Below are positions 1 to 42,475 of a stretch of DNA of 42,475 nt, one piece after another. A model generated the notes under the pieces. It was not told where the DNA came from. It made no database searches and was given only the letters and a program-made list of their open reading frames with translations. Each line of letters opens with the position of its first letter. The stretch's first letter is position 1. The position numbers and the translations under genes were made by a program. The stretch lies in contig CAMYNX010000006.1 in the NCBI GenBank assembly GCA_947259875.1, forward strand, positions 1 to 42,475, given 5' to 3'. This stretch comes from an uncultured Gammaproteobacteria bacterium. Lineage in GTDB: Bacteria; Pseudomonadota; Gammaproteobacteria; Arenicellales; JAANXG01.

Positions 1-246
1 TTGATGCTGATCGCGGGGGCGGTGTGGGCGCAGGATGCGTGGGGCAGATATTGGGCCTGGGACCCCCTCGAGACATGGGCCTTCATCACCTGGTTGACGA
101 TTGGGGTTTCGCTGCATTTACGTGTCGCCTACCAACTTCCGCTATGGGCCGGTTGGTGGATGATCATCGGGGTATTTGTGATTGCATTTTTGACGTTTTT
201 CGGCGTGCCATTCCTGAGCCTGGCGCCACACCAAGGGATTCTATGA
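1..246 (+). CDS. ccsA: Cytochrome c assembly protein CcsA/ResC type, C-terminal end (partial)
   Basis: This is the last 81 codons of a multi-spanning membrane protein that handles haem for c-type cytochrome maturation (System II, CcsA/ResC family). The tryptophan-rich haem-handling motif is visible near residues 14-30 (WGRYWAWDPLETWAF), followed by two hydrophobic segments. The gene enters from outside the window, so the apparent TTG start at base 1 is not a real start. Its stop codon overlaps the ATG of the next gene (ATGA), so the two are translationally coupled. A cytochrome c gene follows soon after, which fits the role. The family assignment rests on the WWD motif and is firm; the exact name (CcsA or CcsB) varies between naming schemes. 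Confidence 0.85.
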   Translation: MMLIAGAVWAQDAWGRYWAWDPLETWAFITWLTIGVSLHLRVAYQLPLWAGWWMIIGVFVIAFLTFFGVPFLSLAPHQGIL

Positions 247-878
247 AACGCAACGCGGATGTCAGGTTCCAGGCGCTTTGGGTTACCGGCGTAGCAGTGA
301 TCACATTGGGGCTGGTGCTCGCGTTTGCGTCCGGTCAGGGCTTATGGCTGGCACCAAAGCCGTCGCAACCACGCAGCCAGCCGTCTCAATCGGCCGAGAC
401 TGCCCATGCGCGGGTAATGCGTGAACGAGAAATTGCCGAGCGGTTTGAACAAGCCAAATTCATGCTGCACGCCAGGAATTATGACTACGCGGTCACCGCG
501 CTGCACCGGCTGCTCCAGTTGGCGCCAAACATGCCCGAGGCCCATGCCAACATGGGATTTGCATTATTGGGACAGCAACGTTATGCGGTGGCACGGGATT
601 TTTTCCGTTCCGCCATCGAGCTTCACCCACAACAGGCGAACGCTTATTATGGACTAGCGGTCGCACTGGAAAGTCTCTGTGACACGCCGGCGGCGATCGG
701 TTCCATGCGTACCTACCTGCACTTGTTAAAATCCAAAGATCATTTCGCCGATAAAGCACGCGCTGCACTCGGAGAGTGGCAATCGGCGCAGCAGCAGCGG
801 GTGGTGAAGAGTACGCCGGATCTGCGATGTGTCACGGCGGGCTCGTCGGTGGTGCCGGCAGCGCGTGAAACGCGGTGA
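243..878 (+). CDS. Membrane-anchored TPR protein
   Basis: A 211-residue protein begins at the ATG that overlaps the stop of the upstream ccsA-like gene. It has one N-terminal membrane segment (about residues 10-30), a polar linker rich in Ser, Gln and Pro, then two to three tetratricopeptide-like repeats (about residues 65-170; NYDYAVTALHRLLQLAPN and the following AHANMGFALLGQQRYAVARD). The topology suggests a periplasmic TPR domain. TPR proteins beside cytochrome c maturation genes (compare CcmI/CycH) often hold apocytochromes, and the overlap with ccsA makes a similar helper role plausible. That role is inference. The C-terminal 30 residues are low-complexity and could be shorter in reality. 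Confidence 0.75.
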   Translation: MKRNADVRFQALWVTGVAVITLGLVLAFASGQGLWLAPKPSQPRSQPSQSAETAHARVMREREIAERFEQAKFMLHARNYDYAVTALHRLLQLAPNMPEAHANMGFALLGQQRYAVARDFFRSAIELHPQQANAYYGLAVALESLCDTPAAIGSMRTYLHLLKSKDHFADKARAALGEWQSAQQQRVVKSTPDLRCVTAGSSVVPAARETR

Positions 879-1081
879 TAAGCGAGCCCGAGAACAGGTG
901 ATAAGGATTCGAAAAAATGGTCGTGGCGATGTACGGGGCGCGAATATTGCGAACGGACTGAGGCTGGACGATATTGTGACGCCCGATGTTGCGATATTTC
1001 ATATACTCTTATATAGTCATTTACGATCCCAGGCACGGCCGAAAAGATGAGATATCTCGTTGTTTCCAAGGGAGAATAACT

Positions 1082-1777
1082 ATGAAGTCTTCGCGCGCGG
1101 CAATCGGTTCCATGCTCATCTGTTGGGCTGGCGGTGTCTATGCGCAGTCCACCAAGATGCCGCCGAATCCGAGTGTGTTGTGGACTGTAGTGGAACAAAA
1201 GCTGGTGGAGAGCGGTGATACACAGCGGGGCAAAAAGATTGCAGAACGCTGTAGCCATTGTCACGGCGAAGACGGTATCGGGGTTGAACCCGGTATACCA
1301 AATCTGGCCGGACAGGTGCCGGCCTATACTTATAAACAGTTGCAGCACTATAAGGCGAAAGGGCCGCGCAATCACAATCCGATGAGACGCCGAGTGCGCC
1401 GGCTAAGTGATCAGGACATGGCAGATGTCGCTGCGTGGTATGCATCACTGGAGCCTGCTGCGCCAGACTTATCTCAGCCTCAAGCGCCGGAGGAGATTTT
1501 AAAATTGGTGGAACGCGGTGACCAGAAACGGGGTATTACTGCTTGTGCGGCGTGTCACGGCGTACGTGGCGAGGGAGCTCCCATCGATACGCCGGCCATC
1601 GGCGGCCAGAAGTTCGAATATTTCTTGGCGACGATGCAATTGTTTGCACAGCGGGATCGTGCCCGTGACGTCTATAACAGCATGTGCGATCTCATCGGCC
1701 GGCTGACGGACGAGGATCTGCGTGGCCTGGGGCGCTACTATGCGCGACTCGGGGGTCACAAGATGGCGGCAAAATGA
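1082..1777 (+). CDS. Dihaem cytochrome c, cytochrome c4-like
   Basis: A 231-residue exported dihaem cytochrome. The ATG at 1082 is preceded by a good ribosome site (AAGGGAGAATAACT). A signal peptide covers about residues 1-21 (ends VYAQ). There are two class I cytochrome c domains: the first CXXCH is CSHCH at residues 57-61 and the second CAACH at 155-159. Methionines after each site (M101 in NHNPM, and the SMCD region) are candidate sixth haem ligands. The size and two-domain layout match periplasmic cytochrome c4, which passes electrons to terminal oxidases or nitrite-reducing enzymes. The longer open frame from 986 is unlikely because it would bury the signal peptide. Its position after a CcsA gene fits cytochrome c biogenesis and respiration. 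Confidence 0.88.
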   Translation: MKSSRAAIGSMLICWAGGVYAQSTKMPPNPSVLWTVVEQKLVESGDTQRGKKIAERCSHCHGEDGIGVEPGIPNLAGQVPAYTYKQLQHYKAKGPRNHNPMRRRVRRLSDQDMADVAAWYASLEPAAPDLSQPQAPEEILKLVERGDQKRGITACAACHGVRGEGAPIDTPAIGGQKFEYFLATMQLFAQRDRARDVYNSMCDLIGRLTDEDLRGLGRYYARLGGHKMAAK

Positions 1778-2130
1778 TGACATGGATGGCCATGCGCGGG
1801 TGCCGGCAACGCTGAAACTCGTTATCCCGATTCGTAGCATCAGCTAACGGTGCGCATCCCGCCTGCTGTCGTTGGCTTCGATTCCGATTCCCAGGGCCGC
1901 CGTGGTGCACTATGCGGGCTAAACGTAATAGTCGAAAACCAGCGGCCCGCCAGCACTAAACGGGCTACAATAGACGAATAGATAATCATCCTGCCTGACG
2001 ATAATCCGCAGATGCCGGCAGAACCTAGAGGGAAGCCAACGGGTGTTTTAGCGGGCGTGGTCCGGCGACACGGATCAGGACATGCTTGCAAGATATCGAT
2101 TCACTGAGACCGCAATAGCGATATGAGTCC
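1778..2130. other. Gap without a recognised gene
   Basis: About 350 bases between the cytochrome gene and hemN. Short open frames exist on both strands, but none has a ribosome site or a sequence I recognise. I looked for an FNR/Anr-type box (TTGAT-N4-ATCAA) ahead of hemN and did not find a clear one. Confidence 0.4.
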
Positions 2131-3537
2131 ATGATGACTGGAGTTCGATTACAAAGCCTGGAATTCGACGAGGTCTTGATACGCCGTTACGATCAGTCCG
2201 GCCCGCGTTACACATCGTACCCCACGGCGGTGCAGTTTCACGAGTCGTTTGGCGCCGATGCCTATCGTGAGCGGGCGCGCGAGACCAATGTCGGTATCAA
2301 TGCCCGGCCGTTATCGCTGTATTTTCACATTCCGTTTTGTGACACGGTTTGTTTCTATTGCGCCTGCAACAAGATCGTCACCAAGAATCGAAAACGGGCG
2401 ATTCCCTATCTGGTTCATCTGCATCACGAGATTGGTGCACAAAGCGAGTTATTCGATCATGATCGGGTTGTCGACCAGCTGCACTGGGGCGGGGGCACAC
2501 CGACCTTCCTGAGTCACGCGCAGATGATAGAGCTGATGCGAGTGACGGGTGATCATTTTCAGCTACGTACGGATGACCAGGGGGAGTATTCGATCGAAGT
2601 CGATCCCAGGGAGGCAGATGCCGGAACCATGGCGTTGTTGAGGCAAATCGGCTTTAACCGCCTGAGCCTGGGGGTGCAGGACTTTGAGCCGGATGTACAA
2701 AAGGCCGTAAATCGCATTCAGACCGAGGAACAAACCCTCGAGGTCATGAATGCGGCGCGGCGCGTGGGCTTCAAGTCCGTCAACGTCGATCTGATCTACG
2801 GTCTGCCTCTCCAGAGCCGTGAGACCTTTGCCCGTACCATCGACCGTATCATCGATGCCGATCCCGATCGACTATCTATATTCAATTACGCGCACTTACC
2901 GGACCGCTTCAAGACCCAGCGTCAAATCAACGCGGAGGAACTTCCGGCGGCGTCGGAGAAGTTGGCGATACTCCGGCTTACGATAGAGCGTTTGACGGAT
3001 GCCGGCTACGTTTATATCGGCATGGATCATTTCTCCAAGCCTGATGATGAACTAGCCATCGCTCAGCGTGAACGCAAGCTGTATCGTAATTTTCAAGGCT
3101 ACTCCACACACTCTGACTGTGACCTGATCGCTATGGGGGTGACCGGTATCGGAAGCGTCGGGAATACCTACAGCCAGAACGTTCGTACGGTGGATGAATA
3201 CTACGCGATTCTAGACGAAGATGAATTGCCGGTGTTTCGCGGTATTGAACTGAACAAGGACGATCTTTTGCGGCGCTATGTCATCGGCGAACTCATTTGT
3301 CATTTCTCTTTGGATACCCGCGACGTCGAGAATCGGTTTGACATCGAGTTTGCAGCTTATTTCGCGCCGGAGATCGAGACATTAAACAAAATGGCGGCCG
3401 ATGAATTGCTCACCATGGGAGACCATCACATCGAGGTCTCACCCAAGGGTCGTTTGCTGATCCGAAATATCTGCATGACGTTCGATCACTATCTCAATAA
3501 TGAGGGTGAGGCACACACCTTTTCCAAGGTGATTTAG
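2131..3537 (+). CDS. hemN: Oxygen-independent coproporphyrinogen III dehydrogenase HemN
   Basis: A 468-residue radical SAM enzyme that oxidatively decarboxylates coproporphyrinogen III to protoporphyrinogen IX without oxygen, in the cytoplasm. The characteristic N-terminal sequence PRYTSYPTA (25-33) is present. The cluster-binding cysteines C70, C74, C77 and the extra C79 have the spacing known for HemN (CX3CX2CXC). GGGTPTFL follows as the SAM-binding glycine motif, and the C-terminal HemN domain is complete. Length is close to the Escherichia coli protein (457). Two adjacent ATGs at 2131 and 2134 make the exact start uncertain by one residue. These genes usually respond to FNR or Anr, but no clear site was seen here. 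It stands alone, downstream of cytochrome genes that need haem. Confidence 0.96.
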   Translation: MMTGVRLQSLEFDEVLIRRYDQSGPRYTSYPTAVQFHESFGADAYRERARETNVGINARPLSLYFHIPFCDTVCFYCACNKIVTKNRKRAIPYLVHLHHEIGAQSELFDHDRVVDQLHWGGGTPTFLSHAQMIELMRVTGDHFQLRTDDQGEYSIEVDPREADAGTMALLRQIGFNRLSLGVQDFEPDVQKAVNRIQTEEQTLEVMNAARRVGFKSVNVDLIYGLPLQSRETFARTIDRIIDADPDRLSIFNYAHLPDRFKTQRQINAEELPAASEKLAILRLTIERLTDAGYVYIGMDHFSKPDDELAIAQRERKLYRNFQGYSTHSDCDLIAMGVTGIGSVGNTYSQNVRTVDEYYAILDEDELPVFRGIELNKDDLLRRYVIGELICHFSLDTRDVENRFDIEFAAYFAPEIETLNKMAADELLTMGDHHIEVSPKGRLLIRNICMTFDHYLNNEGEAHTFSKVI

Positions 3538-3626
3538 ACGCCGAGACTGCGCTCGGCAAGGCAGGCCGTCTTGATTAGCCTTTCTCTTTTACTTGCTTCA
3601 TCAACCGTCCAGTCATCCTGTGAGTC

Positions 3627-3712
3627 ACGAGGGATAAGAACTTGCATCGTGCTGCGCCGCAATAGAACGGTCGCTTCGAGCCTGTTTTGATAATCAGTTG
3701 CCGGTCCATCGG
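3627..3712. repeat. Repeat copy 1, IS91-associated terminal-like sequence
   Basis: This stretch (ACGAGGGATAAGAACTTGCA onwards) is closely similar to 15346-15421 and more distantly to 24948-25003. At 3760-3845 it is followed by a second conserved block (core GCCGAGCGGTGGCGGCGACA) that recurs at 25085-25150, just downstream of an IS91-type transposase stop codon. I read it as the non-coding terminus of an IS91-family element. Translated on the minus strand the three copies also resemble each other (TVLLRRSTMQVLIPR), so a coding origin cannot be excluded. Confidence 0.6.
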
Positions 3713-3837
3713 TGTCGGCAAGATCGATCGCCGCCTCTGGGCGGCCACGGGAGGGACTCACTGACGTGACACCGTGGTGGCCCGCCGCTTACCTGGCTTC
3801 TCGCCTACCCCCGGCCGAGCGGTGGCGGCGACAGCGC

Positions 3838-4805
3838 TCAGGCGATGTCGGGGACGAGTGTGAGTTGTTTTTGGAGGTGCTCTTACTGGATGGGGTCTGG
3901 GTTGCGCCGATGTGTTGTGATTTTACAGATGACCCAATATTCGCTTAATGACTGCTGGGTCTTCGATACAGGCAATGACGTTGACGGCACCGCCAAATTG
4001 ACTGCAAGTTACGATGTCGATGTGAAATACACGTTTCAATCATTTCGCCCATGTCGTTGCCATGGATGGCATGTATGCCGGTTTTGCAGGAGCGAAAACC
4101 AGTCATGGCGGAGCGTTGTTGGACAAGCGACTTTTTTATTGCTTACCGTGGTTACTCTGGAGAGTGCTTTTAGGGTTACTTGTCTTCGTAACCGACTATT
4201 CGGGGCGAAGACCCCGTGAATCCAGGTCAGGTTGGATCTGGGTTTGGGTACTAATGCGGCGAGACGGGCTATGAAGTTCAGTGGATACGGCCGGTCGGGA
4301 AATATAATCGGCACAACCGATCTAACTTCTGGCGTTGGTGGGCCTGCGCAGCCACCGCGGCATGCAAGGAGAAACCAGATGCCTTGGCAAGTTTATTGTC
4401 TCCTCTATTAGCGTTATCCTTGGCGAGTATGGTTTGCAGGGTGAAGACTTTGCGACCGGCGTGGGGATCTAAGGCTATGCGCTAACTGACCGAATGTCCC
4501 AACAAATCGTCGATGGCGGACTCATCCAGGGCTTCCAACTGTGGGTAAATATTCTCAATATCCCGAACCAGCAGGCCAAACCGTTCGAGATCCTGCCCGA
4601 TACGTTCACTGATCGTTTTAACGAGTTGAGCTAGCGCCATGGGAATGGGCGGCCTGATACGGCGAAACACCGGAGGCTGGTGGTCTGCGACGTAGACGCC
4701 ATCGAGGAAAAGCATGCGAAAGTGAATGTTGAGATTCAATGCACTGCCGAAACGCTGAATAAGCGTCACTTCACCAGTCTTGGCCGTGACTCGGGTCAGC
4801 TCTGC
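3838..4805 (-). pseudogene. IS91-family (Y2) transposase, degenerate
   Basis: Read on the minus strand, the pieces line up in order with one IS91/IS1294-type transposase. 4805-4482 gives VTLIQRFGSALNLNIHF, LFLDGVYV and a stretch ending DDLLGHSVS. 4480-4330 gives GRKVFTLQTI and KLAKASGFSLHA. 4310-4200 gives LNFIARLAALVPKPR and GVFAPNSR. 4110-3950 gives WAK-stop-LKRVFHIDI and NVIACIEDPAVIKRILGHL. Around 3840 it ends LVPDIA-stop. Reading requires several frameshifts and at least two in-frame stops, and the N-terminal zinc-binding part is missing. The element is dead. A stretch at 4369-4620 is about 90% identical by eye to 15100-15350. Confidence 0.85.
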
Positions 4806-4814
4806 TGCCCAAAT

Positions 4815-5157
4815 TCGCTAGGTGAAGGCACCGACAGCGAACGAGCTTACACGACTTGCTCATACTATTGCGCAGCGTATGGCTCGCTATTTGCAGCGCC
4901 AGGGGTTGCTGGAAAGCGATGTCGAGAACAGCTATTTGACGTTGGATGACAGGGATGATGAAGTGATGAATCAGTTGCTGGGGCATTCCATAACCTACCG
5001 TATTGCTGTAGGCCCGCAACAGGGCCGAAAGGTGCTTACATTGCAAACCCTGCCTGCCTGTGATCTGGACGAGGTGGAGGAAGCTCACGCAGATGTGTCT
5101 AATATCCTTCTCCAGGTTTTGGATGATAGCCGCATGACAGATGGTCACGGAGCGTAA
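4815..5157 (+). pseudogene. Chimera: IS91 transposase fragment joined in frame to a ClpB fragment
   Basis: An open frame of 111 codons from 4822 starts with an IS91-type transposase middle section ([58 protein letters not shown]). At about 5065 it switches directly into a ClpB-like stretch ([20 protein letters not shown]). The same ClpB stretch recurs, less diverged, about 90 bases downstream in the clpB fragment. The transposase part lies on the opposite strand to the neighbouring transposase remnant. This is most likely rearrangement debris; whether the frame is translated is unknown. Confidence 0.75.
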
Positions 5158-5751
5158 ACCCTACTCCTTAATTTTCCCGGATGAGGTGGAGAAAGCCCAG
5201 GCCGACGTATTCAATATCCTGTTGCAGGTGCTCGACGATGGTCGCTTGACTGATGGCCAGGGGCGCACGGTAGATTTTCGAAACACGGTGATTATCATGA
5301 CCTCGAACCTTGGCTCACAAATGATCCAGGAAATGACGTCAACAATGATTAGGATGCGATGAAAAATGCGGTGATGGAAACGGTCAGCGCACGTTTCCGG
5401 CCGGAGTTTCTCAATCGTATCGACAATATTACTGTTTTTCATCCTCTGGAACGCGATCAGTTGGTTGAAATCGCAAAAATACAGATTGAGCACCTGCAGC
5501 AAAGACTAAAGAGCAGGGATATGGAGTTGAAGTTGTCTTACGAGGTTCTAGCCAAGCTTTCTAAAGCGGGCTTCGATCCTGTATACGGCGCTCGTTCACT
5601 TAAAAGGGTGATACAAAATCAGCTAGAGAATCTATTGGCGCAGGAAATCCTTGCTGGCAGGTATGGCGCCGGAGAAGTGATCCGTGCAGCGGTTAAGGGG
5701 GACGAATCGTGTTTGAATAACGCGTCAAGTCTGCTGGTTTCGGCTGGCTGA
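5147..5751 (+). pseudogene. clpB: ClpB disaggregase, C-terminal fragment (frameshifted)
   Basis: The sequence matches the second AAA+ module and C-terminal D2-small domain of the ClpB/Hsp100 chaperone: [20 protein letters not shown] with the Walker B acidic pair, [17 protein letters not shown] (sensor 1), RFRPEFLNRID (arginine finger region) and GFDPVYGARSLKRVIQ (sensor 2). The first part is in one frame (to about 5345) and the rest in another (from 5359). A TAG replaces a codon beside the shift, in the region that normally reads NYDxMK. The N domain, first AAA+ module, middle coiled coil and Walker A are all absent. It is therefore a remnant, presumably carried here or truncated by the IS91 elements beside it. 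Confidence 0.9.
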
Positions 5752-5862
5752 AGGGCGATTCCTGTCAACCTGTTCAAGGTTGAAAGTTATTGACACGTAT
5801 TGATCAGCAATAAGTTTGGTTTATAGTTGCCGCTGGATCAATGTCAGGATTCCTGTAAGCGC

Positions 5863-6828
5863 ATGCCAGAAATTCACGTTACGGTACTGATGTCGACGTA
5901 CAATGGCGACAGATTTATTGAACAACAAGTTGAAAGCGTTTTAAACCAGACCGGAGTGAATGTCAGCCTCATTATCCGAGACGATGGTTCTGATGATGGC
6001 ACCAGGGACTATCTGGAGGAAATTTCAAGGATCGATAATGTGCTGGTTCACTACGGTTCGGATAGACTTGGCCCGGCAAAATCGTTTATTACCCTGTTAA
6101 ATATGGTTGACAATCTTACTTACGTGGCGTTCTGTGATCAGGACGATTTGTGGGACGACAACAAGCTGATTCGCGCCGTGACGCACCTTATGGATTCGCA
6201 ATCGCCTGAACCAATGAATGCTTCCATGCCGATGTTGTACTGTTCGGCGTTAAAATTATCTGATCAGCAAATGCAACCACTGGGAACATGGAGTAATCCC
6301 CCGGCAAACAAATTTGCCGAGCCTGTCTATCAGAACTGCGTCGCGGGCAATACCGCCGTGATGAATGCGGCGGCGGCATCCCTGATACAGGGAATTGAGA
6401 TTTCAGATAATATGATTATGCACGATTGGTGGTTATACCTGATCACAACTATGGCGGGGGGAAAAATTATCTACGATTACCATCCTGCAATCCATTATCG
6501 TCAGCATTTGCAGAATGTAAGGGGGGTGGCCAGCATTGGAAAATTGATTGTTGAGCATATACGGGAAGTTGCCGGCGGTGCTGGAATCAAAAGTGTAGTA
6601 TCTCAGTTTAACGGTGCCCTCGAATGTTTGGGCGAAACGGTTACGGATGACTATAGGAAGTACGGCGCACAATTAAATAACTCGATGGCAAGTCGCATCG
6701 GTCGAATAAAGTTTGTATTGTCAGGCAAGATCAAGGCACGTACCTTCAGTCGGCAACTGTTGCTGAATATTTCATTTCTCATCCACGGTAACAGTCAGGA
6801 AATTTATCAATACAGGATAGCGACTTGA
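5863..6828 (+). CDS. GT2 glycosyltransferase, rhamnosyltransferase-like
   Basis: A GT-A fold, family 2 glycosyltransferase of about 321 residues, cytoplasmic or membrane-associated, expected to add a sugar to a growing lipid-linked surface polysaccharide. The N-terminus carries the nucleotide-sugar binding region (VTVLMSTYNGDRFIEQQ, IIRDDGSDDGT) and the metal-binding motif is in FCDQDDLW. These features resemble rhamnosyltransferases of O-antigen clusters, but the real donor cannot be read from sequence. I chose ATG 5863; a TTG at 5827 would add 12 residues. The stop overlaps the next gene (TTGA), indicating coupled translation. It opens the polysaccharide cluster. Confidence 0.85.
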   Translation: MPEIHVTVLMSTYNGDRFIEQQVESVLNQTGVNVSLIIRDDGSDDGTRDYLEEISRIDNVLVHYGSDRLGPAKSFITLLNMVDNLTYVAFCDQDDLWDDNKLIRAVTHLMDSQSPEPMNASMPMLYCSALKLSDQQMQPLGTWSNPPANKFAEPVYQNCVAGNTAVMNAAAASLIQGIEISDNMIMHDWWLYLITTMAGGKIIYDYHPAIHYRQHLQNVRGVASIGKLIVEHIREVAGGAGIKSVVSQFNGALECLGETVTDDYRKYGAQLNNSMASRIGRIKFVLSGKIKARTFSRQLLLNISFLIHGNSQEIYQYRIAT

Positions 6829-7811
6829 ACGTTGGGCAATGCAAGTTGTCAGTTTGCATAGCCACCTATAACAGGGCGCCCTACCTGCGTGAGAGCCTCA
6901 ATGCGCTGGTTGACCAGCTTTCTAATGAGGTAGAAATCATTGTGGCGGATGGTGCATCTACCGATGCAACGCCTCAGTTGATGGACCATTTTTGCAGCCG
7001 ATATTCGCAAATAAAGTATCTCAGGCTTAGCGAAAAAGGTGGTGTAGACCGAGATTATGACTTAGCCGTGGAGGCGGCCAGTGGAGAGTATTGTTGGTTG
7101 CTAAGTGACGACGACCCGATTACCAAAAATGCGATTGCAAAAATCCTGACCAGTCTGCAAACCTCCAGTTACTCGCTGATCATACTCAATTCCACAGTTA
7201 TGGACCTGGATTTGTGTAACGTTCTTTCTGACCTTTCTATACCAATTGATGATGATGTTGAGCTTGACGGCGAGCAAATGAGTGAGCTGGCAATACGCTG
7301 CGGCAACTATCTTACCTTTATTGGTTGCGTTGTAATACGACGTGAATTGTGGTTCGAACGGGAGCGTGAAAAGTATTACGGGTTTGAGTTTATTCATTTT
7401 GCTGTTATTTTTCAGCAGAATCTGCCTTTAAAGATTCTCCTCAAGGCTGATCCATTTATGCTGACTCGATATGGCAATGCTCAATGGACCCAGAGAGGGC
7501 TGGAAATATGGGCGCGCAAATGGCCACAGCTGGTCTGGGGGATGGATACACTCTCAACCAGGGCAAAGTCCTGTCTATCCGCGGTGGAACCATTGAAATC
7601 CATGCGATTCCTGCTAGTGCAGAGAGCAAAAGGCAATATAAATTTCCGTCGGTTGACCTCGATCAGGAGTGTTGCCGGAACTACAGCTCTATTCAGGTCG
7701 TTGCTGGTTTGTCTTATCCCAGAACTTCTGCTGCGGCGGATGCTGATCTGGTATATGAATCGTGATTCCAAGCGATATGCGGTGTCGCTTTATGAGCTGC
7801 GACTAAAGTAA
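6825..7811 (+). CDS. GT2 glycosyltransferase, abequosyltransferase-like
   Basis: A 328-residue family 2 glycosyltransferase starting at a TTG that overlaps the preceding stop codon. The usual elements are visible: LSVCIATYNRAPYLRESL near the start, EIIVADGASTDAT for nucleotide binding, and WLLSDDDPI as the acidic metal motif (about residues 92-100). The C-terminal half is basic and amphipathic and could attach to the membrane. Similarity is to O-antigen transferases of the abequosyl/galactosyl kind, but substrate assignment is inference. It is transcribed with its two glycosyltransferase neighbours. Confidence 0.82.
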   Translation: MNVGQCKLSVCIATYNRAPYLRESLNALVDQLSNEVEIIVADGASTDATPQLMDHFCSRYSQIKYLRLSEKGGVDRDYDLAVEAASGEYCWLLSDDDPITKNAIAKILTSLQTSSYSLIILNSTVMDLDLCNVLSDLSIPIDDDVELDGEQMSELAIRCGNYLTFIGCVVIRRELWFEREREKYYGFEFIHFAVIFQQNLPLKILLKADPFMLTRYGNAQWTQRGLEIWARKWPQLVWGMDTLSTRAKSCLSAVEPLKSMRFLLVQRAKGNINFRRLTSIRSVAGTTALFRSLLVCLIPELLLRRMLIWYMNRDSKRYAVSLYELRLK

Positions 7812-7825
7812 CCGGGGGCGGGGCA

Positions 7826-8770
7826 ATGTTGACCAATACCGCGGTGATTACGGTTACATACAATCCCGATATTGACCTCCTCAGACGACAGCTTTCGGCG
7901 CTTTCAGCCGCTTCCAGTATCGTCTTTGTTGACAACGGATCTAGCAAGGAAATCTTGCAACGCCTGGAAATTCTTGAACAGGAGGTTGAAAGATTGACTC
8001 TGCGTAGCCTTGAAAACAATACCGGGATAGCCAACGCGCAAAATCTTGGCGCAGTCGTCGCCCTGGAACAAAGTCAGGATATTGAGTTTCTGTTTTTCCT
8101 TGATCATGACAGCGTCCCGGATAATCAGTGTCTTGATACGCTTGTTGACGTTGCGCGAGAGCTTCAATCAAATAATACCCGCGTAGGTGTACTTGGTCCA
8201 AAACTTGTCGATCCCAGGACAGAAATTGAATACGGGTTTCACAAATTTCGTTTCCTGACAATAACCCGGATAAGAAAAAACAGTACCGGGCAGGCAGTCA
8301 CGCAGTGTGATCAGGTCAATAGCTCTGGTTCATTAATCCCGGTGACGGCCTGGCAGGAGGTTGGCCCGTTTGACCAACAGCTGTTTATCGATCATGTGGA
8401 AACAGACTGGTGTTTCAGGGCAAAGCACAAGGGATATAAGCTGTTTGGTGTATTTACCGCAAAGATGTTTCATGAAATGGGTGACGATAATGAGACCTTC
8501 TGGTTTTTTGGTAACCGTTCCTTGCCCTACAGGTCACCATTACGGCATTACTACATAGTCAGGAACAGTCTGTTTTTGCAAAAGCAGCGCTATACACCTA
8601 TCAGATGGAGACTCCTTAACCTGTCTAAACTTCTGTTTACCTTTGTTTATTTTGGGTTTTTTGCGACGGAGAATGCGCAGCACAGAAAAATGATCATCAA
8701 GGGAGTGCGTGATGGCATGGCCGGACGCAACGGCAAACTGGATTGTTTGGTATCTTCGGTAGATACATAA
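7826..8770 (+). CDS. GT2 glycosyltransferase, rhamnosyltransferase-like
   Basis: A 314-residue family 2 glycosyltransferase begins at an ATG 14 bases after the previous stop, behind a G-rich ribosome site. It reads AVITVTYNPDIDLLRRQL, FVDNGSS, NTGIANAQNLG and FFLDHDSVPD (metal site), then GSLIPVTAWQEVGPFDQQLFIDHVETDWCFRA. This is the pattern typical of bacterial rhamnosyltransferases of the RfbF/RfbN type. The protein should act on the cytoplasmic face during repeat-unit assembly. It completes a three-gene run of GT2 enzymes, so the repeat unit would hold at least three or four sugars if all are active. Confidence 0.87.
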   Translation: MLTNTAVITVTYNPDIDLLRRQLSALSAASSIVFVDNGSSKEILQRLEILEQEVERLTLRSLENNTGIANAQNLGAVVALEQSQDIEFLFFLDHDSVPDNQCLDTLVDVARELQSNNTRVGVLGPKLVDPRTEIEYGFHKFRFLTITRIRKNSTGQAVTQCDQVNSSGSLIPVTAWQEVGPFDQQLFIDHVETDWCFRAKHKGYKLFGVFTAKMFHEMGDDNETFWFFGNRSLPYRSPLRHYYIVRNSLFLQKQRYTPIRWRLLNLSKLLFTFVYFGFFATENAQHRKMIIKGVRDGMAGRNGKLDCLVSSVDT

Positions 8771-8902
8771 TCTGTATCTGTTTTCCAACTCATTAAGCAG
8801 TTGGTTTATACTCGGAACTCGTTTTGGAGCATGTTTCAGCACTATTAAGTGGACAGAACAGACGAACTCCAGTTTTCAATACTCCCACCTTGAGAAGTCG
8901 TA

Positions 8903-10138
8903 GTGAAATACAGTGAAATTCAGGCCTGCCGGATTTCTGGCAGCAATAATCTGATAAGCGTACTGGATTTGGGAACCCAGGCTCTGACAGGTGTGTTTCC
9001 AAGGAGTCCGGATGAAAAACTGACCGCGGGACCTCTTCGACTGGTCTGGTGTCCGGATAGTGGATTATTGCAGTTGCAACACACCTATGACCTGGAGGAA
9101 ATGTACGGTGACAACTATGGGTATCGGTCTGGATTGAACCAATCCATGGTTTCTCACTTGCAGCAGAAAGTGAATCATCTTGAGCGGATAAGATCACTGA
9201 AAAGAGGAGATATTGTTGTCGACATTGGCAGCAATGATGCAACGCTACTGAAAGCGTATAGTAATAAGGGGTTGCAACGAGTTGGTATTGATCCAACCGG
9301 GACAAAATTTATCGAGTTTTATGAGCAGGGAATTGAATTGATTCCCGAATTCTTTAGCGCAGATTCTTACAGACACAAGTTTCCCGATCGTAATGCAGCA
9401 GTGGTTACATCCATCTCCATGTTCTATGATCTTGAATCGCCAATGGATTTCGTAAGAGACATATACGAAATTCTCGATCACGACGGTATTTGGCATTTTG
9501 AGCAAAGCTATATGCCGACAATGTTGCGAATGAATTCCTATGACACTGTCTGCCATGAACATCTCGAGTACTATTCGTTGGGCGTAGTGAAGTCGCTATT
9601 GGAAGCTTGTGATCTGAAAGTTGTTGATGTTCAAATGAATTCAGTAAATGGTGGCAGCTTTGCTGTGACCGCGGCGCGTACGTCATCTAGCCTGCAACCC
9701 AACAACACTCTGATCAACTGGCTGCTTGGACAAGAGGATAGAATGGGATTGCATACACCCAAGCCGTTTCGACAATTTGAAGAACGCGTGTTCCAGCACC
9801 GGGAAGATTTGCGGCGCTTGATTCTTGATCTGAACAGTGATGGCAAGAAGGTAATGGGCTATGGCGCATCAACCAAGGGTAATGTTGTGCTGCAATTTTG
9901 TGGCCTGACGCCTGAACACATTCCGTGTATTGCCGAAGTTAATCCCGACAAATTTGGTTCGTATACTCCGGGTACGCATATTCCTATCATGTCTGAAAAA
10001 GAGGTCAGGCAAATGAGGCCAGACTACATGCTGGCACTGCCGTGGCATTTTCGGAATTCAATTGTTCAGCGAGAGGCGGAGTATCTCGCCGCAGGCGGTA
10101 AACTAATTTTTCCGATGCCGGAAATAGAGATTATTTAG
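8903..10138 (+). CDS. NDP-sugar C-methyltransferase-like protein
   Basis: A 411-residue protein from a GTG start, with the three-part layout of deoxysugar C-methyltransferases. An N-terminal zinc-finger-like segment is degenerate (ACRISGSNNLISVLDLG lacks a full CxxC pair). A central SAM-binding domain follows (GDIVVDIGSNDATLLKAY; later EILDHDGIWHFEQSY). The C-terminal domain has MGYGASTKGNVVLQF and HFRNSIVQREAEYLAAGGKLIFPMP. Family members methylate carbon 3 (or 5) of NDP-4-keto-6-deoxysugars. The next gene is a GMD-like dehydratase/reductase, which suits a branched-sugar pathway. The missing zinc ligands are odd and could mean altered folding. The substrate is unknown. Confidence 0.85.
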   Translation: MKYSEIQACRISGSNNLISVLDLGTQALTGVFPRSPDEKLTAGPLRLVWCPDSGLLQLQHTYDLEEMYGDNYGYRSGLNQSMVSHLQQKVNHLERIRSLKRGDIVVDIGSNDATLLKAYSNKGLQRVGIDPTGTKFIEFYEQGIELIPEFFSADSYRHKFPDRNAAVVTSISMFYDLESPMDFVRDIYEILDHDGIWHFEQSYMPTMLRMNSYDTVCHEHLEYYSLGVVKSLLEACDLKVVDVQMNSVNGGSFAVTAARTSSSLQPNNTLINWLLGQEDRMGLHTPKPFRQFEERVFQHREDLRRLILDLNSDGKKVMGYGASTKGNVVLQFCGLTPEHIPCIAEVNPDKFGSYTPGTHIPIMSEKEVRQMRPDYMLALPWHFRNSIVQREAEYLAAGGKLIFPMPEIEII

Positions 10139-10149
10139 ATAATAAAAGC

Positions 10150-11127
10150 TTGACCAGGTGCGCAATCATTGTCGGTGACAGCGGTCAGGATGGAACGATC
10201 TTGTCTCAACAATTGCAGCGGAGTGGCTGCGATGTTATTGGTGTCAGCCGGGATCGGGTTCGAAAAAATGATCAACCGTATGAAATCAGCTCTATAAATT
10301 TAGCGGACAGGGATCGAATTAATGATTTAGTGGGAGCGTGCCAACCAGAAGAGATTTACTATCTGGCAGCACATCATACTTCTTCGGAAGGAATCCGTGA
10401 GCTGAGCGGTTTTCATTCTGAGTTCCTAAGATCCCAGGAAGTTCATGTTACCGGATTACTGAATTTCCTTTCCGCAATCGTTAACTTGAATTCAAAGTCA
10501 AAACTATTCTACGCATCGTCTTCGCTTGTTTTTAGTGGTGAAGATGGTGAGGTCCAGGATGAACTCACCCCGTTACGGCCCCAGGGAATCTATGGTATTA
10601 CCAAAGCCCAGGGGATGTGGTTGTGCCGAGAGTTCAGGGCCAGACAGGGTGTATTTGCTTCAGCAGGTATTCTGTACAACCACGAATCCTCTCTCCGTCC
10701 GGCGCATTTTTTGACCACAAGGGTTATTCATACTGCCATGCGTATATCCGCTGGAAGTGAAGAGCAGCTGGAGATCGGAGATTTGTCGAGTCGGGTTGAT
10801 TGGGGCTATGCCGCGGATTATGTAAGTGCTTTCCGCAGTATCCTGGCTTTGGCCAAGCCGGAGGATTTCATAGTGGCCAGTGGTGAAGCACATACCGTGG
10901 AAGAGTTTGTTGGTATCACGTTTAACTACTTTGGGCTGAACGTGAACGAGTATGTGGTTTCAAATCCGGAATTGTTGCAAAGACGTCAACCGGTGAAGAT
11001 TGGAAATCCAGAAAAGCTGAAGCGTCTGACAGCATGGCAACCATCTCGAAATTTTGGTGATTTTGTTGTCAGGCTGATTGAGGACCATATTGCTGCCGAC
11101 GGCAGTAACAAAGCGGGGACATATTAG
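10150..11127 (+). CDS. SDR-family NDP-sugar dehydratase/epimerase, GDP-mannose 4,6-dehydratase-like
   Basis: A 325-residue extended short-chain dehydrogenase from a TTG start, 11 bases after the previous gene. The N-terminal nucleotide-binding loop is CAIIVGDSGQDGTIL (GxxGxxG variant), resembling GMD proteins (GxTGQDG). The catalytic Ser region YASSSLVFSG and the YxxxK pair in YGITK (about residues 149-153) are present, and DWGYAADYVSAF is a GMD-like substrate-loop motif. It probably works on an NDP-hexose in the cytoplasm to supply the cluster with a deoxysugar, perhaps the substrate of the adjacent C-methyltransferase. Whether it acts as dehydratase, reductase or epimerase cannot be told from sequence. 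Confidence 0.82.
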   Translation: MTRCAIIVGDSGQDGTILSQQLQRSGCDVIGVSRDRVRKNDQPYEISSINLADRDRINDLVGACQPEEIYYLAAHHTSSEGIRELSGFHSEFLRSQEVHVTGLLNFLSAIVNLNSKSKLFYASSSLVFSGEDGEVQDELTPLRPQGIYGITKAQGMWLCREFRARQGVFASAGILYNHESSLRPAHFLTTRVIHTAMRISAGSEEQLEIGDLSSRVDWGYAADYVSAFRSILALAKPEDFIVASGEAHTVEEFVGITFNYFGLNVNEYVVSNPELLQRRQPVKIGNPEKLKRLTAWQPSRNFGDFVVRLIEDHIAADGSNKAGTY

Positions 11128-11363
11128 CCGCTAAAACTAGGGATTTGAGATGGAATACACAGTGGCTTGAAGCGGACAGAGAAATGACTATCTAATCAAC
11201 TGATCGGAATCTTTATCTGTAACCCCGGCCGCTGTTGATCAAAAGGCCGTCCAAATTTCTCATCGCATTGGATTTTTCACATCGCTATAGTACTGAATTA
11301 CCGTTGTTGTCAGGAGTTGGTAGATCTTGTTGACTTTGGCGTTCGCTTTCAACAATCAGGATA

Positions 11364-12227
11364 ATGAAACTTTTGCAAAAATCAGTTAGAAAGTACGCTA
11401 AAAAACTGCGCGGTTTATCGTAGAAAGTCGCCTGGGAGGTGTTGGATCTGTTGGATCGCCTGCTCGGCAGGAAAGACATCATGACGCCGCCAAGGCGGAT
11501 GATGAACGTTGGTTCGAACGAATTTTCGCGAAGCGATTTTCATAAAATCGGCGAGTCTCTGCCACAGCTTCTAACTGACGCAGGCGGGCTGAACAAAGAT
11601 GACCGGGTTCTTGATGTGGGGTGTGGGGTGTGGGGTAGGCAGAATGGCAATACCGCTGAAAACAATATTAAGCGATGGGGGAGTTATGACAGATTTGATA
11701 TTGTCAAAGAGTCTATTCGCCAGTGTTCTGATACGATATCCGTAAAGCACGGCAATTTTTAGTTTCATCATGCAAATCTGTTCAATTCCCACTATAACCC
11801 GAACGGCAAGTACACTGCAGAACAGTATGAGTTTCCGTTTCCAAACGAGAAATTTAGATTTGTTTTTCTGACATCAGTATTCACACACATGCTGAGTGAT
11901 GAAATCGAAAACTAGTTGAAAGAGATTTACCGAGTACTTCGGCCAGGCGGGCGCTGTTTTGCCACCTTCTGTTTGCTTACTCCATAATCGGAAGCTCTAA
12001 TCGCTGCCAATCGAAGTACTTTGAAGTTTGTCTAGCCCATCGAAAACGGTATGTCATCCCAGGAAGATGAGCCAGAAGCTGCGGTGGCATTCAATGAAGC
12101 GACTATTCGTCAGATGCATGCGGATATCGGATTTACGGTAATTGAACCTGTCGAGTACGGAAACTGGTGAGAGAGAGAAACCAATGTTGGCTTTCAGGAT
12201 ATTGTAGTGGCGGGAAAATCTGAGTAA
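11364..12227 (+). pseudogene. Class I SAM methyltransferase, decayed (six in-frame stops and a frameshifted patch)
   Basis: One reading frame from ATG 11364 to TAA 12225-12227 reads almost throughout as a SAM methyltransferase: DRVLDVGCGV (motif I), YDRFDIVKESI, YTAEQYEFPFPNEKF, FVFLTSVFTHML, EIYRVLRPGGRCFATF, and a C-terminal IVVAGKSE. It is interrupted by stops at 11421 (TAG), 11760 (TAG), 11913 (TAG), 11985 (TAA), 12033 (TAG) and 12168 (TGA). Around 11620-11640 a 7-base tandem repeat (GTGTGGG) throws the frame, and RMAIPLKTILSDGG is read in another frame until about 11690. The gene was probably once the last of the forward polysaccharide operon, modifying a sugar by methylation. Confidence 0.85.
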
Positions 12228-12243
12228 CCGGGAATATTTAACA

Positions 12244-13752
12244 CTAATTATTTTCAAACGCCATCGAAAGGGCCACTCTGAATTTCTTGCTACTGAGCAG
12301 CAGAAACCCTATCACAGCTGCTAAAGATATAAGTGACACCGCGATCTGAGGTAGACTCCCAGCCTGGTTAATTGTCAATACCAGTTTACTTATACCAAAC
12401 AATAGCCCGCTGACCCCTATTGCCAACGCCAAGGGTTCAATATAAAGAGAAATTGATGTCGAGGTGAAGAAGGTTTTTGAAGCAATATAAAAACCAGTTA
12501 CCAGGTAGATGACGTTGATGACGAACCAGGCGGTTGCCGCGCCTGAAATACCGTAAATCTGGCACAGATGGTAAGTAAGAGGAATTGTCGTTAGCAGCAG
12601 ACCGATATTTAGGTAAAGGGCTGGTAATAATCGCCCGGTCGCGACATGCATGGCAAAAGGTATGTGCATTATACCGTTCATGACAGTTGCAAATGCGTAC
12701 ACCCTGACAACGTATGCAAGATCTGCTGCCAATGCAGCATCCCTGGTCCAGATCTCAAGCAGTTGATAAGAATAAATTCCGACAAAAAAGCCGATTGGGA
12801 TTAGAAGCAATATCATAAAGCGAACCGCAGCATAATAAGCATTGTGCAGAGCGTCCTTGTCCTCAATAAGACGATTAAATCTCGAAAAGTAGGCCAGGTA
12901 GATTGGACTGATAACGATCGTGATAATGGCGTTCAAACTCATTGCCACACCGTATTTTCCATATTCGTGCATACTGACCGTATAAATGGCAACCCACTTG
13001 TCTGTCATGGTGATAAATATCCCAATGATTGACAGGGCAACCATCAGGCCGCCAAATTTCCAATACTCGGTAATTATCTGCATGGAAAATACTGTCGTCC
13101 AGGCTCTCCATAACTGTCGCCAGACAACTAGTAAGATGACAGCCAAGTGGGCTGCGGTGACCATCAGCAGCCATTGAAAAAACAGATCAATTTGGTTGCC
13201 GTGCAAGAAAATCCAAAACAATACGCCGACACTTGCCAGTAAAGAAAACACGATATTAGTCATATTGACCGCAATGTGCTTTTTTAGCCCTTGACCCGCC
13301 GAAGCGTAGAATAAGATAAACCAGCGAATAACAACTAAAAGAAGTATCACCTGAAGATTTTTAGAAGCCGTCTCGCCGCTTTCCATTAACCACTGCTCAG
13401 TGAGCAATTCTGAAATTAGATACAGGGTGATAGCGCCACTGGTCACAAGCACAAGCCCCGCTGTCTGAAAGGTGGAAATTGTGGCAGCACATTTGCCTGG
13501 ATCGGATCCTGAAGATCGTATTTTCGCCAGGGCACGATTGACCGCAGGAATTAGCCCAAGATCGAATACAAGTATCGCTGTATTTAGAAAGAAATAAAGG
13601 CTTATCATGCCGTAGGAAGCGATGCCCAGCGCTTTAATATAAAACGGGATGCAAATGAATTGCGCAAACGCCGGGACCAGTGAGCCGAATAAGTTCCAGA
13701 GAATATTACCTTTAAGCAGAGCCTCCCGATTTAGTTTGCCATTTATCGCCAT
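12244..13752 (-). CDS. wzx: Polysaccharide flippase, Wzx/MATE-like (MOP superfamily)
   Basis: A 502-residue integral membrane protein with about 12-14 hydrophobic helices and short polar loops, beginning MAINGKLNREALLKGNILWNLFG. The pattern at the N-terminus (FCIPFYIKALGIASYGMISLYFFLNTA) is that of lipid-linked oligosaccharide flippases (Polysacc_synt/MOP superfamily). It would move the undecaprenyl-linked repeat unit across the inner membrane. It faces the forward glycosyltransferase operon and shares its strand with the methyltransferase upstream at 13890-14843. No Wzy polymerase or ligase was recognised in the window. Only the family can be asserted, not the cargo. Confidence 0.87.
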   Translation of the reverse strand: MAINGKLNREALLKGNILWNLFGSLVPAFAQFICIPFYIKALGIASYGMISLYFFLNTAILVFDLGLIPAVNRALAKIRSSGSDPGKCAATISTFQTAGLVLVTSGAITLYLISELLTEQWLMESGETASKNLQVILLLVVIRWFILFYASAGQGLKKHIAVNMTNIVFSLLASVGVLFWIFLHGNQIDLFFQWLLMVTAAHLAVILLVVWRQLWRAWTTVFSMQIITEYWKFGGLMVALSIIGIFITMTDKWVAIYTVSMHEYGKYGVAMSLNAIITIVISPIYLAYFSRFNRLIEDKDALHNAYYAAVRFMILLLIPIGFFVGIYSYQLLEIWTRDAALAADLAYVVRVYAFATVMNGIMHIPFAMHVATGRLLPALYLNIGLLLTTIPLTYHLCQIYGISGAATAWFVINVIYLVTGFYIASKTFFTSTSISLYIEPLALAIGVSGLLFGISKLVLTINQAGSLPQIAVSLISLAAVIGFLLLSSKKFRVALSMAFENN

Positions 13753-13889
13753 TTTGTAGTCAGGTTGGAAAGATCAAAATCTCTAGTGCGTTTTAACGGA
13801 TTGGGGGATTTATGAAATATACAATCGAAGATAGAAAACTTTCAGATACTGTCAACAGTAATCAAATCTCAATCGGGTAAGCCGGATAA

Positions 13890-14843
13890 TCAGTCCAAGG
13901 GCTTTTTGAACAGTAATGCCACAACTCCCTCCCCTGGAAGTGCTTCTATAGTCTCGAAAATTCCGTAATCCCGCGCCATATAGTATGGTTCCTTCCAGTA
14001 GGGGTAATTGTTGGTGCACCGTTTCAGGCTTGTATTGCGAAAAAACGTCCCTTTTCGTTTCTCTCCCCAGATACAACTTTTAACCGGCTCCCCGCATACG
14101 CGAAGTATCCGTGCGTCAACGTCAGACTGATCGAAATAATGTTGCCAGAATGTATAGCCAGTATCCCCCTGTTCGAGTACACCATAATCGTAAGAACTGA
14201 TGTACTGATCCCACGAAAATTTAGCGCATGGCAGAGTAACAAACAGGTATCCACCCGGCGACACGAGTTTCCACAGATCCTCAAAAGAGTTTTCATCCGG
14301 AATGTGTTCCATCACAGAGATGGACGTTACCAAATCTCCCGTTAATCCTTCCTTCACCAGTTCCTTCAGTCTCAGGCTGTGATAGGTAACTTCGATGACG
14401 TCGTCTTCAAAAGCTGCCAGGAAGCTCCTGGTATGTTGTAAGTCACCCACGTCCGGATTACAGACCTGAAGGCTTTTTATTTCTTGCGCGGACAGCAACA
14501 TCAAAGGAAAAAGCTTGGGAGAGGAGACATCTATACAATGCTGAGGATGCAGTTCAGCGGACCAGGTGTTCGCAATTTCCATTTCGAAATACCGGGTTGA
14601 ATCGAGTGGGCGAAACAGGAGGTCGAACAGAATTTTTGCATCGTTATTGGCACTATACGATTTTGCCGCCCAGATAAAACATCGCCATCTAATTGCCAAA
14701 CCAAATCCATTTTTTATCCTCGCAGCCACGATAAATGGCAGCGTCAGTATCATTGATTTTACAATGTAGGCGACTTTGCCAAAAAGCGACAGGTCCGGCA
14801 CTTCTGGAACTTCAATGTATTGTTTTATTTTTGTATGGGTCAT
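13890..14843 (-). CDS. Class I SAM-dependent methyltransferase
   Basis: A 317-residue protein with a Methyltransf_11/23-like core: VTSISVMEHIPDENSFEDLWKLVSPGGYLFVTLPC (about residues 175-210) contains the post-motif II and III region, and DLQHTRSFLAAFEDDVIEV lies before it. The N-terminal 50 residues are hydrophobic and basic (IVKSMILTLPFIVAARIKNGFGLAI), which could anchor it at the membrane. The classical glycine-rich motif I is weak. It is likely a sugar methyltransferase of the polysaccharide cluster. It lies upstream of the flippase on the same strand with a gap of about 137 bases, so the two may be co-transcribed. Confidence 0.75.
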   Translation of the reverse strand: MTHTKIKQYIEVPEVPDLSLFGKVAYIVKSMILTLPFIVAARIKNGFGLAIRWRCFIWAAKSYSANNDAKILFDLLFRPLDSTRYFEMEIANTWSAELHPQHCIDVSSPKLFPLMLLSAQEIKSLQVCNPDVGDLQHTRSFLAAFEDDVIEVTYHSLRLKELVKEGLTGDLVTSISVMEHIPDENSFEDLWKLVSPGGYLFVTLPCAKFSWDQYISSYDYGVLEQGDTGYTFWQHYFDQSDVDARILRVCGEPVKSCIWGEKRKGTFFRNTSLKRCTNNYPYWKEPYYMARDYGIFETIEALPGEGVVALLFKKPLD

Positions 14844-14954
14844 GATTGCAATGAATTCAAACTGGCATTCAAAAATAACCTGCAGCTCGAAAACCGCTAA
14901 TTGCAGATTATCCCGACTGCTCGCTGTATGCTTCGGATCATTCCGATAGCAGAC

Positions 14955-15347
14955 TCCTGAATATGTCGACGTAGTGATTGCTGCATGCTTTCCAGGAGTA
15001 CGCCGATAATACCGTATGGTAAGCGGTTTCGGTGATGTGGGTCTTTAATTCCTCATCAGCGCAAATTTTCTGCGCAGCCACTCCGGCATGCACTGAGAAA
15101 CCAGACGCTTTGGCAAGTTTTTTGTCTCCTCTATTAGCGTTATCCTTGGCGGGTATGGTTTGCAGGGTGAAGACTTTGCGACCTGCCTGGGGACCTAAGG
15201 CTACTCGGTAACTGACCGAATGGCCCAACAAATCGTCCATGGCGGATTCATCCAGGGCTTCAAACTGTAGGTAAATGTTCTCAATATCCCTAACCAGCAG
15301 GCCAAACCGTTCGAGCTACTGCCAGATATGTTCACTGGCAAAACGAG
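14955..15347 (-). pseudogene. IS91-family transposase fragment, second copy
   Basis: On the minus strand this reads LERFGLLVRDIENIYLQFEALD, then DDLLGHSVSYRVALGPQAGR, KVFTLQTIPAKDNANRGDKK and LAKASGFSVHAGVAAQ. This is the same section of an IS91/IS1294-type transposase as in the 3838-4805 remnant, in the same orientation. Before LERF an in-frame TAG (Q-stop-L) and a jump into the repeat at 15346 mark the broken end. After VAAQK the sequence no longer resembles the family. The two copies bracket the polysaccharide cluster. Confidence 0.85.
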
Positions 15348-15421
15348 GGATAGGAACTTGCATCGTGCTGCGCCGAAATAGAACGGTCGTTTCGAGCCTG
15401 TTTCGATTATCAGGTTCCGGT
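15346..15421. repeat. Repeat copy 2, IS91-associated
   Basis: It begins ACGAGGGATAGGAACTTGCA and runs to CGGTCCA. It is nearly identical to 3627-3712 and similar to 24948-25003. It is joined directly to the broken end of the IS91 transposase fragment, at the point where homology to the 4605-4620 region stops. Confidence 0.65.
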
Positions 15422-15514
15422 CCATACACCTCTTGTGCTGCATGTACTCGCAGTAAAGAATCCTACCCTGCCAAACTCGGCACTATCATCGAACACGTTA
15501 AGATCCTTCAGCCG

Positions 15515-15750
15515 CTCACGGTTTCAGGATGACAGGAAAGGAAAACGCCTCGGTTGGACACTTCCACATTGTCATTCTGAACGCAGTGAAGAATCTGACC
15601 TGCTGTTGGTCGTACCGAGCGTGACCGCGGCGTCTGACAATGTTGGATGCTGGTGGCAAGGTAGACAGGGTGAGATCCCTCCGCGCTTGTCCCCGCACAG
15701 CAGGGGGCTGCGCTTGTCGGGATGACAGTAAAGAAGAACGCCTCGGCGAA
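15515..15750. repeat. Interspersed intergenic repeat region
   Basis: This stretch holds short direct and inverted motifs of the dispersed GTCATTCTGA...GAATCTG type (15568-15600), with flanking GGATGACAG and GGGATGACAG sequences. A 25-base segment at 15683-15707 recurs exactly, in inverted orientation, at 33171-33195. No coding potential was recognised. It looks like a composite of dispersed repeat elements. Confidence 0.6.
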
Positions 15751-15769
15751 TTCTGATTTCAATTCTGTC

Positions 15770-15862
15770 AATTCTGGGGACAGTTTACCGAATTGTGGAA
15801 ATCACAATTACCGATATTGTCCCCAGAATTAATCCACAATTATGTAAACTGTCCCCGAAATT
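15770..15862. repeat. MITE-like palindromic element
   Basis: Terminal inverted repeats AATTCTGGGGACAGTTTAC (15770-15788) and its near-complement (15844-15862, two mismatches) enclose about 55 bases. A further copy of the motif (TTGTCCCCAGAATT) lies inside. Elements with this GGGGACAGT end are often linked to IS200-like REP-associated transposases; none is present here, so it would be non-autonomous. It lies just beyond the PIN toxin remnant. Confidence 0.6.
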
Positions 15863-15934
15863 CCCCGAAATTCCAATCGTCGCTATATTAACAAAAATTG
15901 CTCTCTGACCGCAGACCCCATTTTTCCACTTAAG

Positions 15935-16235
15935 GGTTAGCACGTCCCGCTTGTCTCCCGACACAAGATAATCCACCTGACTTGCAACCGCCATCGCAAG
16001 CAGCGAGTTGTCGTGTGGGTCACGGGCTCGTCCAGTTCCGGTAATTCTGCAAGCGCCCGTGCCTGATATCGCAATCCATTACTCATGTTAGCCGCTTCAG
16101 AGGGCTTTGGAAATTTGCGTAACTTTGGATAACGACTGACGCGCTGGAATTCGTCCAACTGCCATTCGGAAGTAATCAACCCGAAGCGTTTTTCTCGCTA
16201 CGCCTGGTAGATTTGATGTGGATTGTCCAGCTGAC
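15935..16235 (-). pseudogene. PIN-domain toxin remnant (VapC-like, PIN_3)
   Basis: The minus strand reads PHQIYQA-stop-REKRF, then GLITSEWQLDEFQRVSRYPK, and after a frameshift near 16020, DPHDNSLLAMAVASQVDYLV and SGDKRDVLTLK. This matches the middle and end of PIN-domain toxin components, which are Mg-dependent RNases of type II toxin-antitoxin systems. The N-terminal first aspartate is missing. A TAG stands where a tryptophan codon is expected (AWRE). The remnant overlaps the last codons of the GT32-PqqD gene, in a different frame, so the two were fused by rearrangement. No cognate antitoxin is visible. Confidence 0.75.
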
Positions 16236-17183
16236 CTCTATGAACCCCATCTTGATGAACTCACAAATCACATCATAGACATCGTGCTGTACCGACACGG
16301 TATTAGTTGGATACTCACTGGATATTAGGTCAATAATCTCCTGAGTGGTTAATTCCGCATCGCAGAGCGCCCATGCCAGAGTCGCCGACCTATTCAACTT
16401 GTAACCGCGGAAGTTACTCTCACCCGAGAGGAAATAGCCTTCTTCATGGCTCTGTAAATCATAATTTTTATTTTGCCTTAATACGGCATTTAGGACCGTT
16501 GGCATATGCTCTACCACACGATCTCCACAATATGCCCGCTCATTGTACCCATACTTTTTTCTAACACACTGAATGACATCAGATTCATAATCCGTGCTTC
16601 CCCAAATCTGCACTGCGTAAGCCTTTGCCAACTGTGCTTCTGAGCATCTTTCACCTGTATAGTGATAAGGAAAAAAATAGTAGCTTGGCATAACATACAC
16701 GCTCTTATGCTTCATCATTACACGTGTAATTAATTCAGGCCCTGTGACAACATAATCGAAACCACTCATCTGAGCAGGCGAAAGTATGGATATCGAATCA
16801 ATCAGATCATCTATTATTGAATGAGCAGGACTACAACCCATCACACCATGTGCAATAAGGCCTGGGCGCGCCACCGGATTTTCATAGGCGATAAGAAAAT
16901 CCTTGTCTAGTAGCTCTCCATCAAGAGGGCGAAGGCAAATTGAATCTGCGTCAAGATAAATTCCTCCAAATCGCTGCAGCACTTCATAGCTAAGTATGTC
17001 TACCTTCCCTCCATATGTCGGTGATAACAAGACCTGTCTAAGACATTTCAGCGGAAAGTCGAAATCGTTCTCTGACCACAGCCTGTGCTCCCAGTCGGGA
17101 TGTGCCTTCCGCCAGGTGTCGATCCAATCAATGGGCGGTTCCAAAGGGCCGAGCCAAATCTGATGAATGATTTTCGGTATCAT
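16176..17183 (-). CDS. GT32-type glycosyltransferase with C-terminal PqqD-like (RRE) domain
   Basis: A 335-residue two-domain protein. Residues 1-about 230 are a DXD-type sugar transferase (Gly_transf_sug/GT32): MIPKIIHQIWLG at the start and GGKVDILSYEVLQRFGGIYL followed by D78-A-D80, the metal-binding pair. Residues 250-317 form a PqqD-like domain (YKLNRSATLAWALCD, TTQEIIDLI, ending CEFIKMGFIEV). PqqD-like domains (RiPP recognition elements) bind leader peptides and bring enzymes to them. It is the last gene of a minus-strand set of four. The final 18 residues (from SWTIHIK) read through a PIN-toxin remnant in another frame, so the original C-terminus has probably been replaced. Sugar and acceptor are unknown. 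Confidence 0.85.
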   Translation of the reverse strand: MIPKIIHQIWLGPLEPPIDWIDTWRKAHPDWEHRLWSENDFDFPLKCLRQVLLSPTYGGKVDILSYEVLQRFGGIYLDADSICLRPLDGELLDKDFLIAYENPVARPGLIAHGVMGCSPAHSIIDDLIDSISILSPAQMSGFDYVVTGPELITRVMMKHKSVYVMPSYYFFPYHYTGERCSEAQLAKAYAVQIWGSTDYESDVIQCVRKKYGYNERAYCGDRVVEHMPTVLNAVLRQNKNYDLQSHEEGYFLSGESNFRGYKLNRSATLAWALCDAELTTQEIIDLISSEYPTNTVSVQHDVYDVICEFIKMGFIEVSWTIHIKSTRRSEKNASG

Positions 17184-17189
17184 GACTCC

Positions 17190-18323
17190 TCACATTGAGG
17201 AGGTACTAGCTACGGGCGCTGATGTGTTAGACAACGCTTTGGACGAGTCAATATTTAACAATAACAGGCCATATTTTCTTAAGTCGATCAGGCAGCTAAG
17301 GACATCCTTACGGACCGCGGACTCTTCTATGTTGTACATGTAGCTGATGAGTTTAACTATTTCTGAGGCAGTGTTCCTGCCATCACATAAGTTTAAAATC
17401 ATTGCCGCCGACTCACTAAGTGTTATCCCACCACGTGACCCTGAAACAGACGCGCGGTAACAATCATTGGATGTCACTAGAGAACAACCATGCATGATCT
17501 TGGGTAATACACAATTGGCATTCACCTCAAGCATATCCGTGCTCATCATACTGCCTAACCTTCTGGTATATTCATCATCTTTGACCCAATTCATCAGCAG
17601 GCCCCGCTCAACAGATTTGACGCCTTCATGCAGAGAGATGTTCTTATAAAAGTAATCGTATTCGAATTTCTCCCAATCCTCATGCCACGTCCAGCATCCA
17701 TACTGCATATAAAGTTCGATATAATTGTCCCTTGTCTCCTGTTTGATGGAACATGTAACTAGTTCTGCATCACAAAATTCATAACTGCTCATTAGTCGGT
17801 GCGATTTCATGCTGACACAGCCTGGAAACCAGCAATCAAAACCAAGCAATGCCTGAGCCGCCTGTACCGCCCGGTTGACTTGCACATGCTCCTCATTGCC
17901 ATACTCACCCCACGGATTGTGGGTAAAGATAGTCTCGTAAGTAGCAAGTTCAGCCGTCAATCTGCTGACCAGCTTTGGGAAAACAGTCTCATAGCTTGCC
18001 GGGGATAAATCATGCTGCAGTATTTCAAGACCGTATTCGGATATGACAGGATTATTCCAATTGGCACTGTTTAGCGTGCCGGTTTCATAAAATCCAAGGT
18101 ATGTTACGTTGTCCCGCGGGTATTCTTTTGCAAATATCTTGCGAGCATCAGTGAGTTTCGGGTTTCCTGGCACGTCTGAGTAACAGAAAATAACATGATC
18201 GACTTCCTCCAGAACTGAGCTGAACCACAGCACCTCGTCATCTGGATGGGCTGCGACAATCACTGATTTCCCAGTCCACGTTGATGATTCACCCTTGATC
18301 CTACCGTCTTGTATATTGCTCAT
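17190..18323 (-). CDS. PIG-L/LmbE family deacetylase with C-terminal PqqD-like (RRE) domain
   Basis: A 377-residue protein. Residues 20-160 are a PIG-L/LmbE zinc N-deacetylase domain with AHPDDE (25-30) and THNPWGEYGNEEH (134-146), which supply the zinc ligands and catalytic base. This family removes acetyl groups from N-acetylglucosamine-like sugars. Residues 285-356 form a PqqD-like domain (GGITLSESAAMILNLCDG, ASEIVKLI, LIDLRKYGLLLL). The fusion suggests de-N-acetylation of a sugar carried by a peptide or protein that the PqqD domain holds. It lies 6 bases upstream of the GT32-PqqD gene and about 60 bases downstream of the PqqD-GT2-GT25 gene, all on the same strand. I do not know a characterised enzyme with this architecture. 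Confidence 0.88.
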   Translation of the reverse strand: MSNIQDGRIKGESSTWTGKSVIVAAHPDDEVLWFSSVLEEVDHVIFCYSDVPGNPKLTDARKIFAKEYPRDNVTYLGFYETGTLNSANWNNPVISEYGLEILQHDLSPASYETVFPKLVSRLTAELATYETIFTHNPWGEYGNEEHVQVNRAVQAAQALLGFDCWFPGCVSMKSHRLMSSYEFCDAELVTCSIKQETRDNYIELYMQYGCWTWHEDWEKFEYDYFYKNISLHEGVKSVERGLLMNWVKDDEYTRRLGSMMSTDMLEVNANCVLPKIMHGCSLVTSNDCYRASVSGSRGGITLSESAAMILNLCDGRNTASEIVKLISYMYNIEESAVRKDVLSCLIDLRKYGLLLLNIDSSKALSNTSAPVASTSSM

Positions 18324-18385
18324 TTTTGTACTCTACCGCGTATTGCCGCGTTATCCGCAAAGCTGCAATGTTTACGTGATGTGTC

Positions 18386-20530
18386 TCAGTAATAGTCATC
18401 ACGCATCCATTCATCCTCCTCCTTGAGAATAGTAGCTTGGGTAGCGACCACTTGTGACATAACAACGAGTCCCTGTTGCTTGGGTAGATACTTGTCAATC
18501 GCGGCATGTGTTTTGACCCACTCTTGCATGTCTTCTATTGCAGCAGGTAAGTCATTCAATAGCTTCTCATAGAAAGAGAAATGGTATGCCAGCGCATGTG
18601 CGCAGGTCATCCCTTGCGGACGATCTAGGAAGTTACATTGTGGTAGCTTGCTGTACTTTTTGCCCCACCTCATACCCCCTAGGTAAAACACATTCCATTT
18701 CTTATCTTTGAGTTCTGTTATGCTCTGGCGCAAGTAATCGAGGGTCTTTTCATGGAACATGACGTCATCTTCCAGCACCAGAACATTACGATATCCCTTA
18801 TCCCTGGCTTCCTCGACAATCTTTCGATGTGACAGGGCACAGCCGACGTGGTGTGACTCCGAGGTTTCAATAGCTTCGAAGCGCTTAATCCTGTGCAGTA
18901 TCCCCAGTCGTTGTAAGCGTCTTTGTAGGCTCAGCCAGCGCTCGTTTTCACCTGCTAGATTGATGCAGTAGATTGCTTCAAAAAAATCAAATGGGTTGTT
19001 CTGCTCATTAGAAATTTGTTCGAGTACTCGTCCAATCGTTTCTGCACTGACGTACTCCCTAAAATGTTCGCATACATCATCAGTATCGAGTCCAACTTCC
19101 TCAAATCCGATTAGGTAATTTCGGATACGATCTTCCCATAGATTGTCGTAAGGTGCTCCCCTAGGACGGGCAAAACGATGCATCCATCTCAGAAAGGGTA
19201 GGCAAAGCGTTCTGCTCTTGGCATTGCGGAATTTCTGGTGGATATACCCCTCCTCGCCACCGAAGCCGCGGAAACGGGGGTTATAGCCCTGCCAGGCAGT
19301 TTTTCTGCATGCCGCAAGGCCCATTCCCTGCATCGGGATATCAAAAGGCTCATTATCTGGGTCCAGTCCGCGCTCATCCAATCCCCAGATACCGAACATA
19401 CCCTGCTTCCACACCGGATTAAAATGTGTCGATATACTTCGCATGTCCTCATCTAACAATGGGCCCTGCAGTAGATCGGGTGATCCTGGATTGGCCTCGA
19501 AGTACTCGATCAGTTTGCGAATGGCGCCCGACTCGATAAATACATGCGAATCTATGCACATGACGTAGTCGGTGCACGCTTCACGGAAAACGAAATCCCT
19601 AACAGCTGTTCCACGAATCTCGTTATTGGCTACATATCGACATCCCTCTACCTTTTCTGCGAGGGTCTGCAGGTGATTGGCGCATACTCCGTTCGGATTA
19701 TTGTCGACAATTAGGATCTCCGTTTCATCTGTTACCTCTGGATGGAACAAACGGAGCGCCTGCACTGTGAAGTAGACGCCATCATAGTCATCGTAAGTTG
19801 CCATACCAATGGTGAGTTTCTTCCTCACCGTTTTGTCGGGTACATATACCTTGGTCGTTTCATGTGAACCGGGGGAGAACAATTCACCGATACGCTGTCG
19901 GTCTTGTGGTCCGATTTCGGGTCGGGGTGTTACCTGAAAGTTCGGCGGTAGGATGATCGCCGAGGAGGCATGTTTTAGCCGTCCAATGTCGGTTGTAAAT
20001 ACAAGATCAAAACCCGTTGCATCGCCGTTGCCTGTTTCATCGAGAAGAACAGATAAAACTGCTAGTGAATTTTTATATCCGTCTGTTTTGCAGCTGCTGA
20101 CAACGAGAATATCCGGTTGTTCGTCCGGTGTGACAATCAGAATATCGACCCATTCGGAAAAGAGATTCAGAAAGAAATTGTCATGGATATCGAACGAATC
20201 ATTAAAACCAGTGAAACCCATGCCTAATACAGGCCTAAGAAGCGTGGGTTTTAGTTCAACTAGTCCCCGGTGGAACAACTGTTTGATGGTATCTGAAAGC
20301 ACCATGTCCAGCTTGCCAGCAGTCTCATGGCTTGCCTGGTAAAGCTCTTCAACCATAAACTTCAACGACCTGGAGCCGTCACAGAGCTGATAGATGATTG
20401 CTGCAGTTGTATTGAGGGCGAGCCCACTCATGTTTCCCGGTGGATGGGCAATCAACTGGTCATCGGACCAATGCATCAGCCACTTGCCCTTACGGGTCGG
20501 TTTTAACGAGGAAGGCAGGAGGATTTTCAT
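18386..20530 (-). CDS. PqqD-like domain fused to GT2 and GT25 glycosyltransferase domains
   Basis: A 714-residue multidomain protein. Residues 15-95: PqqD-like (GLALNTTAAIIYQLCDG, hydrophobic C-terminal helix ending RGLVEL). Residues 100-235: an uncharacterised region. Residues 238-480: GT2 (LTIGMATYDDYDGVYF, ILIVDNNPNG, and C325-IDSH as the metal motif; GFGGEEGYIHQKF later). Residues 515-700: GT25/LPS transferase type (EAIYCINLAGENERW, GCALSHRKIVEEA, VLVLEDDVMF). It may therefore add two different sugars in sequence to a substrate held by the PqqD domain. The gene follows the putative substrate gene after a 97-base gap holding a hairpin with a T-run. No signal peptide or membrane helix is seen, so it is cytoplasmic. 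Confidence 0.88.
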   Translation of the reverse strand: MKILLPSSLKPTRKGKWLMHWSDDQLIAHPPGNMSGLALNTTAAIIYQLCDGSRSLKFMVEELYQASHETAGKLDMVLSDTIKQLFHRGLVELKPTLLRPVLGMGFTGFNDSFDIHDNFFLNLFSEWVDILIVTPDEQPDILVVSSCKTDGYKNSLAVLSVLLDETGNGDATGFDLVFTTDIGRLKHASSAIILPPNFQVTPRPEIGPQDRQRIGELFSPGSHETTKVYVPDKTVRKKLTIGMATYDDYDGVYFTVQALRLFHPEVTDETEILIVDNNPNGVCANHLQTLAEKVEGCRYVANNEIRGTAVRDFVFREACTDYVMCIDSHVFIESGAIRKLIEYFEANPGSPDLLQGPLLDEDMRSISTHFNPVWKQGMFGIWGLDERGLDPDNEPFDIPMQGMGLAACRKTAWQGYNPRFRGFGGEEGYIHQKFRNAKSRTLCLPFLRWMHRFARPRGAPYDNLWEDRIRNYLIGFEEVGLDTDDVCEHFREYVSAETIGRVLEQISNEQNNPFDFFEAIYCINLAGENERWLSLQRRLQRLGILHRIKRFEAIETSESHHVGCALSHRKIVEEARDKGYRNVLVLEDDVMFHEKTLDYLRQSITELKDKKWNVFYLGGMRWGKKYSKLPQCNFLDRPQGMTCAHALAYHFSFYEKLLNDLPAAIEDMQEWVKTHAAIDKYLPKQQGLVVMSQVVATQATILKEEDEWMRDDYY

Positions 20531-20578
20531 GTTCCAATTAATTTGGAAATCACGATTTACTTACAGTCCATAACAAAA

Positions 20579-20598
20579 GGCTACCATGGTTGGTAGCC
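20579..20598 (-). terminator. Hairpin plus T-run between substrate gene and PqqD-GT2-GT25 gene
   Basis: GGCTACCA and TGGTAGCC form an 8-bp stem with a 4-base loop. On the minus strand it is followed by TTTTGTTATGG. It lies between the end of the 198-residue protein gene (20628) and the start of the downstream glycosyltransferase gene (20530). The short T-run suggests partial termination, giving more substrate than enzyme mRNA. Confidence 0.6.
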
Positions 20599-20627
20599 CG
20601 CTATATTGTCACACAGATGCTTTCAAA

Positions 20628-21224
20628 TCATCGTGGTGTGGTTGGCGGCGGTGGATCTATTGGTGGATCTAGTGCACAAGTGCCGGTAATAGGAGTTGCC
20701 TCGTAACTCGTCGGTGTGCCACCGTCTATTGTTACCGCGCCATTGATCTTATTTGCTGTTTCATCGTAGGCACCTGTTACACTTACATCGTGGTTACCAC
20801 CACTAGCCTGGTTAGGTGACATTGTCATAAAGAAGTTGAGAGCTGCACTACCCGTATACAACCACCAGTCGGATTCGATTATTACTTGTACATTTGCCAC
20901 ACCATTAACCACGTTTATACAAACCGCGAAACTTAAACCACCAGCGTGCGCCTGCGGGATAAGATACTCCAGTAGATCTGTAACACCGAAAACATTGATA
21001 GGTGTCGAATATGAACCGTTGAGAGCCGAAGGCTGGGCATGTACAGGGAGTATGACCGAGTCGATGACAGGCTTGGTCCATTCTTTCTGTAACGTGGTCG
21101 CACCGACGAACATGCCACCGCCGGCTAAGATCTGTTTCAGCCTCTTGCGCCGGTCCTCGTTACTCTCTGACTCGGTGTTTTTACCAGCTCTTTCCGAATC
21201 ATCAGGCTTCTTGCTGTCTGACAT
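20628..21224 (-). CDS. Exported-looking protein with leader-like N-terminus; candidate substrate of the PqqD system
   Basis: A 198-residue protein of no family I can name with certainty. A charged N-terminus (1-30, with RRKR at 25-28) is followed by a Gly-rich, weakly hydrophobic segment (AGGGMFVGATTL, 34-45), then WTKPVIDSVILP (49-60) and VHAQ (61-64). I recall similar Trp-x-Lys-Pro-Val ... Leu-Pro stretches in other uncharacterised bacterial proteins with Tat-like starts. The rest is rich in Ser, Thr, Asn and Gly with a Pro/Thr tail (PPIDPPPPTTPR) and only two cysteines (102, 183). A good ribosome site (GGGAG) precedes the ATG. It is first in the minus-strand operon with three PqqD-fused enzymes, so it is the natural substrate candidate. 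The two-twin-arginine-like N-terminus could also mean Tat export. Confidence 0.7.
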   Translation of the reverse strand: MSDSKKPDDSERAGKNTESESNEDRRKRLKQILAGGGMFVGATTLQKEWTKPVIDSVILPVHAQPSALNGSYSTPINVFGVTDLLEYLIPQAHAGGLSFAVCINVVNGVANVQVIIESDWWLYTGSAALNFFMTMSPNQASGGNHDVSVTGAYDETANKINGAVTIDGGTPTSYEATPITGTCALDPPIDPPPPTTPR

Positions 21225-21259
21225 GCTACTCCCGTAAATCGTGAATCGTTATCTGCAAA

Positions 21260-21295
21260 CTATTTAATACTATGTTAGCTCCTCTGATATGTAAA
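21260..21295 (-). promoter_or_regulatory. Sigma70-like promoter of the substrate gene operon
   Basis: On the minus strand, TTTACA (21295-21290) and TAGTAT (21272-21267) are separated by exactly 17 bases. They stand about 40 bases before the ATG at 21224, which also has a GGGAG ribosome site. The gene on the other side (21349, plus strand) is divergent, so the 124-base interval probably controls both. No operator palindrome was recognised. Confidence 0.5.
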
Positions 21296-21348
21296 TCGCC
21301 AGATTCATGACTTCAATGTGCTCCCCTTGATTCAGTGGGCGAGATACA

Positions 21349-22479
21349 ATGAGCGGCTATTTAGACTCTCGTGGAAGCAGGCAGGCAATGAAACCGGTCG
21401 CTCTTTACCTCCCTGTCGGACCCGACGTCACATTGCTTGAGGCAAACCTGGATTACTACTCAAATCTCGGTGTATCCCGCATCCTGCTAAGCGTCCATCT
21501 GAGAGATGAATGGTCTGACGGATTTCTCGAAAGGATATCTAAAACGATTAAAGACCACCCCGCTGAGATTGCTCAGATTTACCAGGGGGTGTCTATTGAC
21601 AATAGGTCACGATATATCAATGTTACGCGCGAGCACTGCAATAAAGATGACTGGGTGATCATCGCTGATCTGGATGAATTTCATGAATTTTCTATGCCTC
21701 TCCCAGATGTTGTTTCGTTATGTGAATCGCAAAACTATGACTATGTCACAGGGCAATTTTTGGATCGCGTCGGGTTTGATGGGAAACTGATTGAATACAC
21801 CGGAAACATCTGGGATTGCTTTCCAATTGGAATGCGTCTTACGCGAAAGATTCTAGATGATGATGCCCCAAAAGTTGTACTGGCGCGGGCAGAAATTGGC
21901 ATTAAAGAAGGACATCACTACGCACTTGATGGTATGCGTTACCCAGGTAATGAATGTGCCGCGATTGTTCACCATTTCAAGTGGGATGCTAGTGTTCTTG
22001 TACGTGCCAACCACATGTATAAAGTTCTAGCGGATGCTGGTAATGACTGGTGCATCGAATACTTAAAGCTGTTGGCGTACTTCGAGAAAAATAACGGCCA
22101 TATTTGCATCGATGACACAACGCTAGATGCCTACTGGCCAGGCTACATGCGAACAGAATGTCATGCGCAAGTGGGTTTGCAGGATATTTATAAGGATCCA
22201 AATTTTGTCAAACCGGTATTAGGTGCCATAGAGTCAGTATCATATCCGGACAAGCACCAAAGATTGATTCGCCTTATCGACGGTACAGTCAGATACATCA
22301 ACTCTTCGGCTGCAATCGTGATGGAATTATGCAATGGAGAACGCACTGTCAGAGAAATCTCCCAATTACTGAAATCCAGTTACCCCGAGAAGTGGCACCG
22401 TATTGAAAAGGAAATACAAGAAGCTCTGCGTAAGTTACAGGAGGATAAACTCCTCGACATAAATCCAGATACTTCTTAG
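21349..22479 (+). CDS. GT92/GT2-like glycosyltransferase with C-terminal PqqD-like (RRE) domain
   Basis: A 376-residue protein. Residues 14-about 260 are a GT-A type transferase (Glyco_tranf_2_4/GT92-like): VALYLPVGPDVTLLEANLDY, WVIIADLDEFHEF with the metal-binding D107-L-D109, HHFKWDASVLVRANHMYK near the end. Residues 303-371 form a PqqD-like domain (IDGTVRYINSSAAIVMELCN, VREISQLL, a helix ending LQEDKLLDI). It is divergent from the substrate-operon and completes a set of four PqqD-fused carbohydrate enzymes. An ATG at 21388 (MKPVALY) is an alternative start, preceded by GGCAGG, and would better match the domain boundary. Sugar specificity is unknown. Confidence 0.85.
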   Translation: MSGYLDSRGSRQAMKPVALYLPVGPDVTLLEANLDYYSNLGVSRILLSVHLRDEWSDGFLERISKTIKDHPAEIAQIYQGVSIDNRSRYINVTREHCNKDDWVIIADLDEFHEFSMPLPDVVSLCESQNYDYVTGQFLDRVGFDGKLIEYTGNIWDCFPIGMRLTRKILDDDAPKVVLARAEIGIKEGHHYALDGMRYPGNECAAIVHHFKWDASVLVRANHMYKVLADAGNDWCIEYLKLLAYFEKNNGHICIDDTTLDAYWPGYMRTECHAQVGLQDIYKDPNFVKPVLGAIESVSYPDKHQRLIRLIDGTVRYINSSAAIVMELCNGERTVREISQLLKSSYPEKWHRIEKEIQEALRKLQEDKLLDINPDTS

Positions 22480-22678
22480 TCTTCAATTACGTTACAAGCG
22501 CGTCAAAGATCTTACAAAATTTGACGTAATGTCCAGAGAGTCTGCTAATACGAGAAGAAGACAATGCTCTAAGGCGTTCAGAAGACGTATATGAATATAG
22601 CTGTGTTGAAACAGTAATTCCTATCGATGCAACAAAGACTTCATACTCTAAAATACCAGTGCCAGGAAGAGTGTAGGC

Positions 22679-23701
22679 TTGATTAAGATCGACGTTATAG
22701 AGGATATCACCGCGTTAAAGGTTGTTTCTCCCACCTGGAACAGGCTGCTCGCGAAGAGTTGGACTAAGTCAGTATTCTTAACTTGGGAATGGATTGAAAC
22801 GTGGTGGGAAATTTACCATTCTGATTTCAAGCTGCTGGTATTGTTTGCTTACTATAATGATGTGCCGTGCGGTATTGCACCACTAGTAGTACGTAGGGGC
22901 CGGTCTCCTCGACTCGAATTTTTCGGGCAGAATAAAGCATATGGTGAGTATCTAGATTTCATTATAGTCAACGGTCTGGAATGCGAAGTTACCCCGGCAC
23001 TTTGCAATAAAATTGTAGAGCTTGGTATTTTAGGGAAATGGCGATGTATTTGCTTTGCAGTCATACCGGAAGAATCACCTAATTTTTTATTGATATGCCA
23101 AGCATTTTCTCAGCAAGGGGTCCAGATCCAAAGATCCCCTCCTCGTATTTGCCGATACATTACGATGTCTTCAAGCTGGGAGGAATATCTTGCGTTAAAG
23201 GGTAGGAAATTCCGAAAAAAAGTGGAATACAATGAACGACGCCTATCCCGATCGGGTGAAATTAGAATTGAGTTCCCTAGGGAAGCAGGTGAGATTAATA
23301 GATTTTTTTACGAATTTGCATTTCTCCATAATCTCCGTTGGCGCAAGCCTATAGACAGTGTTTTTCTTGAATTCCACAGACAAATAGCTCACCTGTTTTT
23401 TTCTTTGAATAGACTCATTCTTGGCAGACTACGCGTGGGGGAAGTAGTCGTCGCTACCAAGTATGACTTCATATTTGATAATAAAGTTTGGGGATACCAA
23501 GGGGGATGGCTTTGGGAGTACAAGGACCGTGAGGTAGGAAGCCAAATGTTATGCGAGGTATTAAAGTACTCTATTGAATGTGGACTGCGCGAATATGACT
23601 TTCTAGAAGGAGATAGCTCGTATAAACGAAGATGGAGTACCTCTTTCTATAATACCCTTGATCTTAGTTACAACAACAAAGAACCAGCTTATATAATTTG
23701 A
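22679..23701 (+). CDS. FemAB/GNAT-type acyltransferase (BioF2-like, Acetyltransf_6)
   Basis: A 340-residue protein from a TTG start behind AGGAAGAG. Its N-terminal half (FLTWEWIETWWEIYHSDFK, LVLFAYYNDVPCGIAPLV) and C-terminal GNAT-like core (KFRKKVEYNERRLSRSGEIR, AFLHNLRWRKP, LEGDSSYKRRW) match the FemAB-like/CelD-type acyltransferases. Such proteins transfer acyl or aminoacyl groups to sugars or peptides in exopolysaccharide and cell wall pathways. It lies 199 bases after the GT92-PqqD gene on the same strand and has no PqqD domain. It may decorate the same product; this rests on proximity only. Low GC, like its neighbours. Confidence 0.78.
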   Translation: MIKIDVIEDITALKVVSPTWNRLLAKSWTKSVFLTWEWIETWWEIYHSDFKLLVLFAYYNDVPCGIAPLVVRRGRSPRLEFFGQNKAYGEYLDFIIVNGLECEVTPALCNKIVELGILGKWRCICFAVIPEESPNFLLICQAFSQQGVQIQRSPPRICRYITMSSSWEEYLALKGRKFRKKVEYNERRLSRSGEIRIEFPREAGEINRFFYEFAFLHNLRWRKPIDSVFLEFHRQIAHLFFSLNRLILGRLRVGEVVVATKYDFIFDNKVWGYQGGWLWEYKDREVGSQMLCEVLKYSIECGLREYDFLEGDSSYKRRWSTSFYNTLDLSYNNKEPAYII

Positions 23702-23793
23702 TGGTATTGACAAGTTAACTTTTCATGCCAAGCAAAATGCCAGCAGAATTCATCTACATCGCTGCAGCATATTTCCAAGTCGCAAACGCACGT

Positions 23794-23970
23794 CATCTAT
23801 GTCGCATCTTGCGCGCTTACCCCGTCTACTACCATAGTTCCCGAACTCACCTGTCCTTAAACAAAGATCCACCTAATACAAGACCGGTTGAACCGTCCGA
23901 GATCGGAAACATTTTCGCTTTCCCGCAGGTTGGCGGCCTTCATCATCGATACACACGTTTAGTCGCATGA
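23794..23970 (+). pseudogene. IS481-type integrase-core transposase, C-terminal remnant
   Basis: The last 58 codons of this frame read HLCRILRAYPVYYHSSRTHL, SLNKDPPNTRPVEP and FPQVGGLHHRY, the well-known C-terminal signature of IS481/IS3-type integrases (YYHxxRTHLxLxKD...GGLHHRY). The catalytic DDE region is missing. After the stop, GTGTTAGCGAAAATGTGTAT at about 23976-23996 resembles an IS481 end. The frame extends upstream to 23725 without homology. Confidence 0.8.
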
Positions 23971-24027
23971 ATCGTGTTAGCGAAAATGTGTATCGTAATT
24001 CTGCCGATCTAATTAACAGGAGGGACA

Positions 24028-24119
24028 ACGTGAGGGGGTCCACTTCATACACCCGATAGATCAGCTTGGCCCAGGCGGCGCGGGCGCTGCGCCGCAGGTC
24101 GGTGTCCGGCTCGGTGATC
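24028..24119 (-). pseudogene. IS91-type transposase fragment (copy of part of 25138-25957)
   Basis: About 90 bases (core GTGAGGGGGTCCACTTCATA and CAGGTCGGTGTCCGGCTCGG) are nearly identical to 25345-25436 inside the larger IS91-type remnant, in the same orientation. Only this internal piece is present. Confidence 0.75.
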
Positions 24120-24120
24120 T

Positions 24121-24179
24121 AAAAGGGGTCGGTGACAAATGATAAAGCTAATGATTCTCAATTGTCACCGACCCCTTTT
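24121..24179. repeat. Perfect 18-bp inverted repeat, MITE/REP-like
   Basis: AAAAGGGGTCGGTGACAA (24121-24138) pairs perfectly with 24162-24179 around a 23-base AT-rich loop. A T-rich run follows, with imperfect repeats of TTTTTGTTCT. The 'GGGGTCGGTGACA' end is common in dispersed palindromic elements linked to IS200-like transposases. It could also act as a terminator. Confidence 0.65.
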
Positions 24180-24259
24180 GTTCTAACCGACCCTTTTTGT
24201 TCTTTTTGTTTTGTTCTTTCCTTTGTTCAAGGTTCTAATGAGGCTGCTACACGCTCGAT

Positions 24260-24694
24260 TTACACATTCGACTTCGCGTAATCATCTACGAACCGCATCG
24301 TCAATCGGATCTGCTTCAGAGTCGCCTTCATGAGGTCGCGTTGACTGATGACTTTCTTCAGGATCCCGTCTTCAATTAACGGCAGATGACGAATATTGTG
24401 TTCCGACATCAACTTCATAGCATTCATCACCGTATCGTGCGGCGAACACACCACCACGTCCCTGGTCATCAGGTCCTCGACGCTGAGAGCAAGCGCTGCC
24501 GATCCATGCTGCGCAACGGCTCGGACAATATCGCGCTCGGACAGTATCCCTAGCAGTCCGCCCGCACCGTCGCGAACCGGCAGGACGCCGATGTTGTGCT
24601 CCGCTAATAGCGACGACGCTTCTTCGAGGTTGTTGTCAGAGCGGCAGGCCAACATCTCTTCGTTATGCTGCGTAGTCACATCTCCGACTTTCAT
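24260..24694 (-). CDS. Protein with paired CBS domains
   Basis: A 144-residue cytoplasmic protein consisting of two CBS motifs: residues 1-65 (VLPVRDGAGGLLGILSERDIV) and 72-130 (HNIRHLPLIEDGILKKVISQRDL). CBS pairs bind adenosine nucleotides and act as energy or redox sensors. As a stand-alone protein it probably regulates something else, which cannot be identified from context. The ATG at 24694 has a strong ribosome site (AGGAGGAGGAAAAC). It sits alone among mobile-element remnants but is itself intact. Confidence 0.9.
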   Translation of the reverse strand: MKVGDVTTQHNEEMLACRSDNNLEEASSLLAEHNIGVLPVRDGAGGLLGILSERDIVRAVAQHGSAALALSVEDLMTRDVVVCSPHDTVMNAMKLMSEHNIRHLPLIEDGILKKVISQRDLMKATLKQIRLTMRFVDDYAKSNV

Positions 24695-24947
24695 GTTTTC
24701 CTCCTCCTGGCTGGGTCAGTGCGATGGGTACAAATTCGCACGAGCTGTACCGTAAGGATCTGATCCATCCATACGGTCAGCGGTGATCATCCTCCGCCGT
24801 TTCACGGATATCAAGCCTGTCTGCATCGCACCGGCGACGACATGTGCCGGGAATCGCCGCATGGGGACGAACCTTCTCTTTGCTGCCATCCGCCCTCAAC
24901 GCCCAACTCCGGTCGTTCGAGCACCCGAAAAGACATTATTTCAAATA

Positions 24948-25137
24948 TCCGAGGGATAGGAAATCCCATTGCGCTGCACCGCAATAAAACGCTCCGCTCG
25001 GGCCCGTGGAGGTGATCATCCACCCGCACATGGGCGACGTCAACGCCGATCACAGCGTTTGCGCGGTCAAGGAGGTGCTCGCTGACGAGACACTGTGGCG
25101 AAAGCCACCGCTGGCCGAGCGGTGGCGGCGACAGCGC
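24948..25137. repeat. Repeat copy 3 and IS91-type 3' flank
   Basis: CGAGGGATAGGAA...CGCAATAAAACG (24948-25003) is a diverged copy of 3627-3712 and 15346-15421. 25085-25137 (GCCGAGCGGTGGCGGCGACA core) matches 3795-3840. Both blocks lie directly downstream of an IS91-type transposase 3' end, here and at 3627-3845, which marks them as the element's terminal region. Confidence 0.65.
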
Positions 25138-25957
25138 TCAGGTGATGTCGGGAACGGGAACGTATTCCAGGGGAAGCTGGGCCTTGGCAGGCCAGTGGGG
25201 CGCCTCGGCCGGGTCTGCGTCCTGCGGCGGGTCCCGCGCCACCGGTTCCGGATCCCACAACCCAAGATACTCAAGAATCCGCTGAATGATCGATGGGTCC
25301 TGGATCAGGGCGATCACCCGCATCTCGTGATCGCACCTTGGGCACGTGAGGGGGTCCACCTCGTACACGCGATAGATCAGCTTCGCCCAGGCGGCGCGGG
25401 CGCTGAGCCGCAGGTCGGTGTCCGGCTCGGTGATCTCGATTGTGGGCTTTCGGAAGCGGTCGGCGTGCTCGTTCTTGTCCGGGATGTGCTGAATCAGCAG
25501 CTGCAGCCACTTGGCGCCCGGTAGCACCTGGAAGTTTCGTTTCAGGGTCGCGTGCATCTTGGCGCGGTAGATCACCGTGCCGCTGGTCTCGACATACTGT
25601 ATCTTGTTAAGCGCCAGGGGCGGGCGAATCATGTACCGGGCCAGTTGCCTGCGACCCTCGGCATCGCGGGCGCGCAGCCGCACGCCGTTGTGGGTGTAGA
25701 ATCCGCTGTGGCGCCAAGCGCGCATGCGTTCGGGTCTGTACGAACAAAATGAACGCCGGTCCGCCATCCGGCTGTGCGGCGCGAAAACACTCGCTGAGAA
25801 GCTGCCCGATCAGGCGGCAAGATTCACCCAGGAATGGGCGGTATTTGAAGTGGGGTCTTAAGATTCTGGGCAGGGTAAAGACGTACTGGCGATGGGGCAC
25901 GGGGGCCAAGACCTGATCTTCGACCCAGTCGCGATAGAGCGGATTTACGCAATGCAA
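25138..25957 (-). pseudogene. IS91-family transposase (IS801/IS1294-like), frameshifted and internally deleted
   Basis: The minus strand starts with VLAPVPHRQYVFTLPRILRP and FLGESCRLIGQLLSE in one frame (from 25957), then changes frame near 25720-25765. It continues RMRAWRHSGFYTHNGVRLRA, YMIRPPLALNKIQYVETSGT, VIYRAKMHATLKRNF, LIYRVYEVDPLTCPRCDHEM and RVIALIQDPSIIQRILEYLG. These are standard parts of IS91-family rolling-circle transposases, but the section with the catalytic HUH and tyrosine residues and the N-terminal zinc finger is missing. It is inactive. Its 5' end abuts the truncated higB. Confidence 0.88.
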
Positions 25958-26109
25958 GCATCCTAAAGAACAACCGTGTTGTTTTTAATATATGTGGTAA
26001 CAAGTACAGAATCGTAGTACTTATGGATTATGTTCGGCATGGCATGCTTATTCGCTTTGTGGGAACACACAAAGAATATGATGAGATCGAGGATATTGAG
26101 CATATTTGA
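25951..26109 (+). pseudogene. higB: HigB-type toxin, C-terminal remnant
   Basis: The plus strand from about 25951 reads NNRVVFNICGNKYRIVVLMD, YVRHGMLIRFVGTHKEYDEI, then a stop at 26107. This is the C-terminal half of a HigB-like mRNA interferase (NRxVFNIxGNKYR ... IRFxGTHxEYD). The N-terminal half is missing and IS91-type sequence lies directly upstream, so the element truncated it. It would not make a full toxin. The intact higA follows, 8 bases after the stop. Confidence 0.82.
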
Positions 26110-26117
26110 GGTTCGTA

Positions 26118-26468
26118 ATGAAACTAAAGCCTATCAAGAATGACCGCGAGTTGAACCGTGCGTTAAAGCGTATTGAGGAGCTATGGGGCGCAAAACCCGA
26201 TACGCCAAGAGGTGATGAGCTAGATGTCTTGATGCTGTTCGTTGAGAAGTATGAAGATGAACACTATGCGATCCCCGCATCAGATCCTATCGAGGCTATT
26301 AAATTCTTAATGGAGCAGAAAAATTTGTCGCGTAAAGATCTGGAACCATATATTGGGACGAGTGGGCGTGTGTCTGAGGTGCTGAGTAGAAAGCGAAGAC
26401 TAACGTTAGCAATGATCAAGAAGCTGCACGAGGGCTTGAAGATTCCCTACGAAAGTCTCATTGCGTAG
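26118..26468 (+). CDS. higA: HigA-type antitoxin / HTH regulator
   Basis: A 116-residue protein with a C-terminal Xre-type helix-turn-helix (SRKDLEPYIGTSGRVSEVLSRKRRLTLAMIKKLHEGLKIPYESL) and the N-terminal region typical of the larger HigA family. It neutralises HigB and represses its own operon in known systems. I chose ATG 26118, behind TGAGG and 8 bases after the higB stop; the longer TTG start at 26106 would overlap higB. With its toxin truncated it is an orphan antitoxin. Confidence 0.88.
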   Translation: MKLKPIKNDRELNRALKRIEELWGAKPDTPRGDELDVLMLFVEKYEDEHYAIPASDPIEAIKFLMEQKNLSRKDLEPYIGTSGRVSEVLSRKRRLTLAMIKKLHEGLKIPYESLIA

Positions 26469-26588
26469 AAGGATGTCGTTCGACTTCTCCGCCGACAATA
26501 TTTAACCACTGTCGTTCGCAATTAGAGCTATCGTCAAGTTTAGTGTATGACCGGAAATTCATCAGGAGTTATGATTGAAAGTGGTGTT

Positions 26589-27385
26589 GGCTTTGTCAAG
26601 TTGAGTGGTGATCGTTCACAATATCGACATGAATAAATTATCAAGATATCGTGGTCACCGCTTCCCGCATGAAATTATCAGCCATGCTGTGTGGCTTTAC
26701 CATCGCTTTTGTTTAAGTTTTCGCGATATCGAAGACTTGCTGGCCGAGCGAGGTGTCATCGTCTCATACGAGTCGATCCGCCAATGGTGCCTGAAGTTTG
26801 GTCCACGCTACGCAAAGCAGCTTCGAAGACGACAAGGAAGACTCGGGGATACGTGGTATATGGATGAATTGACGATCATCACAGTCCAAGGTCAGCGCCG
26901 TTATCTATGGCGCGCAGTAGATCAGGACGACGATGTCATCGACATACTGATACAGAAGCACAAAGATAAACAGGCAGCGAAGCGCTTTTTCCGTAAGATG
27001 TTGAAGGAACAAGGCCAATCACCCAGGCGGATGATCACCGATAAGCGTAAAAGCTACGGTGCGGCGAGGAGAGAAATCATGCCATCCGTCGTGCATTGCC
27101 AGGAACGCCGCGCTAACAATCGAGCGGAAGCATCACACCAGCATACTCGACAGCGCGAACGGCAGATGAGGCGCTTCAAATCATCTGGGCAGGCACAACA
27201 ATTCCTGGCCGTTCATTCTCAAGTCCACAATCTATTCAGAGTCGGACGTCACCTATTGAGCGCTTGCCATTATCGCGCGTTTCGTGCGCAGTCGTTTTCA
27301 ATGTGGCAGGAAGTAACGACTGCTTGTTGAAAACTAGGGGCATACCGAGATCGAATATCGCAGTGCCAATAACTTGACAAAGCTG
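26589..27385 (+). mobile_element. IS6-family insertion sequence, copy A
   Basis: About 797 bases bounded by imperfect inverted repeats: GGCTTTGTCAAGTTGAG (26589-26605) against AACTTGACAAAGCTG (27371-27385), with a shared core GCTTTGTCAAGTT. It contains one transposase gene. No matching 8-bp target duplication is visible next to the ends (GTGGTGTT left, AATGGACA right), which suggests rearrangement after insertion or a cointegrate origin. Confidence 0.82.
26629..27330 (+). CDS. IS6-family DDE transposase (copy A)
   Basis: A transposase of 233 residues from ATG 26629 (a GTG at 26605 would add eight). The N-terminal part has the helix-turn-helix-like section (HAVWLYHRFCLSFRDIEDLL, VIVSYESIRQWC). 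The catalytic acids lie in WYMDELTI, ITDKRKSYG and NNRAEASHQ, matching the DDE triad of IS6/IS26-type enzymes. The C-terminal RQRERQMRRFKS is also typical. It catalyses replicative or co-integrate transposition. The gene is uninterrupted and could be active. It is about 65% similar by eye to copy B at 28472. Confidence 0.92.
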   Translation: MNKLSRYRGHRFPHEIISHAVWLYHRFCLSFRDIEDLLAERGVIVSYESIRQWCLKFGPRYAKQLRRRQGRLGDTWYMDELTIITVQGQRRYLWRAVDQDDDVIDILIQKHKDKQAAKRFFRKMLKEQGQSPRRMITDKRKSYGAARREIMPSVVHCQERRANNRAEASHQHTRQRERQMRRFKSSGQAQQFLAVHSQVHNLFRVGRHLLSACHYRAFRAQSFSMWQEVTTAC

Positions 27386-27453
27386 AATGGACACAAATTG
27401 GCTGGAGAGCGTCACGTTTCGGTCACGTTTTCCAACGCACAACCTTGGCAAGG

Positions 27454-27903
27454 CTAACGACGAAGCCTTTCGTCAAGGTGGTATGTCGCAATTCTTAAAA
27501 TCCGTATCTTGGGACTGTCTGGATGTTCGGGGTTCAGCAGGTAGTTGGTGGTCTCGGGAACGATCGCACACGGTACCGCAAGCAGGGCGGTTTTTCCTGT
27601 CTGAAGCCAGTTATCCCCGATGGCGCGTGTAATTGGAGGGTCCCGCCACCAGTTTCCCGGCAGCGCGTTCGACTCTACGGTGGCCGTTGAGACAACGTTG
27701 GGGACGTCGATCGTCAGTAGTTGATAGCGGGAAGGAAAATCCTCCGCATCGACTTCTAGATGCACCAGAATTTCTAATACGGCAACGGCTGGGCTGGGCG
27801 CGCAATACACCACAGGTCGTCCTTTGGTATGCCACCGGCCCGAAGCGCGTAAACCGCCGTCACCATCTAGGCTGGTGTGATTACTGATGCGGTAGAGGCG
27901 CAT
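27454..27903 (-). CDS. RES-domain toxin (NAD-degrading, type II TA)
   Basis: A 149-residue RES-domain protein starting MRLYRISNHTSLDGDGGLRASGRW. The conserved arginine, glutamate and serine region (RWHTKGRPVVYCAPSPAVAVLEILVH) is intact. Characterised members (for example MbcT and ParT) degrade or modify NAD+ or transfer ADP-ribose from it, arresting growth. The gene lies 6 bases downstream of its Xre/DUF2384 antitoxin on the same strand, the usual order. Both are enclosed by two IS6-family elements. Confidence 0.92.
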   Translation of the reverse strand: MRLYRISNHTSLDGDGGLRASGRWHTKGRPVVYCAPSPAVAVLEILVHLEVDAEDFPSRYQLLTIDVPNVVSTATVESNALPGNWWRDPPITRAIGDNWLQTGKTALLAVPCAIVPETTNYLLNPEHPDSPKIRILRIATYHLDERLRR

Positions 27904-27909
27904 TCCGCC

Positions 27910-28383
27910 TCAGGCGGCCATTCCATAGTCAATCTGGTATAGCAATTCCTCGACTGCGCGTGAGCCGGCATCCGTGCTGAGTAACTCGAGAGGAGGGCGG
28001 TTTTGGAAATGCCGTTTTGGTTTGCGTAGCCAGGATAACGCCTTCGACTTTTTGCCAAATACACCCTCCGCTAACGCCAGAACGCGTCCTACGCGCACCG
28101 CCCGGTCGGATTCTTCGCGGGTCAGAGGATCGCGCTTGGTCTTACGGTGTGAGAGGGTGCGTCGCGGAATAATCAGTGAATAAATCTCATCTTCAGTCAG
28201 CCCCCCCTTGATTAAGGCCGTGATGGTGCGGACGGGAAGTCGAGCTTCAACACAGTGAATCAGGTCCGCATCCGATCGCACCGATTTGATACCAAGTGCG
28301 GTGCCAATTCGTTGGTAAAAATCCTGTGTTGAGACATGTTGAGTAGGTGTGGCCATTGGATTTCGAGACGATTTGATTGGCAA
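27910..28383 (-). CDS. Xre-type antitoxin with DUF2384 (MbcA/ParS-like)
   Basis: A 157-residue antitoxin with an N-terminal Xre-like helix-turn-helix region (VRTITALIKGGLTEDEIYSLIIPRRTLSHRK) and a C-terminal DUF2384 domain (RVGRVLALAEGVFGKKSKALSWL, NRPPLELLSTDAGSRAVEELL). Partner of the RES toxin downstream; it should bind the toxin and repress the operon. An internal ATG (MATPTQHV, residue 10) is an alternative start. The pair looks intact. Confidence 0.92.
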   Translation of the reverse strand: MPIKSSRNPMATPTQHVSTQDFYQRIGTALGIKSVRSDADLIHCVEARLPVRTITALIKGGLTEDEIYSLIIPRRTLSHRKTKRDPLTREESDRAVRVGRVLALAEGVFGKKSKALSWLRKPKRHFQNRPPLELLSTDAGSRAVEELLYQIDYGMAA

Positions 28384-28431
28384 CTTGCCACTATTATAGG
28401 GGCAAATGGCCAGGGACGCAAGGGATATGAG

Positions 28432-29233
28432 GGTACTGTCACATTAACCGCTGGTTTGGCACACTTAGTCAATGAAAACGAAAGATTCAGTTTACCGCCG
28501 ACATCGCTTTCCACCAATCATCATCCAGCATGCAGTCTGGCTCTACTACCGTTTCTGCCTGAGTTATCGTGACATCGAGGACTTACTGGCGGACCGCGGC
28601 ATTGTGGTGTCCTACGAGACGGTTCGACGCTGGTGCAATAAGTTCGGACCCGGTTATGCTAACCGATTGCGCCGCCAGGCCGGGCGATGCGGAGATACCT
28701 GGTTCATGGATGAAGTCTTCGTGCGCATCGACGGTGAGCGTCACTATCTCTATCGTGCCGGGGACCAAGATGGCGACAGCATCGACATCGTGGTACAGAA
28801 GCGACGCAATAAGCAGGCTGCAAAACGCTTCTTTCCTAAGATGCTTAAGCATCAAGGGCAATCGCCTAGGCGGATGGTCACGGATAAACTTAAGAGCTAC
28901 TCTGCTGCCCATCGTGACGTGATGCCGTCTGTTGCGCATAGCACCGAACAATACGAAAACAATCGAGCCGAGGTTTCTCACGAACCCACACGTCAACGTG
29001 AGCGGCAAATGCGCCGATTCAAATCAACTGCTCAGGCGCAACGATTCCTTGCTGTCCAGGGTGTCGTTCTAAACCTGTTTAGGTTTGGACGTCATACGAT
29101 CCGCGCTATCCACTATCGGGCGTTTCGTGGCCGAGCGTTTGAGGCGTGGCGGGAGGCGACGTGCGTCCTCTAGATGTTGAACAAGATTTTTCTATAAACT
29201 TAACGACGCCGGGCACTTTAAGTTGACAGTACC
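28432..29233 (+). mobile_element. IS6-family insertion sequence, copy B
   Basis: About 802 bases with 16-bp inverted repeats, GGTACTGTCACATTAA (28432-28447) and TTAAGTTGACAGTACC (29218-29233), two mismatches. It contains one complete transposase gene. No obvious 8-bp target duplication. Same orientation as copy A, so the RES/Xre pair lies between two direct IS6-type elements of different subgroups. The right end stops 28 bases from the yejF stop codon. Confidence 0.85.
28472..29173 (+). CDS. IS6-family DDE transposase (copy B)
   Basis: A 233-residue IS6-type transposase with FPPIIIQHAVWLYYRFCLSYRDIEDLL (DNA-binding part), and catalytic acids in WFMDEVF, VTDKLKSY and NNRAEVSHE. The C-terminal PTRQRERQMRRFKS is conserved. 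Intact and possibly active. It differs enough from copy A in both ends and protein to be a separate element and not a recent duplicate. Confidence 0.93.
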   Translation: MKTKDSVYRRHRFPPIIIQHAVWLYYRFCLSYRDIEDLLADRGIVVSYETVRRWCNKFGPGYANRLRRQAGRCGDTWFMDEVFVRIDGERHYLYRAGDQDGDSIDIVVQKRRNKQAAKRFFPKMLKHQGQSPRRMVTDKLKSYSAAHRDVMPSVAHSTEQYENNRAEVSHEPTRQRERQMRRFKSTAQAQRFLAVQGVVLNLFRFGRHTIRAIHYRAFRGRAFEAWREATCVL

Positions 29234-29261
29234 ATCTTCGCCCGCGGCGGAATCACCGCAG

Positions 29262-30902
<1,641 letters not shown>

Positions 30903-30906
30903 CGGA

Positions 30907-31971
30907 TTATCCGATTGTCTTGCGGGGATTGAATGCGTCACGCACCCCCTCACCGATAAAAATCAACAGGCTCAGCATCACCGCAATGACGAAAAACCCG
31001 GTTAGTCCCAACCACGGTGCCTGCAGGTTGGCCTTGCCCTGTGCCAATACCTCGCCTAATGAGGCCGAGCCGGGCGGCAGGCCGATGCCGAGAAAATCCA
31101 GCGAGGTCAGAACCGTTACCGAGCCAGCCAAGGTGAAAGGCATAAAGGTCAAGGTCGCGACCATCGCGTTCGGCAGCACATGGCGGAACATAATCACGGC
31201 GTTGCTCACACCGAGTGCCCGGGCCGCGCGCACGTAATCGAAATTACGTGCGCGCAGGAATTCGGCGCGCACCACGCCGACGAATCCCATCCAGCTGAAC
31301 AGCAGCAGTAATCCTAAAAGCCACCAAAAGTTCGGCTCGACAATGCTGGCCAGGATGATCAACAGGTACAAGGTCGGCAGCCCGGACCACACCTCGATGA
31401 AACGCTGAAACAACAAATCCAGCCAGCCGCCGAAGTAGCCTTGTACCGCGCCAGCCGCGACCCCGATCACGGCGCTGATAACGGTCAGGCTGAAGCCGAA
31501 CAACACCGAGATGCGAAAGCCATAGATCAGCCGCGCGACGACATCGCGCGCCTGATCGTCGGTGCCGAGCCAGTGTTCGGCGTCCGGCGGCGACGGGGCG
31601 GGCGTCGCCAGGTCCCAGGCCACGGTGCGGTGGTCGTAACGGATGAGTGGCCACAGCATCCAGCCCTGTTGCTTGATGCGTTCGGCCACGAACGGGTCGC
31701 GGTAGTCGGCTTCGGTTTCGAACTCGCCGCCGAAGGTGGTCTCGGGATAGGCGTGCAACACCGGGCTGAAGAACTCGCCGTGGTAATAGACGAGAATGGG
31801 CTTTTCATTGGCGACGATCTCGGCCAACAAGGTGATCAGGAACAGTGCCAGAAATAGCCACAGCGACCAGTAGCCGCGCTTATTGCCCTTGAAGCTGTCG
31901 ATACGGCGGCGGGTGAGCGGCGTCACGCTCAGTCCGAGAAAGGTAGGTTGACGCAAATCCTGTTGACCCAC
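30907..31971 (-). CDS. yejE: Peptide ABC transporter permease YejE
   Basis: A 354-residue inner-membrane permease (BPD_transp_1, DppC type) with an N-terminal helix (GYWSLWLFLALFLITLLAEIVAN), a periplasmic loop and the permease core; ARALGVSNAVIMFRHVLPNAM is the EAA loop that contacts the ATPase. The GTG start is next to the yejB stop (one base apart). It pairs with YejB to form the channel. Length fits the family. Confidence 0.94.
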   Translation of the reverse strand: MGQQDLRQPTFLGLSVTPLTRRRIDSFKGNKRGYWSLWLFLALFLITLLAEIVANEKPILVYYHGEFFSPVLHAYPETTFGGEFETEADYRDPFVAERIKQQGWMLWPLIRYDHRTVAWDLATPAPSPPDAEHWLGTDDQARDVVARLIYGFRISVLFGFSLTVISAVIGVAAGAVQGYFGGWLDLLFQRFIEVWSGLPTLYLLIILASIVEPNFWWLLGLLLLFSWMGFVGVVRAEFLRARNFDYVRAARALGVSNAVIMFRHVLPNAMVATLTFMPFTLAGSVTVLTSLDFLGIGLPPGSASLGEVLAQGKANLQAPWLGLTGFFVIAVMLSLLIFIGEGVRDAFNPRKTIG

Positions 31972-31972
31972 G

Positions 31973-33073
31973 TCAAACCTCGCGTGCCTCGAAGTCGATT
32001 CTGGGATCGATAATGGTGTACATCAGGTCTCCGATCAGGTTCATGATCAGGCCTAACAAGGAGAAAAAATACAACGTGCCGAACATCACCGGATAGTCGC
32101 GATTGAAGGCGGCTTCGAATCCCAGCAGGCCGAGCCCATCCAGTGAGAAGATGATCTCGATCAGCAGCGACCCGGTGAACAAGACACCGACGAACGCCCC
32201 CGGGAATCCGGCAATCACGATCAACATCGCATTGCGGAACACATGCCGGTACATCACGCGTCGTTCGCTCAACCCCTTGGCGCGGGCAGTGATGACGTAC
32301 TGCTGATGGACCTGATCCAAGAACGAGTTCTTGGTGAGCATGGTTAAAGTGGCAAAACCGCCGATGGTCATCGCCGTGATCGGCAGCGCCAGATGCCAGA
32401 AATAGTCGAGAATACGGTCAGGCCACGATAGCTCATGCCAGTTCTCGGACACCAGGCCGCCGAGCGGGAACCAGTCGAAATAGCTGCCGCCGGCAAACAA
32501 TACGAGTAGAAACACCGCCAACAGGAAACTCGGGATGGCGGTACCGATGACAATCGCAACACTGGTCCACACGTCGAAGCGGCTGCCATCACGGGTGGCT
32601 TTGGCGATGCCCAGCGGTATGCAGATGAGGTACACCAGCAGCGTCGTCCACAGACCGAGCGAAATTGACACCGGCATCTTGTCGATCACCAGATCGATTA
32701 CCTTACGGTCACGATAAAAGCTTTCGCCAAAATCAAACGTCAGATAATTCTTCATCATGTCGAAGAAGCGGACATGTAACGGCTTGTCAAAACCGAACTG
32801 CCGCTCAAGCTGTTTGATGAATTCGGGATCGAGGCCCTGGGCGCCGCGGTATTTGCCGACTGAGGTCGCGGTCTGATCGGGCCGTACCGTGGCTTCGCCG
32901 GTGCCGGCGCGGGTGACACGCTCGGTGATGTCGGCGCCCTGTCCGGTGAGTTGGGCGATGATCTGTTCCACCGGTCCACCGGGCGCGACGTGGATTACTA
33001 CGAAGTTGATCACCATGATCGCGAACAGCGTCGGGATCATGAGCAGCAACCGGCGGATGAGGTACGCGGTCAT
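31973..33073 (-). CDS. yejB: Peptide ABC transporter permease YejB
   Basis: A 366-residue permease of the DppB type, beginning [24 protein letters not shown], with the long periplasmic segment characteristic of YejB ([27 protein letters not shown]) and the EAA loop [23 protein letters not shown]. Partner of YejE. It is separated from yejA upstream by about 295 bases that hold dispersed repeats, so its transcription may no longer be coupled to yejA. Confidence 0.95.
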
Positions 33074-33111
33074 GGCGTCACAGGCCCCGGGTGCGCCACG
33101 CGCGCCGCAGC

Positions 33112-33195
33112 ACTAGTTTGCATATTGCACCAAGGATCCCGGATGGTGGCGAAGGGATCGGGCGCCTGAACCCCCTGCTGTGCGGGGACAAGCGC
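33112..33195. repeat. Dispersed repeat pieces inside the yej operon
   Basis: 33112-33134 (ACTAGTTTGCATATTGCACC) nearly matches 35417-35440 on the other side of yejA. 33171-33195 is an exact inverted copy of the 25-base segment at 15683-15707. The yejA-yejB interval thus looks invaded by repeat sequence; no gene is seen in it. Confidence 0.6.
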
Positions 33196-33368
33196 CGCGC
33201 TTGTGCTGGTGTAGTTGCAGTGCTGGAGCGATATGCATAGCCGTAGCTATGCGTTCATTGAAGCGCAAGTCCAGGCATTCGAGACCGAGCCAACGCCGGG
33301 ATAGGCGTCTCCTCGGGCGCAAAACGTCAAATCGGGCATTGATCACAATCATTAATCCAAACATATTG

Positions 33369-35283
33369 TTAGCCGTTCTTTCCGCCGCCTTGGTGCAATA
33401 CGCGGACTACGTAGCCGATCAGCAGCAGGCCGGCCAGTACCATCGCCGCGGCGCCGAATCCAGGCCGGCCGGTATCGGTCTCGGCAGTGGTCAATGAGAT
33501 ATCGGCACGCATGGCCCGTTCCAACGCTGCGGTTTTCACAGTGTCATGCCACCAGCGGCTGGTCAACACACCGCTCTTGGTGGGGGTGGTGGGGCGTGAG
33601 AACTTGTCCCAATACAGCGCCCGGTCGGCGCGTATGTGCCAATGGGGGATCACGTAAAAGCCGGCCAGCAGCACACGATCGAGGGCCCGGGTGCGGGCCA
33701 CCAGGCTCTCCCGCGTCGGCGCCGCGATCACTCGTTCGATCAGCTCATCGATGACTGGGTTCTGGATGCCGGCGAAATTTCGGCTACTGGGGTTGCCGGC
33801 GGCGGGCGAGCTCCAGAAATTACGCTGCTCATTGCCAGGCGACTCGGACTGACCCCAGGTGAAGATGAACATGTCATAGTCGAAGCTGCGCAGGCGGTTG
33901 ATGTACTGAGTTTGGTCCACCAACCGCACCCGGGCGTCGATGCCGAGCCGTTTCAGGTTTCTCACGAACGGCAGCACAATGCGTTCGAATGCCGGGCTCA
34001 CCAGCAGGATTTCGAAGCGCATCCGCTCGCCGGTGTCGCGATTAACGAGCTTGAGGTCGCGCACGATCCACCCCGCTTCTTTTAGCAGCGCGAAGGCGCG
34101 GCGCAGATTCTCCCGCGGCCAGCCGCTGCCGTCGGTGGCCGGGGCCCGGTACGGCGAGGTGAACACGCGTGCGGGTAAGCGATCACGGTAGCGCTCGAGG
34201 ATCGCGAGTTCCTCGCCCTCGGGAAGTCCGCGCGACGCGAGCTCCGAATTCGAGAAGTAGCTCTCAGTGCGCGTGTACTGGCTGAAAAAAAGGTTCCTGT
34301 TGGTCCATTCGAAATCGAATGCATAGCCCAAGGCTTCACGCACCTTGATATTTGAAAACACCGTACGCCGGGTATTCATCACGAACGCCTGCATGCCGGT
34401 GGGTAGTTGATGGCGGATCAGTTTTTTGTTTAACCAGCCCTTTTCGACCGCGGGCACGTCGTAGTCGAGCGCCCATGCCTTGGCTTGGTTCTCTTCCCGG
34501 AAATCGATGTCACCGGACTTGAGGGCCAACCGGATGGCGGTGTCGTCGCGGTAGAAGGCGACGCGGATGCGGTCAAAATTATGCAGGCCGATATTGACCG
34601 GCAGGTGCTTCCCCCAGTAATCCTCGACGCGCTCGCGTACGTAATAACGGCCGGCCTCAAAGTCAGCAATACGGTACGGGCCGCTTCCCAAAGGCGGCTC
34701 GAGGGTGGTCTTCGCAAAGTCCCTTGTGGCCCAATAGTGTTTGGGCAGGATCGGCAGTTGTCCGACGATCAGCGGCAACTCGCGATTGCCCTTTTCGGTG
34801 AAGGTAAATTTGACGCGCCGCGGTCCCAGCTTCTGTGCCCCCGCCACACCGGCATAGTAAAAGCGATACTGAGGTAACCCTTTGGTAGTCAAGGTCTCAA
34901 ACGACCACACGACATCGTCGGCGGTGATCGGTTTGCTTAAAAATGACCCAAGAACGATCTTCAGGATACTCGATGGTCTCGGCGATAAGTCCATACTCGG
35001 TAAACGGCTCGTCGGCGCTGGAGGTCAGCAGCGTCTCCACCGATCCAGTGGCCGCAGCATTGCCCTTGGGGACAAATCCGTGAAAGCTATCAAAAGTCCC
35101 CTGATCCGCGACGCGAATGGTGCCGCCTTTGGGCGCGTTGGGATTGACGTAATCAAAATGGCGAAAGTCCGCCGCGTACTTCGGCTCGCCATGCATGGCA
35201 ATCGCATGGCTGATGATTACGGCCCCTTGGGCCCACACCGGCGCCGGCAGGCACAGGGCCAATAACATGACAAACACAGGCAT
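33369..35283 (-). pseudogene. yejA: Peptide ABC transporter substrate-binding protein YejA, frameshifted
   Basis: Two frames together cover a complete SBP_bac_5-type periplasmic binding protein. The first part begins with a signal peptide (MPVFVMLLALCLPAPVWAQG from ATG 35283) and runs through HAIAMHGEPKYAADFRHFDYV to EDRSWVIF. At about 34935-34950 the frame changes and the protein continues KPITADDVVWSFETL to the end. About ten residues usually found before KPITADDV are absent, so a small out-of-frame deletion is likely. Unusually, the C-terminus adds a hydrophobic segment (AAAMVLAGLLLIGYVVRVL), which would anchor it in the membrane. Combined length is about 630 residues, near the family norm. 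The importer is probably without its own receptor unless this is a sequencing error. Confidence 0.88.
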
Positions 35284-35944
35284 CGAAAATAAACGTCTAA
35301 GCAAGATTTGTGAGCACTGTGTACCAGAGTCGGTGCTTATCAATCAATGGGCAGCACACCCTAACAGGCCACAAACAGCCACCGTCGGTGGTAGCTGGAC
35401 TAGAACCGGACAGGCAGCTAGCCTGCATATTGCGCCAAGGTGTCAAGCGACTATTCCTGGTTATACGCTGGAAAGACGCGCATCGCCAGCGCGGAAGCGG
35501 TTCCAACTTGCCTCGGTCCCTAGACGCGGAGTCACTCGATTTTCAGCATGTTCATACTGGATAAAGGGCTGTAGTAATCCAATGGCGACATGGATTCCCG
35601 CTGCTAAAGATATTCGGCGTCATATACCCATACCGATCACCAGGATGGTTAAGAATCCCGAGATAACTTAAAGTATATTCGCAACGGTTGGCCCGGTCGG
35701 CACGGATTTCAATTTGGTCCGTTCTAGATTCCGCCACAATCAAAGGCGGGATAAACGACTGCAATACCCTCCCGGTGAATCGCTGAACATGTACAGAAAC
35801 AGGCGATGTGTTTCCTCACATTATTTGACCGCAGTGATCATAGACGATTCTGAGGGTTGCCGTTTGAACGGGTAACCGGGGGAGAACTTTAGCAGGCCTT
35901 TTGGCGAACGAACGCAACCCCCTGTTCATGGGCTGGCCTGTTAC
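35284..35944. other. Gap without a recognised gene
   Basis: About 660 bases upstream of yejA. Open frames are short and show no recognisable protein. 35417-35440 repeats the motif at 33112-33134. I see no clear promoter or RNA gene. Confidence 0.45.
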
Positions 35945-36760
35945 TTATTTAGGGCGATCGGAAGTAGCATCGGGGAGATATTCTCGTTCAGGCTGCCACT
36001 TGTGCGCAGTCGTGTTCGCCGATTCGATTTCCTGTGCGGATAGCGCCGAAAGAATCTGTTTCTTAAGTCGGGGCGCTTTAGGTTCACCTAAGGCTTCGGC
36101 ACGAATAGCCCACACCAGGGCATTGATTGGATCACGGGGAACATTGATACCCTTCCAATACATCTGAACCAGATGGATACACGCCGATTTGTGTCCTTGA
36201 TTTGCCGCGCGTTGTACCCAAAAGGTTCCAGCCAACGTGTCTTCTGCCACGCCTCGCCCGTCCAGAAGCATCTCGCCAAAGCTGTGCTGTGCATGGACCA
36301 ATCCGGCCTCCGCTGCTGATTGATACCAGCGAGCCGCTTCCAGCAGATTTACTGGCACACCCATACCCTTTTCATACATGGCAGCTAAATTATTTTGGGC
36401 AGGCACAAATCCTGTTTCTGCAGCTCGACGATACAGCAGCGCCGCCTCGAGCAAATCAATGGAGTTCTTGGCTTGGCGGCGCAGCGCGTTGGCAATCCGG
36501 GTAAGTTGGGCCGGATTTGCGTCAGAGTAAGTATCTTCTGCCACCAATGGTTTTCCATCCTTCCCAACTACAATTACCTCTCCGTCATCATCTCCTTCAC
36601 CATCACCCCACCAACCGCACGCGCTGGCGGTTTGGAAAAAATTGGAGTGTAAGAAAATGATAAAAACACTCAACAGCGCGGCCCGCTGAGGCGAATGTCT
36701 GGACTGTGTAGTAGAGCGCCTTGAGATCATCTTAACGTGACGGTTCGCACGTGACTCCAC
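35945..36760 (-). CDS. Sel1-like repeat protein, exported
   Basis: A protein of up to 271 residues with a hydrophobic N-terminal segment (AALLSVFIIFLHSNFFQTASA) that looks like a signal peptide, then several Sel1-type helical repeats: AALLYRRAAETGFVPAQNNLAAMYEKGMGV, AARWYQSAAEAGLVHAQHSFGEMLLDGRGV and TFWVQRAANQGHKSACIHLVQMYWKG. Such repeats mediate protein-protein contacts. An acidic stretch with DGEGDDDGEV precedes them. The start is uncertain: GTG 36760 or ATG 36730, neither with a strong ribosome site. It stands alone and no partner can be inferred. Confidence 0.8.
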   Translation of the reverse strand: MESRANRHVKMISRRSTTQSRHSPQRAALLSVFIIFLHSNFFQTASACGWWGDGEGDDDGEVIVVGKDGKPLVAEDTYSDANPAQLTRIANALRRQAKNSIDLLEAALLYRRAAETGFVPAQNNLAAMYEKGMGVPVNLLEAARWYQSAAEAGLVHAQHSFGEMLLDGRGVAEDTLAGTFWVQRAANQGHKSACIHLVQMYWKGINVPRDPINALVWAIRAEALGEPKAPRLKKQILSALSAQEIESANTTAHKWQPEREYLPDATSDRPK

Positions 36761-37685
36761 ATCTATTGTAGTTGAACACTATCACTCCAGGTGTTAGTTG
36801 TGCACCAACCGGAGAATTAAAGGACACGCTAAGCAGGATCGAATGACTTATGGCGGGTGATTGGGATGATGGAACTGCTCGTTCAGCCAATTACGTTTTT
36901 GCTGAGATCTGCATCAGCATTACGCTCCGCGACCGGTGCTGGGACACCCCCGAACCACAGCTGATACATGGAAACTACCCACATGAAGGCGAAAGAGAGC
37001 CCCATGAAAGCGCCGCTCAACAACACCACCCTCGCCATCGGAGTGAACAACTTGGTCAAATACCAGGCGCTGACATCCACTGCAAGGCACACAAACGGCG
37101 TTGCCAGTAATACGCCGATCTAATGTAACTGTTTTATCGCTAACGTTGCCCTCTCTAAGCTGAATCTGACTCTTGTAAGTACGCGACTCTCGTACGTTCA
37201 CTAAAACTACTAAACAAGAAATGTGCCACCCTCCATTTCGCAGTATCTTGGTCAACAACCAGGACACCGCTCGTGTCGGTGACATCGGGGCTAGGTTATT
37301 CTGAGCTGAATAAAGGGTCTTTCCTTTGAGGTGGCCGATTAAATCGATTCCGCGCGCGCCGTAGTTAATAATGATGAACGCTGTCGCTGGGGATTACCGA
37401 CCCCATAAACCGTTAGCCGTGTTACGCCATGGCTTGTGGCAGTTGCGTGTTTCGATGTTGCCGGTTCATGGGATTAGAGAAATATTCAGCGGTCAGACGT
37501 GTCGTTTACATCACCAAATCGTAACATCAACCCCGAATCAAGCGCTTCGTGTTACCGATGCGTAATGCTTTTGCTTCTAGCATGTCCGTGGCCTTCGTCC
37601 TCTAGTTGGTCTCTTATTAATTTACCGGGGTTCCCGTGGCGGTCCTTTCCATTTAATGAGAGATAATACTGAACGTCGCCGGGAA
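36761..37685. other. Gap of about 925 bases, possibly a decayed membrane protein
   Basis: No convincing gene. On the minus strand, 37119-36883 reads IGVLLATPFVCLAVDVSAW, LTKLFTPMARVVLLSGAFMG and LSFAFMWVVSMYQLWFGG, which looks like two membrane helices of a real protein but begins after a stop codon with no suitable start, so it may be a remnant. I cannot assign a family. The rest shows only short frames. Confidence 0.4.
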
Positions 37686-38060
37686 TCAATTATTTTGCGC
37701 CCCTTCGCTAATCCATGTACCGATCATTTCGATATTATCCTGAGTCAGCCGCATTTGACGCTTGGGCATGTTGATAGAGGGATCCGCTTTGTGCTCAACC
37801 AGTATCTGTAATGTGCTCGAGAAGCTGTAACCCGGCATGACGACCGGACCGTATTTCGTTCCCCTCATCAAATCGTCGTAGCTTTTAACGCTTAATCCGC
37901 TTACAAGATAACCTTCTTCCCCCGACTGGTGACACGGTAGACAGTGTTCGTCCAATATCGGTTTCACATCCTTCGAGAAGCTGACCCCTTGGTCGATGCA
38001 GCCCGGCGTAATCGGCAGCAAGGAGACGACGGCCCCTATTAAGACCTGACGCGTTCGCAT
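37686..38060 (-). CDS. Haem-binding lipoprotein (single CXXCH, planctomycete-type cytochrome domain)
   Basis: A 124-residue protein with a lipoprotein signal (LLPITPGC, cysteine 21 as acylation site) and one haem motif CLPCH (about residues 40-44). The following GYLVSGLSVKSYDDLMRGTKYGPVVMPG, ADPSINMPKRQMRLTQDNIEMIGTWISEGAQNN is the pattern of the small PSCyt1/cytochrome-C-like domain often seen in proteobacterial lipoproteins. It would sit in the periplasm attached to a membrane and may pass electrons. It lies downstream of the nirK group on the same strand but is separated by about 430 bases. Confidence 0.87.
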   Translation of the reverse strand: MRTRQVLIGAVVSLLPITPGCIDQGVSFSKDVKPILDEHCLPCHQSGEEGYLVSGLSVKSYDDLMRGTKYGPVVMPGYSFSSTLQILVEHKADPSINMPKRQMRLTQDNIEMIGTWISEGAQNN

Positions 38061-38487
38061 TTTTTCTAAATCCTCGACAACGCTTGTTTAAGACGTTGGA
38101 ATTGTCGCGCATAGAATAGGATAGAGGACGGTTTCATCATTCCTCCGAGCCGAAGTCGGCAGTGGTCCGCAAACATGAATCTTATCGGCGAACGGCCGGC
38201 ATGAAAACAAACGGTTATTTTTTCACTCCTGACCTGAAATGAGAAGGTGCCTAATCTATCGTTAAGATCTTCTGTGGCTTCGTTCTGCTGGCGAGACCTT
38301 TTAAAGACAACCATGCGACCGAAGATCGCAAATCACATCAATCAGCTAATAGTTTTGGTATGGTCCCAGACATGACTGCTTTTTATTCGCCAAACGCTCT
38401 GCTAGTGTGACTATTGCAGGAGCTACGTGATGGAGATGAGACCATCGCAACTAAGCGGTAATGCGATGCTTATGATCTCGCGCTCGA
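38061..38487. other. Gap without a recognised gene
   Basis: About 430 bases, AT-richer than its surroundings, with only short frames. It probably contains the promoter of the haem lipoprotein gene (start 38060). No RNA gene or clear operator was seen. Confidence 0.45.
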
Positions 38488-39411
38488 TTAGTCCGCGAAG
38501 CCGCGTGTCGCCGGCGACAACAGATATGACCCCGCTTGACGCAGGCGAGCAAGCCCCTGTTTAGCCGGGATGTCGTAAATCTTGATCACTTGATCGATCT
38601 GCTGCACCGAGCGTTGCGCAGCAATCAGTTTGTTTATCAGCTGCAGATGGTTGCGGTATGAACGAGCAACACGCTCCACCGCTTCCAGAGCCGCCCGATC
38701 CTGGCGGAAGCCGTTTTCTGTGTCCCGCACTGCCCGGTCATAGGCATCTTGGTCTTGGCGCGCGATCTTGCCCTCGCGGTCGACCGCTGTTTGCGCCGCC
38801 AACCGTGGGTTGGCGAGCTCGGACAAGCTGGATTGGCGCGCGATGAGGGCATCCACGGTGAGCAAATCTTGCAACGCATCGGTGTGGTACCGTTCCTGGC
38901 CACGCAGAAGATAGTTCTTGAAGTTATGGATCGCCTTGCCGTAACCGAGTTGGAACTCCATTTCTTCAACGTCGCTCCAGGACCATTTGCCACGCAGGGC
39001 ATCCAGCGCCGCCTTGGCTGGAGTGTCGTCGATGATCACCGTGCGGTCGATGTCTTCAGTGCGCCATCCCTTTGCCCGCAGCCCGGCGAGCCGATCAAGG
39101 GTCGTATTGTAGGATTCCACCACCGCCTTGACGATGTCTAGGGCCTCTTGGTCCTTGGGATTTAGCTCCGCACTGTCTTTGAGTCGGGGGATGACCTCAA
39201 GGATTTGTGCGAAGTTTTCCCGTGCAGCCGTGTAGTACTCCTGCCTTCCGCGCAGGACGTAATTCTTGAAGTTATGGATGCCGCCGTTGTATCCCATCAG
39301 GCGTATTATCAGCGCGACATCCTGTTGCGCGCCGGCGGCCTGGAGGCCATGGAAAGGCAGCATCCATGCCGCCAAGGACAAGACAAACCAGAGGTGGACG
39401 CGGTATCTCAT
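38488..39411 (-). CDS. Periplasmic protein with duplicated HNFKNYxLRG sensory-like domain
   Basis: A 307-residue protein from ATG 39411 (CGGAGAGCCGAC ribosome site; the open frame to 39507 would bury the signal). A signal peptide (about 1-27) precedes two copies of one all-helical module: YNGGIHNFKNYVLRG at 41-55 and YGKAIHNFKNYLLRG at 157-171, each followed about 75-110 residues later by ID(R/Q)-V ... D-(T/I)PAK. The same HNFKNYVLRG motif is familiar to me from periplasmic domains of chemoreceptors and sensor kinases, but here no transmembrane helix, HAMP or kinase part exists. It could be a soluble ligand-binding partner. It lies 92 bases after nirK, on the same strand, so a link to nitrite or NO is possible. 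Not a named family. Confidence 0.78.
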   Translation of the reverse strand: MRYRVHLWFVLSLAAWMLPFHGLQAAGAQQDVALIIRLMGYNGGIHNFKNYVLRGRQEYYTAARENFAQILEVIPRLKDSAELNPKDQEALDIVKAVVESYNTTLDRLAGLRAKGWRTEDIDRTVIIDDTPAKAALDALRGKWSWSDVEEMEFQLGYGKAIHNFKNYLLRGQERYHTDALQDLLTVDALIARQSSLSELANPRLAAQTAVDREGKIARQDQDAYDRAVRDTENGFRQDRAALEAVERVARSYRNHLQLINKLIAAQRSVQQIDQVIKIYDIPAKQGLARLRQAGSYLLSPATRGFAD

Positions 39412-39503
39412 GTCGGCTCTCCGTAGGTGGGCAAGCTGGCGGAATCGAATCATTGTTACACTGAAGGTTTCCCGTCGCTGAATGGTTTCGATTGACGGGA
39501 TTA

Positions 39504-40615
39504 TCACTTCGGAATGGGGCCTGGTGGTTTTACTTGCAACATGAGGTCGTCGTTCCAGTCGCCCTCGACCTTTATCTGCGCTACCGCTCCCTTGAGTGAC
39601 GATTCGATCAAGTTATGGTTCACATAAGCATACAGCCCGGGTTGCTTGAAGGTGTAGACCATCGCACCCGCAGAACCTCCCGGCAGGAACCAGGTCTCGA
39701 CGTCGGTAAACGGAGGATTGTTGAAGGAGCCGTAGGGCCACACGAAATCTGCGTGTCCGCCGATCAGGCGCGGCCGAGTGTCGCGGTTTGCCTGGGCGTG
39801 AACAATGAGTACGGTCTCTCCGACCTTGGCCTTGAGGGCGTTGCGCCCGACCAGGGCGTCGGCCGCGCCGTTGAAGACCACATGGCTGGGATTCTGTCCG
39901 AGCATGGTGTTCACAATATCGCGCAGCGCATGCACCGCGGTCTCGTAAGTGCGGTACTCGCCCGAAGGTTCGCGGTACACGTAAAAGTCCTGCTCGCCAA
40001 TGAAGTAGGCGCGGTCATAACGGATAGGATTGCGGTTTTGATCAGTCAGTCCGGCGCGTGGGAGCACCATGATTGCGCCGTTCATTCCGGAGATGACGTG
40101 CCATGGGGTCATGACGCCGCCGGGGGCGCTGCAGCCCTGAACCCCACCAGGCGCGCAGCAGATGTAGACGAATACGCCTGGCCGGGTCGCCTTGAAACGG
40201 AGAACCGCTTCCTCGCCGGGCCCAACCCTGGTGAACTCGGCGCCACCCAGCGCGCCGGTAGCGGCATGGAAGTCGATATTGTGAATCATACTGTTGGTGC
40301 TGGGATTGACCAGAGTGACTTCCACGTAGTCGTCTTGATGTACGACGATCAATGGTCCGGGTATGGTGCCGCCGAAGGTCATGGCCCACACCTCGGTTTC
40401 TTCGTCGTCGATCTCGATCTTTTTCTCCTCGATAACCAGGCGCACCTGGACGACCTTGGGGCCGCCGGTGACTAATTGTCGTGTTCAGGAACGAACGGCG
40501 GTGCGACCATCTCTTGCACGACACGGGGCAGTTCATCGACCTCGGCCGTGATACCCAAAGGAGACGCGGCGGTAAGGGCGGCCCACGCAAGTGCGACCAT
40601 TGTATTTCTCCTCAT
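39504..40615 (-). pseudogene. nirK: Copper nitrite reductase NirK, frameshifted, with altered type-2 copper site
   Basis: NirK reduces nitrite to NO in the periplasm. The ATG at 40615 has an excellent ribosome site (GAGGAGGTAAC), a signal peptide, then [19 protein letters not shown], but a stop at 40472-40474 ends this frame. One base appears to be missing there: the next frame continues [20 protein letters not shown] and on to the end. The type 1 copper ligands H55, C96, H116 and M121 (numbered from GTG 40445) and type 2 ligands H60 and H277, plus catalytic D58 and H231, are recognisable. The third type 2 histidine, expected immediately before C96, is Ile95. An 11-residue insertion (C97[13 protein letters not shown]) lies between C96 and H116. 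Upstream is haemerythrin, downstream a periplasmic sensor-like protein. Confidence 0.88.
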
Positions 40616-40692
40616 GTTACCTCCTCGGATTGATGGCTCTCATAGATAATCCTACTTACGTGTCCGTGTACCGTTCTTATTGAATACGCGCG

Positions 40693-41148
40693 TTAGAGAT
40701 CTGCTGGATCGTTGGTATTGGGATCTTTGTCTTGAAGTCGTTTCATGAACCTTGCTAAATGGGTGTCCATACCCGCGATATGGTTCGTCAACCAGGACTT
40801 CATATGCGCTAATGCCTCTGACGAGAGCGATACATAATCTTCGCGGTACGCGGTCTGCAGAAGCCGGATCTCGTTGAGCAGGACCTTGTGCTGCAACCGG
40901 TGGTTTTCGTAGTTGGGATAGCCAAGCTTCAGCATTTTTCTTTCTTCCTCGGCGAAATGCGATTCCGTGCAGGAGACCAGGCGATCCAGTAGATAATGCA
41001 GCCGGAAGTGTTTTTCCCCGGCTTGGACACTGGCATGAATTTCGTTCAGCAAATCGAACATCATCCCGTGTTCTTCATCCAACCAGGACACATCGACTGC
41101 AAACTCGTCACGCCAATTCAAAAACGACATAAGATGAAGATAGTACAC
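40693..41148 (-). CDS. Bacteriohaemerythrin
   Basis: A protein of 145-151 residues with the four-helix di-iron haemerythrin fold: WLDEEHGMMFDLLNEIH, HFAEEERKM, HRLQHKVLL and HIAGMDTHLARF contain the expected His, Glu and Asp ligands. Bacterial haemerythrins bind O2 (and NO) and act as oxygen storage or as repair and sensing proteins. The start may be ATG 41130 (MSFLNWRDEF, the usual family start) or GTG 41148. It lies 77 bases upstream of nirK on the same strand, possibly in one operon, which fits protection or sensing in microaerobic denitrification. That functional link is inference. Confidence 0.93.
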   Translation of the reverse strand: MYYLHLMSFLNWRDEFAVDVSWLDEEHGMMFDLLNEIHASVQAGEKHFRLHYLLDRLVSCTESHFAEEERKMLKLGYPNYENHRLQHKVLLNEIRLLQTAYREDYVSLSSEALAHMKSWLTNHIAGMDTHLARFMKRLQDKDPNTNDPADL

Positions 41149-41222
41149 AAACTGGCTGGGAAAGTCGCAAACCTAATCTCCCGGCGCCCACAATAAGCCC
41201 CAGGCCTTGGCGATCAAAAACA

Positions 41223-41255
41223 ATCGCCCCGAGAATTAATTATTCTCGGGGCGAT
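41223..41255 (-). terminator. Rho-independent terminator after the porin gene
   Basis: A perfect palindrome with a 14-bp stem (ATCGCCCCGAGAAT) and a 5-base loop. On the minus strand it is followed by TTGTTTTTG. It lies between the porin stop (41420) and the haemerythrin start, so it should end porin transcription. The stem is symmetric, but the other strand lacks a T-run, so it acts mainly on the minus strand. Confidence 0.88.
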
Positions 41256-41419
41256 AATGGATGATTATTTGGGACCGTTGAGACCAATGCGAATGGCTTA
41301 TTGCGGACCACTCCGCAGAAAGGGGCGTGGCGCCGAGGGATATGCGCGAGCCGCAAACACATCCAACAATCGCCGCCAACCGCTTCTAAACTAGCAAGAT
41401 CAACACAGTTCTCGCTTTG

Positions 41420-42475
41420 CTATCGGGGCCATACTCTGGCCTTGAACTTATACACGAAGCCGAGGGAGATGGTGTTGGGATCGGCGCCAGGCGCCCCGGC
41501 ACCGACATTGTCACCGTGGCCGTAATCATTCGCACTAAAGGTGACGGTAGCATCGTTGTCGGTTTCTGCGTACGCGATGTAAACGGTCGCGTTGTCGGTG
41601 ATGTGGTAGTCGTAACCGATGGCCCATTGGGTAGCATCGGACTCGCTAGGGGTCCCGCTTGTCTTGGTGACTTGGCCCTTGAGCGCCCCCTTGCCGATGT
41701 TGAAGCTCGCGCCTATGGTGAAACCATCACGGTCGTTGCCCGGTACGCCGCCGATATCCGATTCATCCTGATAACCACCGCCAACACTGAAATTGCCGGC
41801 GCTGTAACTCCCGGTCAGCGCAAATGCGGTGTGTTCATCAGGCATACCGGTCCCCTGGCTCATATAGGCGGCGCCGGCCTTCACACCGCCGGTGCCGTAG
41901 TCCGCCTTGACCACGTAGACCTTAGAATCGTCGACGCCTTCCTCGGGGGCATACGTAAGCGCCGCTTTGAATCCGCTGATGTCGGGGGTTGCGTAATGGA
42001 TGGTGTTGTCGATGCGGCCAAATAGACCCGTACCGCCCCAGATGTTGCCAAGGTCGCCGACCTGGTCACCAAACAGATTGTAGTCGTAGACCCACTGGTT
42101 CAAACCGCCCAAACGGCCCAGGACCAGCTTGCCGAAGCCGCCCGACATTCCGACGAAGGCGTCCCGGGTCCGTGTGAACAGCTGACCGTCGCATGTAGTG
42201 CCGTCAGCCCCGCAGCCCCCGTTACCGTCATTTTCACCCCTTCCAGTGAGATCTACGCCGGTCTCATACTGAAATACAGCCATCAATCCATCAACTAGAT
42301 CTTGATCGCCACTGACGCCAAGACGGGAAGAGTTGCTTGCCACGTACGTGCTGCTTTCGACGCCGTTGTCGGCGCCATCCACAGACATGTGGCCGACACC
42401 CGAAATGTCGAGATTTAGACCGTAAGCCCCTGGTGTTGCCAACAAACAGGCAACAAGAGAAACAGCGATTGAAGT
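41420..42475 (-). CDS. Gram-negative porin (5' end outside the window)
   Basis: An outer-membrane beta-barrel of the Gram-negative porin type. The frame is open to the window edge; the last bases give SIAVSLVACLLATPGAYGLN, a signal peptide, so the start lies just beyond 42475. GVGHMSVDGADNGVESSTYV, the GLMAVFQYETGVDL strand, a GKLVLGRL loop and alternating aromatic strands follow, ending in a C-terminal strand (ISLGFVYKFKARVW) as needed for BAM recognition. An acidic, Gly-rich loop with two cysteines (GGCGADGTTC) may form loop 3 or an extracellular loop. About 351 residues visible. Its solute selectivity is unknown. Confidence 0.9.
   Translation of the reverse strand, partial: TSIAVSLVACLLATPGAYGLNLDISGVGHMSVDGADNGVESSTYVASNSSRLGVSGDQDLVDGLMAVFQYETGVDLTGRGENDGNGGCGADGTTCDGQLFTRTRDAFVGMSGGFGKLVLGRLGGLNQWVYDYNLFGDQVGDLGNIWGGTGLFGRIDNTIHYATPDISGFKAALTYAPEEGVDDSKVYVVKADYGTGGVKAGAAYMSQGTGMPDEHTAFALTGSYSAGNFSVGGGYQDESDIGGVPGNDRDGFTIGASFNIGKGALKGQVTKTSGTPSESDATQWAIGYDYHITDNATVYIAYAETDNDATVTFSANDYGHGDNVGAGAPGADPNTISLGFVYKFKARVWPR

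Follow-up and report, generated by a model that had tools for sequence, protein, structure and literature searches.

A candidate RRE-guided O-glycosylation cassette beside a leader-bearing, probably Tat-exported protein in an uncultured gammaproteobacterium

Introduction

Polypeptide GalNAc-transferases (ppGalNAc-Ts, family GT27) of animals and protists start mucin glycosylation. In the serine-rich-repeat adhesins, GtfA/GtfB add sugars one after another in the cytoplasm, and the Ser/Thr-rich protein is exported with the accessory Sec components SecA2/Y2. A third kind of gene set, the HPr-rel-A type cassette (named after NCBIfam), combines PqqD, an HprK-related kinase A and a nucleotidyltransferase; we know of no substrate for it. 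RRE-dependent RiPP pathways (PqqD, lasso B1, sactipeptides) use a PqqD-fold domain, either free or fused to an enzyme, and an adjoining conserved leader with a W/Y/LxxP-type motif. RRE-glycosyltransferase fusions as such are already known from RRE-Finder (PMC7470986) and its 2025 update (PMC12710340), the latter with PF00535; in the available main text of both papers they appear without a Tat-like leader, a Thr-rich tract or ppGalNAc-T likeness.

The window (the whole stretch of 42,475 nucleotides analysed here) has the PqqD-fold domain, the adjoining leader and its motif in common with RiPP pathways, but its enzymes are predicted glycosyltransferases and a PIG-L-type protein, its leader is also Tat-like and its substrates would be entire proteins that probably carry an export signal. 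It has the RRE-glycosyltransferase fusion in common with the RRE-Finder cases, which in that text are described without the three features named above. As for the adhesins, a Ser/Thr-rich exported protein would receive its sugars stepwise in the cytoplasm, with an RRE, a leader and probably Tat in place of GtfA/GtfB and SecA2/Y2. Among the matches listed in our search of published, mostly open-access papers, we found no description that combines PqqD/RRE with a protein glycosyltransferase and a Tat-like leader. On computation only, we propose with a probability of about 0.6 that the window carries an RRE-guided O-glycosylation cassette acting on a probably Tat-exported protein of 198 residues.

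Results

An ORF check confirmed the positions that a sequence-only reading had given for four enzyme genes and one candidate substrate gene (Table 1). That reading had placed a PqqD-like module on all four enzymes, C-terminal in three and N-terminal in one, and both points held: three modules passed the Pfam cut-off and the fourth, in the 714-aa protein, was recovered by an independent profile. This profile, whose source was only 21 free-standing PqqD proteins from other genomes, matched all four (i-E 6e-16, 3.6e-14, 6.7e-12 and 9.2e-11, the last over residues 11-94 of the 714-aa protein); 1000 shuffled window proteins gave nothing better than 0.82. The module of the PIG-L protein also matched the solved PqqD 5sxy (E 3.5e-4). 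In the structure model of the 714-aa protein, pLDDT was mostly below 50 for the N-terminal module. By sequence, the four modules are PqqD/RRE domains. A DNA-binding role is not favoured because Pfam PqqD and 5sxy were matched; the sole helix-turn-helix match was PF01022, below cut-off at E 0.04. PQQ synthesis, already set aside by the sequence-only reading, was rejected, as TIGR02109 (PqqE) gave no match above its cut-off across this genome of about 91% completeness.

Table 1. Predicted features of the cassette, with positions in the window
Feature	Position	Strand	Evidence
GT32-type glycosyltransferase, C-terminal PqqD, 335 aa	16176..17183	-	PF04488 over cut-off
PqqD module of GT32 protein, residues 261-315	16239..16403	-	PF05402 30.8 bits, E 1.9e-6, over gathering score
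PIG-L-type deacetylase, C-terminal PqqD, 377 aa	17190..18323	-	PF02585 24.3 bits, below cut-off 28.2
PqqD module of PIG-L protein, residues 299-354	17262..17432	-	PF05402 44.8 bits, E 1.9e-10, over gathering score
PqqD-GT2-GT25 protein, 714 aa	18386..20530	-	GT2 and GT25 models both over cut-off
GT25 domain, residues 506-714 of 714-aa protein	18389..19015	-	PF01755 E 9.9e-10
GT2 core, ppGalNAc-T-like, residues 229-505	19016..19846	-	PF00535 E 2.6e-9
His451, probable C-terminal metal-binding His	19178..19180	-	kept in 79/80 homologues; aligned with GalNAc-T10 His
DSH = DxH motif, D327-S-H329	19544..19552	-	aligned with DSH of GalNAc-T10
N-terminal PqqD/RRE module of 714-aa protein, residues 37-91	20258..20422	-	PF05402 E 0.033, below cut-off
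Candidate substrate, 198 aa: leader, further region, PPPPTTP tail	20628..21224	-	ORF
Second motif LLEYLIPQAHA, residues 84-94	20943..20975	-	same kind of motif in other leader proteins
Leader, residues 25-66: RRKRLK, Gly-rich hydrophobic stretch, WTKPVIDSVILPVHAQPS	21027..21152	-	common to most leader-search matches listed
WTKP, proposed RRE recognition motif	21069..21080	-	fits W/Y/LxxP/L/I recognition class of PMC12710340 (available text)
GT92/GT2-like protein, C-terminal PqqD, 376 aa, divergent from substrate gene	21349..22479	+	PF13704 alone, 25.3 bits, below cut-off 27.5
PqqD module of GT92-like protein, residues 312-369	22282..22455	+	PF05402 33.3 bits, E 5.4e-7, over gathering score

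The enzyme classes assigned earlier stood for GT32 and for GT2 with GT25, and less firmly for the other two proteins, whose models stayed below cut-off. The AHPDDE sequence of the 17190-18323 protein is the presumed PIG-L motif; the GT92 label of the 21349-22479 protein is a tentative name, shared by the sequence-only reading and ourselves. Among the matches listed from 119 genomes, the PIG-L protein had one catalytic-domain relative, G017:C154, which lacks PqqD, and the remaining matches covered the PqqD part only. The GT25 domain was matched by profile to procollagen galactosyltransferase 1 (E 1.7e-4).

The GT2 core was modelled with a mean pLDDT of 93.7, and a Foldseek search of the PDB returned ppGalNAc-T chains for 50 of the best 50 among 466 matches with E up to 0.001 (best match E 2.8e-13, TMq 0.73), at 13-17% identity among the matches listed; because GT-A folds share structure, this similarity fixes neither sugar nor acceptor. 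The D and H of the DxH motif are invariant in 81/81 GT2 homologues, and in the available part of PMC7185993 this motif is confined, among GT-A enzymes, to GT27 and GT60, both acting in Ser/Thr O-glycosylation of polypeptides. By sequence profile GalNAc-T10 was matched at E 0.005, and a beta-1,3-GlcNAc-transferase outscored it over the N-terminal part. As modelled, the core resembles enzymes that put a sugar on Ser/Thr: fold, DxH motif and C-terminal His are common to it and GT27, and Thr/Pro-rich acceptor-like tracts are encoded near GT2 in relatives. It differs from GT27 in its probable RRE targeting, in being presumably cytoplasmic and in its lack of a lectin domain, Pfam giving no ricin-type match up to E 1 in the 714-aa protein, which carries the GT25 domain instead.

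The candidate substrate matched no family over cut-off in Pfam or NCBIfam. Its homologue L067:9242-9883, 43% identical, carries an extra Thr-rich insert; the window protein, with a Thr measure of 0.30 against a cut-off of 0.35, is not Thr-rich and its PPPPTTP tail is short. The suggestion that its N-terminal segment is a leader was upheld, in that the segment is conserved and the pattern RR...W-x-K-P...P-x-H-A is common to many otherwise unlike proteins, with matches at E 0.01 in 37/119 genomes and as many as 20 per genome (among the matches listed). RR is kept in 79/80 leader proteins, W..P in 78/80 and P.HA in 79/80; the profile seeds were picked by the pattern W..P..P.HA, so these positions are partly forced, whereas RR lies outside the pattern. 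A second motif of the LLEYLIPQAHA kind occurs in 21/68 leader proteins against 0.32 expected from shuffles. Tat models were run on 40 of the 107 leader proteins collected: TIGR01409 matched 13 and PF10518 six at E 0.1 or better, TIGR01409 being over its cut-off in two; neither model matched the 198-aa window protein. TatC is encoded in the genome, and leader proteins may be exported via Tat.

We then surveyed 80 loci retrieved by searching with the central GT2 enzyme, L066 being the window's own. A leader gene was detected in 28 (profile E 1e-4), PqqD modules in 41 and both in 22, so that, as in the window, a precursor with the conserved leader is encoded beside RRE-bearing enzymes; looser scans gave 23 loci with a leader (by pattern) and 42 with PqqD. 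The leader profile found nothing in 52 loci at E 1e-4, some on short contigs, and five of these carry a PqqD-fused Thr-rich protein instead; L096 and L099 contain RR proteins that it missed. Among 150 leader and 150 PqqD places (among the matches listed, from slightly different genome sets), 18/129 PqqD places lay within 6 kb of a leader, three of them the window's own, against 2.1 expected under random placement; 134/150 leaders were not within 6 kb of a PqqD, nor were 29/41 PqqD-bearing ORFs above 200 aa within 6 kb of a leader (both among the matches listed). The earlier idea of a leader-guided pathway is thus supported by the RRE modules, the conserved leader, the co-location and the GT2 likeness, and weakened by the many GT2 or PqqD loci where no leader was detected. 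Its corollary, that the fusions occur together with such a substrate gene, held only in part, with 52/80 GT2 loci leaderless and 29/41 PqqD ORFs distant; the RRE-bearing enzymes may therefore also act in trans.

Thr-rich, mucin-like stretches (35% Thr in 20 residues, a cut-off set after the tails had been seen) occurred in 30/41 leader proteins at GT2 loci against 25/1003 other ORFs, a baseline of tiled open frames, some not genes, after manual removal of the leader proteins, of the five PqqD fusions and of L096:9347. A second, leader-anchored set had 77 stretches, which cover roughly half of the leader places listed, as a rule with 6 kb per side and with less at contig ends. In it, 8/11 leader proteins that had the GT2 within the retrieved stretch were Thr-rich against 7/69 that had not (Fisher p 2.8e-5, for related sequences that are not independent across loci and two sets sharing the contigs L069/L052, L130/L049, L122/L166, L125/L051, L145/L059 and L071/L169).

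It is conceivable, though unlikely, that the leader is a Tat export signal only, the GT2 recognising the Thr-rich tract itself while PqqD binds something else or joins the enzymes into a complex. The TIGR01409 matches would fit, as would the 69/80 leader proteins whose retrieved stretch contains no GT2 of this kind, and ppGalNAc-Ts recognise their acceptors without an RRE. An ordinary Tat signal, however, does not require W-x-K-P. In the five relatives whose Thr-rich protein carries its own fused PqqD (two from one Microthrix bin, and with a weak PqqD match in L123), RR was kept in 5/5 and W-x-K-P was absent from 5/5, a loss that is expected if W-x-K-P is the PqqD-binding site. The motif also fits a known class of RRE recognition, as given in the available text of PMC12710340.

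The window further encodes a flippase-like protein (12244-13752), three GT2 proteins, methyltransferases and a GDP-mannose dehydratase-like protein, as an ordinary surface-polysaccharide or O-antigen set would, with PqqD merely a scaffold and the 198-residue gene an unrelated neighbour. We regard this as improbable, since 26/80 loci, from several phyla, have a leader gene no more than 1 kb from the GT2, and the GT2 resembles polypeptide transferases. Natural fusions, moreover, unite enzymes that are separate in the window: L058 joins GT32-type, PqqD, GT2 and GT25 domains in one chain, and L049:11211-13322, a homologue of the GT92-like protein, joins GT92-like, PqqD and GT32-type domains, both near leader genes.

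Least probable is a RiPP whose core would be excised and set free as a small glycopeptide, for example an antibacterial one. In its favour, RiPP clusters typically contain RRE domains (PMC12710340, available text), some leader proteins have only 63-117 aa and, by analogy, the tailoring enzymes of a lasso peptide include a kinase and an annotated nucleotidyltransferase (PMC9266682, available text). Against it, the leader is followed by 110-200 further residues in many of these proteins, that of the window among them, and no peptidase was matched among 20 window proteins scanned, though an oligopeptide-type ABC ATPase protein (29262-30953) lies 7 kb from the cassette. Nor was a cyclase or rSAM matched among the scanned neighbours, except for a HemN-type radical SAM gene (2131-3537) 12 kb away.

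Discussion

For RRE-guided O-glycosylation, we infer the leader binding, the order of steps, the export route, the sugars and the acceptor residues as follows. The 20628-21224 protein would be made with an N-terminal Tat-like signal, at the end of which stands W-x-K-P, and the PqqD/RRE module of each enzyme would grip this motif, holding the enzyme to its substrate. The ppGalNAc-T-like GT2 domain would start a glycan on Thr/Ser, the GT25, GT32 and GT92-like domains would lengthen it and the PIG-L domain would take off an N-acetyl group; a multi-sugar glycan trimmed by a de-N-acetylase, as the sequence-only reading had it, is plausible. The decorated protein would then leave through Tat, its leader being cut near an A-x-A-like site. 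Counting against this scheme are the low Thr measure of the window's own protein and its failure to match a Tat model, the leader proteins and GT2 loci in which the partner was not detected, and the absence of PqqD from the single listed catalytic-domain relative of the PIG-L protein.

The same leader family adjoins genes of HPr-rel-A type cassettes, in which TIGR04352 scored below cut-off wherever seen. A set of HprK-related kinase A, nucleotidyltransferase and PqqD lies elsewhere in the same genome, on C102/C186, and in 35/80 GT2 loci the GT2 itself carries a fused HprK-like domain. In contrast, a scan of ten window proteins in the region of the cassette gave neither HprK nor a nucleotidyltransferase, and all four enzymes there have their own fused PqqD.

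More broadly, we would give even odds that bacteria of several phyla possess their own mucin-type O-glycosylation, in which an RRE steers a ppGalNAc-T-like enzyme to Thr-rich proteins whose export signal is the tag, the window being an elaborated form where four enzymes, each with its own RRE, make up an assembly line for a complex glycan. If so, the leader-guided modification familiar from small peptide natural products would extend to whole exported proteins, and bacteria would have an equivalent of animal mucin glycosylation whose targeting tag is portable. A function would be suggested for many leader proteins, of which single genomes hold up to 20 among the matches listed, and for PqqD-HprK-nucleotidyltransferase cassettes, and the W-x-K-P tag could steer glycosyltransferases to chosen proteins.

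PqqD modules and gene order in the window

Four enzymes of the window had been described in the sequence-only reading as each carrying a PqqD module, a leader-recognition domain (RRE), and this was confirmed by two profile searches. The module scored above the Pfam cut-off in three of the four enzymes and below it in the GT2-GT25 protein (E 0.033). An independent profile, for which only PqqD proteins encoded free-standing in other genomes were used (21 sequences), matched all four modules with i-E values from 6e-16 to 9.2e-11, and the best of 1000 values in its shuffle control was 0.82. The set has RRE domains and is not a PQQ synthesis pathway. Beyond the cassette, at 25138-27330, one ORF matched a Y2_Tnp transposase (PF04986) and another an IS240-type DDE domain (PF13610).

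Genes of the candidate glycosylation cassette
Gene	Position	Strand	Arrangement
198-aa protein	20628-21224	-	first of four same-strand genes
PqqD-GT2-GT25	18386-20530	-	97 bases after the 198-aa gene
PIG-L-PqqD	17190-18323	-	gap of 62 bases to PqqD-GT2-GT25
GT32-PqqD	16176-17183	-	gap of 6 bases to PIG-L-PqqD
GT92/GT2-like-PqqD	21349-22479	+	opposite direction to the other four

A leader family with an export-like signal

The 198-aa protein, the candidate substrate, was used as a query against 119 relatives, of which 37 matched at E 0.01, with up to 20 per genome; most of the matches listed span little beyond its residues 14-75. This N-terminal leader has the consensus RR-x-x-L-K, a Gly-rich hydrophobic stretch and LP-x-x-W-x-K-P-V-V-x-S-V-x-L-P-A-H-A-Q-T-S. 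Among 80 distinct leader proteins, RR was found in 79, W..P in 78 and P.HA in 79, the W, P and HA counts being partly forced because the profile seeds were motif-selected. Forty leader proteins, the window's own and 39 from GT2 loci, were compared with Tat models: at E 0.1 or better, 13 matched the NCBIfam model and 6 the Pfam one, and two passed the NCBIfam cut-off. The window's 198-aa protein matched neither the NCBIfam nor the Pfam Tat model; TatC is encoded in its genome. At the sequence level, W-x-K-P fits the W/Y/LxxP/L/I motif class which the available text of a 2025 RRE survey (PMC12710340) describes as bound by the broad PqqD-like RRE class.

A further motif ending in AHA (ILDFFVxxAHA kind; window copy at 20943-20975) was detected about 12-54 residues past the end of the leader match. 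It occurred in 21 of 68 leader proteins, where shuffled sequences would give 0.32. It seems to be a degenerate repeat of the first motif, possibly serving as an additional processing site. Two Bacteroidota-type loci (L096:9347-9886 and L099:9663-9917) encode, directly before GT2, an RR protein which escaped the leader profile at E 1e-4; the L096 protein carries TTWSKP and a Thr-rich tract. Leader proteins of L025 (also L172), L182 and L196, with no GT2 nearby, contain close to their end an NLKENF...GP-type part, which we take to resemble the intramolecular chaperone of phage tailspikes.

Co-occurrence of leader, PqqD and GT2

The collection of genomes (84,980 species) was scanned with an alignment of GT2, the core of the 714-aa PqqD-GT2-GT25 protein. 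Of 83 places encoding a relative, 80 loci were kept, including the window's own (100% identity), from Gamma- and Alphaproteobacteria, Desulfobulbaceae, Streptomyces, Acidobacteriota, Bryobacterales, Bacteroidota and others. Cultured hosts with both GT2 and a leader gene include Desulfofustis glycolicus DSM 9705 (L088) and Oricola indica JL-62 (L081). The leader was present in 28 loci (within 1 kb of GT2 in 26) and a PqqD module in 41; both occurred in 22 and at least one in 47. In 38 loci GT2 carried a fused GT25-like domain and in 35 a fused HprK-like domain, named from HprK-type model matches below model cut-offs; a relative of an NTP_transf_5 protein was found in 21. At L137:8877-9242, the leader protein adjoining a GT2-HprK-like fusion carries no Thr-rich tract but Ser-rich SSSSYFF repeats instead.

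Co-location beyond GT2 was assessed within the order by comparing 150 PqqD places with 150 leader places. Among the matches listed, 18 of the 129 PqqD places in leader-bearing genomes had a leader no more than 6 kb away, where random placement would give 2.1, as did 12 of the 41 in ORFs longer than 200 aa (0.92 expected); the window itself supplies 3 of the 18 and 3 of the 12. On the same basis, 134 of 150 leaders had no PqqD place within 6 kb; these would either be modified in trans or reflect another use of the leader as well.

On two other contigs of the window's own genome (C102 and C186), PqqD was found together with an HprK-related kinase, an NTP_transf_5 protein and, alongside, a divergent leader gene, and a kinase-nucleotidyltransferase-PqqD cassette seems to be divided over them. 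Pseudomycoidin, a lasso peptide, receives phosphate and then hexose on a Ser through the action of a kinase together with an annotated nucleotidyltransferase, according to the accessible part of PMC9266682. The window's set does not itself qualify as an HPr-rel-A cassette. On contig C32 of the window's genome, PqqD, a lasso B2-type protein (NF033537, above cut-off) and an HprK-like protein are grouped at L001:1029-2680.

Thr-rich tracts accompany GT2

Many leader proteins beside GT2 have terminal stretches like TTTTTTTT or APTTTAAPTTT. With a cut-off of 35% Thr within 20 residues, 30 of 41 leader proteins of GT2 loci were Thr-rich. The baseline was 1003 tiled ORFs from the same loci, each 100 aa or longer, after removal of leaders, the five PqqD fusions described below and L096:9347; 25 of these passed. 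Another set, anchored on the leader, comprised 77 stretches with 80 leader proteins. Where the fetched stretch also contained GT2, 8 of 11 were Thr-rich; where it did not, the figure was 7 of 69 (Fisher p 2.8e-5). The window's 198-aa protein, whose Thr part is only a PPPPTTPR tail, fell below the cut-off (0.30) and is one of the three failures among the 11. A relative 43% identical to it, at locus L067, adjoins another PqqD-GT2-GT25 gene and contains the Thr-rich insert TTAAPTTTGAPTTK within its mature part.

GT2 resembles mucin-starting transferases

The D-x-H residues D327 and H329 of GT2 were conserved without exception in 81 of 81 homologues, and 79 of 80 had H451. As far as the available texts go, DxD is replaced by DxH in the GT-A families GT27 and GT60, both of which O-glycosylate polypeptide Ser/Thr (PMC7185993), and mouse GALNT1 has DxH plus a His (PMC4202792). 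The GT2-core profile could be aligned to GalNAc-T10 across 186 positions (E 0.005), and in this alignment DSH as well as the C-terminal His were paired. The score of a beta-1,3-GlcNAc-transferase was better (4.5e-5), over positions 3-118. In a Foldseek search of the PDB with the predicted core (mean pLDDT 93.7), the best 50 of 466 matches (E up to 0.001) were all chains of ppGalNAc-T (GT27), the starter of mucin glycosylation, with top values of E 2.8e-13 and TMq 0.73 and 13-17% identity across the matches listed. When the whole 714-aa protein was searched, human COLGALT1 or entries with a COLGALT1 profile match took the first eight places; next came ppGalNAc-Ts, interspersed with heparosan synthase. 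A Pfam search of this protein found no lectin domain. GT2 is GT27-like minus the lectin domain, with a fold that does not fix the sugar.

Natural fusions join the components

In five loci (Fraserbacteria L075, Microthrix L076 and L077 from one bin, Streptomyces L083 and Bryobacterales L123, whose PqqD match is weak, E 0.012), a single protein encoded next to the GT2 gene combines a PqqD-like module with an RR segment and a Thr-rich tract. RR is kept in all five and W-x-K-P in none, as expected if W-x-K-P recruits an unattached RRE. Single chains combine GT32-type, PqqD, GT2 and GT25 domains (L058) or GT92-like, PqqD and GT32-type domains (L049). Of the four enzymes that are separate in the window, three are therefore found joined in relatives, the exception being the PIG-L protein. 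Further fusion partners of PqqD in relatives include, in L061, a sulfotransferase protein as well as an ankyrin-PhyH-GT7 one and, in L062, a Glycos_transf_1 protein. One frame, L068:2-907, runs from a nucleotidyltransferase-like part directly into a leader and a Thr-rich tail, which could reflect either a natural fusion or faulty assembly.

Discussion

Calculation yielded the modules and the leader, their co-location, the Thr-rich tracts, and the fold and motif of GT2. The best-supported reading is an RRE-guided cytoplasmic O-glycosylation followed by export, probably by Tat. The RRE modules would guide the enzymes to O-glycosylate the leader protein inside the cytoplasm, and the glycosylated protein would afterwards be exported, probably via Tat; here we infer binding, order of steps, export and sugars. 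The sequence-only reading knew of no described system with this set. RRE-glycosyltransferase fusions are already in print (PMC7470986; PMC12710340, each available in part) and are therefore not new per se; no link from them to this leader family, to a Tat-like tag, to Thr-rich tracts and to a resemblance with ppGalNAc-T was found in the parts of the searched literature that were available. The system would share leader guidance with RiPP pathways and GT2-started O-glycosylation with the mucin type, the two being crossed here.
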